A DNA stretch of 51,410 nucleotides from Parcubacteria group bacterium (GTDB lineage: Bacteria > Patescibacteriota > JABMPQ01), in assembly GCA_013202585.1 (NCBI GenBank), contig JABMPQ010000039.1, positions 1 through 51,410 of the forward strand, written 5' to 3'. Shown here in pieces: positions 1 to 51,410 of the stretch; within the stretch, counting starts at the first letter, position 1, and each line of letters begins with the position of its first letter. The notes beneath the pieces were generated by a model, which saw nothing but the letters and a program-made list of their open reading frames with translations, did no database searches and was not told where the DNA came from. Position numbers and translations under genes: made by a program.

Positions 1-51
1 ATAGTAATCCTTCTAGACAGAAAAGCTTGTTCAGAGTAGATTTAGAGCTAG

Positions 52-106
52 ACATGGTAGTTGTTATTAGGGATTAGTCACTTTTTGCCTAATTAGACTA
101 CCATGT
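52..106. terminator. 55-bp imperfect palindrome, probable terminator of an upstream gene
   Basis: The outer arms ACATGGTAG (52-60) and CTACCATGT (98-106) pair perfectly, and the inner TTAGG/CCTAA words can extend the stem. A short T run follows (TTTTAG). It lies between whatever precedes the window and the rnpB promoter. A terminator is the simplest reading, but the T tract is weak and the upstream gene is not visible. Confidence 0.45.
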
Positions 107-148
107 TTTAGTTATGCACCACCCAAATTGGTGAAGAGCCTGTTTGAG

Positions 149-177
149 TTGACTTTTGCCACGAATCCTGTTACTAT
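149..177 (+). promoter_or_regulatory. sigma-70-type promoter of rnpB
   Basis: TTGACT at 149-154 and TACTAT at 172-177 are separated by 17 bases. The expected transcription start falls about 6 bases after the -10 box, which coincides with the first base of the RNase P RNA P1 helix at 183. Confidence 0.75.
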
Positions 178-182
178 GTCCC

Positions 183-620
183 AGTCCAAGCAAACGAGAT
201 GATCGCCTATTGTAGCTGAAAGGCTGCAGTGGGAGGAAAGTCCGAGCACCATCAAAAATGGCAGTTGCTAACGGCAACCGAAAGAAAGGTAATTAGGAGT
301 CCCGCGGACTTGTGATTAGCTTGAATTTTAGGGAAACCTCGACAGCAGTCGTGGTCCCGTACTATCTCAATAGGATAGACACGGGAGTGCCGCAGAGACA
401 ATACTACCCCGCTAAGCGGGGCAAAGGTGAAAAGAAACGGGATGTTTTTCATGAAAGCTACCCGTTTGGCCTCATGGTGACATGAGTGCCTGGTAAACCC
501 TGCCTGGTGCAAGACCAAATTATCGGTCGCTTGACCCTGCTAGCAATAGTAGGGCTAGATAGATGATCATCCTGAACGCTCAGCGTTCAGACGAAACTCG
601 GCTTATTGTTTGCTTGGACT
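183..620 (+). ncRNA. rnpB: RNase P RNA, bacterial type A
   Basis: This is the catalytic RNA that trims the 5' leader of pre-tRNAs. The P4-region signature GAGGAAAGTCCGAGC lies near 231-246. A second conserved block containing GGTGCAAGACCAAAT lies near 507-521, and the 3' signature ACTCGGCTTA ends near 605. The ends are set by a 13-bp P1 helix: 183-195 pairs with 608-620. A run of four T follows directly and may help end transcription. An antisense reading frame over 252-518 has no support. The next gene's candidate promoter overlaps the 3' end of this RNA. Confidence 0.95.
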
Positions 621-634
621 TTTTGGTATATACT
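606..634 (+). promoter_or_regulatory. candidate promoter of the sugar transferase gene
   Basis: TTGTTT (606-611) and TATACT (629-634) are 17 bases apart. The -35 box lies inside the last helix of rnpB, so the two transcription units are packed with no spare sequence. The -35 match is only moderate. Confidence 0.45.
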
Positions 635-663
635 TATACCCAAGTACAAAGTAATATCCCCCG

Positions 664-2046
664 ATGAAAAAATCCGAATTAGCTTTTACCGCTGCGTTGG
701 TTCCCGTTGATTTCTTGATGATAATTTTGGCGGCAGTCATCACCTACTTTATTCGTTTTTCTGATCGAGTAGTGGAGATTTGGCCGGTGCAGTTTAATTT
801 ACCTTTGCGTCAGTATCTTTTACTGGCAATAGTAGTCACTCCCGTTTGGCTGCTTATTTTCGCCTTGCTGGGTCTTTATAACCCCAAGAAAAAGCGTCGG
901 CTAGTTGATGACTTATATAGCGTTTTTGTGGGAGTATCCACCGGAGTAATGGGAATCGTGTTATATATATTTTTACGAGCGGAACTTTTTTCCTCTCGTT
1001 TTTTGGTATTAGTGACTTGGTTGCTAGCAATAATTCTAATAGTGCTAGGTCGATCACTAATTCGTTGGCTACAGCACCGATTGTATAAATATAACTACGG
1101 GGTGCATCGAGTCGTGTTAATTGGTGATACTTCAGCTGCTAGACACATCAAAGATAGTTTCCAAAACCCACTGGCTGGTTATAAGATAGTGGGTATATTA
1201 GATGAAGTAAACGGCGACACGTTGCAAAAACTGGAGCAATTATCACGAGATCAAGGCGTGGATGAAATTATTCAGACAGATCCGGCCATTCCTAAAATCA
1301 AGGTTCTGGAGCTAATTGACTTTGCTGATGAGCGCAAAATTGACATGAAGTACATTCCTGACCTATTTGGCACGGAGGCTACTAATATAGAAGTAAGAGC
1401 GGTAGCGGGCTTTCCCCTGGTAGAATTTCGACGAACACCTCTAGATGGCTGGGGAAAGATCATTAAACGGATCATTGATGTAGTGGGCGCGACATTAGGA
1501 TTGATATTTTTACTGCCTTTATTTGTGGCTGTTGCCATTACTATTAAATTAAATACGCCAGGGACGGTATTAGTCAGATTAAAGCGAGTAGGCAGAGATG
1601 GTGAATTTGATATGTTCAAATTCCGCTCGATGGTTAAAGATGCGCACAAAATGAAAAAAGACCTGCTCAAGTTTAGTGAGCGTCAGGGTCCGTTATTTAA
1701 AATGAAAAATGATCCGCGTATTACTCGGGTAGGTAGGTTCTTACGCAAAACTAGGATCGATGAACTGCCTCAGTTGTTAAATGTGCTCAAGGATGACATG
1801 AGCTTGATTGGTCCGCGTCCCCACGAGCCAGAAGAGGTAGCGCAATATCAGAAACATCAGCGAAAAGTATTAGCTATTAAGCCGGGCATGACTGGCATGG
1901 GGCAGGTGAGTGGTGCTTCGGATCTCTCTTTTGCTGAAGAAGTAAAGCTAGATACTTATTATATCGAAAATTGGGCGCTAAAAATGGATTTGCAGATTTT
2001 ATTGCGTACTGTCAAGATTGTTTTGCAAGCGGAAGCCGCCCATTAG
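664..2046 (+). CDS. polyprenyl-phosphate sugar-1-phosphate transferase (WbaP/CpsE-like)
   Basis: The 460-aa membrane protein should transfer a sugar-1-phosphate from a nucleotide sugar to undecaprenyl phosphate, the first step of a surface polysaccharide or glycan. Hydrophobic segments near residues 10-31, 51-72, 83-105 and 112-132 precede a Rossmann-like region starting near 147 (VVLIGDTSAAR). A further membrane segment near 270-296 precedes the C-terminal catalytic domain, which has FKFRSMVKDA, RKTRIDELPQLLNVLK, SLIGPRPHEPEE and KPGMTGMGQVSG, the classic motif set of the bacterial sugar transferase family. Length and domain order are normal for the long form of the family. The sugar cannot be read from sequence. 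It stands alone between the rnpB promoter region and a terminator. Confidence 0.9.
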   Translation: MKKSELAFTAALVPVDFLMIILAAVITYFIRFSDRVVEIWPVQFNLPLRQYLLLAIVVTPVWLLIFALLGLYNPKKKRRLVDDLYSVFVGVSTGVMGIVLYIFLRAELFSSRFLVLVTWLLAIILIVLGRSLIRWLQHRLYKYNYGVHRVVLIGDTSAARHIKDSFQNPLAGYKIVGILDEVNGDTLQKLEQLSRDQGVDEIIQTDPAIPKIKVLELIDFADERKIDMKYIPDLFGTEATNIEVRAVAGFPLVEFRRTPLDGWGKIIKRIIDVVGATLGLIFLLPLFVAVAITIKLNTPGTVLVRLKRVGRDGEFDMFKFRSMVKDAHKMKKDLLKFSERQGPLFKMKNDPRITRVGRFLRKTRIDELPQLLNVLKDDMSLIGPRPHEPEEVAQYQKHQRKVLAIKPGMTGMGQVSGASDLSFAEEVKLDTYYIENWALKMDLQILLRTVKIVLQAEAAH

Positions 2047-2074
2047 ATTGTTTTCCAGTCGGCCAAATTAGACC

Positions 2075-2108
2075 AAAAACTCCAAAAATTGTAAATGGAG
2101 TTTTTGTT
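2075..2108 (+). terminator. Rho-independent terminator after the sugar transferase gene
   Basis: AAAAACTCCA (2075-2084) pairs with TGGAGTTTTT (2096-2105), followed by more T. The loop is 11 bases. Confidence 0.7.
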
Positions 2109-2158
2109 TAATATAAGGGCAATACAGTCAGCTAGGTGCTAAATTTAGCCAAAACCCC

Positions 2159-2247
2159 TTGACGATAAACGAAAAACTGATATTATGTCATGATCATTCA
2201 GAAAAGGCAAAATTGATGTTGACAATGTTGAGAGTTTGTGATACACT
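2159..2247 (+). promoter_or_regulatory. two tandem promoter candidates for the sigma4/HARE regulator gene
   Basis: The first candidate is TTGACG (2159-2164), 16 bases, TATTAT (2181-2186). The second is TTGACA (2219-2224), 17 bases, TACACT (2242-2247). Both face the gene at 2307 and both are close to consensus. Two starts would give the regulator alternative promoters, but no transcript data are available. Confidence 0.6.
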
Positions 2248-2306
2248 CTGATAAGAAGATAAGTTAGACGTATTAATAAATTGTTTAATATAAAGAAAGT
2301 AAACCA

Positions 2307-3389
2307 ATGACTAATCAGATAAATAATAACCCTAACAGTCAAGTGGAAGTGCAGGTGCTTCCCACCGATTTTGTGTTCAAACTAATTTCTAGTTTAAAGC
2401 CTAGAACCAAAGATATTTTGGTTAAACGCTTTGGATTAGACAGTGATCGTCGTCAGACGCTGGAAGAGATTGGTAAGAATCATGATATTACCAGGGAGCG
2501 GGTTCGACAAATTGAGTCAGCTGCTCTTAAGGATTTACAAAAAGGAAATAAGATAGAAGCGATTGAGCCCTGTGAGTCACTGTTGAAATCAGTTATCGCT
2601 GAACATGGTCAGGTTATGGAGCATAATCATTTGGTAGATACTTTTATAGAGAAAATATCACCAGCTGAAACTAATGGCAATGTAGTCGATTTTATTTTAA
2701 ATCTCAGCAATAAGTTCGATTGTCATGACAATACAGAGCATACTTATAAGGCCTGGGGGGCAAAAGGCGGCTCCATTGAAATACCACAAAAGGTTATTGA
2801 GGCTGCTCACCAAGTGTTAAAAAAGCAAAACAAGCCTCTACAAGAGCCAGAAATCGTAAAACATCTTTTGCAACACGAAACAGTTCAGAAACACGATGTC
2901 TCTGACCCTAAACACGTTCAATCTTATCTGAAATTAGGCAAGAAAATGCTAAAAAACCCATTTGATGAATGGGGATTTACTAGCTGGAATGAAATAGTAC
3001 CTAAGGGCGTGAAAGATAAAGCTTTTCTAGTACTCAAAAAGAACAAAGAGCCTCTCCACTTCAAAGAAATCACGGACAATATCAATAAAATAAGCTTTGG
3101 GGGTCGGCAGGCGATTCCTCAAACTGTGCATAATGAGCTGATTAAGGATGAACGTTTTGTCTTAGTTGGTCGCGGTATTTATGGACTAACTGAATGGGGA
3201 TATAGTTCAGGTACAGTAGCTGATGTGGTAGGACACGTCTTGAAAGAAGCCGGAAAACCAATGGCCAAAGACGAAATTATTTCTAAGGTTTTAGAGCAAA
3301 GAATAGTCAAACGTAATACAGTGGCCTTAGCTTTGCAAAATACGAAACGTTTCCAACGAGTTGATAAGCAATCTTATACTCTAGCCTAA
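2307..3389 (+). CDS. sigma-70 region 4 / HARE-HTH domain transcription regulator
   Basis: The N-terminal part (about residues 25-80) is a sigma-70 region 4 helix-turn-helix, with TLEEIGKNHDITRERVRQIE at 51-70 closely matching the -35-reading motif. There is no region 2 or 3, so it cannot act alone as a normal sigma factor. The remainder holds two or three winged-helix HARE-HTH-like modules, as in the RNA polymerase delta subunit: about 160-230 (uncertain), 235-296 (ending GRGIYGLTEWG) and 303-358. The likely role is an RNA polymerase-associated or -35-binding regulator; that is inference. It sits alone behind two candidate promoters and has no Shine-Dalgarno sequence. Confidence 0.75.
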   Translation: MTNQINNNPNSQVEVQVLPTDFVFKLISSLKPRTKDILVKRFGLDSDRRQTLEEIGKNHDITRERVRQIESAALKDLQKGNKIEAIEPCESLLKSVIAEHGQVMEHNHLVDTFIEKISPAETNGNVVDFILNLSNKFDCHDNTEHTYKAWGAKGGSIEIPQKVIEAAHQVLKKQNKPLQEPEIVKHLLQHETVQKHDVSDPKHVQSYLKLGKKMLKNPFDEWGFTSWNEIVPKGVKDKAFLVLKKNKEPLHFKEITDNINKISFGGRQAIPQTVHNELIKDERFVLVGRGIYGLTEWGYSSGTVADVVGHVLKEAGKPMAKDEIISKVLEQRIVKRNTVALALQNTKRFQRVDKQSYTLA

Positions 3390-3455
3390 ATTTATCTCTT
3401 CTCTCTGCTAACGAGGTGTTATATAATACAAAAATAAAGGCATTAATCTTGATTT

Positions 3456-4730
3456 GTGTTTGACGAGTTACCACCACTTGATTTTTTTAGTTATTTGTAC
3501 GAATTTTGGTACATGTTTTTTTCTGTTATTCGGAAAGTGTGGTGGTTAGTTATTCCAGGGTTCATGGCCGTTGTATATTACGTTTGGCTTAGTCTTAAAC
3601 GGATAAAGTATATTCGTTCCATCGAATATATACTTATAGCTATTAGTGTTCCTGAAGACAACGAGAAAAACCCAAAATCGATGGAAGAGGTTTTGAATGG
3701 CCTGTGGACAATTTATTCGCCACCAAATTTGAAAGAAATATTTCTCGAGGGTGAAAGGCAAAAAACATTTAGTCTGGAGATTGTTAGCGTTGCTGGTCAG
3801 GTCCGCTTTATTATTCGGGTGCCGACCATTTTAAGAGATCATGTCGAGGCTAACGTTTATGCCCAATATCCAGAAGCAGAAATTTCGGAAGTGGAGGATT
3901 ATGCGCCATTCATTCCCAGTAAATTTCCCAATGATCAGTACGATATGGTGGGGGTGGAATGGAAGCTGGCCAGAGAAGACGCTTATCCGATCCGGACTTA
4001 TAAACATTTTTTGGATGATATCAGCGAAGAGAAGTTCATTGATCCCCTTTCTAATGCCCTAGAAGTGATGAGTAGAATTGGCGATGGAGAACAAATCTGG
4101 TATCAGTTTATTCTCCGTCCAGTCAGTGATAAGTGGAAAAAAGAGGGTGATAAACTTGTCGATAAACTTATCAAGCGAAAGGGGAAACCGTATAATCCTT
4201 TGTTTTTAAAAGGGGTACAAACAGCGGTGAGCACTATCGAGCCAGCTGACGCAGCTCAAGGCAAAACAAATACTAAGGATCCTCCGCCCAGTGAAATGTT
4301 GTTTTTATCACCGGGCGAGCAAGATGCAGTTAAAGCTATTCAGGAGAATATTAGCAAAGGTGGCTTTCAAGTAAAAGTTCGGACGTTATATTTAGGACGT
4401 AAGGATGTATTTAATAAAAAGCGAATTGGTTTTCCTATGATGGGGACCTTTAAAGGTTTTAATTCTAATAATCTTAATTCTTTCAAGCCCCATAGAAAAT
4501 ACTGGACCTTTATCTCTTATTGGAAGAAAACCCGTATTCCTCCCCGTCAAACCAATTTAATTCGTCGTTATCAGTCACGTGACATTGATGCTGGAGCCCA
4601 GCCGTTTATCATGAGCGTAGAAGAGATCGCTACGGTATTCCACTTTCCTTATATCACAGTCAAGTCGCCAGCCGTGGTTACGGCCGAGGCTGGTAAAGGA
4701 ATGCCACCGGGTGATTTGCCGATGGAGTAA
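3456..4730 (+). CDS. conserved membrane protein paired with a VirD4-like ATPase
   Basis: The 424-aa protein has an aromatic-rich hydrophobic N-terminus (about residues 10-47, one or two membrane spans) followed by a long soluble region. I recognise the arrangement, a membrane protein directly ahead of a VirD4/TraD-like ATPase, as frequent in Patescibacteria, but not a defined activity. The start shown is GTG, because no ATG lies in a sensible place; AAAGG at 3436-3440 is rather far upstream, so the start is uncertain. The next gene begins 12 bases after the stop, so the two are probably co-transcribed and their products probably work together at the membrane. Function in DNA or protein transfer is inference. 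Confidence 0.65.
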   Translation: MFDELPPLDFFSYLYEFWYMFFSVIRKVWWLVIPGFMAVVYYVWLSLKRIKYIRSIEYILIAISVPEDNEKNPKSMEEVLNGLWTIYSPPNLKEIFLEGERQKTFSLEIVSVAGQVRFIIRVPTILRDHVEANVYAQYPEAEISEVEDYAPFIPSKFPNDQYDMVGVEWKLAREDAYPIRTYKHFLDDISEEKFIDPLSNALEVMSRIGDGEQIWYQFILRPVSDKWKKEGDKLVDKLIKRKGKPYNPLFLKGVQTAVSTIEPADAAQGKTNTKDPPPSEMLFLSPGEQDAVKAIQENISKGGFQVKVRTLYLGRKDVFNKKRIGFPMMGTFKGFNSNNLNSFKPHRKYWTFISYWKKTRIPPRQTNLIRRYQSRDIDAGAQPFIMSVEEIATVFHFPYITVKSPAVVTAEAGKGMPPGDLPME

Positions 4731-4742
4731 TCTATATTATCA

Positions 4743-6329
4743 ATGGGAAACCAAAACCCACAATCAGACGTTACCTTATTCGGCGAAACCAACTTCCGTG
4801 GTCAGAGTCGCCGTTTTGGTATTAAGGTAGACGATCGTCGGCGGCACATGTATGTGGTTGGAAAAACGGGCATGGGCAAAACGACCATGATGGAGAATAT
4901 GGTGATTTCTGACATTAAAGCTGGCAATGGGGTCTGCGTGGTTGATCCCCATGGCGAGTTTGCTGACAAAATGCTTGATTATGTTCCGGCCGATCGGATC
5001 AACGACGTTGTCTATTTTAATCCGGGTGATGTTGATAATCCGATTGCTTTTAATGTGATGGAGAATATTGATCCTGACCATAAGCATTTGGTGGCTTCAG
5101 GACTGCTGGGTGTATTCAAAAAGATCTGGGCTGATTCTTGGGGTCCGCGTTTGGAATATGTTTTGCGCAATACTATCCTCGCTTTGATGGATTATCCGGG
5201 CAGCACTTTGCTCGGTATCATGAAAATGCTGACAGATAAAGCTTTTCGCAATAAAGTGATCAAGAAGGTGCAGGACCCAGTTGTAAAGTCTTTTTGGGTG
5301 GATGAATTTTCCAAGTATCCTGATAAATTCATGACAGAGGCGATTGCTCCGATCCAGAATAAGGTTGGACAATTCTTATCAATTTCCTTGATTAGAAATA
5401 TTGTCGGGCAGTCTAAGTCAACTCTGGATATGCGTGACATCATGGATAATCGGAAAATATTATTGCTTAATTTAGCTAAAGGAAGAGTAGGTGAGGATGC
5501 CTCGGCTCTTTTTGGAGCGATGGTGATTACCAAGGTTCAGCTGGCAGCGATGAGTCGAGTTGATATACCCGAGGAGGAACGAGCCGACTTTTATCTTTAC
5601 GTTGATGAATTCCAGAATTTTGCCACCGAGAGTTTCGCTGATATCCTGTCTGAAGCGCGTAAGTATCATCTAGATTTGATAATGGCTCACCAGTATATTG
5701 ATCAGCTAGCCGAGGAAGTTCGCTATGCTGTCTTTGGTAATGTCGGCACTATTGTCTGTTTTCGAATTGGAGCAGCCGACGCCGAAGTGCTAGTTAAGGA
5801 ATTTGAACCAGTTTTTGATGAAACTGACCTAGTCAATCTAACTAAATTTCATGTGTATCTGAAGTTGATGATAGAGGGAGTGGCTAGTCAGGCTTTTTCA
5901 GCCACGACGTTACCGCCGCTATGGGATACTGAGGGTAACAGAGATAAAATTGTTGAAATCTCTCGCGAGCGCTATGCTAAAAAGCGAGACGTAGTTGAAG
6001 ACAAAATTGCGCGGTGGAGTGGGGTAATGGATGATGATGAGAAATCTTCGGCGCGATCTTCTGGCAGATCAAGTAGTGGTCGTTCTTCCAGTCAGAGCGA
6101 CGGTCGTTCCTCTAGCCAGAGTAGTGGTCGATCTTCTCAATCTCGAGCTAAGCCAGAAGATAAATCTCACCAACCATTCAAGAAAGCTTTTGCCACTGCT
6201 CTCAAGGGCGCAGATACAGCTAGCGCGGGAAAAAATAGTAGACAGACTGCCAGACCCCCGCGGAATAAGAGCAGAAATTCAGGAGTAAAACCAGGGCAGG
6301 TAGTAAAGGTTAACAACCAGAGCCGGTAA
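4743..6329 (+). CDS. VirD4/TraD-like (HerA/FtsK-superfamily) membrane-coupling ATPase
   Basis: The protein carries a Walker A motif GKTGMGKTT at residues 40-48, a DPHGEF motif just after it, and a Walker B-like strand YLYVDEFQNF near 283-292, followed by a sensor-like region (LIMAHQYIDQL). This is the layout of type IV secretion coupling proteins and HerA-like translocases. It has no membrane span of its own; the preceding gene probably supplies one. The last 100 residues are a low-complexity Ser/Arg/Gln-rich tail with SSGRSS repeats, likely disordered. No relaxase, VirB4 or pilus gene is nearby, so a classical conjugation role is not supported by context. Its stop codon overlaps the mnmA start (TAATG). 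Confidence 0.8.
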   Translation: MGNQNPQSDVTLFGETNFRGQSRRFGIKVDDRRRHMYVVGKTGMGKTTMMENMVISDIKAGNGVCVVDPHGEFADKMLDYVPADRINDVVYFNPGDVDNPIAFNVMENIDPDHKHLVASGLLGVFKKIWADSWGPRLEYVLRNTILALMDYPGSTLLGIMKMLTDKAFRNKVIKKVQDPVVKSFWVDEFSKYPDKFMTEAIAPIQNKVGQFLSISLIRNIVGQSKSTLDMRDIMDNRKILLLNLAKGRVGEDASALFGAMVITKVQLAAMSRVDIPEEERADFYLYVDEFQNFATESFADILSEARKYHLDLIMAHQYIDQLAEEVRYAVFGNVGTIVCFRIGAADAEVLVKEFEPVFDETDLVNLTKFHVYLKLMIEGVASQAFSATTLPPLWDTEGNRDKIVEISRERYAKKRDVVEDKIARWSGVMDDDEKSSARSSGRSSSGRSSSQSDGRSSSQSSGRSSQSRAKPEDKSHQPFKKAFATALKGADTASAGKNSRQTARPPRNKSRNSGVKPGQVVKVNNQSR

Positions 6330-7414
6330 TGACTAAAAACAGTAATAAAGTAGCGGTGGCCATGTCGGGAGGGGTAGACTCTTCGGTGGCGGCCGCTCTT
6401 TTACAAAAAGCAGGCTATGAAGTAACGGGCTTTTTTATGTATTTCTGGCATGATGAGCGGGCGGAGCAGCCAGTTAATCGTTGTTGTTCGAGTGAATCTG
6501 AACAACAAGCGAGAGCAGTAGCCAAGCAGTTAGCGATCCCCTTTTATACCTTGGATTTTAAAAATGAGTTCAAGCGGCAAGTGGTGGATGATTTTTTGGC
6601 AGGATATCAGCAGTTATCCACTCCTAATCCGTGCGTGGTTTGTAACCGCGAGATAAAATTTGGCCGACTGCTTGATAAAGTGAGAGAGCTGGGATTTGAT
6701 TATCTAGCTACTGGACATTACGTGGGGAAGCGTCAGGAAGAGGGTAAGTATAAACTTTTTAAGGCTAAGGACGTTAAAAAAGATCAATCGTATTTCTTGT
6801 ATAATTTAAATCAAAAACAGCTTAAGCATTTATTATTTCCGCTGGGAAAATACACAAAAAGTCAGGTTAGAAAGATAGCCGCGAAACTTGATTTACTAGT
6901 AGCAAAATCAAAAGAAAGTCAGGATGTTTGCTTTGTCGGTGATAGTGTAGATGGTTTTCTCACTCGCAACTTGGGCGCAGGTAAGGAAGGCCCCATTATT
7001 GACACAGATGGTCAAGAGCTAGGAAGACATGAAGGTTTACGAGCTTACACTATTGGTCAGCGGAAGGGGATAAAGATTGGCGGCAGTGGACCTTATTATG
7101 TGCTTGATCGTGATTTTGCCAAAAATATCCTAATCGTAACGAGTGATAAGCAGGACAAAAGACTGTATTCAGTTGTGGTAAATTTCTCTAAGGCTAGTTG
7201 GGTAGATAGTGAAGAGTCATCCTTGCCTCTAGCAGCTGAAGCGGTAGTGCGGTATAATACAAAACCAGTGGAGGCAAAGATTGTCGAGAAGGACGGAGAA
7301 ATCTATCGAGCCCAGTTGGAGATTCCCCAGCGAGCAGTGATGCCGGGACAATCGATTGTATTTTATCAGGACGATGAATTATTAGGCGGAGGAGTAATTA
7401 AAGAAGTTAAATAA
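6329..7414 (+). CDS. mnmA: tRNA-specific 2-thiouridylase MnmA
   Basis: MnmA adds sulfur to U34 of tRNAs for Lys, Glu and Gln. The ATP-binding PP-loop SGGVDS is at residues 13-18. The two catalytic cysteines are visible: one in NPCVVCNREIKFG (about 101-104) and the partner in SQDVCFVGD (about 200). The C-terminal beta domain begins after YTIGQRKG. Length (361 aa) is normal. The start overlaps the stop of the ATPase gene by one base, so it lies in the same transcription unit. The island downstream carries a tRNA-Gln(TTG), one of the substrates of this enzyme. Confidence 0.96.
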   Translation: MTKNSNKVAVAMSGGVDSSVAAALLQKAGYEVTGFFMYFWHDERAEQPVNRCCSSESEQQARAVAKQLAIPFYTLDFKNEFKRQVVDDFLAGYQQLSTPNPCVVCNREIKFGRLLDKVRELGFDYLATGHYVGKRQEEGKYKLFKAKDVKKDQSYFLYNLNQKQLKHLLFPLGKYTKSQVRKIAAKLDLLVAKSKESQDVCFVGDSVDGFLTRNLGAGKEGPIIDTDGQELGRHEGLRAYTIGQRKGIKIGGSGPYYVLDRDFAKNILIVTSDKQDKRLYSVVVNFSKASWVDSEESSLPLAAEAVVRYNTKPVEAKIVEKDGEIYRAQLEIPQRAVMPGQSIVFYQDDELLGGGVIKEVK

Positions 7415-7418
7415 AATT

Positions 7419-7634
7419 ATGGCTTATTTCAACGACCCGCAAAAAAGAATTCAAGAAGCGATAGATGACCTCCGGGAAGATATTGGCAAACGAGAGAAAG
7501 AAGTTAGAGGGTTAAAAAAAGATATTAGTGATTTGGAAAGAAAAAAAGAATTACTCGAAGGTGAGCTAGAAGAACTGTATACGAACGAAAAAAGATTGGA
7601 GAAAGATGCGACTAGAATGAAGTTACAAAGTTAG
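7419..7634 (+). CDS. small coiled-coil protein of unknown function
   Basis: The 71-aa protein is highly charged and predicted to be almost entirely alpha-helical coiled coil from about residue 8 to 66, with heptad-like Leu/Ile spacing and many Lys/Glu. It has no Cys and no membrane segment. It lies 4 bases after mnmA and 4 bases before alaS, so it is very probably translated from the same mRNA. I do not recognise a family. Confidence 0.6.
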   Translation: MAYFNDPQKRIQEAIDDLREDIGKREKEVRGLKKDISDLERKKELLEGELEELYTNEKRLEKDATRMKLQS

Positions 7635-7638
7635 AAAC

Positions 7639-9567
7639 ATGACTACGGCCGAGCTAAGAAAAAAATACTTAGATTTTTTTAAGCAGAAAGGGCATGCTAT
7701 TATCCCTTCCGCTTCTTTGTTGCCGGAGAATGATCCGACTACTCTTTTTACTGGTTCCGGTATGCAGCCAATGATTCCTTACTTGCTGGGCGAAAAGCAT
7801 CCGCAGGGAGCACTTTTAGCTGATTCGCAGAAGTGTTTTCGCTCCCAGGATATAGATGAGGTGGGCGACAATCACCATACGACATTTTTTGAAATGCTAG
7901 GTAATTGGTCGTTGGGAGATTATTTTAAAGAGGAGCAAATCCCCTGGTTGTTTGAGTTTTTGACGGACGTGGTTGGATTGGATCCGGCGCGAATTTACGT
8001 TTCTGTTTTTAAAGGTAAAAATGAAATTGATATTCCACGGGATGAAGATTCGGCTCAACTTTGGCAGGATGTTTTTGCGGGGGCTGGCATTGAAGCTAAA
8101 ATAGTTGATGGAGCAGAAAAAAAGGGGATGCAAAAGGGAAGAATATTTTACTACGACGAAACGGAAAATTGGTGGTCGCGCAGTGGGGTGACAAGCAATA
8201 TGCCAGCGGGTGAGCCGGGTGGGCCGGACTCAGAGATTTTTTGGGATTTTGGGGAACAACTTGGCATTCATGAAAAGTCAGAATACAAAGATCAACCTTG
8301 CCATGTTAACTGCAATTGCGGTCGGTTTAATGAAATTGGCAATAGTGTCTTTATGCAGTACAGGAAGACTGATAGTGGCTTTGAATCATTGCCGCATCCC
8401 AATATTGACTTTGGTGGTGGTTTGGAGCGGATGGTGATGGCGAGCATTGATACGCCCGATGTTTTTAAGATTGATACTTTCGTGCCGGTTATTACTAAGA
8501 TTGAAGAAATTAGTGGGCAGAGTTATGATGCTGGTGACGAGAGTGTTATGAAAGCAATGCGGATTATTGCTGATCACATCCGGGCAGCGACGATGATTAT
8601 GGCCGATGTGAATGGCGTGGAACCTTCCAAAGCTGATCAGGGATATATGGTGCGGCGATTGATTAGGCGGGCAGTACGTTATGGTAAGCAGATTGGTATT
8701 GAGGAAGAGTCCTGGACTAAAGGAATTGCTGAAATTATAATTGACGATTACAAGGCTGTATATCCGGAGGTGGAGAAGAAGAAGGAGTTTGTGGTTAGTA
8801 GCTTAGAGGAAGAGGAGAAAAAATTTAGTAAGACATTGGCTAAAGGACTCAAGGAATTTAAAAAATGGCATTCAGACCCTGTGGTTTATTGGGAAAATGA
8901 GTCTGCTGGTAAAGTCAGCGAGAAAGTTGCGAACGCCGATAAAATTGTTCCGGGCTTTGTTGCATTTAGATTATTTACAACCTATGGCTTTCCTTTCGAA
9001 TTAATCAAAGAAATCGCCAACGAGAAAAACCTCAAAGTCGATGAGACAGGCTTTCAGCAAGAAATGAAAAAGCACCAAGCCCTCTCTCGTTCCGCCTCCG
9101 CTGGCAAATTTAAAGGGGGACTGGCCGATGCCGATGAACAAACTACCAAGCTGCACACCGCTACTCACCTGCTTCAAGCAGCGCTGCGGCAAGTGCTAGG
9201 TGACCATGTTCAGCAAAAGGGCAGTAATATTACGGCTGAGCGGCTGCGCTTTGATTTTAGTCATGGGGAAAAAATGACCCCGGAGCAGCTAACTGCTACC
9301 GAAAAGCTAGTCAACGAGTGGATTGTTGCCGAACTAGAAATAAAGTGTGAGGAGTTGCCTTACGATGAGGCTAAAAAGCGCGATGTAATTGGATTATTCG
9401 AAGACAAATACGGCGATAAGGTAAAAGTCTATGGTGTGGGCGATGTTTCTGGCGAGCTTTGCGGTGGTCCACATGTGAAAAATACTAAGGAATTAGGTAA
9501 ATTTAGGATTAAGAAAGAACAGTCTTCGGGAGCGGGGGTAAGGCGGATTAAGGCCGTATTAGGATAA
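7639..9567 (+). CDS. alaS: alanyl-tRNA synthetase, short form lacking the C-Ala domain
   Basis: The enzyme charges tRNA-Ala. The class II catalytic core is at the N-terminus (TGSGMQPM, FFEMLGNWSLGDYFK, then GGGLERMVM). The editing domain carries the zinc-binding pair HTATHLL (about 507-513) and CGGPHV (about 608-613). The protein ends right after the editing domain at 642 residues, whereas a typical bacterial AlaRS is about 870 and has an additional C-Ala/DHHA1 domain. The loss is consistent with genome streamlining. The start follows the coiled-coil gene by 4 bases with no Shine-Dalgarno sequence. A terminator follows. Confidence 0.96.
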   Translation: MTTAELRKKYLDFFKQKGHAIIPSASLLPENDPTTLFTGSGMQPMIPYLLGEKHPQGALLADSQKCFRSQDIDEVGDNHHTTFFEMLGNWSLGDYFKEEQIPWLFEFLTDVVGLDPARIYVSVFKGKNEIDIPRDEDSAQLWQDVFAGAGIEAKIVDGAEKKGMQKGRIFYYDETENWWSRSGVTSNMPAGEPGGPDSEIFWDFGEQLGIHEKSEYKDQPCHVNCNCGRFNEIGNSVFMQYRKTDSGFESLPHPNIDFGGGLERMVMASIDTPDVFKIDTFVPVITKIEEISGQSYDAGDESVMKAMRIIADHIRAATMIMADVNGVEPSKADQGYMVRRLIRRAVRYGKQIGIEEESWTKGIAEIIIDDYKAVYPEVEKKKEFVVSSLEEEEKKFSKTLAKGLKEFKKWHSDPVVYWENESAGKVSEKVANADKIVPGFVAFRLFTTYGFPFELIKEIANEKNLKVDETGFQQEMKKHQALSRSASAGKFKGGLADADEQTTKLHTATHLLQAALRQVLGDHVQQKGSNITAERLRFDFSHGEKMTPEQLTATEKLVNEWIVAELEIKCEELPYDEAKKRDVIGLFEDKYGDKVKVYGVGDVSGELCGGPHVKNTKELGKFRIKKEQSSGAGVRRIKAVLG

Positions 9568-9581
9568 ATACACATTATATA

Positions 9582-9616
9582 TAACAGGCAGCTATTTGAT
9601 CCGCCTGTTATTTTTA
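9582..9616 (+). terminator. Rho-independent terminator after alaS
   Basis: TAACAGGC (9582-9589) pairs with GCCTGTTA (9603-9610), followed by TTTTTA. Confidence 0.8.
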
Positions 9617-9630
9617 TTTACCAGCATTCA

Positions 9631-9639
9631 TGGTATAAT
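9631..9639 (+). promoter_or_regulatory. extended -10 promoter for the FtsA/PilM-like gene
   Basis: TGGTATAAT is a perfect extended -10 element (TGnTATAAT). No convincing -35 is present 17 bases upstream, which is usual for extended -10 promoters. Confidence 0.6.
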
Positions 9640-9687
9640 ATCCTGGCAGCTGGTAGTAACTAACTACGGGCAGTTTGTAATATAGTT

Positions 9688-10950
9688 ATGGGAATTTTTG
9701 ATAAAATAATTCGGCGGGAGAAGGTAGGGCATCACGCCTTAGCTTTAGACATTGGTACCGAAGTGGTAAAAGCTTTAATATTCGAAATAGACGCTGCTGA
9801 AGGCAAAGGAAAGGTGGTCGGAGTAGGTCGTCGACAGCAACGATTGGGCGATATGCAAGCGGGAGGAGTAACTGACATTGAGGGAGTGGTGCGTACTTGC
9901 GAAAAAGCACTAGAAGAAGCGGCTGAAGAAACTAAAGTGCGACCTGATCAAATCATTCTGGGTATTGCGGGTGAGTTGGTCAAGGGTACCACCACCACAG
10001 TGCATTATGAGCGCCTAAAGCCAAAGTCGAAGATTGACCTATCTGAATTGAAAAATATTATCCACAAGGTGCAATGGAAAGCCTTTGATAAAGTACGCAA
10101 ACAGCTTTCTTGGGAAACCGGACACAACGAGATGGATGTTCGTCTTATCAACGCGGCCATTGTTGATGTGAAAATCGATGGCTACAAAATTACTAACCCC
10201 CTTGGCTTTCAAGGTAAGGACGTTTCAATTTCTATTTTTGATGCCTATGCTCCTCTAGTTCATCTCGGAGCACTACAAACTATTGCTACTGAGCTAGATA
10301 TGGATCTACTTTCGATTGCGGCTGAGCCCTATGCTGTAGCGCGTTGTGTTGGTTCTGAAGACTCAGTCGAATTCAATGCTGTCTTTATGGACGTTGGCGG
10401 CGGTACGACTGATATTGCGGTAGTGCGAAACGGGGGATTAGAAGGAACTAAGATGTTTGCTTTAGGCGGACGAGCTTTTACCAAACGAGTAGCGAATGAG
10501 CTAGGCATCAGTTTCACCGAAGCGGAAAAGGTAAAAATCGATTATTCTAAAGGATCTTTAACAACGCAAAAAACACGCCAGGTAAAAAATATTTTGGACG
10601 CTGATTGTAAAGTCTGGTTATCGGGAGTAGAACTGGCTCTAAGTGAGTTTTCTAACATAGATCTTTTGCCAGCTCGTATTTTACTTTGTGGTGGAGGCAG
10701 TGTTTTGCCGGGGATCAAGTCTTCCCTATTATCCGAAACCTGGACGAAAAATTTGCCCTTTGCTAAGCCGCCTCGAGTTTCTTTTATCCAACCTAAAGAT
10801 GTGGCTAATATTGTTGATGAAACTGGCAAGTTGATTAATCAACAGGACATTACGCCAATGGCTTTGGCAAATTTAGCCATCGATTTAGCTGGCGAAGAAG
10901 ATATCTTGCATCGGGCTCTACGCAAAGTAGTAAGGATAATGCAGACCTAA
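9688..10950 (+). CDS. FtsA/PilM-like actin-fold ATPase
   Basis: Actin/HSP70-fold motifs are clear: LDIGTEVVKALIF near residues 20-32 (phosphate 1), MDVGGGTTDIAVV near 234-246 (phosphate 2) and LLCGGGSVLPGI near 332-343 (adenosine). An inserted domain follows the first motif (IILGIAGELVKG), as in FtsA and PilM, which have an SHS2-type insertion. FtsA tethers FtsZ to the membrane and PilM is the cytoplasmic ring component of type IV pili. The C-terminus ends in a basic helix (LHRALRKVVRIMQT) that could serve as an amphipathic anchor. No pilN/pilO or ftsZ follows, so the choice between the two roles is open. The next gene starts 7 bases downstream. Confidence 0.75.
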   Translation: MGIFDKIIRREKVGHHALALDIGTEVVKALIFEIDAAEGKGKVVGVGRRQQRLGDMQAGGVTDIEGVVRTCEKALEEAAEETKVRPDQIILGIAGELVKGTTTTVHYERLKPKSKIDLSELKNIIHKVQWKAFDKVRKQLSWETGHNEMDVRLINAAIVDVKIDGYKITNPLGFQGKDVSISIFDAYAPLVHLGALQTIATELDMDLLSIAAEPYAVARCVGSEDSVEFNAVFMDVGGGTTDIAVVRNGGLEGTKMFALGGRAFTKRVANELGISFTEAEKVKIDYSKGSLTTQKTRQVKNILDADCKVWLSGVELALSEFSNIDLLPARILLCGGGSVLPGIKSSLLSETWTKNLPFAKPPRVSFIQPKDVANIVDETGKLINQQDITPMALANLAIDLAGEEDILHRALRKVVRIMQT

Positions 10951-10957
10951 ATTCAAT

Positions 10958-12790
10958 ATGAACGATAAAGTATATTTAGAGACAGACGAAGAAATAACTT
11001 CGGCGATAGATAAAGTTGCCAGTGCTACCAGTAGCACTGTTTATGTTTTAGTACCGCGGCGAGCTTCGATTGTCCAAAGTATTGTTAATTTAAAACTACT
11101 ACAACGACAAGCTAGTCTTTTAAAGAAAAAAGTAATTTTGGTGACAACTGACGCGGCGGGTCGAGGTTTAGCTCGTAAGGCCGGCTTGGCTACTCAAACC
11201 AAGCTTTCTAACTGGACGAAAAAAGATAAGGCGAAAGAAGGAGAGCCAGTTTTATCACCAGGGGCAATTGAAGAAGATGATACTGATGTTGAGCAAGAAG
11301 ACTTCCTCGAAAACAACGAAGATATTATTGCTGAACCGGTTGACGATGACACTTCCCAAAAAATCGAACTAGGTGGTTTTCGTGGTTTAAGTCGGAAAAT
11401 CAAGCAGCCAATCAAGGAGTCTCCCCCGCCCGAAATAACCAAAGAACCTTCTGCTTGGAGTAAAATATTAGCTGTTACCAAGCAAGAAAAAGAATCTCAG
11501 CGTTCAGTCGCTAAGAAAAAATCGCCAGAACCAGAGGCTATTAAACCAGAAAAATCTCACCCCATTTCGCCTAAAAAATCTAAAAAAAGTCGTTCGGGAA
11601 AAGTATTTTTGCTGCCCTCTCTGAGTATTAAGTCATTCTCCCTCTTTTTTATTACTAGTCTGGTAGTTTTAGGGGTCGTTTTTTTCCTGGTGCTACCCAA
11701 AGCCGAAATCTCACTGGTTTCCAAAACTGAGCCTTTTTCTACTTCTTTTGACCTGGTAGTCAGTCAAAATATTTCCAGTATTGACAGTGACAAAACAATA
11801 ATCCCGGGAACATTAGTATCAGCCGAAAGCAAGAGTGATAAAAAAAAGTTTGCCGCCACTGGTGAAAAAGAAGTAGGTGATAAAGCTCGTGGTCAAGTAA
11901 CTTTTTATAATAGTTTCTCTTCCGAATCACAGTCCTTGCCCGCCGCAACCCAAATTATGACTAATGGATTGATTTTTGTGACTTTGCAGGATGTGGTAGT
12001 ACCTGGGGCGCAGGTAGAAGGAGGAGAAGCCATTTCCGGACAAGTTAAGGTACGGGTAGAAGCAGAAACACCTGGCGATAATTACAATATCGGTGCCTCC
12101 CGTTTTGTTATCACTAGTCTACCTAAAAGTAAACAAAGTGATATTTATGGTAAAAGCACAGCTCAATTCACTGGTGGTTCATCGCAAAAAGTAAAAGTAG
12201 CTTCGATTGAAGATTTGGATCATGCCCGTGACGCTTTATTTGTCGAAGCAGTTGATGAAGCCATTAAAGAGTTGGAAGAAGGATGGGATAGTGATAAGAT
12301 GTTAGTTCGAGATTTATTGGAGAAGGAAATTGTCGAAACAGAATCAAGTGTTGAAGCTGAGACGGAAGGGGATGACTTTGAAATGAAGGTGACTGTTAAA
12401 GTCTCTGGTTTTGCTTTCCAGAAAGATGACCTGGCCCAATTACTGTCAGGAAAATTTGATCAGTTGTTACCATCGGAAAAATATGTTGTCGATCAGAGCG
12501 TGGCCGAAGGTATCGCTTTCGAGAGGATCGAGCAGGATTTTGGAAAAGAGGAAGCTCTGACTACTAAAGTAGTGGTGAATAAAGAAGTGGCTTGGCAGGT
12601 AAATGAGCAAAAAATAAAAAGAGATATTAAAGGTAAAAGTGAACAAGAAGCTAAAGATTATATTTTGAATGATTCCAACATAATAAGTGTGGAAATTTCC
12701 TTCTGGCCGTTTTGGGTTAATAAGGTGCCAAAAACAGAGAAAAAAATTGAAATTATGCTTGACAAGGACAGAATTGTTGATAGTATGTAA
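10958..12790 (+). CDS. baseplate-J-like single-span membrane protein
   Basis: The 610-aa protein has a cytosolic N-terminal alpha/beta region (about 1-90), an acidic then Lys/Pro-rich linker (about 90-222), one membrane span near 227-248, and a long extracytoplasmic part. The region near residues 300-420 (KARGQVTFYNSFS, then GDNYNIGASRF) resembles the baseplate J/gp47 family as annotated in many Patescibacteria; this is pattern memory, not a search. It is 7 bases downstream of the actin-fold ATPase gene. The pair could form an envelope-spanning complex like PilM with its membrane partner, which is inference. No phage genes are nearby. Confidence 0.6.
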   Translation: MNDKVYLETDEEITSAIDKVASATSSTVYVLVPRRASIVQSIVNLKLLQRQASLLKKKVILVTTDAAGRGLARKAGLATQTKLSNWTKKDKAKEGEPVLSPGAIEEDDTDVEQEDFLENNEDIIAEPVDDDTSQKIELGGFRGLSRKIKQPIKESPPPEITKEPSAWSKILAVTKQEKESQRSVAKKKSPEPEAIKPEKSHPISPKKSKKSRSGKVFLLPSLSIKSFSLFFITSLVVLGVVFFLVLPKAEISLVSKTEPFSTSFDLVVSQNISSIDSDKTIIPGTLVSAESKSDKKKFAATGEKEVGDKARGQVTFYNSFSSESQSLPAATQIMTNGLIFVTLQDVVVPGAQVEGGEAISGQVKVRVEAETPGDNYNIGASRFVITSLPKSKQSDIYGKSTAQFTGGSSQKVKVASIEDLDHARDALFVEAVDEAIKELEEGWDSDKMLVRDLLEKEIVETESSVEAETEGDDFEMKVTVKVSGFAFQKDDLAQLLSGKFDQLLPSEKYVVDQSVAEGIAFERIEQDFGKEEALTTKVVVNKEVAWQVNEQKIKRDIKGKSEQEAKDYILNDSNIISVEISFWPFWVNKVPKTEKKIEIMLDKDRIVDSM

Positions 12791-12855
12791 AGCAGTCGAT
12801 AAATAGTTCAATTGAAATCGTTTAAAGGGTTTTTTAATTACCTTTACCTTTTTTT

Positions 12856-13152
12856 ATGGCAAAACGTCGCTTCCGAAAAAGAAAGAAAGACAATAAAAAG
12901 AATAAGTCAGTAGTGGTGGAAGAACCGGTCCAGAAGCCGGCTCGGAAGAATGTTATTGAAGTAGAAGGAATAGTGTTAGAAACGCTACCGGATGCGAAGT
13001 TCAAGATTAAGCTTGATAATGGCCAAGAGGTGTTAGGACATGTCTCGGGGAAAATGCGGATGTATTTAATCAAGGTTTTACCAGGTGATAGGGTAATAAT
13101 GGAAATGACCCCTTATGATTTAACTAAGGGGAGAATAACTAAAAGATGCTAG
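12856..13152 (+). CDS. infA: translation initiation factor IF-1 with a basic N-terminal extension
   Basis: IF-1 binds the ribosomal A site during initiation. The OB-fold body covers residues 33-98 ([20 protein letters not shown] through [11 protein letters not shown]) and matches the usual 72-residue protein. About 30 extra Arg/Lys-rich residues precede it. The ATG used has no Shine-Dalgarno sequence. No in-frame ATG lies next to the canonical start, so the extension appears genuine. It heads the alpha ribosomal operon, with rpmJ 1 base downstream. Confidence 0.93.
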
Positions 13153-13153
13153 T

Positions 13154-13267
13154 ATGAAAGTACGAACTTCGGTAAAAAAAATTTGTGATAAGTGTCGGGT
13201 TGTTCGTCGCAAAGGGACGGTATATGTAGTTTGCGATAATCCTCGGCATAAGCAGAGGCAAGGTTAA
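13154..13267 (+). CDS. rpmJ: 50S ribosomal protein L36
   Basis: The 37-codon ORF starts [20 protein letters not shown] and ends PRHKQRQG. It carries the zinc-ribbon ligands C11, C14, C27 and H32 of the zinc-binding L36 form. It lies between infA and rpsM, its standard place in bacterial alpha operons, and begins one base after the infA stop. Confidence 0.96.
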
Positions 13268-13309
13268 TTGTCTAATATCTGCGATCTATTGTCTAATATC
13301 TGAAATCTA
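13268..13309. repeat. two 21-bp tandem units in the rpmJ-rpsM gap
   Basis: 13268-13288 and 13289-13309 are consecutive 21-base units that differ at two positions (TTGTCTAATATCTG then CGATCTA or AAATCTA). They fill the gap between rpmJ and rpsM. The same short words (ATCT, TCTA, AATCTA) make up the 22139-22220 gap. Confidence 0.8.
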
Positions 13310-13316
13310 ATAATAT

Positions 13317-13706
13317 ATGGCGAGAATTGCTGGGGTTAACATTCCCCTAGATAAAAAAATAGAAGTGGCTCTGACCTACATTTATGGTATTGGTCAATCT
13401 TTAAGTAAAGAGATAATTACCAAGGCAGACGTTGATCCGGAGAAAAAAGTTAAAGAACTGTCCGAACCAGAAATAAATGATTTGCGAAAGTCAATTGAGA
13501 GCAATTACAAGGTAGAAGGAGAATTGCGACGAGTTATTTTATTGAACATTAAGCGTCTGAAAGAAATAAATTGTTATCGGGGTGGACGACACGTTAAAGG
13601 TTTACCGTCTAGGGGACAAAGAACCAAAACTAATTCTCGTACTGTTCGGGGCAATGTTAGGAAAACAGCTGGTAGTGGGCGTAAGCAGTCAGCCCAAAAG
13701 ACCTAG
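13317..13706 (+). CDS. rpsM: 30S ribosomal protein S13
   Basis: S13 sits in the head of the small subunit and contacts the P-site tRNA. The sequence begins MARIAGVNIPLDKKIEVAL and carries the conserved YRGGRHVKGLPSRGQRTKTN segment near the C-terminus, followed by the basic tail. Length (129 aa) is slightly above the usual 118-122. It is in the standard order rpmJ-rpsM-rpsK. Confidence 0.97.
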   Translation: MARIAGVNIPLDKKIEVALTYIYGIGQSLSKEIITKADVDPEKKVKELSEPEINDLRKSIESNYKVEGELRRVILLNIKRLKEINCYRGGRHVKGLPSRGQRTKTNSRTVRGNVRKTAGSGRKQSAQKT

Positions 13707-13721
13707 TTAATAATAATATTT

Positions 13722-14249
13722 ATGGCCGAAAAAGCCGATAAAAAAGAAGAAAAATCACCAGTGAAGTCTACTGATGATAAAAATAAAGCTAAGACTCAGT
13801 CCCAGTCAAAGACTAAGGCTAAGCCGGAAAAGGCGGCTAAAGCTGAGACGGAGACCCAAGTTAAAGCTAAAAAGAGTCCTGCCCGGAAGAGTCAGATGAG
13901 AAAGTTGACTCGGGGTAAGGTTTTTATCAAATCAACTTATAATAATACGGTTGTTACCGTCACAGATTTACAAGGAAATGCGGTGGCCTGGCAAAGTGCG
14001 GGTTCTCTCGGGTTTAAGGGGGCGAAGAAATCTACTCCCTATGCAGCTACCCAGGTAGTTAAACAAGTGATTGATAAAGTAAAGGACACTGGCCTCAGCG
14101 ATGTTGACGTATTTGTTAGAGGAATCGGTGGCGGACGAGAATCGGCAGTGAGAGCTTTACATAATTATGGGTTGGTAGTTAATTCTATTAAGGACGTCAC
14201 TCCCGTACCACACAATGGCTGTCGTCCTAAGAAAGTGCGTCGCGTTTAA
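13722..14249 (+). CDS. rpsK: 30S ribosomal protein S11 with a long Lys/Ala-rich N-terminal extension
   Basis: The S11 core runs from about residue 60 (KVFIKSTYNNTVVTVTDLQG) to the end (HNGCRPKKVRRV) and is complete. It is preceded by about 55 residues of low-complexity Lys/Ala/Ser/Glu/Gln sequence. Typical S11 is about 129 aa; this one is 175. The ATG at 13722 lies 16 bases after rpsM and no better internal start is evident. Confidence 0.96.
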   Translation: MAEKADKKEEKSPVKSTDDKNKAKTQSQSKTKAKPEKAAKAETETQVKAKKSPARKSQMRKLTRGKVFIKSTYNNTVVTVTDLQGNAVAWQSAGSLGFKGAKKSTPYAATQVVKQVIDKVKDTGLSDVDVFVRGIGGGRESAVRALHNYGLVVNSIKDVTPVPHNGCRPKKVRRV

Positions 14250-14270
14250 TTATTTACCAGACAGAACAAT

Positions 14271-14903
14271 ATGGCCAGAAATTTAGATCCTAAATGTAAA
14301 CGGTGTCGGCGAGAGGGCGAGAAACTCTTCTTGAAAGGGGAACGTTGTTTTACGCAAAAATGTGCGGTAGTAAAACGAAATTATCCCCCCGGACAAGCTG
14401 GTCCAAACCAGACGAGGAATAAAGTGTCTGAGTTTGGCATACAGTTACGAGAGAAACAGAAAGCCAAGAAATTATATGGCATATTAGAGAAGCCATTACG
14501 CAATTATTTTCGCGAGGCAAACAAGCAAAAGGGAGCTACTGGCGAAACTTTGATTCGTCTTTTGGAAATGCGACTCGACAATGCTGTTTTTCGTTTATCT
14601 TTTGCCAAATCGCGTTCGTTAGCGAGGCAGATGGTATCGCACGGTCATATTTTAGTAAATAGCAAGAGAGTTTCGATTCCTTCCTATCAAGTAAAGGTTG
14701 GTGATGTGGTTGAGGTAGGAGAAGGCGCTAGAAAAAAGAAGGGATTTGCCAATTTAGTTGAAGAGATTAGTAAAGAAGAGATCCCCAAATGGCTCGAAAT
14801 TGATTCTAAGGGGGCTAAGGGGACGGTAATACGTGAGCCCGTGACTGATGACATTGGCCATAAAATAAATACTAGTATCATTGTGGAGTATTATTCTCGC
14901 TAA
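14271..14903 (+). CDS. rpsD: 30S ribosomal protein S4
   Basis: S4 is a primary 16S rRNA-binding protein that nucleates small-subunit assembly. The N-terminal four-cysteine zinc motif is intact (C9 and C12 in CKRC, C22 and C26 in CFTQKC), and the S4 RNA-binding domain follows (RLDNAVFRLSFAKSRSLARQ). Length is 210 aa, as expected. It sits between rpsK and rpoA, as in other bacteria. The 76-base gap to rpoA contains a small hairpin that could be regulatory. Confidence 0.97.
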   Translation: MARNLDPKCKRCRREGEKLFLKGERCFTQKCAVVKRNYPPGQAGPNQTRNKVSEFGIQLREKQKAKKLYGILEKPLRNYFREANKQKGATGETLIRLLEMRLDNAVFRLSFAKSRSLARQMVSHGHILVNSKRVSIPSYQVKVGDVVEVGEGARKKKGFANLVEEISKEEIPKWLEIDSKGAKGTVIREPVTDDIGHKINTSIIVEYYSR

Positions 14904-14936
14904 TTGTTCTAATTAGATCATATATATTTACAATTC

Positions 14937-14953
14937 TGCAGCTAGTTGCTGCA
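14937..14953 (+). promoter_or_regulatory. small hairpin in the rpsD-rpoA gap
   Basis: TGCAGC (14937-14942) pairs with GCTGCA (14948-14953) around a 5-base loop, about 27 bases before the rpoA start. There is no T tract, so it is not a terminator. An attenuation or mRNA-processing role is only a possibility. Confidence 0.3.
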
Positions 14954-14979
14954 ATAACTCAATTAAGAAGAAAAACACT

Positions 14980-15936
14980 ATGCAAGAAATCACTTTACCC
15001 AGCAAAATAAAGCTAGAAGAGAAAGGCGATAATGAAGCAGCCGTTATTGTTGAGCCTTGCTATCCGGGCTATGGTACCACACTGGGCAACGCTATGCGCC
15101 GAGTATTATTGTCATCGTTACCAGGAGCGGCGGTATCAGCCGTTAAGATTAAAGGAGTCGACCACGAATTTTCTACCATCGAAAATATCAAGGAAGACGT
15201 AGTCGAAATTATCATGAATCTGAAGTCTCTACGCTTAGCATTGTTTACAGAAGAACCAATAAAATTAAAATTAGTAGGTAAGGGTTCTAAGGAGATGAAA
15301 GCAGGTGATATTGAAACTTCCGCTGACGTAAAGATTGCCAATCCTGACCTAGTAATTGCTACTGGTACTCATAAGAGCGTCGAACTAGAAATGGAAATTA
15401 CAGTTGAGAAAGGAAGAGGCTATGTGCCCACTGAACAAAAAAGCGCCAAAGATCTAGATGTCGGGACAATACTAGTGGATTCTATTTTTACCCCGGTACT
15501 AAAAATCGGTTACGAAGTAGAAAATATCCGATTAGGAAAACGAACTGACTATGACAAATTGGTTATAGATATAAAAACTGATGGTACTGTAGCCCCTCTA
15601 GACGCTTTTAATGATGCCGCCAAAATATTGGTAGACCAATTCACTTTTTTGGCTAGTCCCGAAGAAGCTATCAAAAAGGGCGAAGAGGCTGAAAAGCAGG
15701 AACTAGAGGAGAAGCAGGCCAAAGAAAAAGGAGATGAGGGGACAGGAACACCAATCCAGGAACTCAATTTTTCTACCCGGACTTTTAATGCTCTCAGTAA
15801 AGCTAAAATCAGAACTATTGATGATCTAGCCCAAAAGACCGAGAAAGATTTATTGTCACTGGATGGCTTGGGACAAACGGCTTTAGACGAAATCAAACGG
15901 GCTCTCAAAAAGATTGATTTAACTCTACCAGAATAA
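14980..15936 (+). CDS. rpoA: RNA polymerase alpha subunit
   Basis: The N-terminal assembly domain (about 1-230) contains the conserved EPCYPGYGTTLGNAMRRVLL segment. After a charged linker (about 230-250, Glu/Lys-rich) comes the C-terminal DNA- and activator-contacting domain (SKAKIRTIDDLAQKTEKDLL, then GLGQTALDEIKRAL). Length (318 aa) is normal. It is followed 3 bases later by rplQ. Confidence 0.98.
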   Translation: MQEITLPSKIKLEEKGDNEAAVIVEPCYPGYGTTLGNAMRRVLLSSLPGAAVSAVKIKGVDHEFSTIENIKEDVVEIIMNLKSLRLALFTEEPIKLKLVGKGSKEMKAGDIETSADVKIANPDLVIATGTHKSVELEMEITVEKGRGYVPTEQKSAKDLDVGTILVDSIFTPVLKIGYEVENIRLGKRTDYDKLVIDIKTDGTVAPLDAFNDAAKILVDQFTFLASPEEAIKKGEEAEKQELEEKQAKEKGDEGTGTPIQELNFSTRTFNALSKAKIRTIDDLAQKTEKDLLSLDGLGQTALDEIKRALKKIDLTLPE

Positions 15937-15939
15937 AAG

Positions 15940-16296
15940 ATGCGACACCGGAAAAATAAGCGAAAAATTAAAGGGAAGGCTACTACTGGCCGAGAAAATC
16001 TAGTGTATCGTAATCTAGCGGCTTCTTTGCTTGTTAATGAAAAAGTAAAGACTACAACTAAGAAAGCTCGCTTAGTTCAACCTTTAGTAGAAAAAATTAT
16101 TACTATTAGTCGCCAGAGTGATTTGAGTACTAAGCGACGTTTACACAATATGCTTAGGAGTAAAGAGGCGGAAAAGAAGGTACTGACTGAATTGGGTAAA
16201 AAGTATAAGGACAGAAAAGGTGGCTATACCAGAATACTTAAGCTTGGTTGTCGTCAAGGTGATGGAGCCGAGGTGGTGCAAATCGAATTAGTATAG
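15940..16296 (+). CDS. rplQ: 50S ribosomal protein L17
   Basis: The protein starts MRHRKNKRKIKGKATTGREN and has the L17 core (NLAASLLVNEKVKTTTKKAR) and the C-terminal GGYTRILKLGCRQGDGAEV signature. Length (118 aa) is normal. It directly follows rpoA, the standard end of the alpha operon. Confidence 0.97.
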   Translation: MRHRKNKRKIKGKATTGRENLVYRNLAASLLVNEKVKTTTKKARLVQPLVEKIITISRQSDLSTKRRLHNMLRSKEAEKKVLTELGKKYKDRKGGYTRILKLGCRQGDGAEVVQIELV

Positions 16297-16319
16297 TGAT
16301 TACAATCTGATACTTTATT

Positions 16320-16745
16320 ATGAAAAAATCCCCAGCAAAAAATAAGCAGCAGTCCGAGGAAGGCAATTGGTACTTGATTGATGCCAAGCAAGCCTCTTTG
16401 GGTAGAATGGCTACTCAGATTTCGGGGTACTTAACTGGAAAAAATCGACCTGATTATTCACCTCATGAAGACAAAGGAGGCTACGTGGTAATTATTAATG
16501 CTGATAGGTTAAATATTTCGGCTAAGAAATCGGCTGGCAAGCTGTATCATCATTATTCTGGCTATCCAGGCGGGTTAAAGACAAAGAGCTTGGCGGAAAA
16601 GTTAGAGCAGCACGGATCAACTTGGGTAGTGCGAGAGGCGGTACGGGGAATGTTGCCTAAGAATAGATTACGCAAAGGTCGTTTGGCCAGATTAAAAGTT
16701 TACGGTGGCACTGAACATCCTCACCAAGATAAGATAAAAAAGTAA
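16320..16745 (+). CDS. rplM: 50S ribosomal protein L13
   Basis: An early-assembly large-subunit protein. The L13 motifs WYLIDAKQASLGRMATQIS, a GKNRPDY segment and the VRGMLPKNRLRKGRL block are present. Length is 141 aa. It is paired with rpsI 6 bases downstream, the usual rplM-rpsI couple, here attached to the alpha operon. Confidence 0.97.
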   Translation: MKKSPAKNKQQSEEGNWYLIDAKQASLGRMATQISGYLTGKNRPDYSPHEDKGGYVVIINADRLNISAKKSAGKLYHHYSGYPGGLKTKSLAEKLEQHGSTWVVREAVRGMLPKNRLRKGRLARLKVYGGTEHPHQDKIKK

Positions 16746-16751
16746 TAATTT

Positions 16752-17249
16752 ATGAGTACGAAAGAAACTAAAAAAACAGTAGCTAAAGCTAAAGTTGATA
16801 AAAAGGTAGCTGTTGAGGCCAAGAAAGATGACAAGACAGAGGTGAAAAATTTACCTACTGGTCGTTACATCTATGCAACTGGGCGACGCAAAGAAGCAAC
16901 CGCGCGAGTGCGTCTATATCAAAAAGGCAAAGGAAATATTACTGTTAATGATAAGGATTACAAAAAATACTTTCCGACAACAGAGCTGCAGTATTTAGTA
17001 CGACAACCATTAGTATTAACAGGCAAAACTGATGATTTTGATATTACGGTCAAAGTGAATGGCGGTGGGGTACGTGGTCAAGCGGAAGCGATTCGCCATG
17101 GATTGGCGCGGACTTTGGAGACAGTTGAGCCAGAGTTGAGAACACCCCTGAAGCAAGCCGGATTTTTAAAGAGAGATCCTCGCATGAAAGAACGAAAAAA
17201 GCCAGGTCTGAAGAAAGCGCGACGGGCGCCGCAGTGGCAGAAGCGGTAG
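16752..17249 (+). CDS. rpsI: 30S ribosomal protein S9 with a Lys-rich N-terminal extension
   Basis: The S9 body begins near residue 38 ([20 protein letters not shown]) and ends with the conserved basic tail [11 protein letters not shown], whose last residues contact P-site tRNA. About 37 extra residues of Lys/Ala/Val-rich sequence precede it, similar in style to the extension on S11. Typical S9 is about 130 aa; this one is 165. A terminator follows. Confidence 0.97.
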
Positions 17250-17268
17250 AGAATTTACCATTATATTT

Positions 17269-17299
17269 TAAAAGCCCTCACTAGAAGGGCTTTTATATT
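17269..17299. terminator. bidirectional terminator between rpsI and the PEGA/propeller gene
   Basis: TAAAAGCCCT (17269-17278) pairs with AGGGCTTTTA (17286-17295) around a 7-base loop. T-rich sequence follows on the + strand and the mirrored A run gives a T tract on the minus strand. It therefore serves the convergent genes on both sides. Confidence 0.85.
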
Positions 17300-17309
17300 T
17301 CACTAAAAA

Positions 17310-18707
17310 TTAATAGATCTCTTTCTCGACAATCGTACCTGATTTCCCCTCTTTATCCCGGTAATAAATCTTTTGCCCCTTCTTATCGGTAAATACTTGC
17401 TGGTAACGGTCAGCTAGAAAATCCGTCACTAGTTCAGTCCCATTGGCTTGGTCGCGACTATCTAGCTCTTTGATATATAACTTATTATTGGTAGCAAAAA
17501 TGATATGTTCTTCGTCGGGATACCAAGTGGCCAAATCTATTTTAGTGCTATAGCGAGTAAGTAAGTTGGTTTTGTTAAGATTATATTGCGAATGGGCAGC
17601 GGCCGATTCATCGTCCTCCGTGGCTTTGTAAAACCAAATCTCATTTTCGGTGTGAAAAACTAGCCCCTCGTCTTTTTTTGTCCAAGTAAAATTAAGTACC
17701 CCGTCTTTTAACTTGCTAAATTCTCCTTCATTTATCAAGAAAAGCGATTTGTTATCGGCTAAGAGAGCCAACTTGTTATTAGGAGAAACCTTGAGGATAT
17801 AACTATTACCGGGCAGTTGAGAAATTTCCGTGGGCTGACTTTCCTGCTCAATTTTATTTTTAGTGATATTACAAATAGTGAGGCCGTTTTCGTCCGGCTT
17901 TTGCTTTAAGTAAAATATGCTGCGTGGTCTGACTTCATAGTCGACCACGTTCTGGGCAATGACAGTGGGCTCGGTTGACATAGAAATATTGGCACTAACC
18001 AACTTACCTTGCTGGAGATAATAAACAAAGTCGGAGTCTTGAGTATCCCAACTAAGTTTTTCTAGATCAGATCCTGGAATAGCTTTTGACTCAGCTGATT
18101 TTTCGGCGTCGACAATAAAATATTGACTACTGGAGTTAAAAAGGACTTTACGGCTATCTGGCGACCATTCCAGGTTAGAAATGGAGCCCTGCTTTGTTGC
18201 TTGCTCTGACGGGAATAACTTTTTTTGCTCCGCACTATCAATATCAGCTAACCACAGTTCCGATCCCACTTCTCCCGGGGCAACATAAGCTATTTTTTTA
18301 TAATCGGGTGCTAGTACGAAGTTAGTTATCGCCGATTTTTGGGCAACAATCTTGGCTGGCGGATCAAGGAGAAATATCCGGGCGTGACTTACCCAGGTAA
18401 CTAGCTTCGATTCGACCGTTAAATTTTTCTCCCAAGTGGTGTAGTCGTCTTTAGTAAGCTTGATATTATACGTATCAGGAAAGACGCTAGATTGCTTGTA
18501 GGGAGTTTTATCGGTTACTAGTTGATCATTGATATAAACATTAACGTCTTCCGGTGTTGACTCAATAATAACCATCCCAATTTTCTTAAGGGATTTGTCG
18601 CTGAAATTGTAACGATAGCCGCTGGTATACAAAATTGCCAAAGGAGCCATCATGAGGAAGATGGCTATCGCAAAAACAAAAAATACTCTTCGTTTCCAAC
18701 GTTTCAT
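17310..18707 (-). CDS. PEGA-domain membrane-anchored beta-propeller protein
   Basis: One N-terminal membrane span (about residues 8-28) anchors an extracytoplasmic protein. A PEGA-type domain follows (about 42-110: VIIESTPEDVNVYINDQLV then TPYKQSSVFPDTYNIKLTK). The rest is a series of WD40/TolB-like propeller blades with repeated signatures such as APDYKKIAYVA, EWSPDSRKVLF, SPNNKLALLADN and YPDEEHIIFAT. I know this architecture from other Patescibacteria, where its function is unknown; a surface binding or scaffolding role is inference. It is transcribed towards the ribosomal operon and shares its terminator. Confidence 0.8.
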   Translation of the reverse strand: MKRWKRRVFFVFAIAIFLMMAPLAILYTSGYRYNFSDKSLKKIGMVIIESTPEDVNVYINDQLVTDKTPYKQSSVFPDTYNIKLTKDDYTTWEKNLTVESKLVTWVSHARIFLLDPPAKIVAQKSAITNFVLAPDYKKIAYVAPGEVGSELWLADIDSAEQKKLFPSEQATKQGSISNLEWSPDSRKVLFNSSSQYFIVDAEKSAESKAIPGSDLEKLSWDTQDSDFVYYLQQGKLVSANISMSTEPTVIAQNVVDYEVRPRSIFYLKQKPDENGLTICNITKNKIEQESQPTEISQLPGNSYILKVSPNNKLALLADNKSLFLINEGEFSKLKDGVLNFTWTKKDEGLVFHTENEIWFYKATEDDESAAAHSQYNLNKTNLLTRYSTKIDLATWYPDEEHIIFATNNKLYIKELDSRDQANGTELVTDFLADRYQQVFTDKKGQKIYYRDKEGKSGTIVEKEIY

Positions 18708-19012
18708 TGGATGTGTTAACTTAGCTATAAAGTAGCAGTGTAGTCGATATTTGTCAAAGCCTGCGGGGAACCACAGGAGTCAAGAATAGAAACACCCTTT
18801 GACCCCGCTCACCTCGGCTTGTGTCTGCTGGCAACGCTAAAGCGTAGTTTTTGTGGGCTGGCGAGAGCGCAGCGGGTGGACAAACTCGGAACAGACGAGA
18901 ACACTAAAATAAAAATTGCAGAATTGTTTTTTTCTTCAATGTTTCAATAATCGTGGGTTTCAACGACTGTAAGAAAAAACCATGTTCGGAGACATGGCTT
19001 ACTAAAGGGCGA
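18708..19012. other. 305-base gap without a gene
   Basis: No plausible coding frame is present. Visible items are a short perfect palindrome ACGCTAAAGCGT near 18833-18844 inside a locally G+C-rich stretch (about 18765-18895) that contrasts with the flanks, and the terminator of the minus-strand accessory gene at 18974-18997. The G+C-rich stretch may be a decayed palindromic element, but I could not fold it convincingly. Confidence 0.5.
18974..18997 (-). terminator. terminator of the ClpX-zinc-finger/MshEN gene
   Basis: Read on the minus strand, CCATGT pairs with ACATGG around a 6-base loop, followed by TTTTTT. It lies 16 bases beyond the stop of the 19013-19630 gene. Confidence 0.8.
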
Positions 19013-19630
19013 TTACATTACTCTTCTTCCTTCTCGGATTCCCCGAAGTGCTGCTGTAATGGCGTCACGAAGTTGGGATTTCAACGCCACTTGCACCAAA
19101 AGGCCTTCAACCTCAGCTATCGTGGTAAGCTTTGCCGCAATATTCTTATCGGGGTGGTTAACCACAACAACCACCAATGAATTTCCCTTCCGGCGGCAGG
19201 GCAGCACGAGGTGTTCCCAGCAGAAATCGCTTGTGAAAAGACTAAAAACCCCATGCTCAATTTCGACTGTGGCTGGATCAACTATTTCGTAACCATGCTG
19301 TCGAGCTGCCCATTCCGCCTCTTTTGTCTCTCTGGCCGGTGGATCCATGCGCAGAACAGAAAAGATAAGGCGGCAAAGGTCTCCAATGGTAACAGAGTCT
19401 GCTCCTTTCCCAGCTTCACCAAACACACCCATAAACATGGAGAGAGGCATATCCTCCGCTATGTTATAGCCATAGTCCATTATTACCTCTAGGCCCAACT
19501 CTATGCAATCACCACACATGTAAACATTCGGGCCGGCAACCATCTGCGTGACTTCCTTCTGGTCCTTCCCACAAAAGGAGCACTTTGCTTGACGTCTAGC
19601 GCTTCGGGGTGAGTCGACTGACTCTTCCAT
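19013..19630 (-). CDS. ClpX-type zinc-finger protein fused to an MshEN (GspE N-terminal) domain
   Basis: The N-terminus holds a four-cysteine zinc finger like the ClpX N-terminal domain (C17, C20, C39, C42; [11 protein letters not shown] then CGDCIELG). There is no AAA+ ATPase domain. Residues about 106-196 match the MshEN/GspE-N fold of type II secretion and type IV pilus ATPases ([28 protein letters not shown], then [11 protein letters not shown]), some members of which bind cyclic di-GMP. No GspE ATPase domain follows. It could be a small adaptor with a ligand-sensing module; that is inference. It has its own promoter, a strong Shine-Dalgarno GGGAGG 10 bases before the ATG and its own terminator. 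Base composition differs from its neighbours, suggesting acquisition. Confidence 0.75.
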
Positions 19631-19705
19631 GATCCATATCCTCCCTTTCAGGTAGTTGGCTTGCGTTTTTTAATTAAGGTACGTAGTTTTCGTCAACTTC
19701 TTTAA

Positions 19706-19734
19706 ATATTATGTGTAACTGGTGTGCTTGTCAA
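19706..19734 (-). promoter_or_regulatory. promoter of the ClpX-zinc-finger/MshEN gene
   Basis: On the minus strand, TTGACA (19729-19734) and TAATAT (19706-19711) are 17 bases apart. It is back to back with the murA promoter. Confidence 0.7.
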
Positions 19735-19749
19735 TAGTGGGGTTTTCGA

Positions 19750-19777
19750 TTGCCAAGTAGCTATTTTTGGCTATAAT
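19750..19777 (+). promoter_or_regulatory. promoter of murA
   Basis: TTGCCA (19750-19755), 16-base spacer, perfect TATAAT (19772-19777). The start codon is 23 bases beyond the -10 box, so the 5' leader is very short and there is no Shine-Dalgarno sequence. Confidence 0.65.
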
Positions 19778-19800
19778 GATGTAGTAAGTTAATTTAACAT

Positions 19801-21057
19801 ATGAGTAAGTTTATTATCCAAGGACAGAACAAATTAAAAGGCGAAATTAAAGTAGCTGGAGCGAAAAATTGTGCTTTGAAGCTTTTGGCTGCCTCCGTTT
19901 TAATACCAGGAGAATGTCGATTTACCAATGTACCAGAAATAGAAGAAGTCACTTTAATTACTCAAATATTAGAGTCTCTGGGGGCTAAAGTGAAGAAAGA
20001 AGGCAAGGGTGAGTATATCATTAATGGTGAGAGTATTAATAAAAGTGAGCTACCAGTTGAATTAGCGTCTAAGATAAGATCGTCAATTATGTTTGTTGCT
20101 CCATTATTGGCTCGTTTTGGGGAAGTAAAATTTCCCTATCCTGGCGGTTGCATTTTAGGTAAGCGGCCGATTGATATGTTTCTGGAGGGCTACCAGGCGT
20201 TGGGGGCAGAAGTAACGGAAAATGAAGGCTATTATCATATAAAAGCAAACAAGCTAACGGGCTGCAAGTATGTTTTTCCTTGGATTTCCCATACTGTTAC
20301 TGAGAGTATGATTATGGCGGCTGTGTTGGCTGAAGGCGAAACTACTTTGATGAATGCGGCCGGTGAGCCAGAAGTAGCAGCTTTGATTGAATTTTTACAA
20401 CAAGGTGGTGCACAAATTAATTGTTCAGATGTCGGAGAGATTAAAATAAAGGGAGTAGCTGAGTTATCAGGCAGTGATTACCAAATAATTCCAGATCGAC
20501 TTGAAGCTGGCACCTTTGCCATCTTAGGAGCTTTAGCAGGTGAAGAAATCAAAATTACTAATTGTGATCCGAGTCATTTGGAAGTCTTTTGGAAAATGCT
20601 TTCTCGAGCAGGAGTTGACTATAAGATTGGTGATAGCACGGTTACCGTTCAGGCTGCCCAAGAGCTGAAAGCAGGCGAAATTAGAACCCACGAGTATCCG
20701 GGGCTGGCCACTGATTTACAAGCTCCTCTGACCGTGTTGATGACCCAGGCCGAAGGTATTAGCCTAGTACATGAGACTATTTATGAAGGACGTCTTTTTT
20801 ATACCGACAGCCTTAACAAAATGGGAGCCAATATAGTTATGTGCGATCCGCATCGCGTGGTAGTCAATGGGCCGACTAAATTATATGGTACCGAATTAGC
20901 CAGTCCTGATATACGAGCGGGGATTGCCTTAGTGCTGGCTGCTTTGATTGCAGAGGGAGAAAGTGTGATAAATAACGCCTATCAGATAGATAGAGGATAT
21001 GAGGATATCGAAGGGCGATTGAAGGCATTGGGGGCGGATATTACTAGAGAGAAATAA
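19801..21057 (+). CDS. murA: UDP-N-acetylglucosamine 1-carboxyvinyltransferase MurA
   Basis: The enzyme catalyses the first committed step of peptidoglycan synthesis, adding enolpyruvate from PEP to UDP-GlcNAc. The active-site loop cysteine, the fosfomycin target, is present in YPGGCILGKRPID. The EPSP-synthase-like inside-out barrel motifs VAGAKNCALKLLAAS near the N-terminus and PGLATDLQAPLTVLMT near the C-terminus are intact. Length is 418 aa, as usual. It is transcribed from its own promoter and followed by mreB. Confidence 0.97.
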   Translation: MSKFIIQGQNKLKGEIKVAGAKNCALKLLAASVLIPGECRFTNVPEIEEVTLITQILESLGAKVKKEGKGEYIINGESINKSELPVELASKIRSSIMFVAPLLARFGEVKFPYPGGCILGKRPIDMFLEGYQALGAEVTENEGYYHIKANKLTGCKYVFPWISHTVTESMIMAAVLAEGETTLMNAAGEPEVAALIEFLQQGGAQINCSDVGEIKIKGVAELSGSDYQIIPDRLEAGTFAILGALAGEEIKITNCDPSHLEVFWKMLSRAGVDYKIGDSTVTVQAAQELKAGEIRTHEYPGLATDLQAPLTVLMTQAEGISLVHETIYEGRLFYTDSLNKMGANIVMCDPHRVVVNGPTKLYGTELASPDIRAGIALVLAALIAEGESVINNAYQIDRGYEDIEGRLKALGADITREK

Positions 21058-21069
21058 AACTTATTACCC

Positions 21070-21097
21070 TTGCATTTTCCCGTTCTGATGCTATAGT
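21070..21097 (+). promoter_or_regulatory. candidate promoter of the first mreB
   Basis: TTGCAT (21070-21075), 16 bases, TATAGT (21092-21097). The ATG follows 28 bases after the -10 box. Confidence 0.55.
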
Positions 21098-21125
21098 CGT
21101 TAAGATCTGCGTTTAACCCTAAAAC

Positions 21126-22136
21126 ATGTTTGTCAAAAAAGTAGGTATCGATCTCGGTACCGCCAATACATTAGTATATGTGCCTGGTAGGGGAATTGTT
21201 ATTGATGAACCATCAGTGGTAGCAGTCTCGATGGACGACAATTCGATTTTAGCAGTGGGTAATGAAGCCAAAATGATGCTGGGGAGGACACCGGACACTA
21301 TTGTTGCTTCCCGACCACTTAAAGATGGCGTCATTGCTGATTATCGAGTAACCGAAGCGATGCTTAAATATTTTATCACTAAGGCGATCGGCAACGTGCG
21401 CATGTTCCGTCCAGAGGTAATGGTTTCGATACCGGCCGGTATTACTAGCACGGAGCGACGAGCAGTGATTGACGCCACCATTCAAGCCGGTGCCAAGGCC
21501 GCTTATGTAATAAAAGAACCAGTGGCGGCGGCGATTGGGGCGGGAATTCCAATTGCTCAATCCAGCGGGAACATGGTAATTGATATTGGCGGAGGTACGA
21601 CAGAAGTGGCTGTTATTTCCCTAGGGGGAATTGTGGCTGCTAGTTCAGCGCGGGTGGCCGGTGATAAGCTAGATCAAGCGATTGCTGATTATATTCGAAA
21701 AAAACATGGTTTGGCGATTGGTGATCGCACGTCCGAGGAAATTAAAATAAAGATTGGCTCCGCTATCCCCGCCAAGAAGGAACAATGCATGGAGATTAAA
21801 GGTCGCGACATGGTTTCTGGCTTACCCCAGACTATCAAGATATGCTCAAATGAAGTGGCTGAATCAATCAAGGAAGAATTACGCGAGGTGTTACAAACTA
21901 TCAAATCAGTACTTCAAGATACCCCACCGGAATTATCAGCTGACGTTATTGATAAGGGAATGGTGTTGACTGGTGGTGGTGCTCTGCTGCGCGGATTGGA
22001 CACCCTGATAACAAAATCAATTGGAGTACTATGTTATGTGTCGGAAGATCCATTGTTGTGCGTGGCCAAGGGTAATGGAATTGCTTTAGAAAATTTGGAT
22101 TCGTATAAGAGAAGTGTGTTGTCGGCGAAGAAGTAA
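21126..22136 (+). CDS. mreB: MreB-family actin homologue, stand-alone copy
   Basis: An actin-like filament protein that guides lateral wall synthesis. The nucleotide-binding motifs are VGIDLGTANTLVYV at the N-terminus, VIDIGGGTTEVAVIS in the middle and VLTGGGALLRGLD near the C-terminus. Length is 336 aa. This copy is not followed by mreC, unlike the second mreB at 29368, and the two are clearly divergent paralogues (for example MFRPEVMVSIPAGITSTERR here against LPRPRVVIGIPSGVTEVEKK there). An MreB/Mbl-type division of labour is possible. Confidence 0.93.
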   Translation: MFVKKVGIDLGTANTLVYVPGRGIVIDEPSVVAVSMDDNSILAVGNEAKMMLGRTPDTIVASRPLKDGVIADYRVTEAMLKYFITKAIGNVRMFRPEVMVSIPAGITSTERRAVIDATIQAGAKAAYVIKEPVAAAIGAGIPIAQSSGNMVIDIGGGTTEVAVISLGGIVAASSARVAGDKLDQAIADYIRKKHGLAIGDRTSEEIKIKIGSAIPAKKEQCMEIKGRDMVSGLPQTIKICSNEVAESIKEELREVLQTIKSVLQDTPPELSADVIDKGMVLTGGGALLRGLDTLITKSIGVLCYVSEDPLLCVAKGNGIALENLDSYKRSVLSAKK

Positions 22137-22138
22137 AT

Positions 22139-22220
22139 TAGATTACAGATGACAGATAATAGGTTGTAGATTGCAAATTGTAGGAAAACTGCAGCTTACT
22201 TTATCTGTAATCTATTATCT
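22139..22220. repeat. self-complementary word-repeat spacer before the glycosyltransferase gene
   Basis: TAGATTACAGAT (22139-22150) is the perfect reverse complement of 22203-22214, and AGATAATAG (22154-22162) is complementary to 22212-22220. The spacer is built almost wholly of permuted AGAT/TAGATT/ATCTA words, like the 13268-13309 gap. No gene or promoter is convincing here. Confidence 0.7.
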
Positions 22221-22239
22221 ACAATCTTATATCTAAGCA

Positions 22240-23367
22240 ATGACTATCGGCGTTGACGCTTCTCGGGCTAACCGGGCGGCAAAAACAGGCACTGAGTGGT
22301 ACTCTTACAACCTCATTCTTGAGTTAGCTAAAATCGATTCTCGCAATCGATATTTTTTATATTCTCCGGATGTTCTGAGTGGGAAACTGGCCTCGCTATC
22401 AGATAATTTTCAGGAAAAAGTATTGCGCTGGCCGCCGAAGTATCTCTGGACGATGTTGCGACTTTCGTGGGAAATGAAGTGGCATGCCCCGGATGTTCTG
22501 TTTGTCCCCGCCCATATCATTCCCCTAATCAGTCCGGCCAGAACCGTGACGACGATTATGGACATTGGTTTTGTTAGTAAGCCGGAATTATATTCGTCAA
22601 AAGAGCTTAAATATCATAATTTTGGTTTGCGGCAGGCCATCAAAAAAGCAACCAAAATATTGACTATTTCAAATTTTACCAAACAGGAAATGGTCAAGCG
22701 CTGTGGGATTGATCCGGAACGCATTCAAGTAATATACCTGGGATTTGACGCTGGTATTTTTCAACCAAAGCGGGATCAGGCTAGGATCGAGTCAGTGTTG
22801 CAGAAATATAAAATTCCAACGCGAGATCCCTATTTTCTCTATATCGGGCGCCTGGAGGAAAAGAAAAATACGCCGGGGCTGATAAAGGCGTTTGCGGAGT
22901 TTAAGCAGAGTAATAAATCCAAGCACAAATTAGTTCTAGTCGGCAGCCCAGGGCACAATTATGAGCAGGTGCAGGAACTGATAAAAGAACACAAGCTAGA
23001 ACGAGAAGTAATTGAGACTGGCTGGGTAGATGAAGAAGACTTACCTGTTTTATTAAGTGCTAGTCTGGCTTTTGTTTTCCCTAGTTTTTATGAAGGTTTT
23101 GGTTTACCATTGCTCGAGGCCATGAGTTGCCAGACGCCAATTTTAGCTGCTCGGGCGGCTTCGATTCCGGAGGTGGCGGGTGGAGCGGCTTTACTATTTG
23201 ACCCCTATGACGTACCTGATATGGCCAAGAAAATGGAGATGATTGTCAGTAACGAAACGCTTAGGGTAGACTTGGTGCAGCGAGGCATTAGTCGGGTTAA
23301 AGATTTTAGTTGGGAAAAATGTACGCGGGAAACTTTGGCGGCGATAGAAAAAGTCGCAAGTAAATAA
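22240..23367 (+). CDS. GT-B glycosyltransferase, GT4 family
   Basis: The 375-aa protein has the two-Rossmann GT-B layout. The C-terminal donor-binding half has FLYIGRLEEKKNT, a long KLVLVGSPGHNYEQ strand, and the signature FPSFYEGFGLPLLEAMSCQT, whose EGFGLPLLEA motif with the E-x7-E glutamates is typical of GT4 retaining enzymes. The N-terminus starts VDASRANRAAKTGTEWYS, resembling mannosyltransferase-like members. The acceptor is probably a cell-surface glycan; the specific sugar is not readable. It is followed 13 bases later by a phosphatase gene. Confidence 0.88.
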   Translation: MTIGVDASRANRAAKTGTEWYSYNLILELAKIDSRNRYFLYSPDVLSGKLASLSDNFQEKVLRWPPKYLWTMLRLSWEMKWHAPDVLFVPAHIIPLISPARTVTTIMDIGFVSKPELYSSKELKYHNFGLRQAIKKATKILTISNFTKQEMVKRCGIDPERIQVIYLGFDAGIFQPKRDQARIESVLQKYKIPTRDPYFLYIGRLEEKKNTPGLIKAFAEFKQSNKSKHKLVLVGSPGHNYEQVQELIKEHKLEREVIETGWVDEEDLPVLLSASLAFVFPSFYEGFGLPLLEAMSCQTPILAARAASIPEVAGGAALLFDPYDVPDMAKKMEMIVSNETLRVDLVQRGISRVKDFSWEKCTRETLAAIEKVASK

Positions 23368-23380
23368 TTATTTTGTTGAT

Positions 23381-24142
23381 ATGCAAAAATTCATCAAAGA
23401 AATCACTTACCAAGCTGGCCAGATTATCTTAGAAAAATTTGGCAAAGTGGGAGTGAAATATACTAAGAGTGATGCAACTGATGTAGTTACGGAGGCCGAT
23501 TTGGCTGCCAATGACTATTTAGTTGAGCAAATAAACAGCAAATACCCCGAGCACGGAATTATTTCTGAGGAGAGAGGCGAGAGTAAAACGGACGCCGAAT
23601 ATGTCTGGATAATTGATCCGCTTGATGGCACCAGGAATTATTCTCTGGGTACACCACTTTTTGGTGTAATGGTGGGATTGGCGCGGAAAGGTGAGATGGT
23701 GATGGGAGCAATATGTGATCCTACTCATGATCAGTTGTTTTTTGCTGAGAAAGACCAGGGAGCTTATTTAAATGACAAGAAAATACGATGCTCCGATATC
23801 AGAGAATGGGAGCGGAGTTATGGCATGGGTTTTGCAAATATTAATGAGAAAACAGCCAAGATAAGTTCTAAATTAATAGAGGCTGCTTCCAAAGAGCCAT
23901 TTTGGATGAATTCCTTTGGTGCTACAGCTATTGCCACCATGCAAGTTGCTAGCGGTAGGCGTGATTGGTGTATGTCACTTCACGATACAATATGGGATGA
24001 TGCTGCCCCAGCAATTATTTTACAAGAAGCAGGTTGTATAGTGAGTGATCATGAGGGAAAGCCTTGGACCCTTAAGAGTAAAGGCATGATAGCTGCCAAC
24101 CCTCATCTGCATAAGAAGCTGCTAGAGATTATTACAAAATAA
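23381..24142 (+). CDS. inositol monophosphatase-family phosphatase
   Basis: The metal-binding motifs of the FIG/IMPase superfamily are present: EADLAAN and SEERGES upstream, DPLDGTRNYSLGTP (first Asp near residue 82) and WDDAAPAIILQEAG near 206-219. Length is 253 aa, as expected. Members dephosphorylate inositol phosphate, PAP, fructose bisphosphate or histidinol phosphate, so the substrate is open. The neighbours (glycosyltransferase, polymerase clamp-loader subunit) do not settle it. Confidence 0.88.
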   Translation: MQKFIKEITYQAGQIILEKFGKVGVKYTKSDATDVVTEADLAANDYLVEQINSKYPEHGIISEERGESKTDAEYVWIIDPLDGTRNYSLGTPLFGVMVGLARKGEMVMGAICDPTHDQLFFAEKDQGAYLNDKKIRCSDIREWERSYGMGFANINEKTAKISSKLIEAASKEPFWMNSFGATAIATMQVASGRRDWCMSLHDTIWDDAAPAIILQEAGCIVSDHEGKPWTLKSKGMIAANPHLHKKLLEIITK

Positions 24143-24159
24143 TAGAATTTACTGGCTAG

Positions 24160-25158
24160 ATGTGCTATATTGGGGCCATGGGGAAAGAAACAAAAGCAAA
24201 AACTTGGGACGTCATTGGTCATCAATCGGTCATCGAGGCATTACAGCGTCATTTAGCAGCCGACAAGGTCAATCACGCCTACCTATTTGTCGGTTCGGAA
24301 TCAGTCGGTAAACGGAAAGTAGCTACCGAATTTGCTAAGGCTTTGTGTTGCCAAGGAGCGACTAAGCCCTGTGGCGAATGTAAAGATTGTCTAGATATTG
24401 AAGCCGGCCAGAAGGTCGATGTCACTCTAGTGAGTAAAGAGAAGGGCAAAATCGGTATTGATCAAATACGGAAAATACAACATCGCCTGGCTCTAAAATC
24501 CTATACTGGAGGACATAAAGTATGTATAATTGATGGAGCTGATTGTTTTACTTTGCCAGCCGCCAACGCCATTTTAAAAATTCTGGAAGAACCGGCCGAT
24601 AAGGTAGTTTTTATTTTACTAGCTGAGAATATTGAAAGCATTATCCCAACTGTGATTTCTCGCTCCGTCATTTTCAATTTTAATTTGGTGGCCAAATCAG
24701 AAATAGCCGAGGGCTTAGCGGATGAAAATAGCCCATCAGTATTGGCGGAAATAACCCAAGCTGCTTTTGGTCGACCGGGACTGGCCATAAAATATCTTAA
24801 TAACAGTGATGAATTACCTCGGCAGCAGGAGCGTCGGCAAGAGCTACTACAAATTTTAGATAAAGATCTTAATCAGTCCTTTCAGTTGGTTGGCAGTTGG
24901 AAAGTCAAAAACGAACAGGCGCGCGAGTTTATCAGCGTAATGACAGAATATTTCCGGGACTTAGCTGTTAATAAAGTTCAATGTTCAGAGTTGGCTTTAA
25001 TGGAAAAGGACACGACGATCACTGACCGATTTTCTGGATGTCAGATCAAGGATATTCTAAGTTATCTAGTGAAGGCGAGTAGTTTATTATCACAAAACGT
25101 AAACCCCAAACTTGTTATCGAAAATTTTATTGTAATGTTACATCATGACCAGACATAA
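24160..25158 (+). CDS. holB: DNA polymerase III clamp-loader subunit delta'
   Basis: The AAA+ clamp-loader fold is shown by WDVIGHQSVIEALQRHL, a nucleotide loop GSESVGKRKVA that departs from the strict GKT/S form, as usual in delta', a four-cysteine zinc module CCQGATKPCGECKDC, and ILEEPADKVVFILLAEN followed by the SRS motif (TVISRSVIF). Length is 332 aa. The ATG six codons in (24178) is an equally good start. It overlaps the following lipoprotein gene by 14 bases. Confidence 0.87.
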   Translation: MCYIGAMGKETKAKTWDVIGHQSVIEALQRHLAADKVNHAYLFVGSESVGKRKVATEFAKALCCQGATKPCGECKDCLDIEAGQKVDVTLVSKEKGKIGIDQIRKIQHRLALKSYTGGHKVCIIDGADCFTLPAANAILKILEEPADKVVFILLAENIESIIPTVISRSVIFNFNLVAKSEIAEGLADENSPSVLAEITQAAFGRPGLAIKYLNNSDELPRQQERRQELLQILDKDLNQSFQLVGSWKVKNEQAREFISVMTEYFRDLAVNKVQCSELALMEKDTTITDRFSGCQIKDILSYLVKASSLLSQNVNPKLVIENFIVMLHHDQT

Positions 25159-26191
25159 AATTATCTTAATTTCATTATTATGCGCCTCATTGCCATTATT
25201 GGGTTTGGGTTGTGGCAACAATGAGCCCAGGGATGCGGGCGTCTATAAATCAACTGATGGTGGGGAAACCTGGGAGCAGAAAGTAAAGATTGATGACAAA
25301 CATGATATTTCCGGTTTAAGCGTAAATGAGGTGGTAATTGATGGCAATGATTCAAATAATGTTATTATCGGCACTAGGGAAAATGGCATCTATCGAAGCT
25401 CTGACGGCGGGGAGACTTGGCAAGAAACATCTTTGCAAGCCGGAGCAATATATGCGCTAGAGTTCAATCCAAATGATAGCTCAGTCATCTATGCTGCCGG
25501 TAGCGTAGATGAAATTGGCCAGATCTACAAAAGCTCAGATGGCGGCAGCAATTGGGAAGAAGTTTATGCAGAGACTAGTGACGACACCATAGTTAATGAT
25601 GTGACAGTTGATTGGTATGATCCTCGCACATTGTATGCTGGTACAAGCTTCGGCGCTTTGCTTAAGAGTAAAGATAGTGGCCGGAGTTGGGTAGCGATCA
25701 GGTGGTTTGAGGAAGATGAGTGGGTAGAAAAAATTGCCGTTAGCTATCAGGATAGTCGACAACTTATAATAGTTTCCAGTGATAGTCTTTACCAAAGCAA
25801 TGATGGTGGTGAGACAGTGACTGATATCGGTGATAGAATAGAACCAATTGGTGAAAAAAGCTACATTCTTGATATTGTTGTTCATCCGCAAGAAGAAAAA
25901 TATGTCTATCTCATTGGTCAAGTTGGGCTTTTGACTTCCCAGGATTGGGGTCAGACTTGGCAGAAAATTAATATTTTATCTAGTCCAAATATGCATACAG
26001 TTACCAATGTTGCTGTTGATCCTAAGGATGCCCAAAAAATATATTTCACCTTTGATTCTAATCTGTATAAAACTTCTGATGGCGGGGAGAATTGGTCAGT
26101 CAAACAGTTTACTACTGGCAAGTTGCGTGGGTTAGTAGTTGATCCGAGTGACACCTCAGTCTTGTATACAACGGTTTTGGCGGGTCAGTAG
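25145..26191 (+). CDS. lipoprotein with Ycf48/BNR-type beta-propeller repeats
   Basis: The N-terminus is a lipoprotein signal: basic MTRHK, a hydrophobic stretch and the lipobox LGLGC with the lipidated Cys at residue 23. The rest is a chain of repeats with the hallmark SSDGGETWQE (also STDGGETWEQ, SSDGGSNWEE, TSDGGENWSV), about 45-60 residues apart, giving a six- or seven-bladed propeller like Ycf48 or sortilin-type proteins. It should sit on the outer face of the membrane; its partner is unknown. The start lies inside the end of holB. Confidence 0.85.
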   Translation: MTRHKIILISLLCASLPLLGLGCGNNEPRDAGVYKSTDGGETWEQKVKIDDKHDISGLSVNEVVIDGNDSNNVIIGTRENGIYRSSDGGETWQETSLQAGAIYALEFNPNDSSVIYAAGSVDEIGQIYKSSDGGSNWEEVYAETSDDTIVNDVTVDWYDPRTLYAGTSFGALLKSKDSGRSWVAIRWFEEDEWVEKIAVSYQDSRQLIIVSSDSLYQSNDGGETVTDIGDRIEPIGEKSYILDIVVHPQEEKYVYLIGQVGLLTSQDWGQTWQKINILSSPNMHTVTNVAVDPKDAQKIYFTFDSNLYKTSDGGENWSVKQFTTGKLRGLVVDPSDTSVLYTTVLAGQ

Positions 26192-26226
26192 TAATTATCT
26201 ACTCACTACAATCTAACTAAAAATAT

Positions 26227-26784
26227 ATGTACCAACAAAAAATTACTGAGTCTAAGCAAGAGATGGAAAAAGCGCTGGATTATTTGAGTAGGGAATTTGG
26301 CAAATTGCGAGTCGGGAAGGCCTCTCCCTCTCTAATTGAAGATCTAGCAGTTGATTGCTATGGCGCCAAAACGCCCCTGAAACAATTGGCGACTATTAAC
26401 GTGACTGACGTGAGGATGTTGACTGTTCAGCCTTATGACAAAGGTTCGCTCAAAGCAGTTGAAAGTGCTATTACTCAATCTGATTTGGGTCTAAGTTGTA
26501 TGGCAGAAAAAGACGTCGTGCGAGTGATATTCCCGGAGCTCAATGAAGAGAGGCGTCAGGAGCTAGCTAAGGTCATTGGTCAGAAAGCAGAAGAAGCTAA
26601 GATCATTGTCCGGAACGCTCGGGAAAAGACCTGGAAAGAAATTAAGGAACTGGAAAATAGCGGTCAAGTTACCGAAGACGACAAGTACAAAGCTCAAGAA
26701 GAACTTGATAAAACAGTGGGCGAGATTAATGATAAAATTGGAGACGCGGAAAAGAAAAAGGAGCAGGAAGTGATGACAGTGTAA
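26227..26784 (+). CDS. frr: ribosome recycling factor
   Basis: RRF splits the post-termination ribosome together with EF-G. The sequence has the two-domain RRF layout: long-helix segments at both ends and the central hinge/beta domain (CYGAKTPLKQLATINVTDVR). The C-terminal helix has IVRNAREKTWKEIK. Length (185 aa) is normal. It lies 20 bases ahead of rseP, a common neighbour. Confidence 0.96.
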   Translation: MYQQKITESKQEMEKALDYLSREFGKLRVGKASPSLIEDLAVDCYGAKTPLKQLATINVTDVRMLTVQPYDKGSLKAVESAITQSDLGLSCMAEKDVVRVIFPELNEERRQELAKVIGQKAEEAKIIVRNAREKTWKEIKELENSGQVTEDDKYKAQEELDKTVGEINDKIGDAEKKKEQEVMTV

Positions 26785-26804
26785 AATAACCCCTTACTCA
26801 TCCT

Positions 26805-27974
26805 ATGCTGACAACAATAATTCTATTTATTCTAATACTCGGCTTGCTCATATTCGTCCATGAGGTAGGTCATTTTGTTGTGGCGCGGAGGATGGGCGTT
26901 AAAGTAGAAGAGTTCGGCATGGGTTTCCCGCCCCGGATTGCCGGAATTTATCGTGATCGTCACGGTAAGTGGAAGAAAGTTATCGGTAATAAAGAGCCAG
27001 AAGACCCTAATATCCCGACAGTTTATTCGCTCAACTGGTTGCCAATTGGTGGTTTTTGCAAAATCAAAGGCGAAGATGGTAATGGTTCAAAAGATAAAGA
27101 TAGTTTCGCCAATAAGAAAATCTGGCAGCGAAGTCTGATTCTGATAGCCGGTGTAACGATGAATATTTTACTAGCAATGGTTTTATTGATTGCTGGTTTT
27201 AAGATGGGTTTGCCAGTAGCTATCGACGAGAGTGTGTCTGATAGTCAAGTGCGGGACCGAAAGATTCAAGTAATGGCTATTAGTGATAATTCTCCAGCCG
27301 CGCTGGCTGGTGTTCAGGTCGGTGACCAAGTTTTGTCGGTAGACGGTCAGGCAGTGGATGATGTCGGTCAAGTACAAGAATTAACCAAAGCTAGCCAGGA
27401 TCAAGAGATTACCGTGGGAATTAAAAGAGAAGAACAGGAGCAGAAATTGTCTTTGACGCCACGTAGCTCGTTTCCTGAGAACGATGGACCAGTTGGGGTT
27501 TCTTTGGTGGAGACGGGCATTGTTTCCTATCCCTGGCACCAAGCGATAATAAAGGGCGTAGTTGGCACTTTTGCCCTATTGGTGGCCATTGTGTTGGCTT
27601 TATTTAATATTATCAAAAATCTTTTGGTTGGTGCTGGAGTGACGGAAGAAATAAGTGGACCAGTTGGTATTGCTGTTATGACCGGCCAAATGGCTCGGAT
27701 GGGCTATGTTTATATCCTGCAATTTATTGCTATCCTGAGTGTAAATTTGGCGATAATTAATTTATTTCCTATTCCGGCGTTGGATGGGGGGCGATTGATA
27801 TTCCTAGCAGTGGAAAAAATTCGGGGCAAAAAAATAGGACGTAGGCTAGAGAACACTATCCACATGATTGGTTTTATTCTGTTATTACTTCTGATGTTAG
27901 CGATTACTTTTCGAGATGTGTTTAAATTTAGAGATATTTTTATTGGCCTTGGACAGAAAATAATCGGACAATAA
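26805..27974 (+). CDS. rseP: site-2 (RIP) zinc metalloprotease RseP
   Basis: An intramembrane protease that cleaves single-span membrane substrates such as anti-sigma factors or signal-peptide remnants. The zinc motif HEVGH is in the first membrane segment (H19, E20, H23). A PDZ domain lies near residues 150-215 (ISDNSPAALAGVQVGDQV). The third zinc ligand lies in the second motif NLFPIPALDGGR near the C-terminus. Length is 389 aa. No Shine-Dalgarno sequence is visible. A 123-bp palindrome follows directly. Confidence 0.94.
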   Translation: MLTTIILFILILGLLIFVHEVGHFVVARRMGVKVEEFGMGFPPRIAGIYRDRHGKWKKVIGNKEPEDPNIPTVYSLNWLPIGGFCKIKGEDGNGSKDKDSFANKKIWQRSLILIAGVTMNILLAMVLLIAGFKMGLPVAIDESVSDSQVRDRKIQVMAISDNSPAALAGVQVGDQVLSVDGQAVDDVGQVQELTKASQDQEITVGIKREEQEQKLSLTPRSSFPENDGPVGVSLVETGIVSYPWHQAIIKGVVGTFALLVAIVLALFNIIKNLLVGAGVTEEISGPVGIAVMTGQMARMGYVYILQFIAILSVNLAIINLFPIPALDGGRLIFLAVEKIRGKKIGRRLENTIHMIGFILLLLLMLAITFRDVFKFRDIFIGLGQKIIGQ

Positions 27975-28097
27975 TAGGATTTACGTGTTTGACGCATTTC
28001 TTCGTTGGAAGCTGCGGTGCTCGTTCGACGTATGCCTGATACGTCTCACTTCACTCCTCGCTTCCGCCTCGAACTGCATCCAAACACGTAAATCCTA
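27975..28097. repeat. 123-bp near-palindromic element between rseP and proS
   Basis: The outer arms TAGGATTTACGTGTTTGA (27975-27992) and TCCAAACACGTAAATCCTA (28079-28097) are inverted repeats, with further matches inwards (CGCA/TGCA). The exact centre is a perfect 7-bp hairpin, GACGTAT/ATACGTC (28027-28033 and 28039-28045). It has no coding frame. It could be a MITE-like element or a strong cruciform/terminator structure; there is no clear T tract. Confidence 0.85.
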
Positions 28098-28111
28098 AAT
28101 AAAATAAACGA

Positions 28112-29350
28112 ATGTATCAGTCTACTTTATTTAGCAAAACCAAAAAAGAAACTCCCCCAGATGAGGTTAGTCTGAACGCTCAACTATTATTGCAGGCTGG
28201 TTACGTTGATAAATTAGTAGCTGGCGTCTATAGCTATTTACCCTTGGGCTTAAAAGTACTCAATAATATCCAGGAGATTGTGCGAGCAGAGATGAACAAG
28301 ATTGGTGGTCAAGAGATATTAATGCCAGCTCTTTCTCCCAAAGCTAATTGGCAAAAGACTGGTCGTTGGGAAGGGTTTGATGTTTTATTTAAATTAAAAG
28401 GTTCGGGTGATAAAGAATATGCCCTGGGAGCTAGTCATGAGGAGGTGGTCACCCCGTTAGTAGATAAATACGTTAATTCTTATCGGGACTTACCAGTATC
28501 TTTGTACCAGATACAAACTAAGTTTCGTGATGAACCTCGTCCCAAATCAGGCTTGTTGCGCGGGCGGGAATTCAGCATGAAGGATTTGTACAGCTTCCAT
28601 CGTGATCAAGCCGATTTAGACAAATATTATGAGAAATTTATTGCCGCTTATAAGAATATTTTTAGTCGTTGTGGTTTAGATGCCAAGTTGGTGAAATCTG
28701 GCGGTGGTACTTTTTCTAAGTTTTCCGATGAATTCCAGGTTTTTACTCCTCACGGCGAAGACATTGTTTTCTCTTGCTCCAAGTGTGATTTACATCAAAA
28801 CAAAGAAATTTTTGCCGGTGATAAATGTCCCAATTGCCAAGGTAAACTAGAAGAAAATAAGGCAATTGAGGTCGGTAATATCTTTAAGTTGGGTAGTAAA
28901 TATGCCAAGGACTTTGGTCTCACTTATACAGATGAGAAAGGCCAAGAACAGGATGTAGTTATGGGTTGCTATGGTATCGGAATATCTAGATTAATGGGGG
29001 CGATTGTCGAGGTGCACCATGATGAAGCGGGGATTATCTGGCCAGCTAGCATCACGCCTTTTAAGGTGCACTTGATCCCAATCGGAGCTGATAAAAATGA
29101 TGAAGTAAAATCAGAAACTGACAAGCTGTATAAGGCTTTACAGGCAAAGAATATTGGAGTACTATATGATGACCGCTTAGATATGGGAGTAGGTCAGAAA
29201 TTAGCTGATGCAGATCTCTTAGGGATGCCAGTACGCTTAATTATAAGCGCAAAAACACTGGAAAATGGCGGTTGCGAGGTGAAAAGGCGAGATAGTGATA
29301 AAGTTGAAATTATGCCGTTTGATAAATTGGTAGAGCATTTAGAAAAATAA
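28112..29350 (+). CDS. proS: prolyl-tRNA synthetase, short form
   Basis: A class II synthetase with motif 2 (TKFRDEPRPKSGLLRGREFSMKD split across residues 135-157) and motif 3 (MGCYGIGISRLMGAI). The usual bacterial editing insertion of about 180 residues between them is absent; only a small four-cysteine zinc-like module remains (CSKC near 222-225 and CPNC near 238-241). The anticodon-binding domain closes the protein. Length is 412 aa against about 570 for full bacterial ProRS. Editing of Ala-tRNA-Pro, if it occurs, must be done by another protein. Confidence 0.95.
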   Translation: MYQSTLFSKTKKETPPDEVSLNAQLLLQAGYVDKLVAGVYSYLPLGLKVLNNIQEIVRAEMNKIGGQEILMPALSPKANWQKTGRWEGFDVLFKLKGSGDKEYALGASHEEVVTPLVDKYVNSYRDLPVSLYQIQTKFRDEPRPKSGLLRGREFSMKDLYSFHRDQADLDKYYEKFIAAYKNIFSRCGLDAKLVKSGGGTFSKFSDEFQVFTPHGEDIVFSCSKCDLHQNKEIFAGDKCPNCQGKLEENKAIEVGNIFKLGSKYAKDFGLTYTDEKGQEQDVVMGCYGIGISRLMGAIVEVHHDEAGIIWPASITPFKVHLIPIGADKNDEVKSETDKLYKALQAKNIGVLYDDRLDMGVGQKLADADLLGMPVRLIISAKTLENGGCEVKRRDSDKVEIMPFDKLVEHLEK

Positions 29351-29367
29351 TAAGCCAACTCTGTCTC

Positions 29368-30429
29368 ATGCCCATAATCAGTGACATCTTAGGTAAATTC
29401 TCCAAAGACATCGGTATCGATCTTGGTACCGCTAATACTTTGGTTTACGTAAAAAACGAAGGCATTGTCATTAACGAACCGTCAGTAGTAGCAATTAATA
29501 AACGTACCGGTCAGATATTAGCTATTGGCACTGAAGCTCGTAAAATGGTTGGGAAGACCCCAGCTCATATTGTTGCTAGTCGTCCGTTGGTAGATGGAGT
29601 GGTATCCGATTTTGAAATCACTGAGCAAATGCTCAAATATTTTGTGGAAAAGGTGCACAAAGGCAGTTTTTCTCTCTTGCCCCGTCCTCGAGTAGTAATT
29701 GGTATCCCTTCCGGAGTAACTGAGGTGGAGAAAAAAGCGGTAGAAGACGCCGCCAAGAGTGCTGGTGCTCGTCAGACATTTCTAGTAGAAGAGCCGATGG
29801 CGGCTGCTATTGGAGCTCGGTTACCAGTCCAGGATGCGGCCGGTAGTATGATTGTTGATATTGGCGGAGGCACTACCGAAATCGCAATACTATCTCTCGG
29901 AGGAGTGGTGGTGGCTAAGTCGTTGCGAGTGGCAGGGGACGAGATGAACGAAAATATCATTCAATTTGCTCGCGATGAGCTTAATTTATTACTAGGAGAG
30001 CGGACAGCCGAAGAAATTAAAATAGCAGTGGGCTCAGCTAGTCCTCTAAGAAAACCGTTGCAGACTGTTATGCGTGGTCGAGATTTGGTTACTGGCTTAC
30101 CTAAAGAAGTTAAGGTCTTGGATGAGGATGTTAGAAAAGCAATCGCTCGCTCGGTCCATACCATTGTTGATAATATTAAAATGGTAATTGAAGAAACTCC
30201 GCCGGAGTTGGTGGCTGATATTATGTGTAAAGGGATTGTCTTAGCTGGGGGCGGGGTATTACTGAGAGGTTTAGACAAGCTAATTACCGAACAAACGAAA
30301 ATTCCTGTTTTTCTGGCCGATGATCCTCTAACCTGTGTAGTGCGTGGTACAGGCATAATTCTGGAAGATATCGATAGCTTAAAAGAAGTCCTAGTTTCCC
30401 CCGAAGACGGTATGATAATAAAGAAATAA
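29368..30429 (+). CDS. mreB: rod-shape actin homologue MreB, operon copy
   Basis: The 353-aa MreB with all nucleotide motifs (IGIDLGTANTLVYV, VDIGGGTTEIAILS, VLAGGGVLLRGLD). It heads the mreB-mreC-mreD-mrdA cluster, the conserved elongasome operon, so this is the canonical rod-shape copy. A second, divergent MreB lies 7 kb upstream. The N-terminal MPIISDILGKFSKD forms a short amphipathic lead that could bind membrane. Confidence 0.96.
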   Translation: MPIISDILGKFSKDIGIDLGTANTLVYVKNEGIVINEPSVVAINKRTGQILAIGTEARKMVGKTPAHIVASRPLVDGVVSDFEITEQMLKYFVEKVHKGSFSLLPRPRVVIGIPSGVTEVEKKAVEDAAKSAGARQTFLVEEPMAAAIGARLPVQDAAGSMIVDIGGGTTEIAILSLGGVVVAKSLRVAGDEMNENIIQFARDELNLLLGERTAEEIKIAVGSASPLRKPLQTVMRGRDLVTGLPKEVKVLDEDVRKAIARSVHTIVDNIKMVIEETPPELVADIMCKGIVLAGGGVLLRGLDKLITEQTKIPVFLADDPLTCVVRGTGIILEDIDSLKEVLVSPEDGMIIKK

Positions 30430-30442
30430 AGGGGCTAATAGT

Positions 30443-31249
30443 ATGAAGTTTAAAAGTTTTCCTGGTTCCCTGTTTCTACTTGTCAGTACGGTTCTGGTCG
30501 TTCTATTCTTTATCTTGAATAGCACTAATCTCCTGCGGCCACTTACTAATGTTTTAAAGGCTGGTCTTTCTCCGATCCAGTCTTATTTTTATGATGTGGG
30601 AGAAAAAATTTCTACCTATTCTCGTTTGGTGGTTTCTATCCGCCAACTAGAGCAGCAAAATAAGGCTCTAGAGGAAAAAGTGAGGAGTCTTTATGTCAGT
30701 AAAAGTCAAGTAAAGGCTTTGACGAGTGAAAATAAAATGCTGCGTGAGGAATTGGGATTTGTCGGCGAACGAGAAGAAGAGATGGTTCCCTCTTTTGTGA
30801 TTAGTCGGGATCCAAATAATCTGTTTTTCTCTCTAGGAGTTGACCGGGGGAAAGAAGACAGTGTTGATAAAAGTATGCCAGTAGTTTTATCTGATGGTGT
30901 GTTGATAGGTCAAATCCTTGAAGCGGAAGCAAAAACAGCTAGCATTCTGCCAGTGGTTGATTCGCGCAGTAAGATTAACGCTGAGGTGGTTAATTCTGGT
31001 GCTACTGGCATAGTTACTGGTGAGCATAACCTAGCTTTAGTGATGGATATGATTCCGCAAAATAAAGAAGTAAAAGTAGGTGATTTAGTGGTAACTTCTG
31101 GTATTGGCCAGTTATTTCCGCGCGGGTTGCTATTGGGAGAAGTAGAAGAAATCAGTACTAGCAATAATGCCCTCTTTCAGAAAGCCAAAGTTAAACCGAT
31201 GTTCAATTTTCAGGATTTGCGCTTAGTATATGTAATTACAAACTGGTGA
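30443..31249 (+). CDS. mreC: rod-shape determining protein MreC
   Basis: A bitopic membrane protein: one N-terminal span (about residues 9-28), a coiled coil near 70-105 (QLEQQNKALEEKVRSLYV), and the beta-barrel core with the conserved GVLIGQILEAEAKTASILP and DLVVTSGIGQLFPRGLL segments. Length (268 aa) is normal. MreC links MreB to PBP2. A weak GGGG upstream is its only possible Shine-Dalgarno sequence. Its stop overlaps the mreD start (GTGA). Confidence 0.95.
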   Translation: MKFKSFPGSLFLLVSTVLVVLFFILNSTNLLRPLTNVLKAGLSPIQSYFYDVGEKISTYSRLVVSIRQLEQQNKALEEKVRSLYVSKSQVKALTSENKMLREELGFVGEREEEMVPSFVISRDPNNLFFSLGVDRGKEDSVDKSMPVVLSDGVLIGQILEAEAKTASILPVVDSRSKINAEVVNSGATGIVTGEHNLALVMDMIPQNKEVKVGDLVVTSGIGQLFPRGLLLGEVEEISTSNNALFQKAKVKPMFNFQDLRLVYVITNW

Positions 31250-31779
31250 AAAGGCTTATATCACTAATAGGGATTTTTCTAGTTGTAATTATCCAAACAT
31301 CTCTCCTCCCTCATTTCTCTGCCCGCGGCTTTCTGCCTAGCATCATATTAGTAGTTGTGTTTTGCTGGAGTCTACTTGGTGATTATCAGGAGGCAGTTTT
31401 TTGGGCAATTGGCGGCGGCGCGTTGTTAGATATTTTTTCCTCAGCTAATTTTAGTGTTTTCATGATTTCTCTACTGCTGGTTGTTCTTATGCTGTATTTA
31501 ATATCAAATACGGTGGTCAGTTTTGATAAATACTACATGCGAGCCTGGTTATGTGGTCTCACTTCTTTAATTTATTGTTTACTGGTCGTTTTACTACCGT
31601 GGTTACTTTATATCATTTTCTCCCCTCAGGCTAAAATTGATCTCTCGGCCCATGTTTTTTTGACTATGTTAATCAGTGTGATAGTTAATATAGCGGCAAT
31701 GTTGATCATTTTCCCCCTCCTAGCTAAATACCAAAAAGTTATTAACGGATTTATGGCTAGCGTTAAAAATAGATTATGA
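31246..31779 (+). CDS. mreD: rod-shape determining protein MreD
   Basis: The 177-aa protein is almost entirely hydrophobic, with about five membrane spans, a typical MreD. It starts at GTG overlapping the mreC stop by four bases and ends overlapping the mrdA start (ATGA), so it is translationally coupled on both sides. Family assignment rests on size, topology and position. Confidence 0.88.
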   Translation: MKRLISLIGIFLVVIIQTSLLPHFSARGFLPSIILVVVFCWSLLGDYQEAVFWAIGGGALLDIFSSANFSVFMISLLLVVLMLYLISNTVVSFDKYYMRAWLCGLTSLIYCLLVVLLPWLLYIIFSPQAKIDLSAHVFLTMLISVIVNIAAMLIIFPLLAKYQKVINGFMASVKNRL

Positions 31780-33728
31780 AAAAAAAGGATCCTTTTAACG
31801 TCGATTATTTGGAAGACAAGGCGGTGGAACAGAATAGTGGTGAAGTGATGGAAAATTGGGACGAAGCTTTATTGACTGGTCGCCAGGACACTAAAGAGGT
31901 TAGAACTGTTAATCCCTTGTTTGATTATGGCAAGATCAAAATATTCTCGGCTCTGATTTTAGCTGTATTTTTACTACTTCTGGGACGATTAACTCAGCTA
32001 CAAGTATTAGCCGGTGACGAATTCAAGCAAGCAGCTGCCGAGAACAGGTTTAGAATAAATATTAAAAAGACGGTCCGAGGCATAATATATGATGCCAACC
32101 GGAATATATTAGTGCGCAATATACCCAGCTTTGATTTAGTTGTTATCCCGGCCGATTTACCTAAAGAAGAAGAGGAAAGAAACAGGATCTTGGATCAAGT
32201 TCAGTCTCAATCCGGAATCCCAGCTACCGAGTTTGCCGCCGTCTTAGAAAATGTTAATTTTACTTCTTACAATCCAGTATTAATCAAGCGCAATCTGGAG
32301 AGAGAAAAAAGCTTATATCTCCAACCCCGGTTGCAGGGTTGGCCCGGAGTCGATATTGAAATCAATGCCAGACGTCATTATGAAGATGCCTTAGCCTTTT
32401 CTCACACCTTGGGGTACGTAGGGAAGATAACGGAAGCAGAATTCGACGAGCTACAAACAGATGATTATCAATCCACTGACTGGCTGGGGAAAAGCGGACT
32501 GGAGAATTACTATGAACAAGAATTGCGTGGTCAGCATGGCAAAGAGCAAGTGGAAGTAGATTCCCGCGGGAAAGTCAAAGAAGTGGTGGCTGTCAATGAG
32601 CCGGTAGCGGGTAGTGATCTTATTTTGACAATTGATAAAGAGACGCAAATTAAGGTCAATGAAATAGTGACTGATAGTCTGGAAGAAATCGGAGCCAAAA
32701 GAGCAGCGGTGGTTATGTTAGAGCCTCATAGTGGTAAAATACTTTCTTTGACGAGTATGCCTACTTATGATAACAATGTTTTCACGGGGGGCATTTTGTC
32801 GGAGGATTATGACCGTTTGATCAATGATGAGAATAAACCCCTTTTTAATCGGGTGGTTAATGGTACATATCCCCCTGGTTCTACTATTAAGCCGGTAGTA
32901 GCCACCGCTGCTCTCGAAGAAGGAATTGTTAATGAGCATACCGTTATTGAAGACACTGGATCAATTAGTGTGCCCAATAAGTATAATCCCGATGTTGTTT
33001 ATAATTTTGTTGGCTGGGATTTGTCCGGTTTGGGACCGATGAATGTATATAGCGCAGTTGCTAAATCGTCCGATATTTATTTCTACGTGGTAGGTGGTGG
33101 TTATGAAAGTCGAGAGGGGTTAGGAGCGGAAAAATTAGAAAAATATTATCAGAAATTTGGTCTAGGAAGCAAGACAGGTATTGATTTGCCTGGTGAAAAG
33201 CTAGGCTTAATTCCTACACCCGAGTGGAAGGAAAAAGAAAAGAGAGAAGAGTGGTATTTAGGGGATACGTATCATATGTCTATTGGACAGGGAGATGTTT
33301 TGACTACCCCACTGCAAGTAGCTAGTTGGACGGCTACTGTTGCCAATGGCGGCACAGTCTATCAGCCATTTTTAATCCAGAAAATTATTGATAGTGACAG
33401 TGGCAATATTAAGGAAAACTTTCCTCAGTCTATCAAAGACAGTGTAGCTAGCCGCAACAATATCAAAATAGTGCAGCGGGCGATGCGGGAAACGGTTTTG
33501 ACGGGATCGGGTAAGTCTTTAAACTATTTACCTGTCTCCTCAGCGGGTAAAACTGGTACAGCCCAACATTCCGGTAGCGGTGACTATCATGCCTGGTATA
33601 CCGCCTTTGCCCCCTATGAAGACCCAGAAGTAGTAGTGACAGTTTTAGTGGAAGAAGGAGGAGGGGGAGATGAAGTGGCGGTGCCGATCGCCGGCAAAAT
33701 ATTAGAAGCGTATTTTAGTAGTAAATAG
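31776..33728 (+). CDS. mrdA: penicillin-binding protein 2 (elongasome transpeptidase)
   Basis: A class B PBP. After a cytosolic N-terminus comes one membrane span (about residues 53-73), a dimerisation/pedestal domain, and the transpeptidase domain with active-site STIK in YPPGSTIKPV (about 366-375), the KSSD motif in VAKSSDIYFYV and the KTG triad in AGKTGTAQHSG (about 590). Length (650 aa) is normal. It cross-links lateral wall peptidoglycan and is coupled to mreD. No rodA follows in this window. Confidence 0.95.
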   Translation: MKKKDPFNVDYLEDKAVEQNSGEVMENWDEALLTGRQDTKEVRTVNPLFDYGKIKIFSALILAVFLLLLGRLTQLQVLAGDEFKQAAAENRFRINIKKTVRGIIYDANRNILVRNIPSFDLVVIPADLPKEEEERNRILDQVQSQSGIPATEFAAVLENVNFTSYNPVLIKRNLEREKSLYLQPRLQGWPGVDIEINARRHYEDALAFSHTLGYVGKITEAEFDELQTDDYQSTDWLGKSGLENYYEQELRGQHGKEQVEVDSRGKVKEVVAVNEPVAGSDLILTIDKETQIKVNEIVTDSLEEIGAKRAAVVMLEPHSGKILSLTSMPTYDNNVFTGGILSEDYDRLINDENKPLFNRVVNGTYPPGSTIKPVVATAALEEGIVNEHTVIEDTGSISVPNKYNPDVVYNFVGWDLSGLGPMNVYSAVAKSSDIYFYVVGGGYESREGLGAEKLEKYYQKFGLGSKTGIDLPGEKLGLIPTPEWKEKEKREEWYLGDTYHMSIGQGDVLTTPLQVASWTATVANGGTVYQPFLIQKIIDSDSGNIKENFPQSIKDSVASRNNIKIVQRAMRETVLTGSGKSLNYLPVSSAGKTGTAQHSGSGDYHAWYTAFAPYEDPEVVVTVLVEEGGGGDEVAVPIAGKILEAYFSSK

Positions 33729-33770
33729 TTATTTAGTTGTCAGTAACCATTCCATTGTGGATAACTGTTG

Positions 33771-33798
33771 TTGACATAACAGCATGGGGAGCTAGAAT
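33771..33798 (+). promoter_or_regulatory. greA promoter with a small palindrome over the -35 box
   Basis: TTGACA (33771-33776), 16 bases, TAGAAT (33793-33798). CTGTT (33765-33769) and AACAG form a small inverted repeat flanking the -35 box. Confidence 0.6.
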
Positions 33799-33876
33799 CG
33801 GAGGGGTACGCAGCTACAATCCTTGTGTTTTATTAAGAGGCTGGACTTGTTCCAGTTTTGGTTTAAAGAGAATAAA

Positions 33877-34338
33877 ATGATAAAAAAGAACTATATAACA
33901 AAAAGTGGTCTAGTAGAATTGAAAGCAGAGCTAGAACAGCTACAAAAAGTTGAACGTAAGGAGGTTGCTAACCGTATTCGTAAAGCCGTAGAAGAAGGTG
34001 ATATTTCGGAGAGCGGTGAATATTCGGAGGCCAAGGAGCGACAAGCTTTTGTGGAAGGGAAAATAATAGAATTGACGGGAAGAATTAAAAATGCCGTAGT
34101 TATTAAGAAAAGCGGTCGGGGAAATAAGGTAAAAATCGGGTCGGTGGTGGTAGTAAAAAGTAATGGCCAGGAAACGAAATACAAAATAGTGGGCTCAGAA
34201 GAGGCTGATCCAGTAGCAGGTAAGGTTTCTAATGAATCGCCGATTGGGCAAGCATTTTTAGACAAAGAGGTAGGAGAAAAAGTGAAAGTAGAAACTCCGG
34301 TTGGCCCCAAAAGCTATAAAATCACGGCTATTGAGTAA
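33877..34338 (+). CDS. greA: transcription elongation factor GreA
   Basis: GreA rescues backtracked RNA polymerase by stimulating transcript cleavage. The N-terminal coiled coil carries the acidic tip (RIRKAVEEGDISESGEYSEA), and the FKBP-like C-terminal domain ends PVGPKSYKITAIE. From the ATG at 33877 the product is 153 aa, the family's normal size. The frame stays open 18 codons upstream to 33823, but that stretch is not GreA-like and overlaps the leader, so I chose 33877. Confidence 0.95.
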   Translation: MIKKNYITKSGLVELKAELEQLQKVERKEVANRIRKAVEEGDISESGEYSEAKERQAFVEGKIIELTGRIKNAVVIKKSGRGNKVKIGSVVVVKSNGQETKYKIVGSEEADPVAGKVSNESPIGQAFLDKEVGEKVKVETPVGPKSYKITAIE

Positions 34339-34375
34339 ATAGCTTTAAATAAGTACAGTTTTTGCTATAATTTAA

Positions 34376-34565
34376 GCAATCTACAGAGGGAACTGTTACC
34401 AAGCACCATTTCTACTGCAATTTCTCAATTTCGGCCATAATCGTTTCAAAACCTTTCGGCTTATCTTAGCAGATAGGCCTCAAGATTTGTTCAACGATTC
34501 TGACTCAAAATTGAGAAATTTCGCTACGAAAGCGTGCTTGATAACAGTTCCCTATAGTGGATTGC
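34376..34565. repeat. about 190-bp near-palindromic element between greA and lysS
   Basis: AGGGAACTGTTACCAAGCAC (34387-34406) is complementary to 34534-34553 with one mismatch. GCAATC at the outer edge (34376-34381) pairs with GATTGC (34560-34565). AATTTCTCAATT recurs inverted in the inner arms, and the centre has GGCTTATCT/AGATAGGCC around TAGC (34458-34479). No coding frame. It has the same style as the 27975 element but unrelated arm sequence. Confidence 0.85.
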
Positions 34566-34598
34566 TTTTGTTTAGCTAATATTTAAATAAAAATACCT

Positions 34599-36707
34599 AT
34601 GGCTGAAGAGTCAGATTTTCGTCAAGCGCGTCTAGAAAAACTAGCCAACATCAAAGCTAAAGGGATGGATCCTTACCCGGCTAGTACCAAGCGAACGCAT
34701 ACTTGCCAAGAAGCGCTTGATGATTTTGCGACCCTAAAAAACAAGCCAGCCGTTTTGGTTGGCCGAATTATGACTATTCGATCACATGGTGGGTCCACTT
34801 TTATTCACATCAAAGATGAAACTGGCCAGCTGCAAGCTTATTTAAAGAAGGACATTTTGGGTCCGGAGGAATACAAGTTTTTTAATAATTTTGATGTCGG
34901 AGATTTTATCCAGTTAGAAGGTAAGATGTTTGTAACGAAAAAGGGAGAAAAAACATTAGAAGTAGCCAGTTATAATATTTTAACCAAGAGCCTGAAACCA
35001 CTGCCGGAAAAATGGCACGGGCTAAAAGATGTTGAGGAAAGATTTAGAAAAAGGTATTTGGATCTAATTGTTAATCCGGAGACACGGCAGAGATTTTTAC
35101 TGCGCTCAGCTATGATTGAAAAAATAAGACAATTACTGATTAAAAAAGGATACATTGAAGTTGATACCCCTATATTGCAGACTATTTATGGCGGTGGCTT
35201 TGCCAAGCCTTTTCAGACTCATCACAACGCCCTAGATATCCCCTTGTATCTGCGTATTTCGGATGAGTTATTTTTAAAAAGGTTAATAGTAGGCGGTCTG
35301 GAAAAAGTTTTTGAGGTTTGTAAAGATTTTCGCAATGAAGGAGTAGATTTGAGCCACAATCCTGAATTTACTTTACTAGAAATTATGACGGCTTATCAGG
35401 ATTATAAATTCAGTATGGATTTAGTGGAAGAAATTTACGAGGAAACAGCCAAAGATATTCTCGGGACAACGGAAATTGAATATCAGGGTAGTAAAATAAG
35501 CTTGAAAAGACCGTGGCAGCGAATGACAATGATTGAATCAGTTAACAAAGTTACCGGTCAGGACTTTGCCATAGATGATCCACGGACGGAAGCGACCAAA
35601 AAAGCTATCGCAGCTGGAATTGATAAAAAAGAATTGGAGCAATATCAATCAACGGGTGAGATCATTGCTTATGTTTTTGAGGAAAAGGTGGAAGAAACGC
35701 TGATCCAGCCGACAATTATTTATGATTATCCGGTTGAGATATCTCCTCTAGCTAAAAAATGTGCTGACGATCCACGCCTAGTAGAAAGGTTCGAGCATTT
35801 TATTGTTGGTTCCGAAGGGGGCAATCATTATTCTGAGCTTAACGACCCGGTTGATTTGAAGCAGCGCTTTATTGATGAGAAGAAGAAAGAAAAATCGGGC
35901 GTGGAGGAGGTTCACCAAACAGATAACGATTTTGTCGAGGCGATTGAGCACGGGATGCCGCCCGTGACTGGTATTGGTATTGGGATAGACCGGATGGCGA
36001 TGTTGTTTACTAACTCGAAATCGATCAAGGAAGTCATTTTATTTCCGACGATGAGGCCGAGAGGTGGCGGTGGTGATGATAAGTCTGCGCCAACTGTTAA
36101 CGCCAAAGAAAAAACAACTAAGCCTAATAAAATGGAAAAAGTCGATTTATCCATGACTCGCGACGATGCTTTCGCTCTACTTAAGGAGCACATCAAAGAC
36201 GAAAAAAACATTTTCCATTCGCGTGAAACGGAAGTAATAATGCGAGCGCTCGCGCAAAAATTAGGTGAGAACGAGGAGCTGTGGGGAATATCAGGTTTGC
36301 TGCACGATCTTGATTGGGAAGAGACACAAGAAAAACCGGAGGAACATGGGAAAGTGGCTGCTGAGCTTTTGAAAGGAAAATTTCCTGAAGTGGGTATCAA
36401 TGCCATTCAAGCGCACAATTATGAATATAATAAGGTCGTTGAGCGGCAGACTAAGCTGGACTACGCCGTGGCTTGCGCGGAGAGTATTACGGGTTTGATT
36501 TTTGCCAGCGCCCTAGTTCATCCGGATAAAAAGTTAGCTAACGTCAAAGCGAAATCGATCAGGAAAAAGATGAAAGATAAATCTTTTGCAGCCAAAGTAT
36601 CACGCGAGATGATCAAGGAGTGCGAGCAATTAGAATTATCGCTAGATGAGTTTATTGAGCTGAGCTTAGGAGCGATGCAAGAAATAAGTGATGAGTTGGG
36701 ACTATGA
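34599..36707 (+). CDS. lysS: lysyl-tRNA synthetase fused to a C-terminal HD-domain hydrolase
   Basis: Residues 1 to about 490 form a complete class II LysRS: OB-fold anticodon domain (VLVGRIMTIRSHGGSTFIHI), motif 2 (CKDFRNEGVDLSHNPEFTLL) and motif 3 (TGIGIGIDRMAMLFTNS), ending LFPTMRPRGGGG. A Lys/Thr-rich linker (about 490-513) joins a second domain that begins MTRDDAFALLKEHIKDEKN. This is an HD-type phosphohydrolase with LLHDLDWEE near 567-575, usually a free-standing protein in other bacteria. An internal ATG at about 36132 could also yield the HD part alone. The next gene overlaps the stop (ATGA). The HD substrate is unknown. Confidence 0.93.
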   Translation: MAEESDFRQARLEKLANIKAKGMDPYPASTKRTHTCQEALDDFATLKNKPAVLVGRIMTIRSHGGSTFIHIKDETGQLQAYLKKDILGPEEYKFFNNFDVGDFIQLEGKMFVTKKGEKTLEVASYNILTKSLKPLPEKWHGLKDVEERFRKRYLDLIVNPETRQRFLLRSAMIEKIRQLLIKKGYIEVDTPILQTIYGGGFAKPFQTHHNALDIPLYLRISDELFLKRLIVGGLEKVFEVCKDFRNEGVDLSHNPEFTLLEIMTAYQDYKFSMDLVEEIYEETAKDILGTTEIEYQGSKISLKRPWQRMTMIESVNKVTGQDFAIDDPRTEATKKAIAAGIDKKELEQYQSTGEIIAYVFEEKVEETLIQPTIIYDYPVEISPLAKKCADDPRLVERFEHFIVGSEGGNHYSELNDPVDLKQRFIDEKKKEKSGVEEVHQTDNDFVEAIEHGMPPVTGIGIGIDRMAMLFTNSKSIKEVILFPTMRPRGGGGDDKSAPTVNAKEKTTKPNKMEKVDLSMTRDDAFALLKEHIKDEKNIFHSRETEVIMRALAQKLGENEELWGISGLLHDLDWEETQEKPEEHGKVAAELLKGKFPEVGINAIQAHNYEYNKVVERQTKLDYAVACAESITGLIFASALVHPDKKLANVKAKSIRKKMKDKSFAAKVSREMIKECEQLELSLDEFIELSLGAMQEISDELGL

Positions 36708-37123
36708 TAGAAGTAATGGTATTTGGCACTTTTGATATTCTTCATCCGGGTCATCTAGACTTTTTTCGACAAGCCAAGGAGCATGGTGATCATCTGACGG
36801 TAGTAGTAGCCCACGATGGGACGGTAAAGTCGATAAAAGGTAAATACCCAGTTAATAAACAAAATGAGCGAATGGCGGAGATTAATAAACAGGAAATAGT
36901 TGATGAGGTAGTGGCTGCAGCTTCGAGCGGTGATAAATTGCAAGTTGTTCGAGAACACAAACCAGCTGGGATTTGCTTGGGATACGATCAGCGGGAATTC
37001 GTCGGTGAGTTGGAGAAGTATATTGAGGATAATGGTCAGGATATTAAAATAATACGAACAAAATCATATAAACCAGAGATATATAAATCATCGAAAATAT
37101 TAGACAAAAATGCTCGATATTAA
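36704..37123 (+). CDS. cytidylyltransferase-like nucleotidyltransferase (RibL/GCT type)
   Basis: The 139-aa protein has the nucleotide-binding signature FGTFDILHPGHLDFFRQAKE, whose HPGH motif is the family's catalytic HxGH, and an R-rich segment later (YDQRE). The sequence resembles archaeal FAD synthetase RibL and glycerol-3-phosphate cytidylyltransferase; substrate choice is not readable. It overlaps lysS by 4 bases and serS by 14, so the three are translated from one mRNA. The C-terminal extension is short and basic. Confidence 0.83.
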   Translation: MIEVMVFGTFDILHPGHLDFFRQAKEHGDHLTVVVAHDGTVKSIKGKYPVNKQNERMAEINKQEIVDEVVAAASSGDKLQVVREHKPAGICLGYDQREFVGELEKYIEDNGQDIKIIRTKSYKPEIYKSSKILDKNARY

Positions 37124-38423
37124 TCTAATCCGCAAGGATGCCAAAAAAATCAAGACTGTTTTAAAAGAGCGCAATAAAAAAGTTGACGTTGATTTGTTGT
37201 TGAAGCTAGATAAGGAGAAGCGAGAATTATTGCAAAAGGTCGAGGATTTGCGAGCTCAACAAAATAAGGCTAACAGTGAAATTTCTCGGGCAAAAGACGG
37301 TATTAAGAAAGCATTAATTCCAGAAATGAAGGCTATCTCGGAGAAGATAAAAGAGCATGAGCCGGAGTTGGAGAAAATCAGCGCACAGGTAAATGATCTT
37401 TTGAGCAAAATACCTAACATTCATTTGGGGGATGTGCCGATTGGTAAGGATGAGAACGAAAATCAGGTAGTTAAGACAGTCGGCGAACTTCCCAAGTTTG
37501 ATTTTAAGCCCAAGGATCACATGGCGCTAGGTGAGGCGCTCGACATCATTGATATGAAGAAGGCAGCCAAGATATCTGGTGCTCGCTTCGCTTATTTAAA
37601 AGGAGCAGCTGCTATGCTGGAGATAGCCCTTATTAATCTAGTCATTAGCACTTTAACCTCGGAAGAAAAATTACGGGAGATAGCTGATAGCGTCAAAAAA
37701 GATTACAATGCCAAACCGTTCATACCAGTTTTCCCTCCAGTAATGATAAATCCTGATATTTTTGCTCGGATGGGGCGGCTAACGGAGGAGGACAAAGATG
37801 ATAAGTATCATATCGAGAGCGACGATAAATATCTGATTGGCAGCGCCGAACATACCTTGGGGCCGCTGCACATGGACGAAACTTTAGCAGAAAAGGATTT
37901 ACCTATCAGATATATTGGCTTTTCAACCAACTTCCGGCGTGAAGCAGGCACTTATGGTAAGGACACCAAAGGTATTTTGCGGGTGCATCAATTTGACAAG
38001 CTGGAGATGGAATCATTTACCCTCGCTGATCATTCTCAGCTGGAGCAGGATTTTATTATTGCCATTCAGGAGTACTTGCTGGGTCAGCTCAAGCTACCTT
38101 ATCAAGTAGTTAATATTTGTACGGGTGACATGGGGGATCCTGATGCCCGACAGATCGATATGGAAGTATGGCTGCCAGGGCAAAATAAATATCGCGAAAC
38201 CCACACTTCAGACCTGATGACTGATTATCAAGCGCGACGACTTAATATCAAGGCAAAAAGGGATAACGGTCAGAAAGAACTAGTCCACATGAACGATGCG
38301 ACTGCTTTTGCTGTTGGCCGCACAATTATTGCTATATTAGAAAACTACCAACAAAAAGACGGCAGCGTGAAGGTACCGGAGATTTTACAAAAATACATGG
38401 GTGGGACAAAAGTTATTAAATAG
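37110..38423 (+). CDS. serS: seryl-tRNA synthetase
   Basis: The long N-terminal coiled-coil arm that grips the tRNA-Ser variable arm spans about residues 30-105. The class II core follows, with motif 2 (STNFRREAGTYGKDTKGILR) and motif 3 (NDATAFAVGRTIIAILENYQ). Length is 437 aa, as expected. It starts inside the end of the nucleotidyltransferase gene. Confidence 0.97.
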   Translation: MLDINLIRKDAKKIKTVLKERNKKVDVDLLLKLDKEKRELLQKVEDLRAQQNKANSEISRAKDGIKKALIPEMKAISEKIKEHEPELEKISAQVNDLLSKIPNIHLGDVPIGKDENENQVVKTVGELPKFDFKPKDHMALGEALDIIDMKKAAKISGARFAYLKGAAAMLEIALINLVISTLTSEEKLREIADSVKKDYNAKPFIPVFPPVMINPDIFARMGRLTEEDKDDKYHIESDDKYLIGSAEHTLGPLHMDETLAEKDLPIRYIGFSTNFRREAGTYGKDTKGILRVHQFDKLEMESFTLADHSQLEQDFIIAIQEYLLGQLKLPYQVVNICTGDMGDPDARQIDMEVWLPGQNKYRETHTSDLMTDYQARRLNIKAKRDNGQKELVHMNDATAFAVGRTIIAILENYQQKDGSVKVPEILQKYMGGTKVIK

Positions 38424-38432
38424 CTGATTGAT

Positions 38433-39641
38433 ATGGCTAGCGTTAATCAGAAAACTTGGGTAGAAATTGATCAGGCCGCTATTGCCCACAATGTACAGCA
38501 GTTTAAAAATATTATTGAGCCGGAAGTAAAATTGCTGGTAGCAGTTAAAGCCAACGCTTATGGGCATGGTTTAGTGGAAGTAAGTAAAATTGCGCTAGCA
38601 GCTGGGGCTGATTGGCTGGGAGTGGATTCAATTGATGAGGCGTTGGCTTTACGTCAGGCGGGCGTTAATGACCCTATTTTAATAGTCGGCTATGTATTGC
38701 GATCACGATTATCAGAAGCGGTGGAAAACGGATTTAGGTTGATTGTTTATAATCGCGAGACGATTGAGGAGTTGGGTAAAATTACATCCTTTGACCCTTC
38801 GACCAGGCTCAGGGCAAATTCTGCTCAGGATAGAAATTCTAAAGGAAAGATCAATATCCACCTTAAAATCGAAACAGGGATATCGCGCCAGGGAGTAATG
38901 CCCGAGGACGCTCCTAAGTTTGTCAAACTCATCAAGAAATTTCCTCACCTTAATATTGAAGGAATTTCGACTCACTTTGCCAATATTGAGGACACGACGG
39001 ATTATAGTTATGCCCAAAAACAGTTAAAGACTTTCCAGGAAGTTGTTTCCAGTTTGGAAAAAGAAGGCGTCAACATTCCTCTTAAGCATACTGCCAACTC
39101 GGCCGCGACAATGTTATTTCCCGAAACTCACTTTGACATAGCACGAGTGGGTATTAGTTTGTATGGTTTCTGGCCATCACCGGAGGCACAACAAACCGTC
39201 GGAGAGAAAAAGAAAGAAGGGGGTGTTCTAAAGGATTTTTCGTTACAAACCGTCCTTACTTGGAAAACGATAGTGGCTCAGGTCAAGGACGTCAAGGTGG
39301 GAACGGCGGTGGGCTATGGCTGTACCGAACGAGTAGAACGGGATAGCCGAATAGCGGTGTTGCCAATTGGCTATTGGGACGGCTACGATCGAAAATTATC
39401 CCGGGTCGGTGAGGTGTTAATTAAGGGTCAACGTTGTAAGGTGTTAGGACGAGTATTTATGAATATGACGGTAGTTGATGTAACTGATTGCGAGGAAGTA
39501 ACGGTGGAGGACGAGGTGGTTTTATTGGGCAGACAAGGCTCAGCCGAGATTACAGCCGACTCACTGGCTGATAGGATTGGGACAATCAATTACGAATTTG
39601 TTACTAGGATTAATCCTCTGATTAAGAGAGTAGTAGTATAA
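38433..39641 (+). CDS. alr: alanine racemase
   Basis: A PLP enzyme making D-Ala for peptidoglycan. The PLP lysine is in VAVKANAYGHG near residue 39. The catalytic tyrosine lies in AVGYGCTERV and the C-terminal beta domain has PIGYWDGYDRKLS and GRVFMNMTVVDVT. Length is 402 aa, slightly above average because of an insertion near residues 118-135 (FDPSTRLRANSAQDRNSKGK). It lies 9 bases after serS. Confidence 0.96.
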   Translation: MASVNQKTWVEIDQAAIAHNVQQFKNIIEPEVKLLVAVKANAYGHGLVEVSKIALAAGADWLGVDSIDEALALRQAGVNDPILIVGYVLRSRLSEAVENGFRLIVYNRETIEELGKITSFDPSTRLRANSAQDRNSKGKINIHLKIETGISRQGVMPEDAPKFVKLIKKFPHLNIEGISTHFANIEDTTDYSYAQKQLKTFQEVVSSLEKEGVNIPLKHTANSAATMLFPETHFDIARVGISLYGFWPSPEAQQTVGEKKKEGGVLKDFSLQTVLTWKTIVAQVKDVKVGTAVGYGCTERVERDSRIAVLPIGYWDGYDRKLSRVGEVLIKGQRCKVLGRVFMNMTVVDVTDCEEVTVEDEVVLLGRQGSAEITADSLADRIGTINYEFVTRINPLIKRVVV

Positions 39642-39647
39642 ACTGAG

Positions 39648-40577
39648 ATGGCCTGGATCAATATGGATAAACGGAAGAAAAAGCTATTTCGACGCAAGTC
39701 CCGTCGGGGCACTTTTAATAAGAAAAAAGGTAAATTATGGAGTAAGCAGAAGCTGCGGAATGATCTCTATTACCGTAATCGCGCTACTCAACGAAAAAAG
39801 CGTGAGTGGCTTTCTTCGACCCTGAAAAAAGTATACTTACTTGTTAGCATCGGCACTTTGTCTTTTTTAATTTATTTTCTTTTCTTCACTAATTTTTTCC
39901 GGGTAAATAAAATAATTCTCATTGACAATGTTGAAGTGAGCCAGACGGAAGTCGAAAAGGTGTTTGATAAATTTCGGGAGAGAAAAAGGTTATGGATACT
40001 GCCAGCGGATAATATTTTTTTGTTGAACAAGGATGATCTAAATGAGTTTTTAATAGCGGAGATACCTCGCTTGGAACAAGTAGAAATAGAAAAAAAGTTG
40101 ACTGATATGGTAAAAGTCAAAGCTAAAGAGCGGCAGCTATTACTGGTTTGGGTGGCTGGCAATGAGTTACATTATGTCGATCAATATGGCAGTGTTTGTT
40201 GTCGAGCGACGTTGGATGAGGTAGTGGAGCGGGATTTACCCTTGGTCTATGATTCTAATGATCGAGAGGTATATTTACGAGAAGAAGTAGTTACCCGTAA
40301 TTTTGTTGGTTTTTTGCAGGATTTGCATCAGAAGTTCCCACAGCAAGTTGATGCGGAAATTAAAAAGTTTTGGGCGCCTTCTATTCTAGCTAAAGAAGTC
40401 CACCTGGAAACAGAAGCGGGTTGGCGAGTTTATTTTAGTATCGACCGCAGCGTTGAATCTCAGTTGGGTGATTTGAAGATTGTCATGGATGAACAGATCA
40501 AAACGCGAATCGAAAGAGTCGATTATATTGATCTTCGTATTGACAATTGGGCTTATTACAAGTATAAAGAGTCTTAA
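39648..40577 (+). CDS. FtsQ/DivIB-like cell division membrane protein
   Basis: The N-terminus is very basic (about residues 1-55), followed by one membrane span near 62-84 and a POTRA-type domain directly after it (FFRVNKIILIDNVEVSQTEV), which is the FtsQ layout. The rest matches the FtsQ beta domain in length. FtsQ links early and late divisome parts. A second ATG five codons in (39663) is a possible start. It follows alr by 6 bases, a cell-wall context that fits. Confidence 0.75.
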   Translation: MAWINMDKRKKKLFRRKSRRGTFNKKKGKLWSKQKLRNDLYYRNRATQRKKREWLSSTLKKVYLLVSIGTLSFLIYFLFFTNFFRVNKIILIDNVEVSQTEVEKVFDKFRERKRLWILPADNIFLLNKDDLNEFLIAEIPRLEQVEIEKKLTDMVKVKAKERQLLLVWVAGNELHYVDQYGSVCCRATLDEVVERDLPLVYDSNDREVYLREEVVTRNFVGFLQDLHQKFPQQVDAEIKKFWAPSILAKEVHLETEAGWRVYFSIDRSVESQLGDLKIVMDEQIKTRIERVDYIDLRIDNWAYYKYKES

Positions 40578-40591
40578 ATCTAAAGGCGAAT

Positions 40592-40960
40592 ATGTTAGGT
40601 AAAATCATTCAAAAAGCCAAGAAAGTAAATATCTGGCACGATAAGCTTTTTCTCGTTTTAGTCGGGCTAGGTGTTTTGATTAATTTTGCTGTTTGGATGG
40701 TGCTGGCCTTAAAAATCAAACCCAGCGTTTATCCCATTCCACTCCACTACAATATCTATAGCGGGATTGACGCTATTGACCTATGGTACAAGTCATTTGT
40801 TATTCCGGCCTTTGGTTTTTTTCTCTTGTTCCTTAATTTTGTAGTTAGCCTCGCTTTCTATCGCCGGGAAAAGTTCATTACCCATTTACTAGCAGTGAGT
40901 AATGTTGTTATTCAGTTGCTTTTATTAGCAGCCAGCATTGTGATGATCCAAGAAATATAA
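40592..40960 (+). CDS. small membrane protein, three predicted spans
   Basis: The 122-aa hydrophobic protein has spans near residues 22-42, 66-89 and 97-119. The loop after the first contains PLHYNIYSGIDAIDLWYKS. I do not recognise a family with certainty. It precedes the GT2 gene by one base, suggesting a joint role in the envelope. Confidence 0.65.
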   Translation: MLGKIIQKAKKVNIWHDKLFLVLVGLGVLINFAVWMVLALKIKPSVYPIPLHYNIYSGIDAIDLWYKSFVIPAFGFFLLFLNFVVSLAFYRREKFITHLLAVSNVVIQLLLLAASIVMIQEI

Positions 40961-40961
40961 A

Positions 40962-42488
40962 ATGATTAAGAATCTACAGGGGTTAAGCATCCACCAAAAA
41001 AGAAAAATGCCAATCTGGCGTTTTTTTGAGATTTTGCCTGGTTTGTTATCTTGGGGGACATTGATTGGCAGTGTCGTCTTATCTTTTATTAAGCCGGTTT
41101 GGGTAGCCTTGTTTATTATTTGTTTTGATATTTATTGGTTGATTAAAGCTCTTTATTCCGCCGTCCACTTAATTTCTTCTTATCGAAATCTCCGGAAAAT
41201 AGTTAAGGTAAATTGGCTAAAAAAGTGTCGAGCTATTGAGCGGTGCGATGATATTTACCATCTGATTATTTTGCCTACCTATAAGGAAGAGCTGGATGTC
41301 ATTAAGCCCACCTTTGAGGCTCTGGCTAACGCTAATTATCCCACTGATAAGATGATTGTAGTATTTGCGGGGGAGGAGAGGGATAAAGAAAGAGCCGAGA
41401 GAAATGCAGCTGCTATCAAAAACTTACACGGCGATAAATTTAACACCTTTCTGACGACCATTCACCCTCAGGATATTCCTGGAGAAATTGCTGGCAAGGG
41501 TTCAAATGAGACTTGGGCAGCCAAGCAAGCCAAAAAGGTTATCGATGAGAAGGGCATACCCTATGAAAATGTGATGGTGTCTGTCTTTGATGTTGATACT
41601 TGTGTTCATCCAGAGTACTTTGGCGCCTTGACCCATAAATTTTTGACTACCGAGAATCCACACCAAGCTAGTTATCAGCCAGTGCCGATGTTTTTCAATA
41701 ATATTTGGGATTCGCCAGCTCTAATGAGGGTAGTGGCGATGCACACCACTTTTTGGATGATGATGGAGCAAGGTAAGCCCGATAAACTAGTAACTTTTTC
41801 TAGTCATAGTATGAGTTTTAAAACTTTAGTTGATATTGGTTTTTGGGATGTTGATATAGTGTCTGAGGACGCGCATGTCTTCTGGCAATGTTTAATGCAC
41901 TACAACGGAGAATATCGAGTGGAGCCTTTATTAGTTCCAGTCTATATGGATACGGTCTTAGCCAGCACTTACAAGGAAAGTATTATCAATCAGTATAAGC
42001 AGCAAAGACGTTGGTCCTGGGGGATTGAAGACATCCCTTATATTTTTACCAATTTTATTGGCAACAAAAAGATTAGCCTCCGGAAAAAAATCAAGTTTAG
42101 TTTTTGGTCACTAGAAGGTTTTCATTCTTGGGCCACCAACGCCATCATCATATTTTCTTTAGGATGGTTGCCCCTAATTGTCGGAGGAGATGCTTTCACC
42201 CAAACTGTACTAGCTCAGAGCTTGCCTTATATCACTCAGATTTTGATGACCTTGGCCATGATTGGTATCTTTATTTCGGCTACTATTAATATGCTGATTA
42301 TTCCCGAAAGACCTAAGCACAAGACGAAGGCGTTAGTTATCAGTATGCTTTTGCAATGGTTGCTACTGCCAATTGCGGCTATCTTTTTAGGATCAGTGCC
42401 GGCCCTCGAGTCACAGACCAGAATGATTTTAGGTAAATACATGGGTTTTTGGGTAACGGAGAAAAAACGTAAATCTAATGCCAACTAA
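40962..42488 (+). CDS. GT2 family membrane glycosyltransferase
   Basis: The 508-aa protein resembles processive GT2 enzymes (cellulose/hyaluronan/chitin synthase class). Two membrane segments (about 27-75) precede the cytosolic GT-A domain with FDVDTCVHPEY (DxD-type, about 209), SEDAHVFWQC (catalytic Asp, about 301) and QQRRWSWG (product-binding QxxRW, about 347). Further spans form the C-terminus. It should polymerise or transfer sugars across the membrane. Its end overlaps the WecA-like gene by 11 bases. Confidence 0.85.
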   Translation: MIKNLQGLSIHQKRKMPIWRFFEILPGLLSWGTLIGSVVLSFIKPVWVALFIICFDIYWLIKALYSAVHLISSYRNLRKIVKVNWLKKCRAIERCDDIYHLIILPTYKEELDVIKPTFEALANANYPTDKMIVVFAGEERDKERAERNAAAIKNLHGDKFNTFLTTIHPQDIPGEIAGKGSNETWAAKQAKKVIDEKGIPYENVMVSVFDVDTCVHPEYFGALTHKFLTTENPHQASYQPVPMFFNNIWDSPALMRVVAMHTTFWMMMEQGKPDKLVTFSSHSMSFKTLVDIGFWDVDIVSEDAHVFWQCLMHYNGEYRVEPLLVPVYMDTVLASTYKESIINQYKQQRRWSWGIEDIPYIFTNFIGNKKISLRKKIKFSFWSLEGFHSWATNAIIIFSLGWLPLIVGGDAFTQTVLAQSLPYITQILMTLAMIGIFISATINMLIIPERPKHKTKALVISMLLQWLLLPIAAIFLGSVPALESQTRMILGKYMGFWVTEKKRKSNAN

Positions 42489-43590
42489 TACTCCCCAATT
42501 TATAATCCTTTTTTTACTGGCAGTTTCTTTGTCAGCCTTGTTTACTTTGTTAGTGAGAAAATTAGCGTTGCGTTGGCAGATTGTTGACCAGCCGACTGAG
42601 GCGAGAAAAATCCATCGCCAGCCTACGCCTTTGTTGGGTGGGTTGGCTATTTTTGGCGCTTTTAGTTTAGCCGCCATTATTTTTCTGCTGTGGAACGATT
42701 CCTATTTCACCGGCTACATGTTGCCCAAGCATATTATTGGTATTATTTTAGGTGGGCTGGTACTAATGATTGGTGGGATTCTTGATGATAAGTATAATTT
42801 ATCACCCGGCAAACTTATTATCTGGCCGGTAGCTGCTTCTTTCATTGTAATTGCGTCTGGCATTGGCATTGATTTTATTTCCAATCCTTTCGGTAATGCT
42901 TTGGCGCTTGATTTGATCAATATAAAAGTGCTTACTTGGCAAGGAGTGCCATATTACTTTACGCCTTTGGCTGACATTTTTACGTTGGTGTGGCTTTTAG
43001 GGATGGTTTATACGACTAAGCTGCTTGATGGTCTTGATGGTCTAGTGTCTGGGATTACGGTGATTGGGGCGATGGTGTTGTTTTTTCTTAGTCTTACCCC
43101 CCAGGTAATGCAGCCGGAAACTGCCCTCTTGTGTATTATCATGGCGGGGGCGTCTTTAGGATTTTTGTTCCTAAATTTTCATCCGGCGCGGATCTTTTTA
43201 GGCGAGGGTGGGAGCACTTTTGTCGGGTTTATGTTGGGCGTGTTAGCAATCATTAGTGGCGGGAAAATTGCCACCGCTTTATTAATTATGGGCATTCCTA
43301 TTCTAGATGTCGGCTGGGTGATTGCCCGACGACTATGGTCTAAGCAGTCACCTTTTAAATCAGCTGACCGTAAGCATTTACATTTTCGGTTGCTGGATAT
43401 TGGCTTTACTCATCGGGGGACAGTGGTGTTTTTCTATATTATCAGTGCAGTATTTGGTTCGGTAGCTTTGTTGGTCGAGGGTAGGTATAAATTTCTGGTT
43501 TTAGCGGTGTTGTTTGTATTTATGTTTGGATTAGGGTTAGTGTTGGTTTTGAAGGCGAGGCGGCAGGATGGAAAGAAAATACAGACTTGA
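42478..43590 (+). CDS. WecA/TagO-type polyprenyl-phosphate GlcNAc-1-phosphate transferase
   Basis: A polytopic membrane enzyme (about ten spans) of the PNPT family. Key motifs are GGILDDKYNLSPG (Asp pair), YTTKLLDGLDGLVSGI (family DGLDG) and NFHPARIFLGEGGSTFVG, followed by SADRKHLHFRLLDIG, the histidine motif of the WecA/TagO/MraY group. The full set favours WecA/TagO over MraY. It would start a surface glycan on undecaprenyl phosphate, complementing the sugar transferase at 664. The stop is TGA. Confidence 0.9.
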   Translation: MPTNTPQFIILFLLAVSLSALFTLLVRKLALRWQIVDQPTEARKIHRQPTPLLGGLAIFGAFSLAAIIFLLWNDSYFTGYMLPKHIIGIILGGLVLMIGGILDDKYNLSPGKLIIWPVAASFIVIASGIGIDFISNPFGNALALDLINIKVLTWQGVPYYFTPLADIFTLVWLLGMVYTTKLLDGLDGLVSGITVIGAMVLFFLSLTPQVMQPETALLCIIMAGASLGFLFLNFHPARIFLGEGGSTFVGFMLGVLAIISGGKIATALLIMGIPILDVGWVIARRLWSKQSPFKSADRKHLHFRLLDIGFTHRGTVVFFYIISAVFGSVALLVEGRYKFLVLAVLFVFMFGLGLVLVLKARRQDGKKIQT

Positions 43591-43636
43591 CCGGGGAGTA
43601 AAAGTCAGTTACGATTTTTGTACTTTGATAGCAAAC

Positions 43637-43747
43637 AATGGGGAGTAGCCAAGTGGCCCGCCCGCAACGCTTCGCAAGCGAGCCTGCCCGCAGTGCTACA
43701 GCGTTGCAGGCGGGCTTGCTCGCGTAGCGATGCGGGCAGGTAAGGCA
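43637..43747 (+). pseudogene. 5' fragment of tRNA-Gln, split by an 84-bp palindrome
   Basis: 43637-43656 plus 43741-43747 together reproduce exactly the 27 bases at 44013-44039 that begin the intact tRNA-Gln. The 84 bases between them are a separate palindrome. The copy ends within the D-arm region and cannot make a tRNA. It marks the left boundary of the segment carrying the GIY-YIG gene. Confidence 0.85.
43657..43740. mobile_element. 84-bp G+C-rich palindromic element inserted in the duplicated tRNA-Gln fragment
   Basis: The arms 43657-43692 and 43705-43740 are imperfect inverted repeats over 36 positions with about 8 mismatches; the cores CGCCCGCA and TGCGGGC are exact. It is far richer in G+C than its surroundings. 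It splits the tRNA fragment cleanly between GTGG and TAAGGCA with no bases lost. A REP/MITE-like element is the likely class. No transposase is nearby. Confidence 0.75.
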
Positions 43748-43760
43748 ACATATATCAAGT

Positions 43761-44006
43761 ATGAAATTCTATTATACATATGTCCTATCGAGCAAAGATG
43801 GTAGGTTGTATGTCGGTTACTCTGAGAACATTAGGAAAAGAGTAGCAGAGCATCAACGAGGATTAGTTAGGTCGACCAAGTCTTATAGGCCATGGCAATT
43901 AGTGTACTATGAGGCTTGCTTGGAGAAGGAAGATGCGATAAAAAGAGAGAAACAGTTTAAGACTGGTTTCGGCCGTGCCTATTTAAAAAGAAGGATAAGA
44001 ATTTAA
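43761..44006 (+). CDS. short GIY-YIG nuclease-domain protein (YhbQ/UPF0213-like)
   Basis: The 81-aa protein is a single GIY-YIG domain: YYTYVLSSKDGRLYVGYSEN carries the two signature strands (YTY and YVG), followed by the catalytic-helix segment RKRVAEHQRG and the conserved Glu in AIKREKQFK. Such stand-alone domains are common in Patescibacteria and may act in DNA repair or mobility. Here it lies exactly between the tRNA-Gln fragment and the intact tRNA-Gln, suggesting that it arrived with the duplication. Confidence 0.85.
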   Translation: MKFYYTYVLSSKDGRLYVGYSENIRKRVAEHQRGLVRSTKSYRPWQLVYYEACLEKEDAIKREKQFKTGFGRAYLKRRIRI

Positions 44007-44014
44007 ATAATAAA

Positions 44015-44086
44015 TGGGGAGTAGCCAAGTGGTAAGGCACCAGGTTTTGATCCTGTGATTCGGGGGTTCGAATCCCTCCTCCCCAG
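44015..44086 (+). tRNA. tRNA-Gln (anticodon TTG)
   Basis: A 7-bp acceptor stem TGGGGAG (44015-44021) pairs with CTCCCCA (44079-44085), with discriminator G44086. The anticodon stem CAGG/CCTG encloses loop TTTTGAT, giving anticodon TTG (reads CAA/CAG). The T arm is GGGGG-TTCGAAT-CCCTC. The weak U1-A72 first pair and the G discriminator are Gln identity features. CCA is not encoded. Its first bases are duplicated at 43637. Confidence 0.96.
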
Positions 44087-44125
44087 GAAAATATTATCTA
44101 TTAGAACTCGGCAGTCTGGAGCGAG

Positions 44126-44150
44126 AAAGCCCTAATTAAAGGGCTTTTTA
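44126..44150 (+). terminator. terminator after tRNA-Gln
   Basis: AAAGCCCT (44126-44133) pairs with AGGGCTTT (44140-44147), followed by TTTA. The cassette-type island begins right after it. Confidence 0.8.
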
Positions 44151-44183
44151 TGATGAAAGGGGGAGTTCTAATTGGGGTTTGAG

Positions 44184-44206
44184 CGGGGAGAGTGGGATTT
44201 AGAACT
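44184..44206 (+). repeat. left-edge copy of a short island motif
   Basis: GGGGAGAGTGGGATTTAGAAC (within 44185-44205) resembles the bases that follow the terminator of repeat copies 2 (46524 onward) and 4 (48126 onward), which share GGGGGARAGTG and an AGAACTACTAG-like tail. It occurs here after the tRNA-Gln terminator, at the start of the array. Confidence 0.5.
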
Positions 44207-44229
44207 GGGTTGGTTTCGAGCAAATTGTG

Positions 44230-44258
44230 TTGACATAATTATATATTTATCGCATATT
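44230..44258 (+). promoter_or_regulatory. promoter of the zinc-finger/67-aa gene pair
   Basis: TTGACA (44230-44235), 17 bases, CATATT (44253-44258). Confidence 0.65.
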
Positions 44259-44295
44259 AAATAGTCGTTCTGGTACCACCCTTTTTCTTTATGGA

Positions 44296-44368
44296 GTTCA
44301 TTTTAAGTCCTGTAATCTTAGTGAATGTGCGTGTCTTTCTAAAGAATGAGCTTTAGAAGGAAATGAAC
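44296..44368 (+). promoter_or_regulatory. structured leader of the zinc-finger gene
   Basis: An outer pair GTTCATTT/AAATGAAC (44296-44303 with 44361-44368) encloses a perfect hairpin TTCTAAAG/CTTTAGAA (44337-44344 with 44351-44358). There is no T tract, and the Shine-Dalgarno sequence lies 13 bases downstream. This looks like a folded 5' leader rather than a terminator. Confidence 0.45.
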
Positions 44369-44392
44369 ATTTATCATCTTGGAAGGTGAATT

Positions 44393-44587
44393 ATGTCACA
44401 AGGAGCAAATTGCTCAGACGTCGATCGTGTTTTAAGTAATACGGGACCCATATCTGATGAAGTATTAGAACAAGTGGGAGAACATCTGGAAACCTGCAAG
44501 CGCTGTCGGGCTGTCCTTGAGCTTGGCGAACTAATACAGATTCCGGACGATGAACTAAGGGAGTTATTAAAAAATGTCGAGCAATAA
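44393..44587 (+). CDS. small ZAS/zf-HC2-like zinc-finger protein
   Basis: The 64-aa protein carries H31-x3-C35-x2-C38 (HLETCKRC) with an upstream C7, the arrangement of the zinc-binding anti-sigma (ZAS, zf-HC2) domain. There is no membrane span, so it would be a soluble anti-sigma-like or metal-sensing protein. It is acidic at the C-terminus. A clear Shine-Dalgarno GGAAGG lies 6 bases before the ATG. No sigma-factor gene is adjacent in this window. Probable co-transcription with the next small gene. Confidence 0.7.
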   Translation: MSQGANCSDVDRVLSNTGPISDEVLEQVGEHLETCKRCRAVLELGELIQIPDDELRELLKNVEQ

Positions 44588-44697
44588 CTTCTTCTGGTGG
44601 GTGAAGGAAAACCACGTTCCTAGCGCGATCGGTATGGTCAACGATAGATATCTTCAAAGACACACACAAATGATTTATGTAAAAGGAGGTGTCTGTC

Positions 44698-44901
44698 GTG
44701 ACCAAAAAAACTGAACCGCTGAAACGTAACATTCTTCGCCCCGAACGACCACCCTGGCCTGATGACCCCAAGTCTATGAAGCTTTATCGTCGACACGCCG
44801 AGGATCTTGACGAGATCTGGAGAGGACACTCTCCAGTTATTCTCGGTACAATGTCCCAAACATTCGATGATGGTGATGGAGACGAGAGCTCAGAAGATTA
44901 G
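44698..44901 (+). CDS. 67-aa charged protein of unknown function
   Basis: The start is GTG at 44698, chosen because AAAGGAGGT (44681-44690) lies 7 bases upstream; an earlier in-frame GTG at 44689 falls inside that Shine-Dalgarno sequence and is unlikely. The product begins MTKKTEPLKRNILRPERP, is Pro/Arg-rich in the first half and ends in an Asp/Glu/Ser tail (DDGDGDESSED). It has no Cys and no membrane span. I do not recognise it. A terminator and repeat copy 1 follow. Confidence 0.65.
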   Translation: MTKKTEPLKRNILRPERPPWPDDPKSMKLYRRHAEDLDEIWRGHSPVILGTMSQTFDDGDGDESSED

Positions 44902-44916
44902 AACTTTCAACCCCCT

Positions 44917-44950
44917 GGCTAGCACGCTACCATACGTACTAGCCTTTTTT
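44917..44950 (+). terminator. terminator of the zinc-finger/67-aa pair
   Basis: GGCTAG (44917-44922) pairs with CTAGCC (44939-44944), then TTTTTT. Repeat copy 1 starts directly at its T tract. Confidence 0.75.
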
Positions 44951-45116
44951 AATATATATAGTGAGTAGCAGGGTAGGGTAAAATCTGATAATATATAATT
45001 AGACTTGTGGACGTAAATCAGGAACATAAACATATTCCTCCTGCCGCTGAATTATAGTTCTAACGTTGTCCACGATGTGCAGTAGATTATTTTAAGGCTT
45101 ACATCAGCCTTTTTTT
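44951..45116 (+). repeat. island repeat, copy 1 (full length)
   Basis: Copy 1 of a dispersed element of about 165 bp. In order it has TATATAGTGAGTAGC, the G-rich block GGGTAGGGTAAAATC, a TATAAT box (44994-44999), GTGGAC (45007-45012) directly followed by GTAAATC, a CAGGA/TCCTG hairpin, the long invariant GAATTATAGTTCTAACG, GTCCAC (45068-45073), GATGTGC, and the terminator AAGGCT/AGCCTT with seven T. It lies between the 67-aa gene and the radical SAM gene. In this copy the second pairing has one mismatch. Confidence 0.9.
45006..45116 (+). ncRNA. candidate structured small RNA from repeat copy 1
   Basis: A -10-like TATAAT at 44994-44999 predicts a start near 45006, just before the first pairing arm, and the Rho-independent terminator (45094-45116) sets the 3' end, giving about 111 nt. 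Whether it is an independent RNA or a leader of the radical SAM mRNA cannot be decided from sequence. No -35 box is visible; the conserved G-rich block occupies its place. Confidence 0.5.
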
Positions 45117-45200
45117 GATACAGAGTTTGGCTCTGGAAACAAATAATAAAAAACGTTACAATAACCGTCAGAGAAACATACAGTCAAGGGAGGTTCTTTC

Positions 45201-46307
45201 ATGGACTGGGGATATATGCTTGGTAGCACCTTTAAAACGCGCTGTGGCTGGATCTGGGAGATAGATAGGAGAGTGCGAGCCGGTCAGCTGCCTCCCGCCT
45301 ACCAGCGAACGGTAGTTAATCTGAGCGCAGCTTACTTCTTCTGGGGTTTGCTCAGTCGTCATTTGATCCGTGTGAGAAAAAGCTTCTCGCCCGTCGAGCT
45401 GCTAGTATCTATCACGGACTGGTGTCCTCACCAATGCCGCTATTGCTACAATCGCTCTGGTCAGGGTGAGTGTAAAGCCACCTACATCAATTTGGATCGG
45501 TTGAATGTAATCCTGGATGAGGTAAAAAAGGCTTTTGGCATCCGCTTTGCTGTCATCACTGGGGGAGAACCTTTTCCCTATGTGCTGAAGCTAGCTCAAA
45601 GACGACCTGACTTCACCTTCTTCGTTTACACCAGTGGGAATATCAGCGAACGTGCTTGCCAAGAAATGGTCAAGTTGGGTAACATCATTCCAGCTTTGAC
45701 TATTGTGGATGTCAATCCGGAGGTGCATGATTATATTCGGGGATCAGGAAGCTTTCAGCGGATTATGACAGCCCGGACACGGTTGCAATCTCATCAGCTT
45801 CCCTGGGGTTGGTCATTGACTTCATCACGGATCAATTTCCAACAACTGGTCAAGGGTGGACTGCTGGACAAGCTGGCGAGTTATCAGCCCTACTTTATCC
45901 GTGCCATGCCATGGATGCCAGTGGGACGATCAGATGAAGACCAAGTATTGTCGCTGGCGGAAATGGCGCAGGTGGGAAGTAATATTCGGGAGGCGCAGCA
46001 GCGAGGTATAGTGGTTTTCGACTATATCACTGCGCCAGTGGGTTATCCTTGTCTGGCGGGCGGGCGGCGTAGTTTCTTTGTGGCGCCAGATGGAAAAGGC
46101 GGCCTACGTATTTCACCTTGTGTCTTCATGGAAGGAGAGGTATCAGTCCCGATCACCTTTCGTGTTGATGGCTCGTCTACTCTACTGGAAACACTCCAGA
46201 ATAATCCTTGGTTTGTAAGTGCTAGAGATCTAGCGGGTCGTCATCAGTGCATTATTCACGCGAATCGCAGTGACTGGCCTCAGCTGGTGCGAGGAGAAAA
46301 AAGATAG
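45201..46307 (+). CDS. radical SAM enzyme with SPASM-like C-terminal cysteines
   Basis: The 368-aa protein has the radical SAM cluster motif C75-x3-C79-x2-C82 (CPHQCRYCYN) and the SAM-binding GGEPF at 121-125. The C-terminal part has YPCLAGGRRSFFVAPDG and ISPCVFMEG, like the auxiliary-cluster SPASM or twitch regions of peptide- and cofactor-modifying enzymes. The first 60 residues contain a hydrophobic patch (AAYFFWGLL). The substrate is unknown; no obvious Cys-rich peptide precursor is adjacent. A strong Shine-Dalgarno AAGGGAGG lies 7 bases before the ATG. It is flanked by repeat copies 1 and 2. Confidence 0.88.
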   Translation: MDWGYMLGSTFKTRCGWIWEIDRRVRAGQLPPAYQRTVVNLSAAYFFWGLLSRHLIRVRKSFSPVELLVSITDWCPHQCRYCYNRSGQGECKATYINLDRLNVILDEVKKAFGIRFAVITGGEPFPYVLKLAQRRPDFTFFVYTSGNISERACQEMVKLGNIIPALTIVDVNPEVHDYIRGSGSFQRIMTARTRLQSHQLPWGWSLTSSRINFQQLVKGGLLDKLASYQPYFIRAMPWMPVGRSDEDQVLSLAEMAQVGSNIREAQQRGIVVFDYITAPVGYPCLAGGRRSFFVAPDGKGGLRISPCVFMEGEVSVPITFRVDGSSTLLETLQNNPWFVSARDLAGRHQCIIHANRSDWPQLVRGEKR

Positions 46308-46314
46308 ATTGCTT

Positions 46315-46351
46315 GAGGGGATAGTTTCTACAACTATAACCCTCTTTTTTT
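46315..46351 (+). terminator. terminator of the radical SAM gene
   Basis: GAGGG plus ATAGTT pairs with AACTAT plus CCCTC (46315-46344), then seven T. Repeat copy 2 begins within a few bases. Confidence 0.85.
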
Positions 46352-46356
46352 ATCCA

Positions 46357-46520
46357 AATATATAGTGAGTAGCGGGGTGGGGTAAAATCTGATATTATAA
46401 GCTCAAGCTTGTGGACGCAAATCAGGTATATAAATATACTCATTCTGTCTCTGAATTATAGTTCTAACGTCGTCTACGATTTGCAGTAGATATTATTAAG
46501 GCTTGTTTAAGCCTTTTTTT
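46357..46520 (+). repeat. island repeat, copy 2 (full length)
   Basis: It has the same order of parts as copy 1. The G-rich block reads GGGGTGGGGTAAAATC. The first arms are GTGGAC (46411-46416) and GTCTAC (46472-46477), which pair with one G-U. The second arms GCAAATC (46417-46423) and GATTTGC (46478-46484) pair perfectly. Terminator AAGGCTT/AAGCCTT (46498-46515) with T tract. The -10-like box is displaced (TATTAT). Confidence 0.9.
46410..46520 (+). ncRNA. candidate structured small RNA from repeat copy 2
   Basis: Bounds are inferred as for copy 1: from just before the first pairing arm to the end of the T tract. The terminator loop (GTTT) differs from copies 1 and 4 while the stem is kept, as expected for selection on structure. 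Confidence 0.5.
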
Positions 46521-46654
46521 GATGGGGGAGAGTGTGGACGGTAGAACTACTAGATAAAAAAACTGCTCACAACGACTTGACTCTCGACACGCTGTACGTT
46601 ATTTTCAAAGTACAAGATGTCAAGCTAGAGCAATGTTCTAGTAAAGGAGGTGGC

Positions 46655-46819
46655 GTGTTATTGATCGTAATGATTTTTTTTGTCTGTTCAGGTTTAGCAT
46701 TCGTACTTTTAGCGTTTGAGGCGTTCGAGGGCGGCGATGCTCCTATCGGATTAGTACTTCTCGTCGTCGCCGTTTTAGTGTTCTCATGCACGAAGACTGC
46801 CTGCGGGGCGCTTTTCTAA
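46655..46819 (+). CDS. small two-span membrane protein
   Basis: The frame is open from 46532, but the only good ribosome site is AAAGGAGG (46643-46650), which supports a start at GTG 46655 (4-base spacing) or TTG 46661 (10-base spacing). From 46655 the product is 54 aa: two hydrophobic segments (about 2-21 and 31-46) separated by an acidic turn (EAFEGGDAP), with a Cys-containing end (SCTKTACGALF). I do not recognise a family. Small hydrophobic proteins of this type can be toxins, transporter regulators or holin-like; none is supported specifically. Confidence 0.55.
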   Translation: MLLIVMIFFVCSGLAFVLLAFEAFEGGDAPIGLVLLVVAVLVFSCTKTACGALF

Positions 46820-46854
46820 AGCTCTTTTCACTTGTTCATTCGCAAGCAGTATAT

Positions 46855-46882
46855 GAGGCTTCAACTGAAGACCTCTTTTTTT
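46855..46882 (+). terminator. terminator after the small two-span gene
   Basis: GAGG plus CTTC pairs with GAAG plus CCTC (one unpaired A) around AACT, followed by seven T. It abuts the repeat core copy 3. Confidence 0.75.
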
Positions 46883-46888
46883 ATCCTC

Positions 46889-46917
46889 AATATATAGTGA
46901 GTAGCAGGGTAGGGTAA
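46889..46917 (+). repeat. island repeat, copy 3 (29-bp core only)
   Basis: AATATATAGTGAGTAGCAGG followed by GTAGGGTAA matches the first 29 bases of copies 1 and 2 and then stops abruptly. Directly after it comes the minus-strand terminator of the 46966-47364 gene. The isolated core defines the 5' conserved block as a separate unit. Confidence 0.85.
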
Positions 46918-46947
46918 TAAAAAACTGCTCACCGTGTGGGTGGGCAG
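46917..46947 (-). terminator. terminator of the 132-aa membrane protein gene
   Basis: Read on the minus strand, CTGCCCACC/GGTGAGCAG forms a 9-bp stem with one G-U, followed by TTTTTTATT. A related sequence ends the other minus-strand gene (47474-47504). Confidence 0.8.
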
Positions 46948-46965
46948 CACGTTGCAAATTTACTA

Positions 46966-47364
46966 CTAATACGTAGTAGTGGCTAAAAGACAAAGAAAAT
47001 TAATCAAGACAAATGTACTGATAATTAAAGTTAAAATCAATATCTTTGTCAGCTTCTTTCTAAATTTATCGATTATTAATTTGGAAGCAGTTCCAGTAAT
47101 AGTAACAATAATTATATTAAAAACTGAATAAGTTAAATCGCTAAATTCGAATAATGGATCACATAGAATAGCAATATATAAAGCCATACCACTTATATAA
47201 AGACTGAATATATACAAATCAGCTATAATTTCCTCTGGATAGAAAGGCCATATAGATTCGATAGGATCTACAACAATAGGGACGAAATTTACAAATATAA
47301 CTACCAAAACTCCAACCCCCAGTCCTATATAAGTGCCCCCATTAATATATTTTTTCCAGTTCAT
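46966..47364 (-). CDS. 132-aa membrane protein, four predicted spans
   Basis: Hydrophobic segments lie near residues 9-33, 48-68, 75-95 and 106-129, with a basic loop (KLIIDKFRKKLTK) before the last. It is very A+T-rich compared with all neighbours. Unlike most island genes it lacks a Shine-Dalgarno sequence. I do not recognise a family. It is transcribed against the rest of the array and has its own terminator. Confidence 0.6.
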   Translation of the reverse strand: MNWKKYINGGTYIGLGVGVLVVIFVNFVPIVVDPIESIWPFYPEEIIADLYIFSLYISGMALYIAILCDPLFEFSDLTYSVFNIIIVTITGTASKLIIDKFRKKLTKILILTLIISTFVLINFLCLLATTTY

Positions 47365-47473
47365 ATTAGTTAACTAGTAAGCTAAGCGTATTCAGTATAT
47401 TACATGAATGGGTTATTTGTATAGAATAATCAATAAAGTTAATTTGACACCGTGAGATGTCGAATTGAATGGA

Positions 47474-47504
47474 TAAAAAAACTGCTCACCGTGGGTGGCA
47501 GCAG
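47474..47504 (-). terminator. terminator of the 90-aa protein gene
   Basis: On the minus strand, CTGCTGCCACC pairs with GGTGAGCAG around CAC, with a 2-base bulge, then TTTTTTTAT. The GTGAGCAG-T arm is identical to that of the 46917 terminator. Confidence 0.75.
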
Positions 47505-47576
47505 CGTGAAGAACAATGTCAGAACAGTAGTTTGTTGGTGGGCACAATGTACTCAACGAGAACGCGAATCAGGATA

Positions 47577-47849
47577 CTACTCTCCCAAAGTTGGCAAATC
47601 TCCTGGCGAATTTAACTTCAGTGGCGCATACTTGATAACTCCTCTTCCAGGAAGTTTGATGCCACCTTTAACTTGCTTTTGCCATCCTTGCTCACCAACG
47701 CCTTCGCCAGCGAAACACCACCCTCCGAAATCTCCAAGGGTCCATTGTAGATAACGTGCGGGGGAACCATCCTTAAACTCTACTTTGAGCACTTCCCCAT
47801 CGAAGTTCCCTGTCACCCCAGCCATTGTCATCAACGATCCAGTATCCAT
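47577..47849 (-). CDS. 90-aa protein of unknown function
   Basis: The start is ATG at 47849, preceded by the Shine-Dalgarno CTGGAGGTAATT; an upstream in-frame ATG at 47891 has no such site. The product begins MDTGSLMTMAGVTGNFDG, is rich in Gly and aromatic residues (DFGGWCFAGEGVGEQGW) and probably all-beta. It has no signal peptide or membrane span and a single Cys. I do not recognise it. A + strand frame opposite it (47452-47754) is its shadow. Confidence 0.6.
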   Translation of the reverse strand: MDTGSLMTMAGVTGNFDGEVLKVEFKDGSPARYLQWTLGDFGGWCFAGEGVGEQGWQKQVKGGIKLPGRGVIKYAPLKLNSPGDLPTLGE

Positions 47850-47966
47850 AATTACCTCCAGGTTTGCAGTTGGACAATCATTCCTCAACAAAGATATTCC
47901 ATTTATGGACTATCTAATCTCACCAAAGTGCAATTATTATATTCTACATATCTCCTTGATATTGTC

Positions 47967-48121
47967 TAGAGTAGCGGGGTAGGGTAAAATCTGATAATAT
48001 ACAATTAGACTTGTGGACGCAAATCAGGAATGTGAATATACTCACTCTGTTGCTGAATTATAGTTCTAACGTTGTTCACGATTTGCAGTAGATATTATTA
48101 AGGCTTATTCAAGCCTTTTTT
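47967..48121 (+). repeat. island repeat, copy 4 (full length)
   Basis: Same order of parts; the first few bases (TATATAGTG) are replaced by TCTA. First arms GTGGAC (48013-48018) and GTTCAC (48074-48079) pair with one G-U at a different position from copy 2. Second arms GCAAATC (48019-48025) and GATTTGC (48080-48086) pair perfectly. Terminator AAGGCTT/AAGCCTT (48100-48117) with loop ATTC, then T tract. The -10-like box is TACAAT. Confidence 0.9.
48012..48121 (+). ncRNA. candidate structured small RNA from repeat copy 4
   Basis: Bounds are inferred as for copy 1. It ends 68 bases before the separate promoter of the 142-aa gene, so here the RNA is more likely an independent transcript than a leader. 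Confidence 0.5.
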
Positions 48122-48188
48122 GGTTGGGGGAAAGTGGGATCAGACTACTAGAAAAGTGCCAAATGTGTGTACACATTACCAAAGTGAC

Positions 48189-48217
48189 TTGTATTTTATC
48201 GTTGTTTGTGTTTTAAT
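48189..48217 (+). promoter_or_regulatory. promoter of the 142-aa protein gene
   Basis: TTGTAT (48189-48194), 17 bases, TTTAAT (48212-48217). Confidence 0.5.
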
Positions 48218-48282
48218 GAAATGCTACTAATCACGAATGATCTTTTTACGTTGAGCCCAACCCAAGAAATAGGAGACATGGA

Positions 48283-48711
48283 ATGACTCAGCAACAACAA
48301 CACATCATCGACCTCGACGCCGACCCTTTTCTGCCCAAGGGTTGGAAGGGTGTGGAGGAGCATCGGAAGGGCGGCCAGTTTGAGTTTGACCCCACCCAGG
48401 TCGCGCTCTACCTAAGCGAGCGCCAGAAGGGCGGGAAGGTTATCGGTGGTCACGACCTCCGCGAGGAGTTGAAGGACAGGCCGGTCTTTAACGCCAATCT
48501 CCTCGACTGGTATCTGGTGCATCCCGAGCACATCCCCGAGGAGTGGAAAGGAAAGGCGATCTGCTTCTGGGGGACCATCTACCGCAACGCCCACGGCAGG
48601 CTCGTGATCCGTTGCCTCATCTGGAACGGCGATCGGTGGGACTGGAGCTACCGCTGGTTCGACGAAGTCTTCCGCGGTAGCGGCCCGGCGGCCGTTCCCG
48701 CAAGCGCTTAG
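48283..48711 (+). CDS. 142-aa G+C-rich protein with a Trp-rich C-terminal half
   Basis: The sequence has an N-terminal helical part (DPTQVALYLSERQKGGKVIG) and a Trp/Arg/aromatic-rich end (FWGTIYRNAHGRLVIRCLIW, then GDRWDWSYRWFDEV). I recall similar proteins, often multi-copy, in Patescibacteria; no function is known to me. G+C content and codon use are clearly higher than in flanking genes, a sign of separate origin. The Shine-Dalgarno AGGAG lies 9 bases before the ATG. It lies between repeat copies 4 and 5 with its own promoter and terminator. Confidence 0.7.
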   Translation: MTQQQQHIIDLDADPFLPKGWKGVEEHRKGGQFEFDPTQVALYLSERQKGGKVIGGHDLREELKDRPVFNANLLDWYLVHPEHIPEEWKGKAICFWGTIYRNAHGRLVIRCLIWNGDRWDWSYRWFDEVFRGSGPAAVPASA

Positions 48712-48781
48712 CCCTTGGGCTTTAGTTCTTTGGTCTCTGATTTCTGACCTTTGAACTCTGCCCTTGGATTTCGAACATTCA

Positions 48782-48819
48782 ACCCGCGTTAGTTTTACCG
48801 ACTAGCGTGGGTCTTTTTT
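48782..48819 (+). terminator. terminator of the 142-aa protein gene
   Basis: ACCCGCGTTAG (48782-48792) pairs with CTAGCGTGGGT (48802-48812) with G-U pairs, then TTTTTT. Repeat copy 5 starts at its T tract. Confidence 0.8.
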
Positions 48820-48949
48820 ATATAGTGAAGTAGCAGGGTAGGGTAAAATCTGATAATATATAATTAGACTTGTGGACGTAAATCAGGAACATAAACATAC
48901 TCACCCTGTCTCTGAATTATAGTTCTAACGTTGTCCACGATTTGCAGTA
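48819..48949 (+). repeat. island repeat, copy 5 (3' truncated)
   Basis: It matches copy 1 almost base for base through TTTGCAGTA and then diverges, losing the terminator. First arms GTGGAC (48872-48877) and GTCCAC (48933-48938) are perfect. Second arms GTAAATC and GATTTGC pair with one U-G. It precedes the secreted lamin-tail protein gene, which has its own promoter. Confidence 0.9.
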
Positions 48950-49005
48950 TTAGGGTGTAAAAAATGCTCTGAAGATCATATTTAGATCAAACCTGTGGAC
49001 AAACA

Positions 49006-49035
49006 ATACGCAAAATGCGTATTTTGTTTTATAAT
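49006..49035 (+). promoter_or_regulatory. promoter with upstream palindrome for the secreted protein gene
   Basis: TATAAT (49030-49035) is a perfect -10 box. The -35 region is occupied by the perfect inverted repeat ATACGCA/TGCGTAT (49006-49012 and 49016-49022), a possible activator or repressor site. Confidence 0.55.
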
Positions 49036-49047
49036 GAGGGCAAACAT

Positions 49048-49113
49048 AAACAAAGGGTAAAACCCCTTTGTTTACTTACTCGTTCGGCCAAGTAAAAATA
49101 AATTATTACTTGG
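49048..49113 (+). promoter_or_regulatory. two-hairpin 5' leader of the secreted protein gene
   Basis: AAACAAAGGG pairs with CCCTTTGTTT (about 49048-49073) and GCCAAGTAA pairs with TTACTTGGC (about 49087-49113). Neither is followed by a T tract, so they should stay in the mRNA. They may stabilise it or control translation. No Shine-Dalgarno sequence follows. Confidence 0.5.
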
Positions 49114-49143
49114 CGCTCTCTCGTTAAACAAATAACAAAACAA

Positions 49144-49926
49144 ATGAAAAAATCACTTCTCCTGACACTAGCCGGATTAGTGGTCCTAACTGTTCTTGCT
49201 TTCGGCTTACCAAGTCAAACCAAAGCTTCCGGTCCAGCTTCGGAACATCTCAAGGGATACATTCTTTTACAAGTAGAGAATAATGGCGAAGCGTGGTATA
49301 TCGATCCTCAAGATGGATATCGTTATTACCTGGCTCGTCCGACAGATGCTTTTAATATAATGCGTTTACTGGGTTTGGGAGCTACTCACGCCGACATTGA
49401 AAAAATCCCATCTAATTTACACAATGATAGCGATTTATTGTTCGCCAACATGCATATCGGAGAAATATTACTAGATGTCGAACGTAATGGCGAGGCTTGG
49501 TATATCTATCCAGGGGATATGTGGGGTTACTATCTCGATCGTCCAGGCACCGCTTTTCAGGTTATGCGTAATACCGGACTAGGGGCAACTGATAGCACAG
49601 TGATGGGTATCACTCCTAATATATCTATTTCCGGTGTGCGTTATGATGGCACTGGCTCAGCTGAGCCGGATGAATTTGTCCAGCTAGTCAATAATGGTCG
49701 GATGGCTCAGGATGTTGGCCAGTGGACGATAGAGGATGGTGATGGACACGAATTCGAATTTCCCGGAGGATATACTATCCAGCCTGGTGAATTTGTCAGA
49801 ATTTTTACCAACACGGGCGATCTTTCCTTTGATAGTGGCACAGCTATTTGGAATAATGACGGCGATACTTGCTTCTTGTATGGCTCCACAGGCTCGCTGG
49901 TTGATATGTATGCTTATAGTTTTTAA
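49144..49926 (+). CDS. secreted protein with two GEAWYI repeats and a lamin-tail domain
   Basis: The N-terminus is a signal peptide (MKK, hydrophobic core about 4-21, likely cleavage near TKA-SG at residue 29). Two homologous repeats follow (about 37-89 and 104-157), each with the frame NGEAWYI-P-D-YYL-RP-AF-MR-GLGAT. The C-terminal 100 residues are a lamin-tail (LTD) fold: ISGVRYDGTGSAEPDEFVQL, then GQWTIEDGDGHEFEFPGGY. It should be exported and may bind carbohydrate, DNA or another surface partner. Similar repeat proteins are common in Patescibacteria. The leader is structured and no Shine-Dalgarno sequence is seen. Confidence 0.82.
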   Translation: MKKSLLLTLAGLVVLTVLAFGLPSQTKASGPASEHLKGYILLQVENNGEAWYIDPQDGYRYYLARPTDAFNIMRLLGLGATHADIEKIPSNLHNDSDLLFANMHIGEILLDVERNGEAWYIYPGDMWGYYLDRPGTAFQVMRNTGLGATDSTVMGITPNISISGVRYDGTGSAEPDEFVQLVNNGRMAQDVGQWTIEDGDGHEFEFPGGYTIQPGEFVRIFTNTGDLSFDSGTAIWNNDGDTCFLYGSTGSLVDMYAYSF

Positions 49927-49957
49927 ATAATTAGCATATCTCTATTTGCTGGTATAG

Positions 49958-49985
49958 AAAGCAGGGTCTTTCACCTTGCTTTTTT
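49958..49985 (+). terminator. terminator of the secreted protein gene
   Basis: AAGCAGGG pairs with CCTTGCTT (one G-U type mismatch), followed by six T. Confidence 0.75.
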
Positions 49986-49997
49986 GTTAGCAGCGAA

Positions 49998-50034
49998 ATA
50001 AAAAAGCCCGTTCAGCTTAATGCTTACTAGGGCT
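49998..50034 (-). terminator. terminator of the RlmN-like gene
   Basis: On the minus strand, AGCCC (50034-50030) pairs with GGGCT (50009-50005), then TTTTTTA. Convergent with the preceding terminator. Confidence 0.7.
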
Positions 50035-50045
50035 AGGTGCGAATG

Positions 50046-51098
50046 CTAGAGCGGAGTGTTAGGATCTTCCTTGCCCAATTCGTATTTCCAGATTCGGTAA
50101 GTAGCCGGATCGTAGAATCGACCATCCGGTAAGTGGGAAAGTGTCCCTACTACTCGCAAGTGGTCACTGAAAGCGAAATACCTTGGTGGTAAAGGATTAA
50201 TCCTAAACTCCATGTCCGCAATTTTCTGGTAGATCGTGGTCAAGGTAGCTTCGTCCAGAGCCATTTCCTCTTGTCCAGGAGAAGAGGGTTTAATGATCGA
50301 CAAGCGGAAGAAGTATTTTCCCTTCATTCCCTTCAGAGTCTCGCAGAACTTCCAGAAAACTTCTTCGTCATCTCCGCGAAAGAGGCCGGGAGCGAAGCAG
50401 ACTTGGTCGTGGGGATTTACGGCCATCCAAGCTTCAACCAGCTCTCTCGTCTCGGAAGCCAACATTAGTCCTCGAGCACCGGGGATAACGGATATCTGGA
50501 GATGAATCGAAGCCTGGGAGAGATTCTCTCGTTGCCAGCGCAGAAGATTATCGAAGGCTTCCCGCGTTCGCCGGTCATTTTTGAGGACAGTACTGATCTT
50601 AATTCCCAGCACTTTCCCTTTCATCCCAAACAACCCAACCAACTGATCTAAGACCGCCGGCAGCAAGGGATTCTCCAAAGGCTCACCGTTGTCCGTAAAT
50701 TTAAGGGAGAGTTGTCTCTTGTCGGTGCGGAAGTCGTGGTGGCGCGAGTATAGAAACAGTGGCGCTCGGAAGAGATCAACCATCTCGGCCACGCTCAAGT
50801 TGCGGTAGTAGGGCAAGTGGCAGTAGACACAGAAGGGACAGGCCTTAACAGAACACCCGTACTGAGTACCCGTGCAGACCATCAATTTCCCCTTCTCATC
50901 TTTTACATTCGGTGTCGTCTCATCGACGATAGTGGTGAGGAAGAATTCTCGCAGATCAGCCGGGGCAAAATGGAAGCCAAGACAAACCCCATCCTCCGGA
51001 CAGTTAGAGGAATCTACTCCTCTCGCTAATCGTAAGCAGTAGGGTGGCTCGAGAACTTCTAGATTTACCTCTTTTACTTTGATCCTCTCTCCTGGCAT
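50046..51098 (-). CDS. RlmN-like radical SAM protein with a CX4CX2C motif
   Basis: The 350-aa sequence follows the RlmN/Cfr pattern: VCTGTQYGC then PFC and YYRNLSVAEMVDL (compare SSQ-GC, C-FC and RNL-AEI of RlmN), a GEPLENP segment and an ISTVLK strand. The cluster cysteines are C82, C87 and C90, so the spacing is CX4CX2C instead of CX3CX2C, with an additional C93. I checked this on the nucleotide sequence. RlmN methylates A2503 of 23S rRNA; whether this divergent protein modifies RNA is open. The Shine-Dalgarno AAAGGAGG precedes the ATG. A long leader with a terminator-like hairpin lies upstream. Confidence 0.75.
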   Translation of the reverse strand: MPGERIKVKEVNLEVLEPPYCLRLARGVDSSNCPEDGVCLGFHFAPADLREFFLTTIVDETTPNVKDEKGKLMVCTGTQYGCSVKACPFCVYCHLPYYRNLSVAEMVDLFRAPLFLYSRHHDFRTDKRQLSLKFTDNGEPLENPLLPAVLDQLVGLFGMKGKVLGIKISTVLKNDRRTREAFDNLLRWQRENLSQASIHLQISVIPGARGLMLASETRELVEAWMAVNPHDQVCFAPGLFRGDDEEVFWKFCETLKGMKGKYFFRLSIIKPSSPGQEEMALDEATLTTIYQKIADMEFRINPLPPRYFAFSDHLRVVGTLSHLPDGRFYDPATYRIWKYELGKEDPNTPL

Positions 51099-51145
51099 AG
51101 CATCCTCCTTTTAGTTGTCAAAGAACAAAACAAGAACAAAACAAA

Positions 51146-51171
51146 AAACGCCCCCCGTCAGGGAGGCGTTT
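51146..51171 (-). terminator. terminator-like hairpin in the leader of the RlmN-like gene
   Basis: On the minus strand, AAACGCC plus CCC pairs with GGG plus GGCGTTT, followed by a T-rich tail (TTTTTTGTTTTGTTC). It lies about 50 bases before the start codon and downstream of the promoter, the position of a transcription attenuator. Confidence 0.65.
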
Positions 51172-51286
51172 CTTCTCGGTTTTTTAGGCTAAGCTAGTAA
51201 GCTACCAAATTAAAACAAAGAAAGTCCCACAACGAGGCTTGGGGTCGTTCTTTGTCTTCTTAACTTGTAACATTATTTGATTAACC

Positions 51287-51326
51287 ATTGTATTAATACA
51301 ATACTGAAATGTTGATAAGTTGTCAA
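51287..51326 (-). promoter_or_regulatory. promoter with overlapping operator-like palindrome for the RlmN-like gene
   Basis: On the minus strand, TTGACA (51321-51326), 17 bases, TATTGT (51298-51303). The perfect 16-bp palindrome ATTGTATTAATACAAT (51287-51302) covers the -10 box and start point, as a repressor site would. Confidence 0.65.
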
Positions 51327-51367
51327 TTGGTTTTGGCGGGGCATCCACCATCAAATGGAACAAGAGG

Positions 51368-51373
51368 TATAAT
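51368..51373 (+). promoter_or_regulatory. -10 box for a gene starting at the window edge
   Basis: A perfect TATAAT without a good -35 lies 30 bases before an ATG at 51403. Only eight bases of that possible gene are inside the window, so its product cannot be judged. Confidence 0.35.
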
Positions 51374-51410
51374 ACGGGTAGTAATAAATAATCTCTTGTC
51401 CTATGATCGC

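Follow-up and report, generated by a model that had tools for sequence, protein, structure and literature searches.

A putative genus-restricted radical SAM enzyme related to RlmN and Cfr carries a CX4CX2C motif and an attenuator-like leader in Patescibacteria

Introduction

RlmN and Cfr are 23S rRNA A2503 methyltransferases of the class A radical SAM methylases, and their cluster cysteines are spaced CX3CX2C. In RlmN, the methyl carrier is Cys355, which becomes methylated itself; Cys118 deprotonates the intermediate, and both cysteines are needed for the reaction (PMC12871812). The spacing CX4CX2C is found in GenD1 of gentamicin biosynthesis, a cobalamin-dependent radical SAM methyltransferase outside the RlmN branch that is active in vitro (PMC4340712); a working cluster can therefore be held by cysteines in this spacing. 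Leader-peptide attenuators, such as those of pheL-type amino-acid operons and of the drug-inducible bmrCD and mef/msr(D), combine a promoter, a short ORF, competing hairpins and a terminator ahead of a structural gene. Lys/Arg-x-Lys/Arg is a known stall motif of ketolide-bound ribosomes (PMC8298421).

Here, we describe a gene in a 51,410-nt stretch of DNA (the window), which is one entire contig of a 1.22 Mb draft genome rated 79% complete. The encoded protein is like RlmN and Cfr in its core and like GenD1 in its cluster motif.

Results

The CX4CX2C spacing is shared with an independent genome of the same genus

We found that the cysteine motif of the 350-aa protein reads Q79-Y-G-C82-S-V-K-A-C87-P-F-C90-V-Y-C93, and the CX4CX2C spacing with C93 as an extra cysteine, as the initial annotation had it, is exact in the minus-strand ORF (Table 1). 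That annotation had named an alignment with homologues as one way to check the spacing. We found one full-length homologue (n = 1), encoded on contig JAHJQX010000021.1 of an independent genome of the same genus (G001, the sole other genus member in the genome collection) and 54% identical over 350 residues. Its motif, GCSVRICPFCIYR, is also CX4CX2C, and C82, C87, C90 and the NGEP sequence are kept in both genus members. In contrast, CX3CX2C is the spacing in all RlmN-like loci that we fetched, whether from the phylum or from other bacteria; CX4CX2C is thus a conserved trait of the genus that true RlmNs lack. The homologue has arginine in place of C93, and a role of C93 as a functional fourth cluster ligand is therefore not supported. 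An assembly or sequencing artefact, in the form of a one-codon insertion found in this assembly alone, had been named as what would undo the claim, and the assembly is indeed an incomplete draft; however, the identical spacing in an independent genome already refutes this explanation and leaves it virtually no chance.

To see how far the spacing extends, we searched 380 genomes of the phylum for a degenerate DNA pattern that encodes Q-x-G-C-x4-C-x-[FY]-C and found it within a long reading frame in these two genomes only; the 3 further matches all lie in non-protein frames of 14 to 65 codons, and no other CX4CX2C RlmN-like protein was found in this set. When the search was widened to 84,980 species genomes, it returned ordinary RlmNs only beyond the one homologue, and we found no literature on CX4CX2C in an RlmN. 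When the enzyme genes of the two genomes were compared, changes at codon positions 1, 2 and 3 were 0.36, 0.29 and 0.63, which suggests that the gene is kept by purifying selection; with two orthologues (n = 2), conservation is thinly sampled. The best reading of the sequence comparisons is that the enzyme is genus-restricted and derived from the RlmN/Cfr fold. A mobile or viral origin of the gene was considered and rejected, as no relatives of the enzyme were found in viral contigs, phages or plasmids.

Table 1. Positions in the window of the enzyme gene, its motifs and its leader
Feature	Position	Strand	Basis or remark
Sigma-70-like promoter TTGACA-17-TATTGT	51298..51326	-	Leader ATG starts 9 nt past the -10 hexamer
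Leader ORF MVNQIMLQVKKTKNDPKPRCGTFFVLIW and stop, 28 codons	51202..51288	-	Candidate, conserved in homologue
Candidate antiterminator strand GTTGTGGGACTTTCTT	51218..51233	-	Predicted pairing with terminator 5' arm (51157-51174) if the leader ORF start is covered
Intrinsic-terminator-like hairpin and T run, separating leader ORF from enzyme gene	51143..51174	-	Conserved in homologue
Ribosome-binding site AAGGAGG of enzyme gene	51104..51110	-	Sequence
RlmN/Cfr-related radical SAM gene, 350 aa	50046..51098	-	ORF, ATG to stop
C82-X4-C87-X2-C90 codons, predicted [4Fe-4S] ligands	50829..50855	-	Sequence comparison
C93 codon, not conserved	50820-50822	-	Arg in homologue
NGEPL motif, equivalent of RlmN GMGEPL (SAM binding)	50676..50690	-	Alignment with homologue and RlmNs
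R-V-V-G-T-L codons, aligned with RlmN A-A-C-G-Q-L; methyl-carrier Cys position is Val317	50139..50156	-	Alignment

The protein is related to RlmN and Cfr and lacks the methyl-carrier cysteine

The best NCBIfam matches of the protein are RlmN (8.9e-6) and Cfr (2e-5), both far below their cut-offs; the RlmN model TIGR00048 scores 24.9 bits against a curated threshold of 290. A Pfam search matched no family, PF04055 included, and the protein is not in the PF04055 listing of its own genome. When a profile of the two genus proteins was aligned with one of 19 RlmNs using hhalign, we obtained a probability of 97.6% over 178 columns, which cover the core only, and this alignment places one inserted residue between the first two cysteines of the genus proteins. 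The conserved part contains QxGC, CxFC, RNLSVxEM and GEPLxN. The genus proteins share with RlmN and Cfr a similar length and a homologous core that runs from QxGC...CxFC...RNL up to GEP and on through the next strands, and differ from them in the N- and C-terminal regions.

The remainder of the RlmN pattern had been described as recognisable, which holds for QxGC...CxFC...RNL and GEP and fails for the C-terminal AACGQL. At the methyl-carrier position within AACGQL (E. coli Cys355), both genus proteins have valine, in RVVGTL and RSVGTL, and the position of the second catalytic cysteine (E. coli Cys118) is C75 in the window protein and glutamine in the homologue. From these alignments, we conclude that the protein is a relative of RlmN/Cfr and not a member. 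Because the methyl-carrier cysteine is missing, S-methylcysteine chemistry by this enzyme is unlikely. The proposal that the altered spacing marks a changed function is well supported in its outcome, although the loss of the RlmN catalytic cysteine is a stronger reason for it than the spacing.

We considered whether the protein is a drifted RlmN of the genus that still methylates A2503/A37. RlmN is its best family match, the QxGC, RNL and GEP motifs are retained, and no bona fide RlmN was found elsewhere in either genus genome (G001 is rated 100% complete, the window genome 79%). However, both genomes lack the methyl carrier and one has glutamine at the Cys118 position, a score of 25 bits is remote from the 290-bit cut-off, and related genomes of the same order carry either a canonical RlmN or no RlmN at all, so that RlmN loss is ordinary here; we judge this explanation decidedly unlikely. 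Among genomes of the same order, G002, G003 and G005 have no RlmN match, and G006 has a partial match (C85:5922-6767, locus L023; model positions 76-343) with one stop codon inside; RlmN loss therefore seems common in this order. The lost catalytic residues and the lack of a Pfam match would also fit a relic, that is, a decaying and inactive RlmN copy. Against this, the frame is full-length in two genomes with the cluster motif retained, the codon-position changes are typical of purifying selection, and the promoter and leader described below are conserved, which makes a relic very improbable.

Radical SAM features of the protein and surroundings of the gene

A three-cysteine cluster motif and a GGEP-like motif in an alpha/beta barrel characterise radical SAM enzymes, and we found both motifs in the protein, with the barrel order predicted at low to moderate confidence. 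An AlphaFold2 model built with RlmN rows has a pLDDT of 62, and one built with the two genus proteins alone is poorer (pLDDT 49). Both models show alternating strands and helices over residues 103-295, as in a radical SAM barrel; the cluster region is the poorest part of the models, too poor for a reading of cluster geometry. A Foldseek search of the PDB with the AlphaFold2 model gave no match below 1e-3, and the weak matches listed include DesII, lysine 2,3-aminomutase and lipoyl synthase. Although the cluster motif is like that of GenD1, no cobalamin-binding family in Pfam or NCBIfam matches the window protein. CX4CX2C is thus already known in the radical SAM superfamily, and what is unusual is its presence on an RlmN/Cfr scaffold.

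The gene had been placed in an island that carries another radical SAM enzyme. This picture is not supported, as most of the window is ordinary chromosome (MreB, FtsQ-like, alanine racemase, tRNA synthetases) and the other radical SAM gene is 4 kb off on the opposite strand. The second radical SAM protein, encoded at 45201-46307 (+), has a CX3CX2C motif (CPHQCRYC), and its nearest NCBIfam model is WgkB (1.6e-18, far below the cut-off).

We also observed an intergenic repeat of ~138 bp on the plus strand of the window (44945-45082, 46346-46486, 47969-48088 and 48819-48963), of which this genome has 6 longer copies and the same-genus genome has 4. Several of them precede a same-strand ORF (the radical SAM gene at 45201, the ORFs at 46532 and 48283, and the LTD protein at 49144). 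Possible pairings GTGGAC/GTCCAC and GTAAATC/GATTTGC would cross to form a pseudoknot, and in two G001 copies both parts are changed. The repeat has no Rfam match; we regard it as a candidate for either a structured RNA or a small mobile repeat. On the contig of the orthologue, a 1.3-kb stretch occurs twice (L064:1-1304 and 1901-3204) with 75% identity, an old tandem gene duplication.

A conserved leader precedes the enzyme gene

The enzyme gene of the window is preceded by a good sigma-70-like promoter, a short ORF, a strong terminator-like hairpin and a ribosome-binding site (Table 1), an arrangement that the initial annotation had missed. In G001, the orthologue is preceded by a good sigma-70-like promoter (TTGACA-18-TATACT), a 26-codon ORF, a strong terminator-like hairpin with a T run and a ribosome-binding site. 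We thus see the same leader parts directly in both genomes: the order promoter, ORF, terminator, gene is identical and the leader ATG lies 9-10 nt after the -10 box in each. The adjoining genes differ between the genomes, which indicates that conservation of the leader is specific to the enzyme gene. When the leader ORFs are aligned, gaps inside them are multiples of three and gaps past the stop codon are not. There is no third-position excess in the leader ORF (12/10/13 changes in 27 codons), and translation of the peptide is therefore unproven.

To find further copies, we ran a covariance model of the leader on 287 genomes, which gave three credible places, both enzyme leaders and one more in G001 (C21, L063:1703-2245; E 2.6e-5). 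This third copy is built of the same parts; downstream of it lie the gene of a 112-residue zinc-ribbon protein (P0004) and then a second Cys-rich ORF, and no radical SAM gene adjoins. Its promoter scores 10 of 12, and a simple terminator scan does not list its hairpin on that strand. No further credible copy of the leader was found in 38 relatives, and no P0004 orthologue was found in the window's own genome. The next-best matches, L091 and L068, were rejected as ordinary terminators near gene ends. The leader peptides are MVNQIMLQVKKTKNDPKPRCGTFFVLIW in the window and MNYQISQAKKARNYSLNPWDFFAVFR and MVIICCLQFKKAKKSPTFRCGVSLFNL in the other two copies; K-K-x-K/R is common to all three, and the window and third-copy peptides also share LQ-x-KK-x-K-x-x-P-x-x-RCG.

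Folding predicts a hairpin within the ORF plus the terminator as the default state. When a ribosome sits on the K-K-x-K/R codons, antiterminator pairing between the second half of the ORF and the 5' arm of the terminator is predicted in 3/3 leaders. In the third copy, this pairing is stronger than in 1000/1000 shuffles of the ORF strand; in the window and orthologue leaders it is not stronger than shuffles, and the ORF hairpin is significant in 2/3 leaders only. The arrangement looks like leader-peptide transcription attenuation and, with its competing hairpins as predicted, has the same succession of parts as the known attenuators, from which it differs in that peptide and RNA are unrelated in sequence; Rfam Phe_leader is matched below threshold only, with E 3e-4 for the window copy and E 0.5 for the third.

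A small upstream ORF and a terminator ahead of a maturase gene are also a common layout of RiPP precursors and their maturases. Here, the ORF of 26-28 codons, directly upstream of the gene with the terminator between them, could be a precursor peptide in which K-K-x-K/R and F residues recur, with the enzyme as its radical SAM maturase. Against this, the same leader precedes the zinc-ribbon gene, which is unrelated and has no radical SAM gene beside it, the small ORF lacks third-position bias, and NCBIfam matches the window protein to neither a SPASM domain nor a RiPP family. We regard a RiPP system as unlikely; the occurrence of one leader in front of unrelated genes fits a control element better than a RiPP precursor. 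Since Lys/Arg-x-Lys/Arg stalls ketolide-bound ribosomes, a drug-responsive switch is possible, and we note it as a lead.

Discussion

Taken together, these data lead us to favour, at somewhat better than an even chance, a genus-restricted radical SAM enzyme of RlmN/Cfr descent that lacks RlmN chemistry and lies behind a leader-peptide attenuator. In such an enzyme, C82, C87 and C90 most likely bind the [4Fe-4S] cluster, and, as in the family, the GEP motif would help bind SAM, which would be cleaved to a 5'-deoxyadenosyl radical. For the reaction itself, we infer that hydrogen is probably abstracted directly from the substrate, because the methyl-carrying cysteine of RlmN is absent. Ancestry and regulation together make RNA or a ribosome-associated substrate our first guess. 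By default, RNA polymerase would start just before the 28-codon ORF and stop at the terminator. We propose that an inducer would make a ribosome stall near the K-K-T-K codons, whereupon the second half of the ORF would pair with the 5' side of the terminator stem and allow read-through into the enzyme gene.

A bolder proposal, which we hold to be rather doubtful as a whole, is that the enzyme represents a new radical SAM class on the RlmN/Cfr fold, with CX4CX2C and without S-methylcysteine chemistry, that modifies the translation machinery and is induced when ribosomes stall on a leader peptide with Lys-Lys-x-Lys/Arg; together with zinc-ribbon proteins, it would belong to a small response to stress or drugs in this Patescibacteria genus. 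If this is true, the RlmN/Cfr fold would have been reused in radical chemistry of a second kind, and with a cluster motif that none of the RlmNs compared has. In Patescibacteria, a group with hardly any studies of gene regulation, the leader would then serve as a testable ribosome-sensing switch and offer a way to learn what signal the enzyme responds to.
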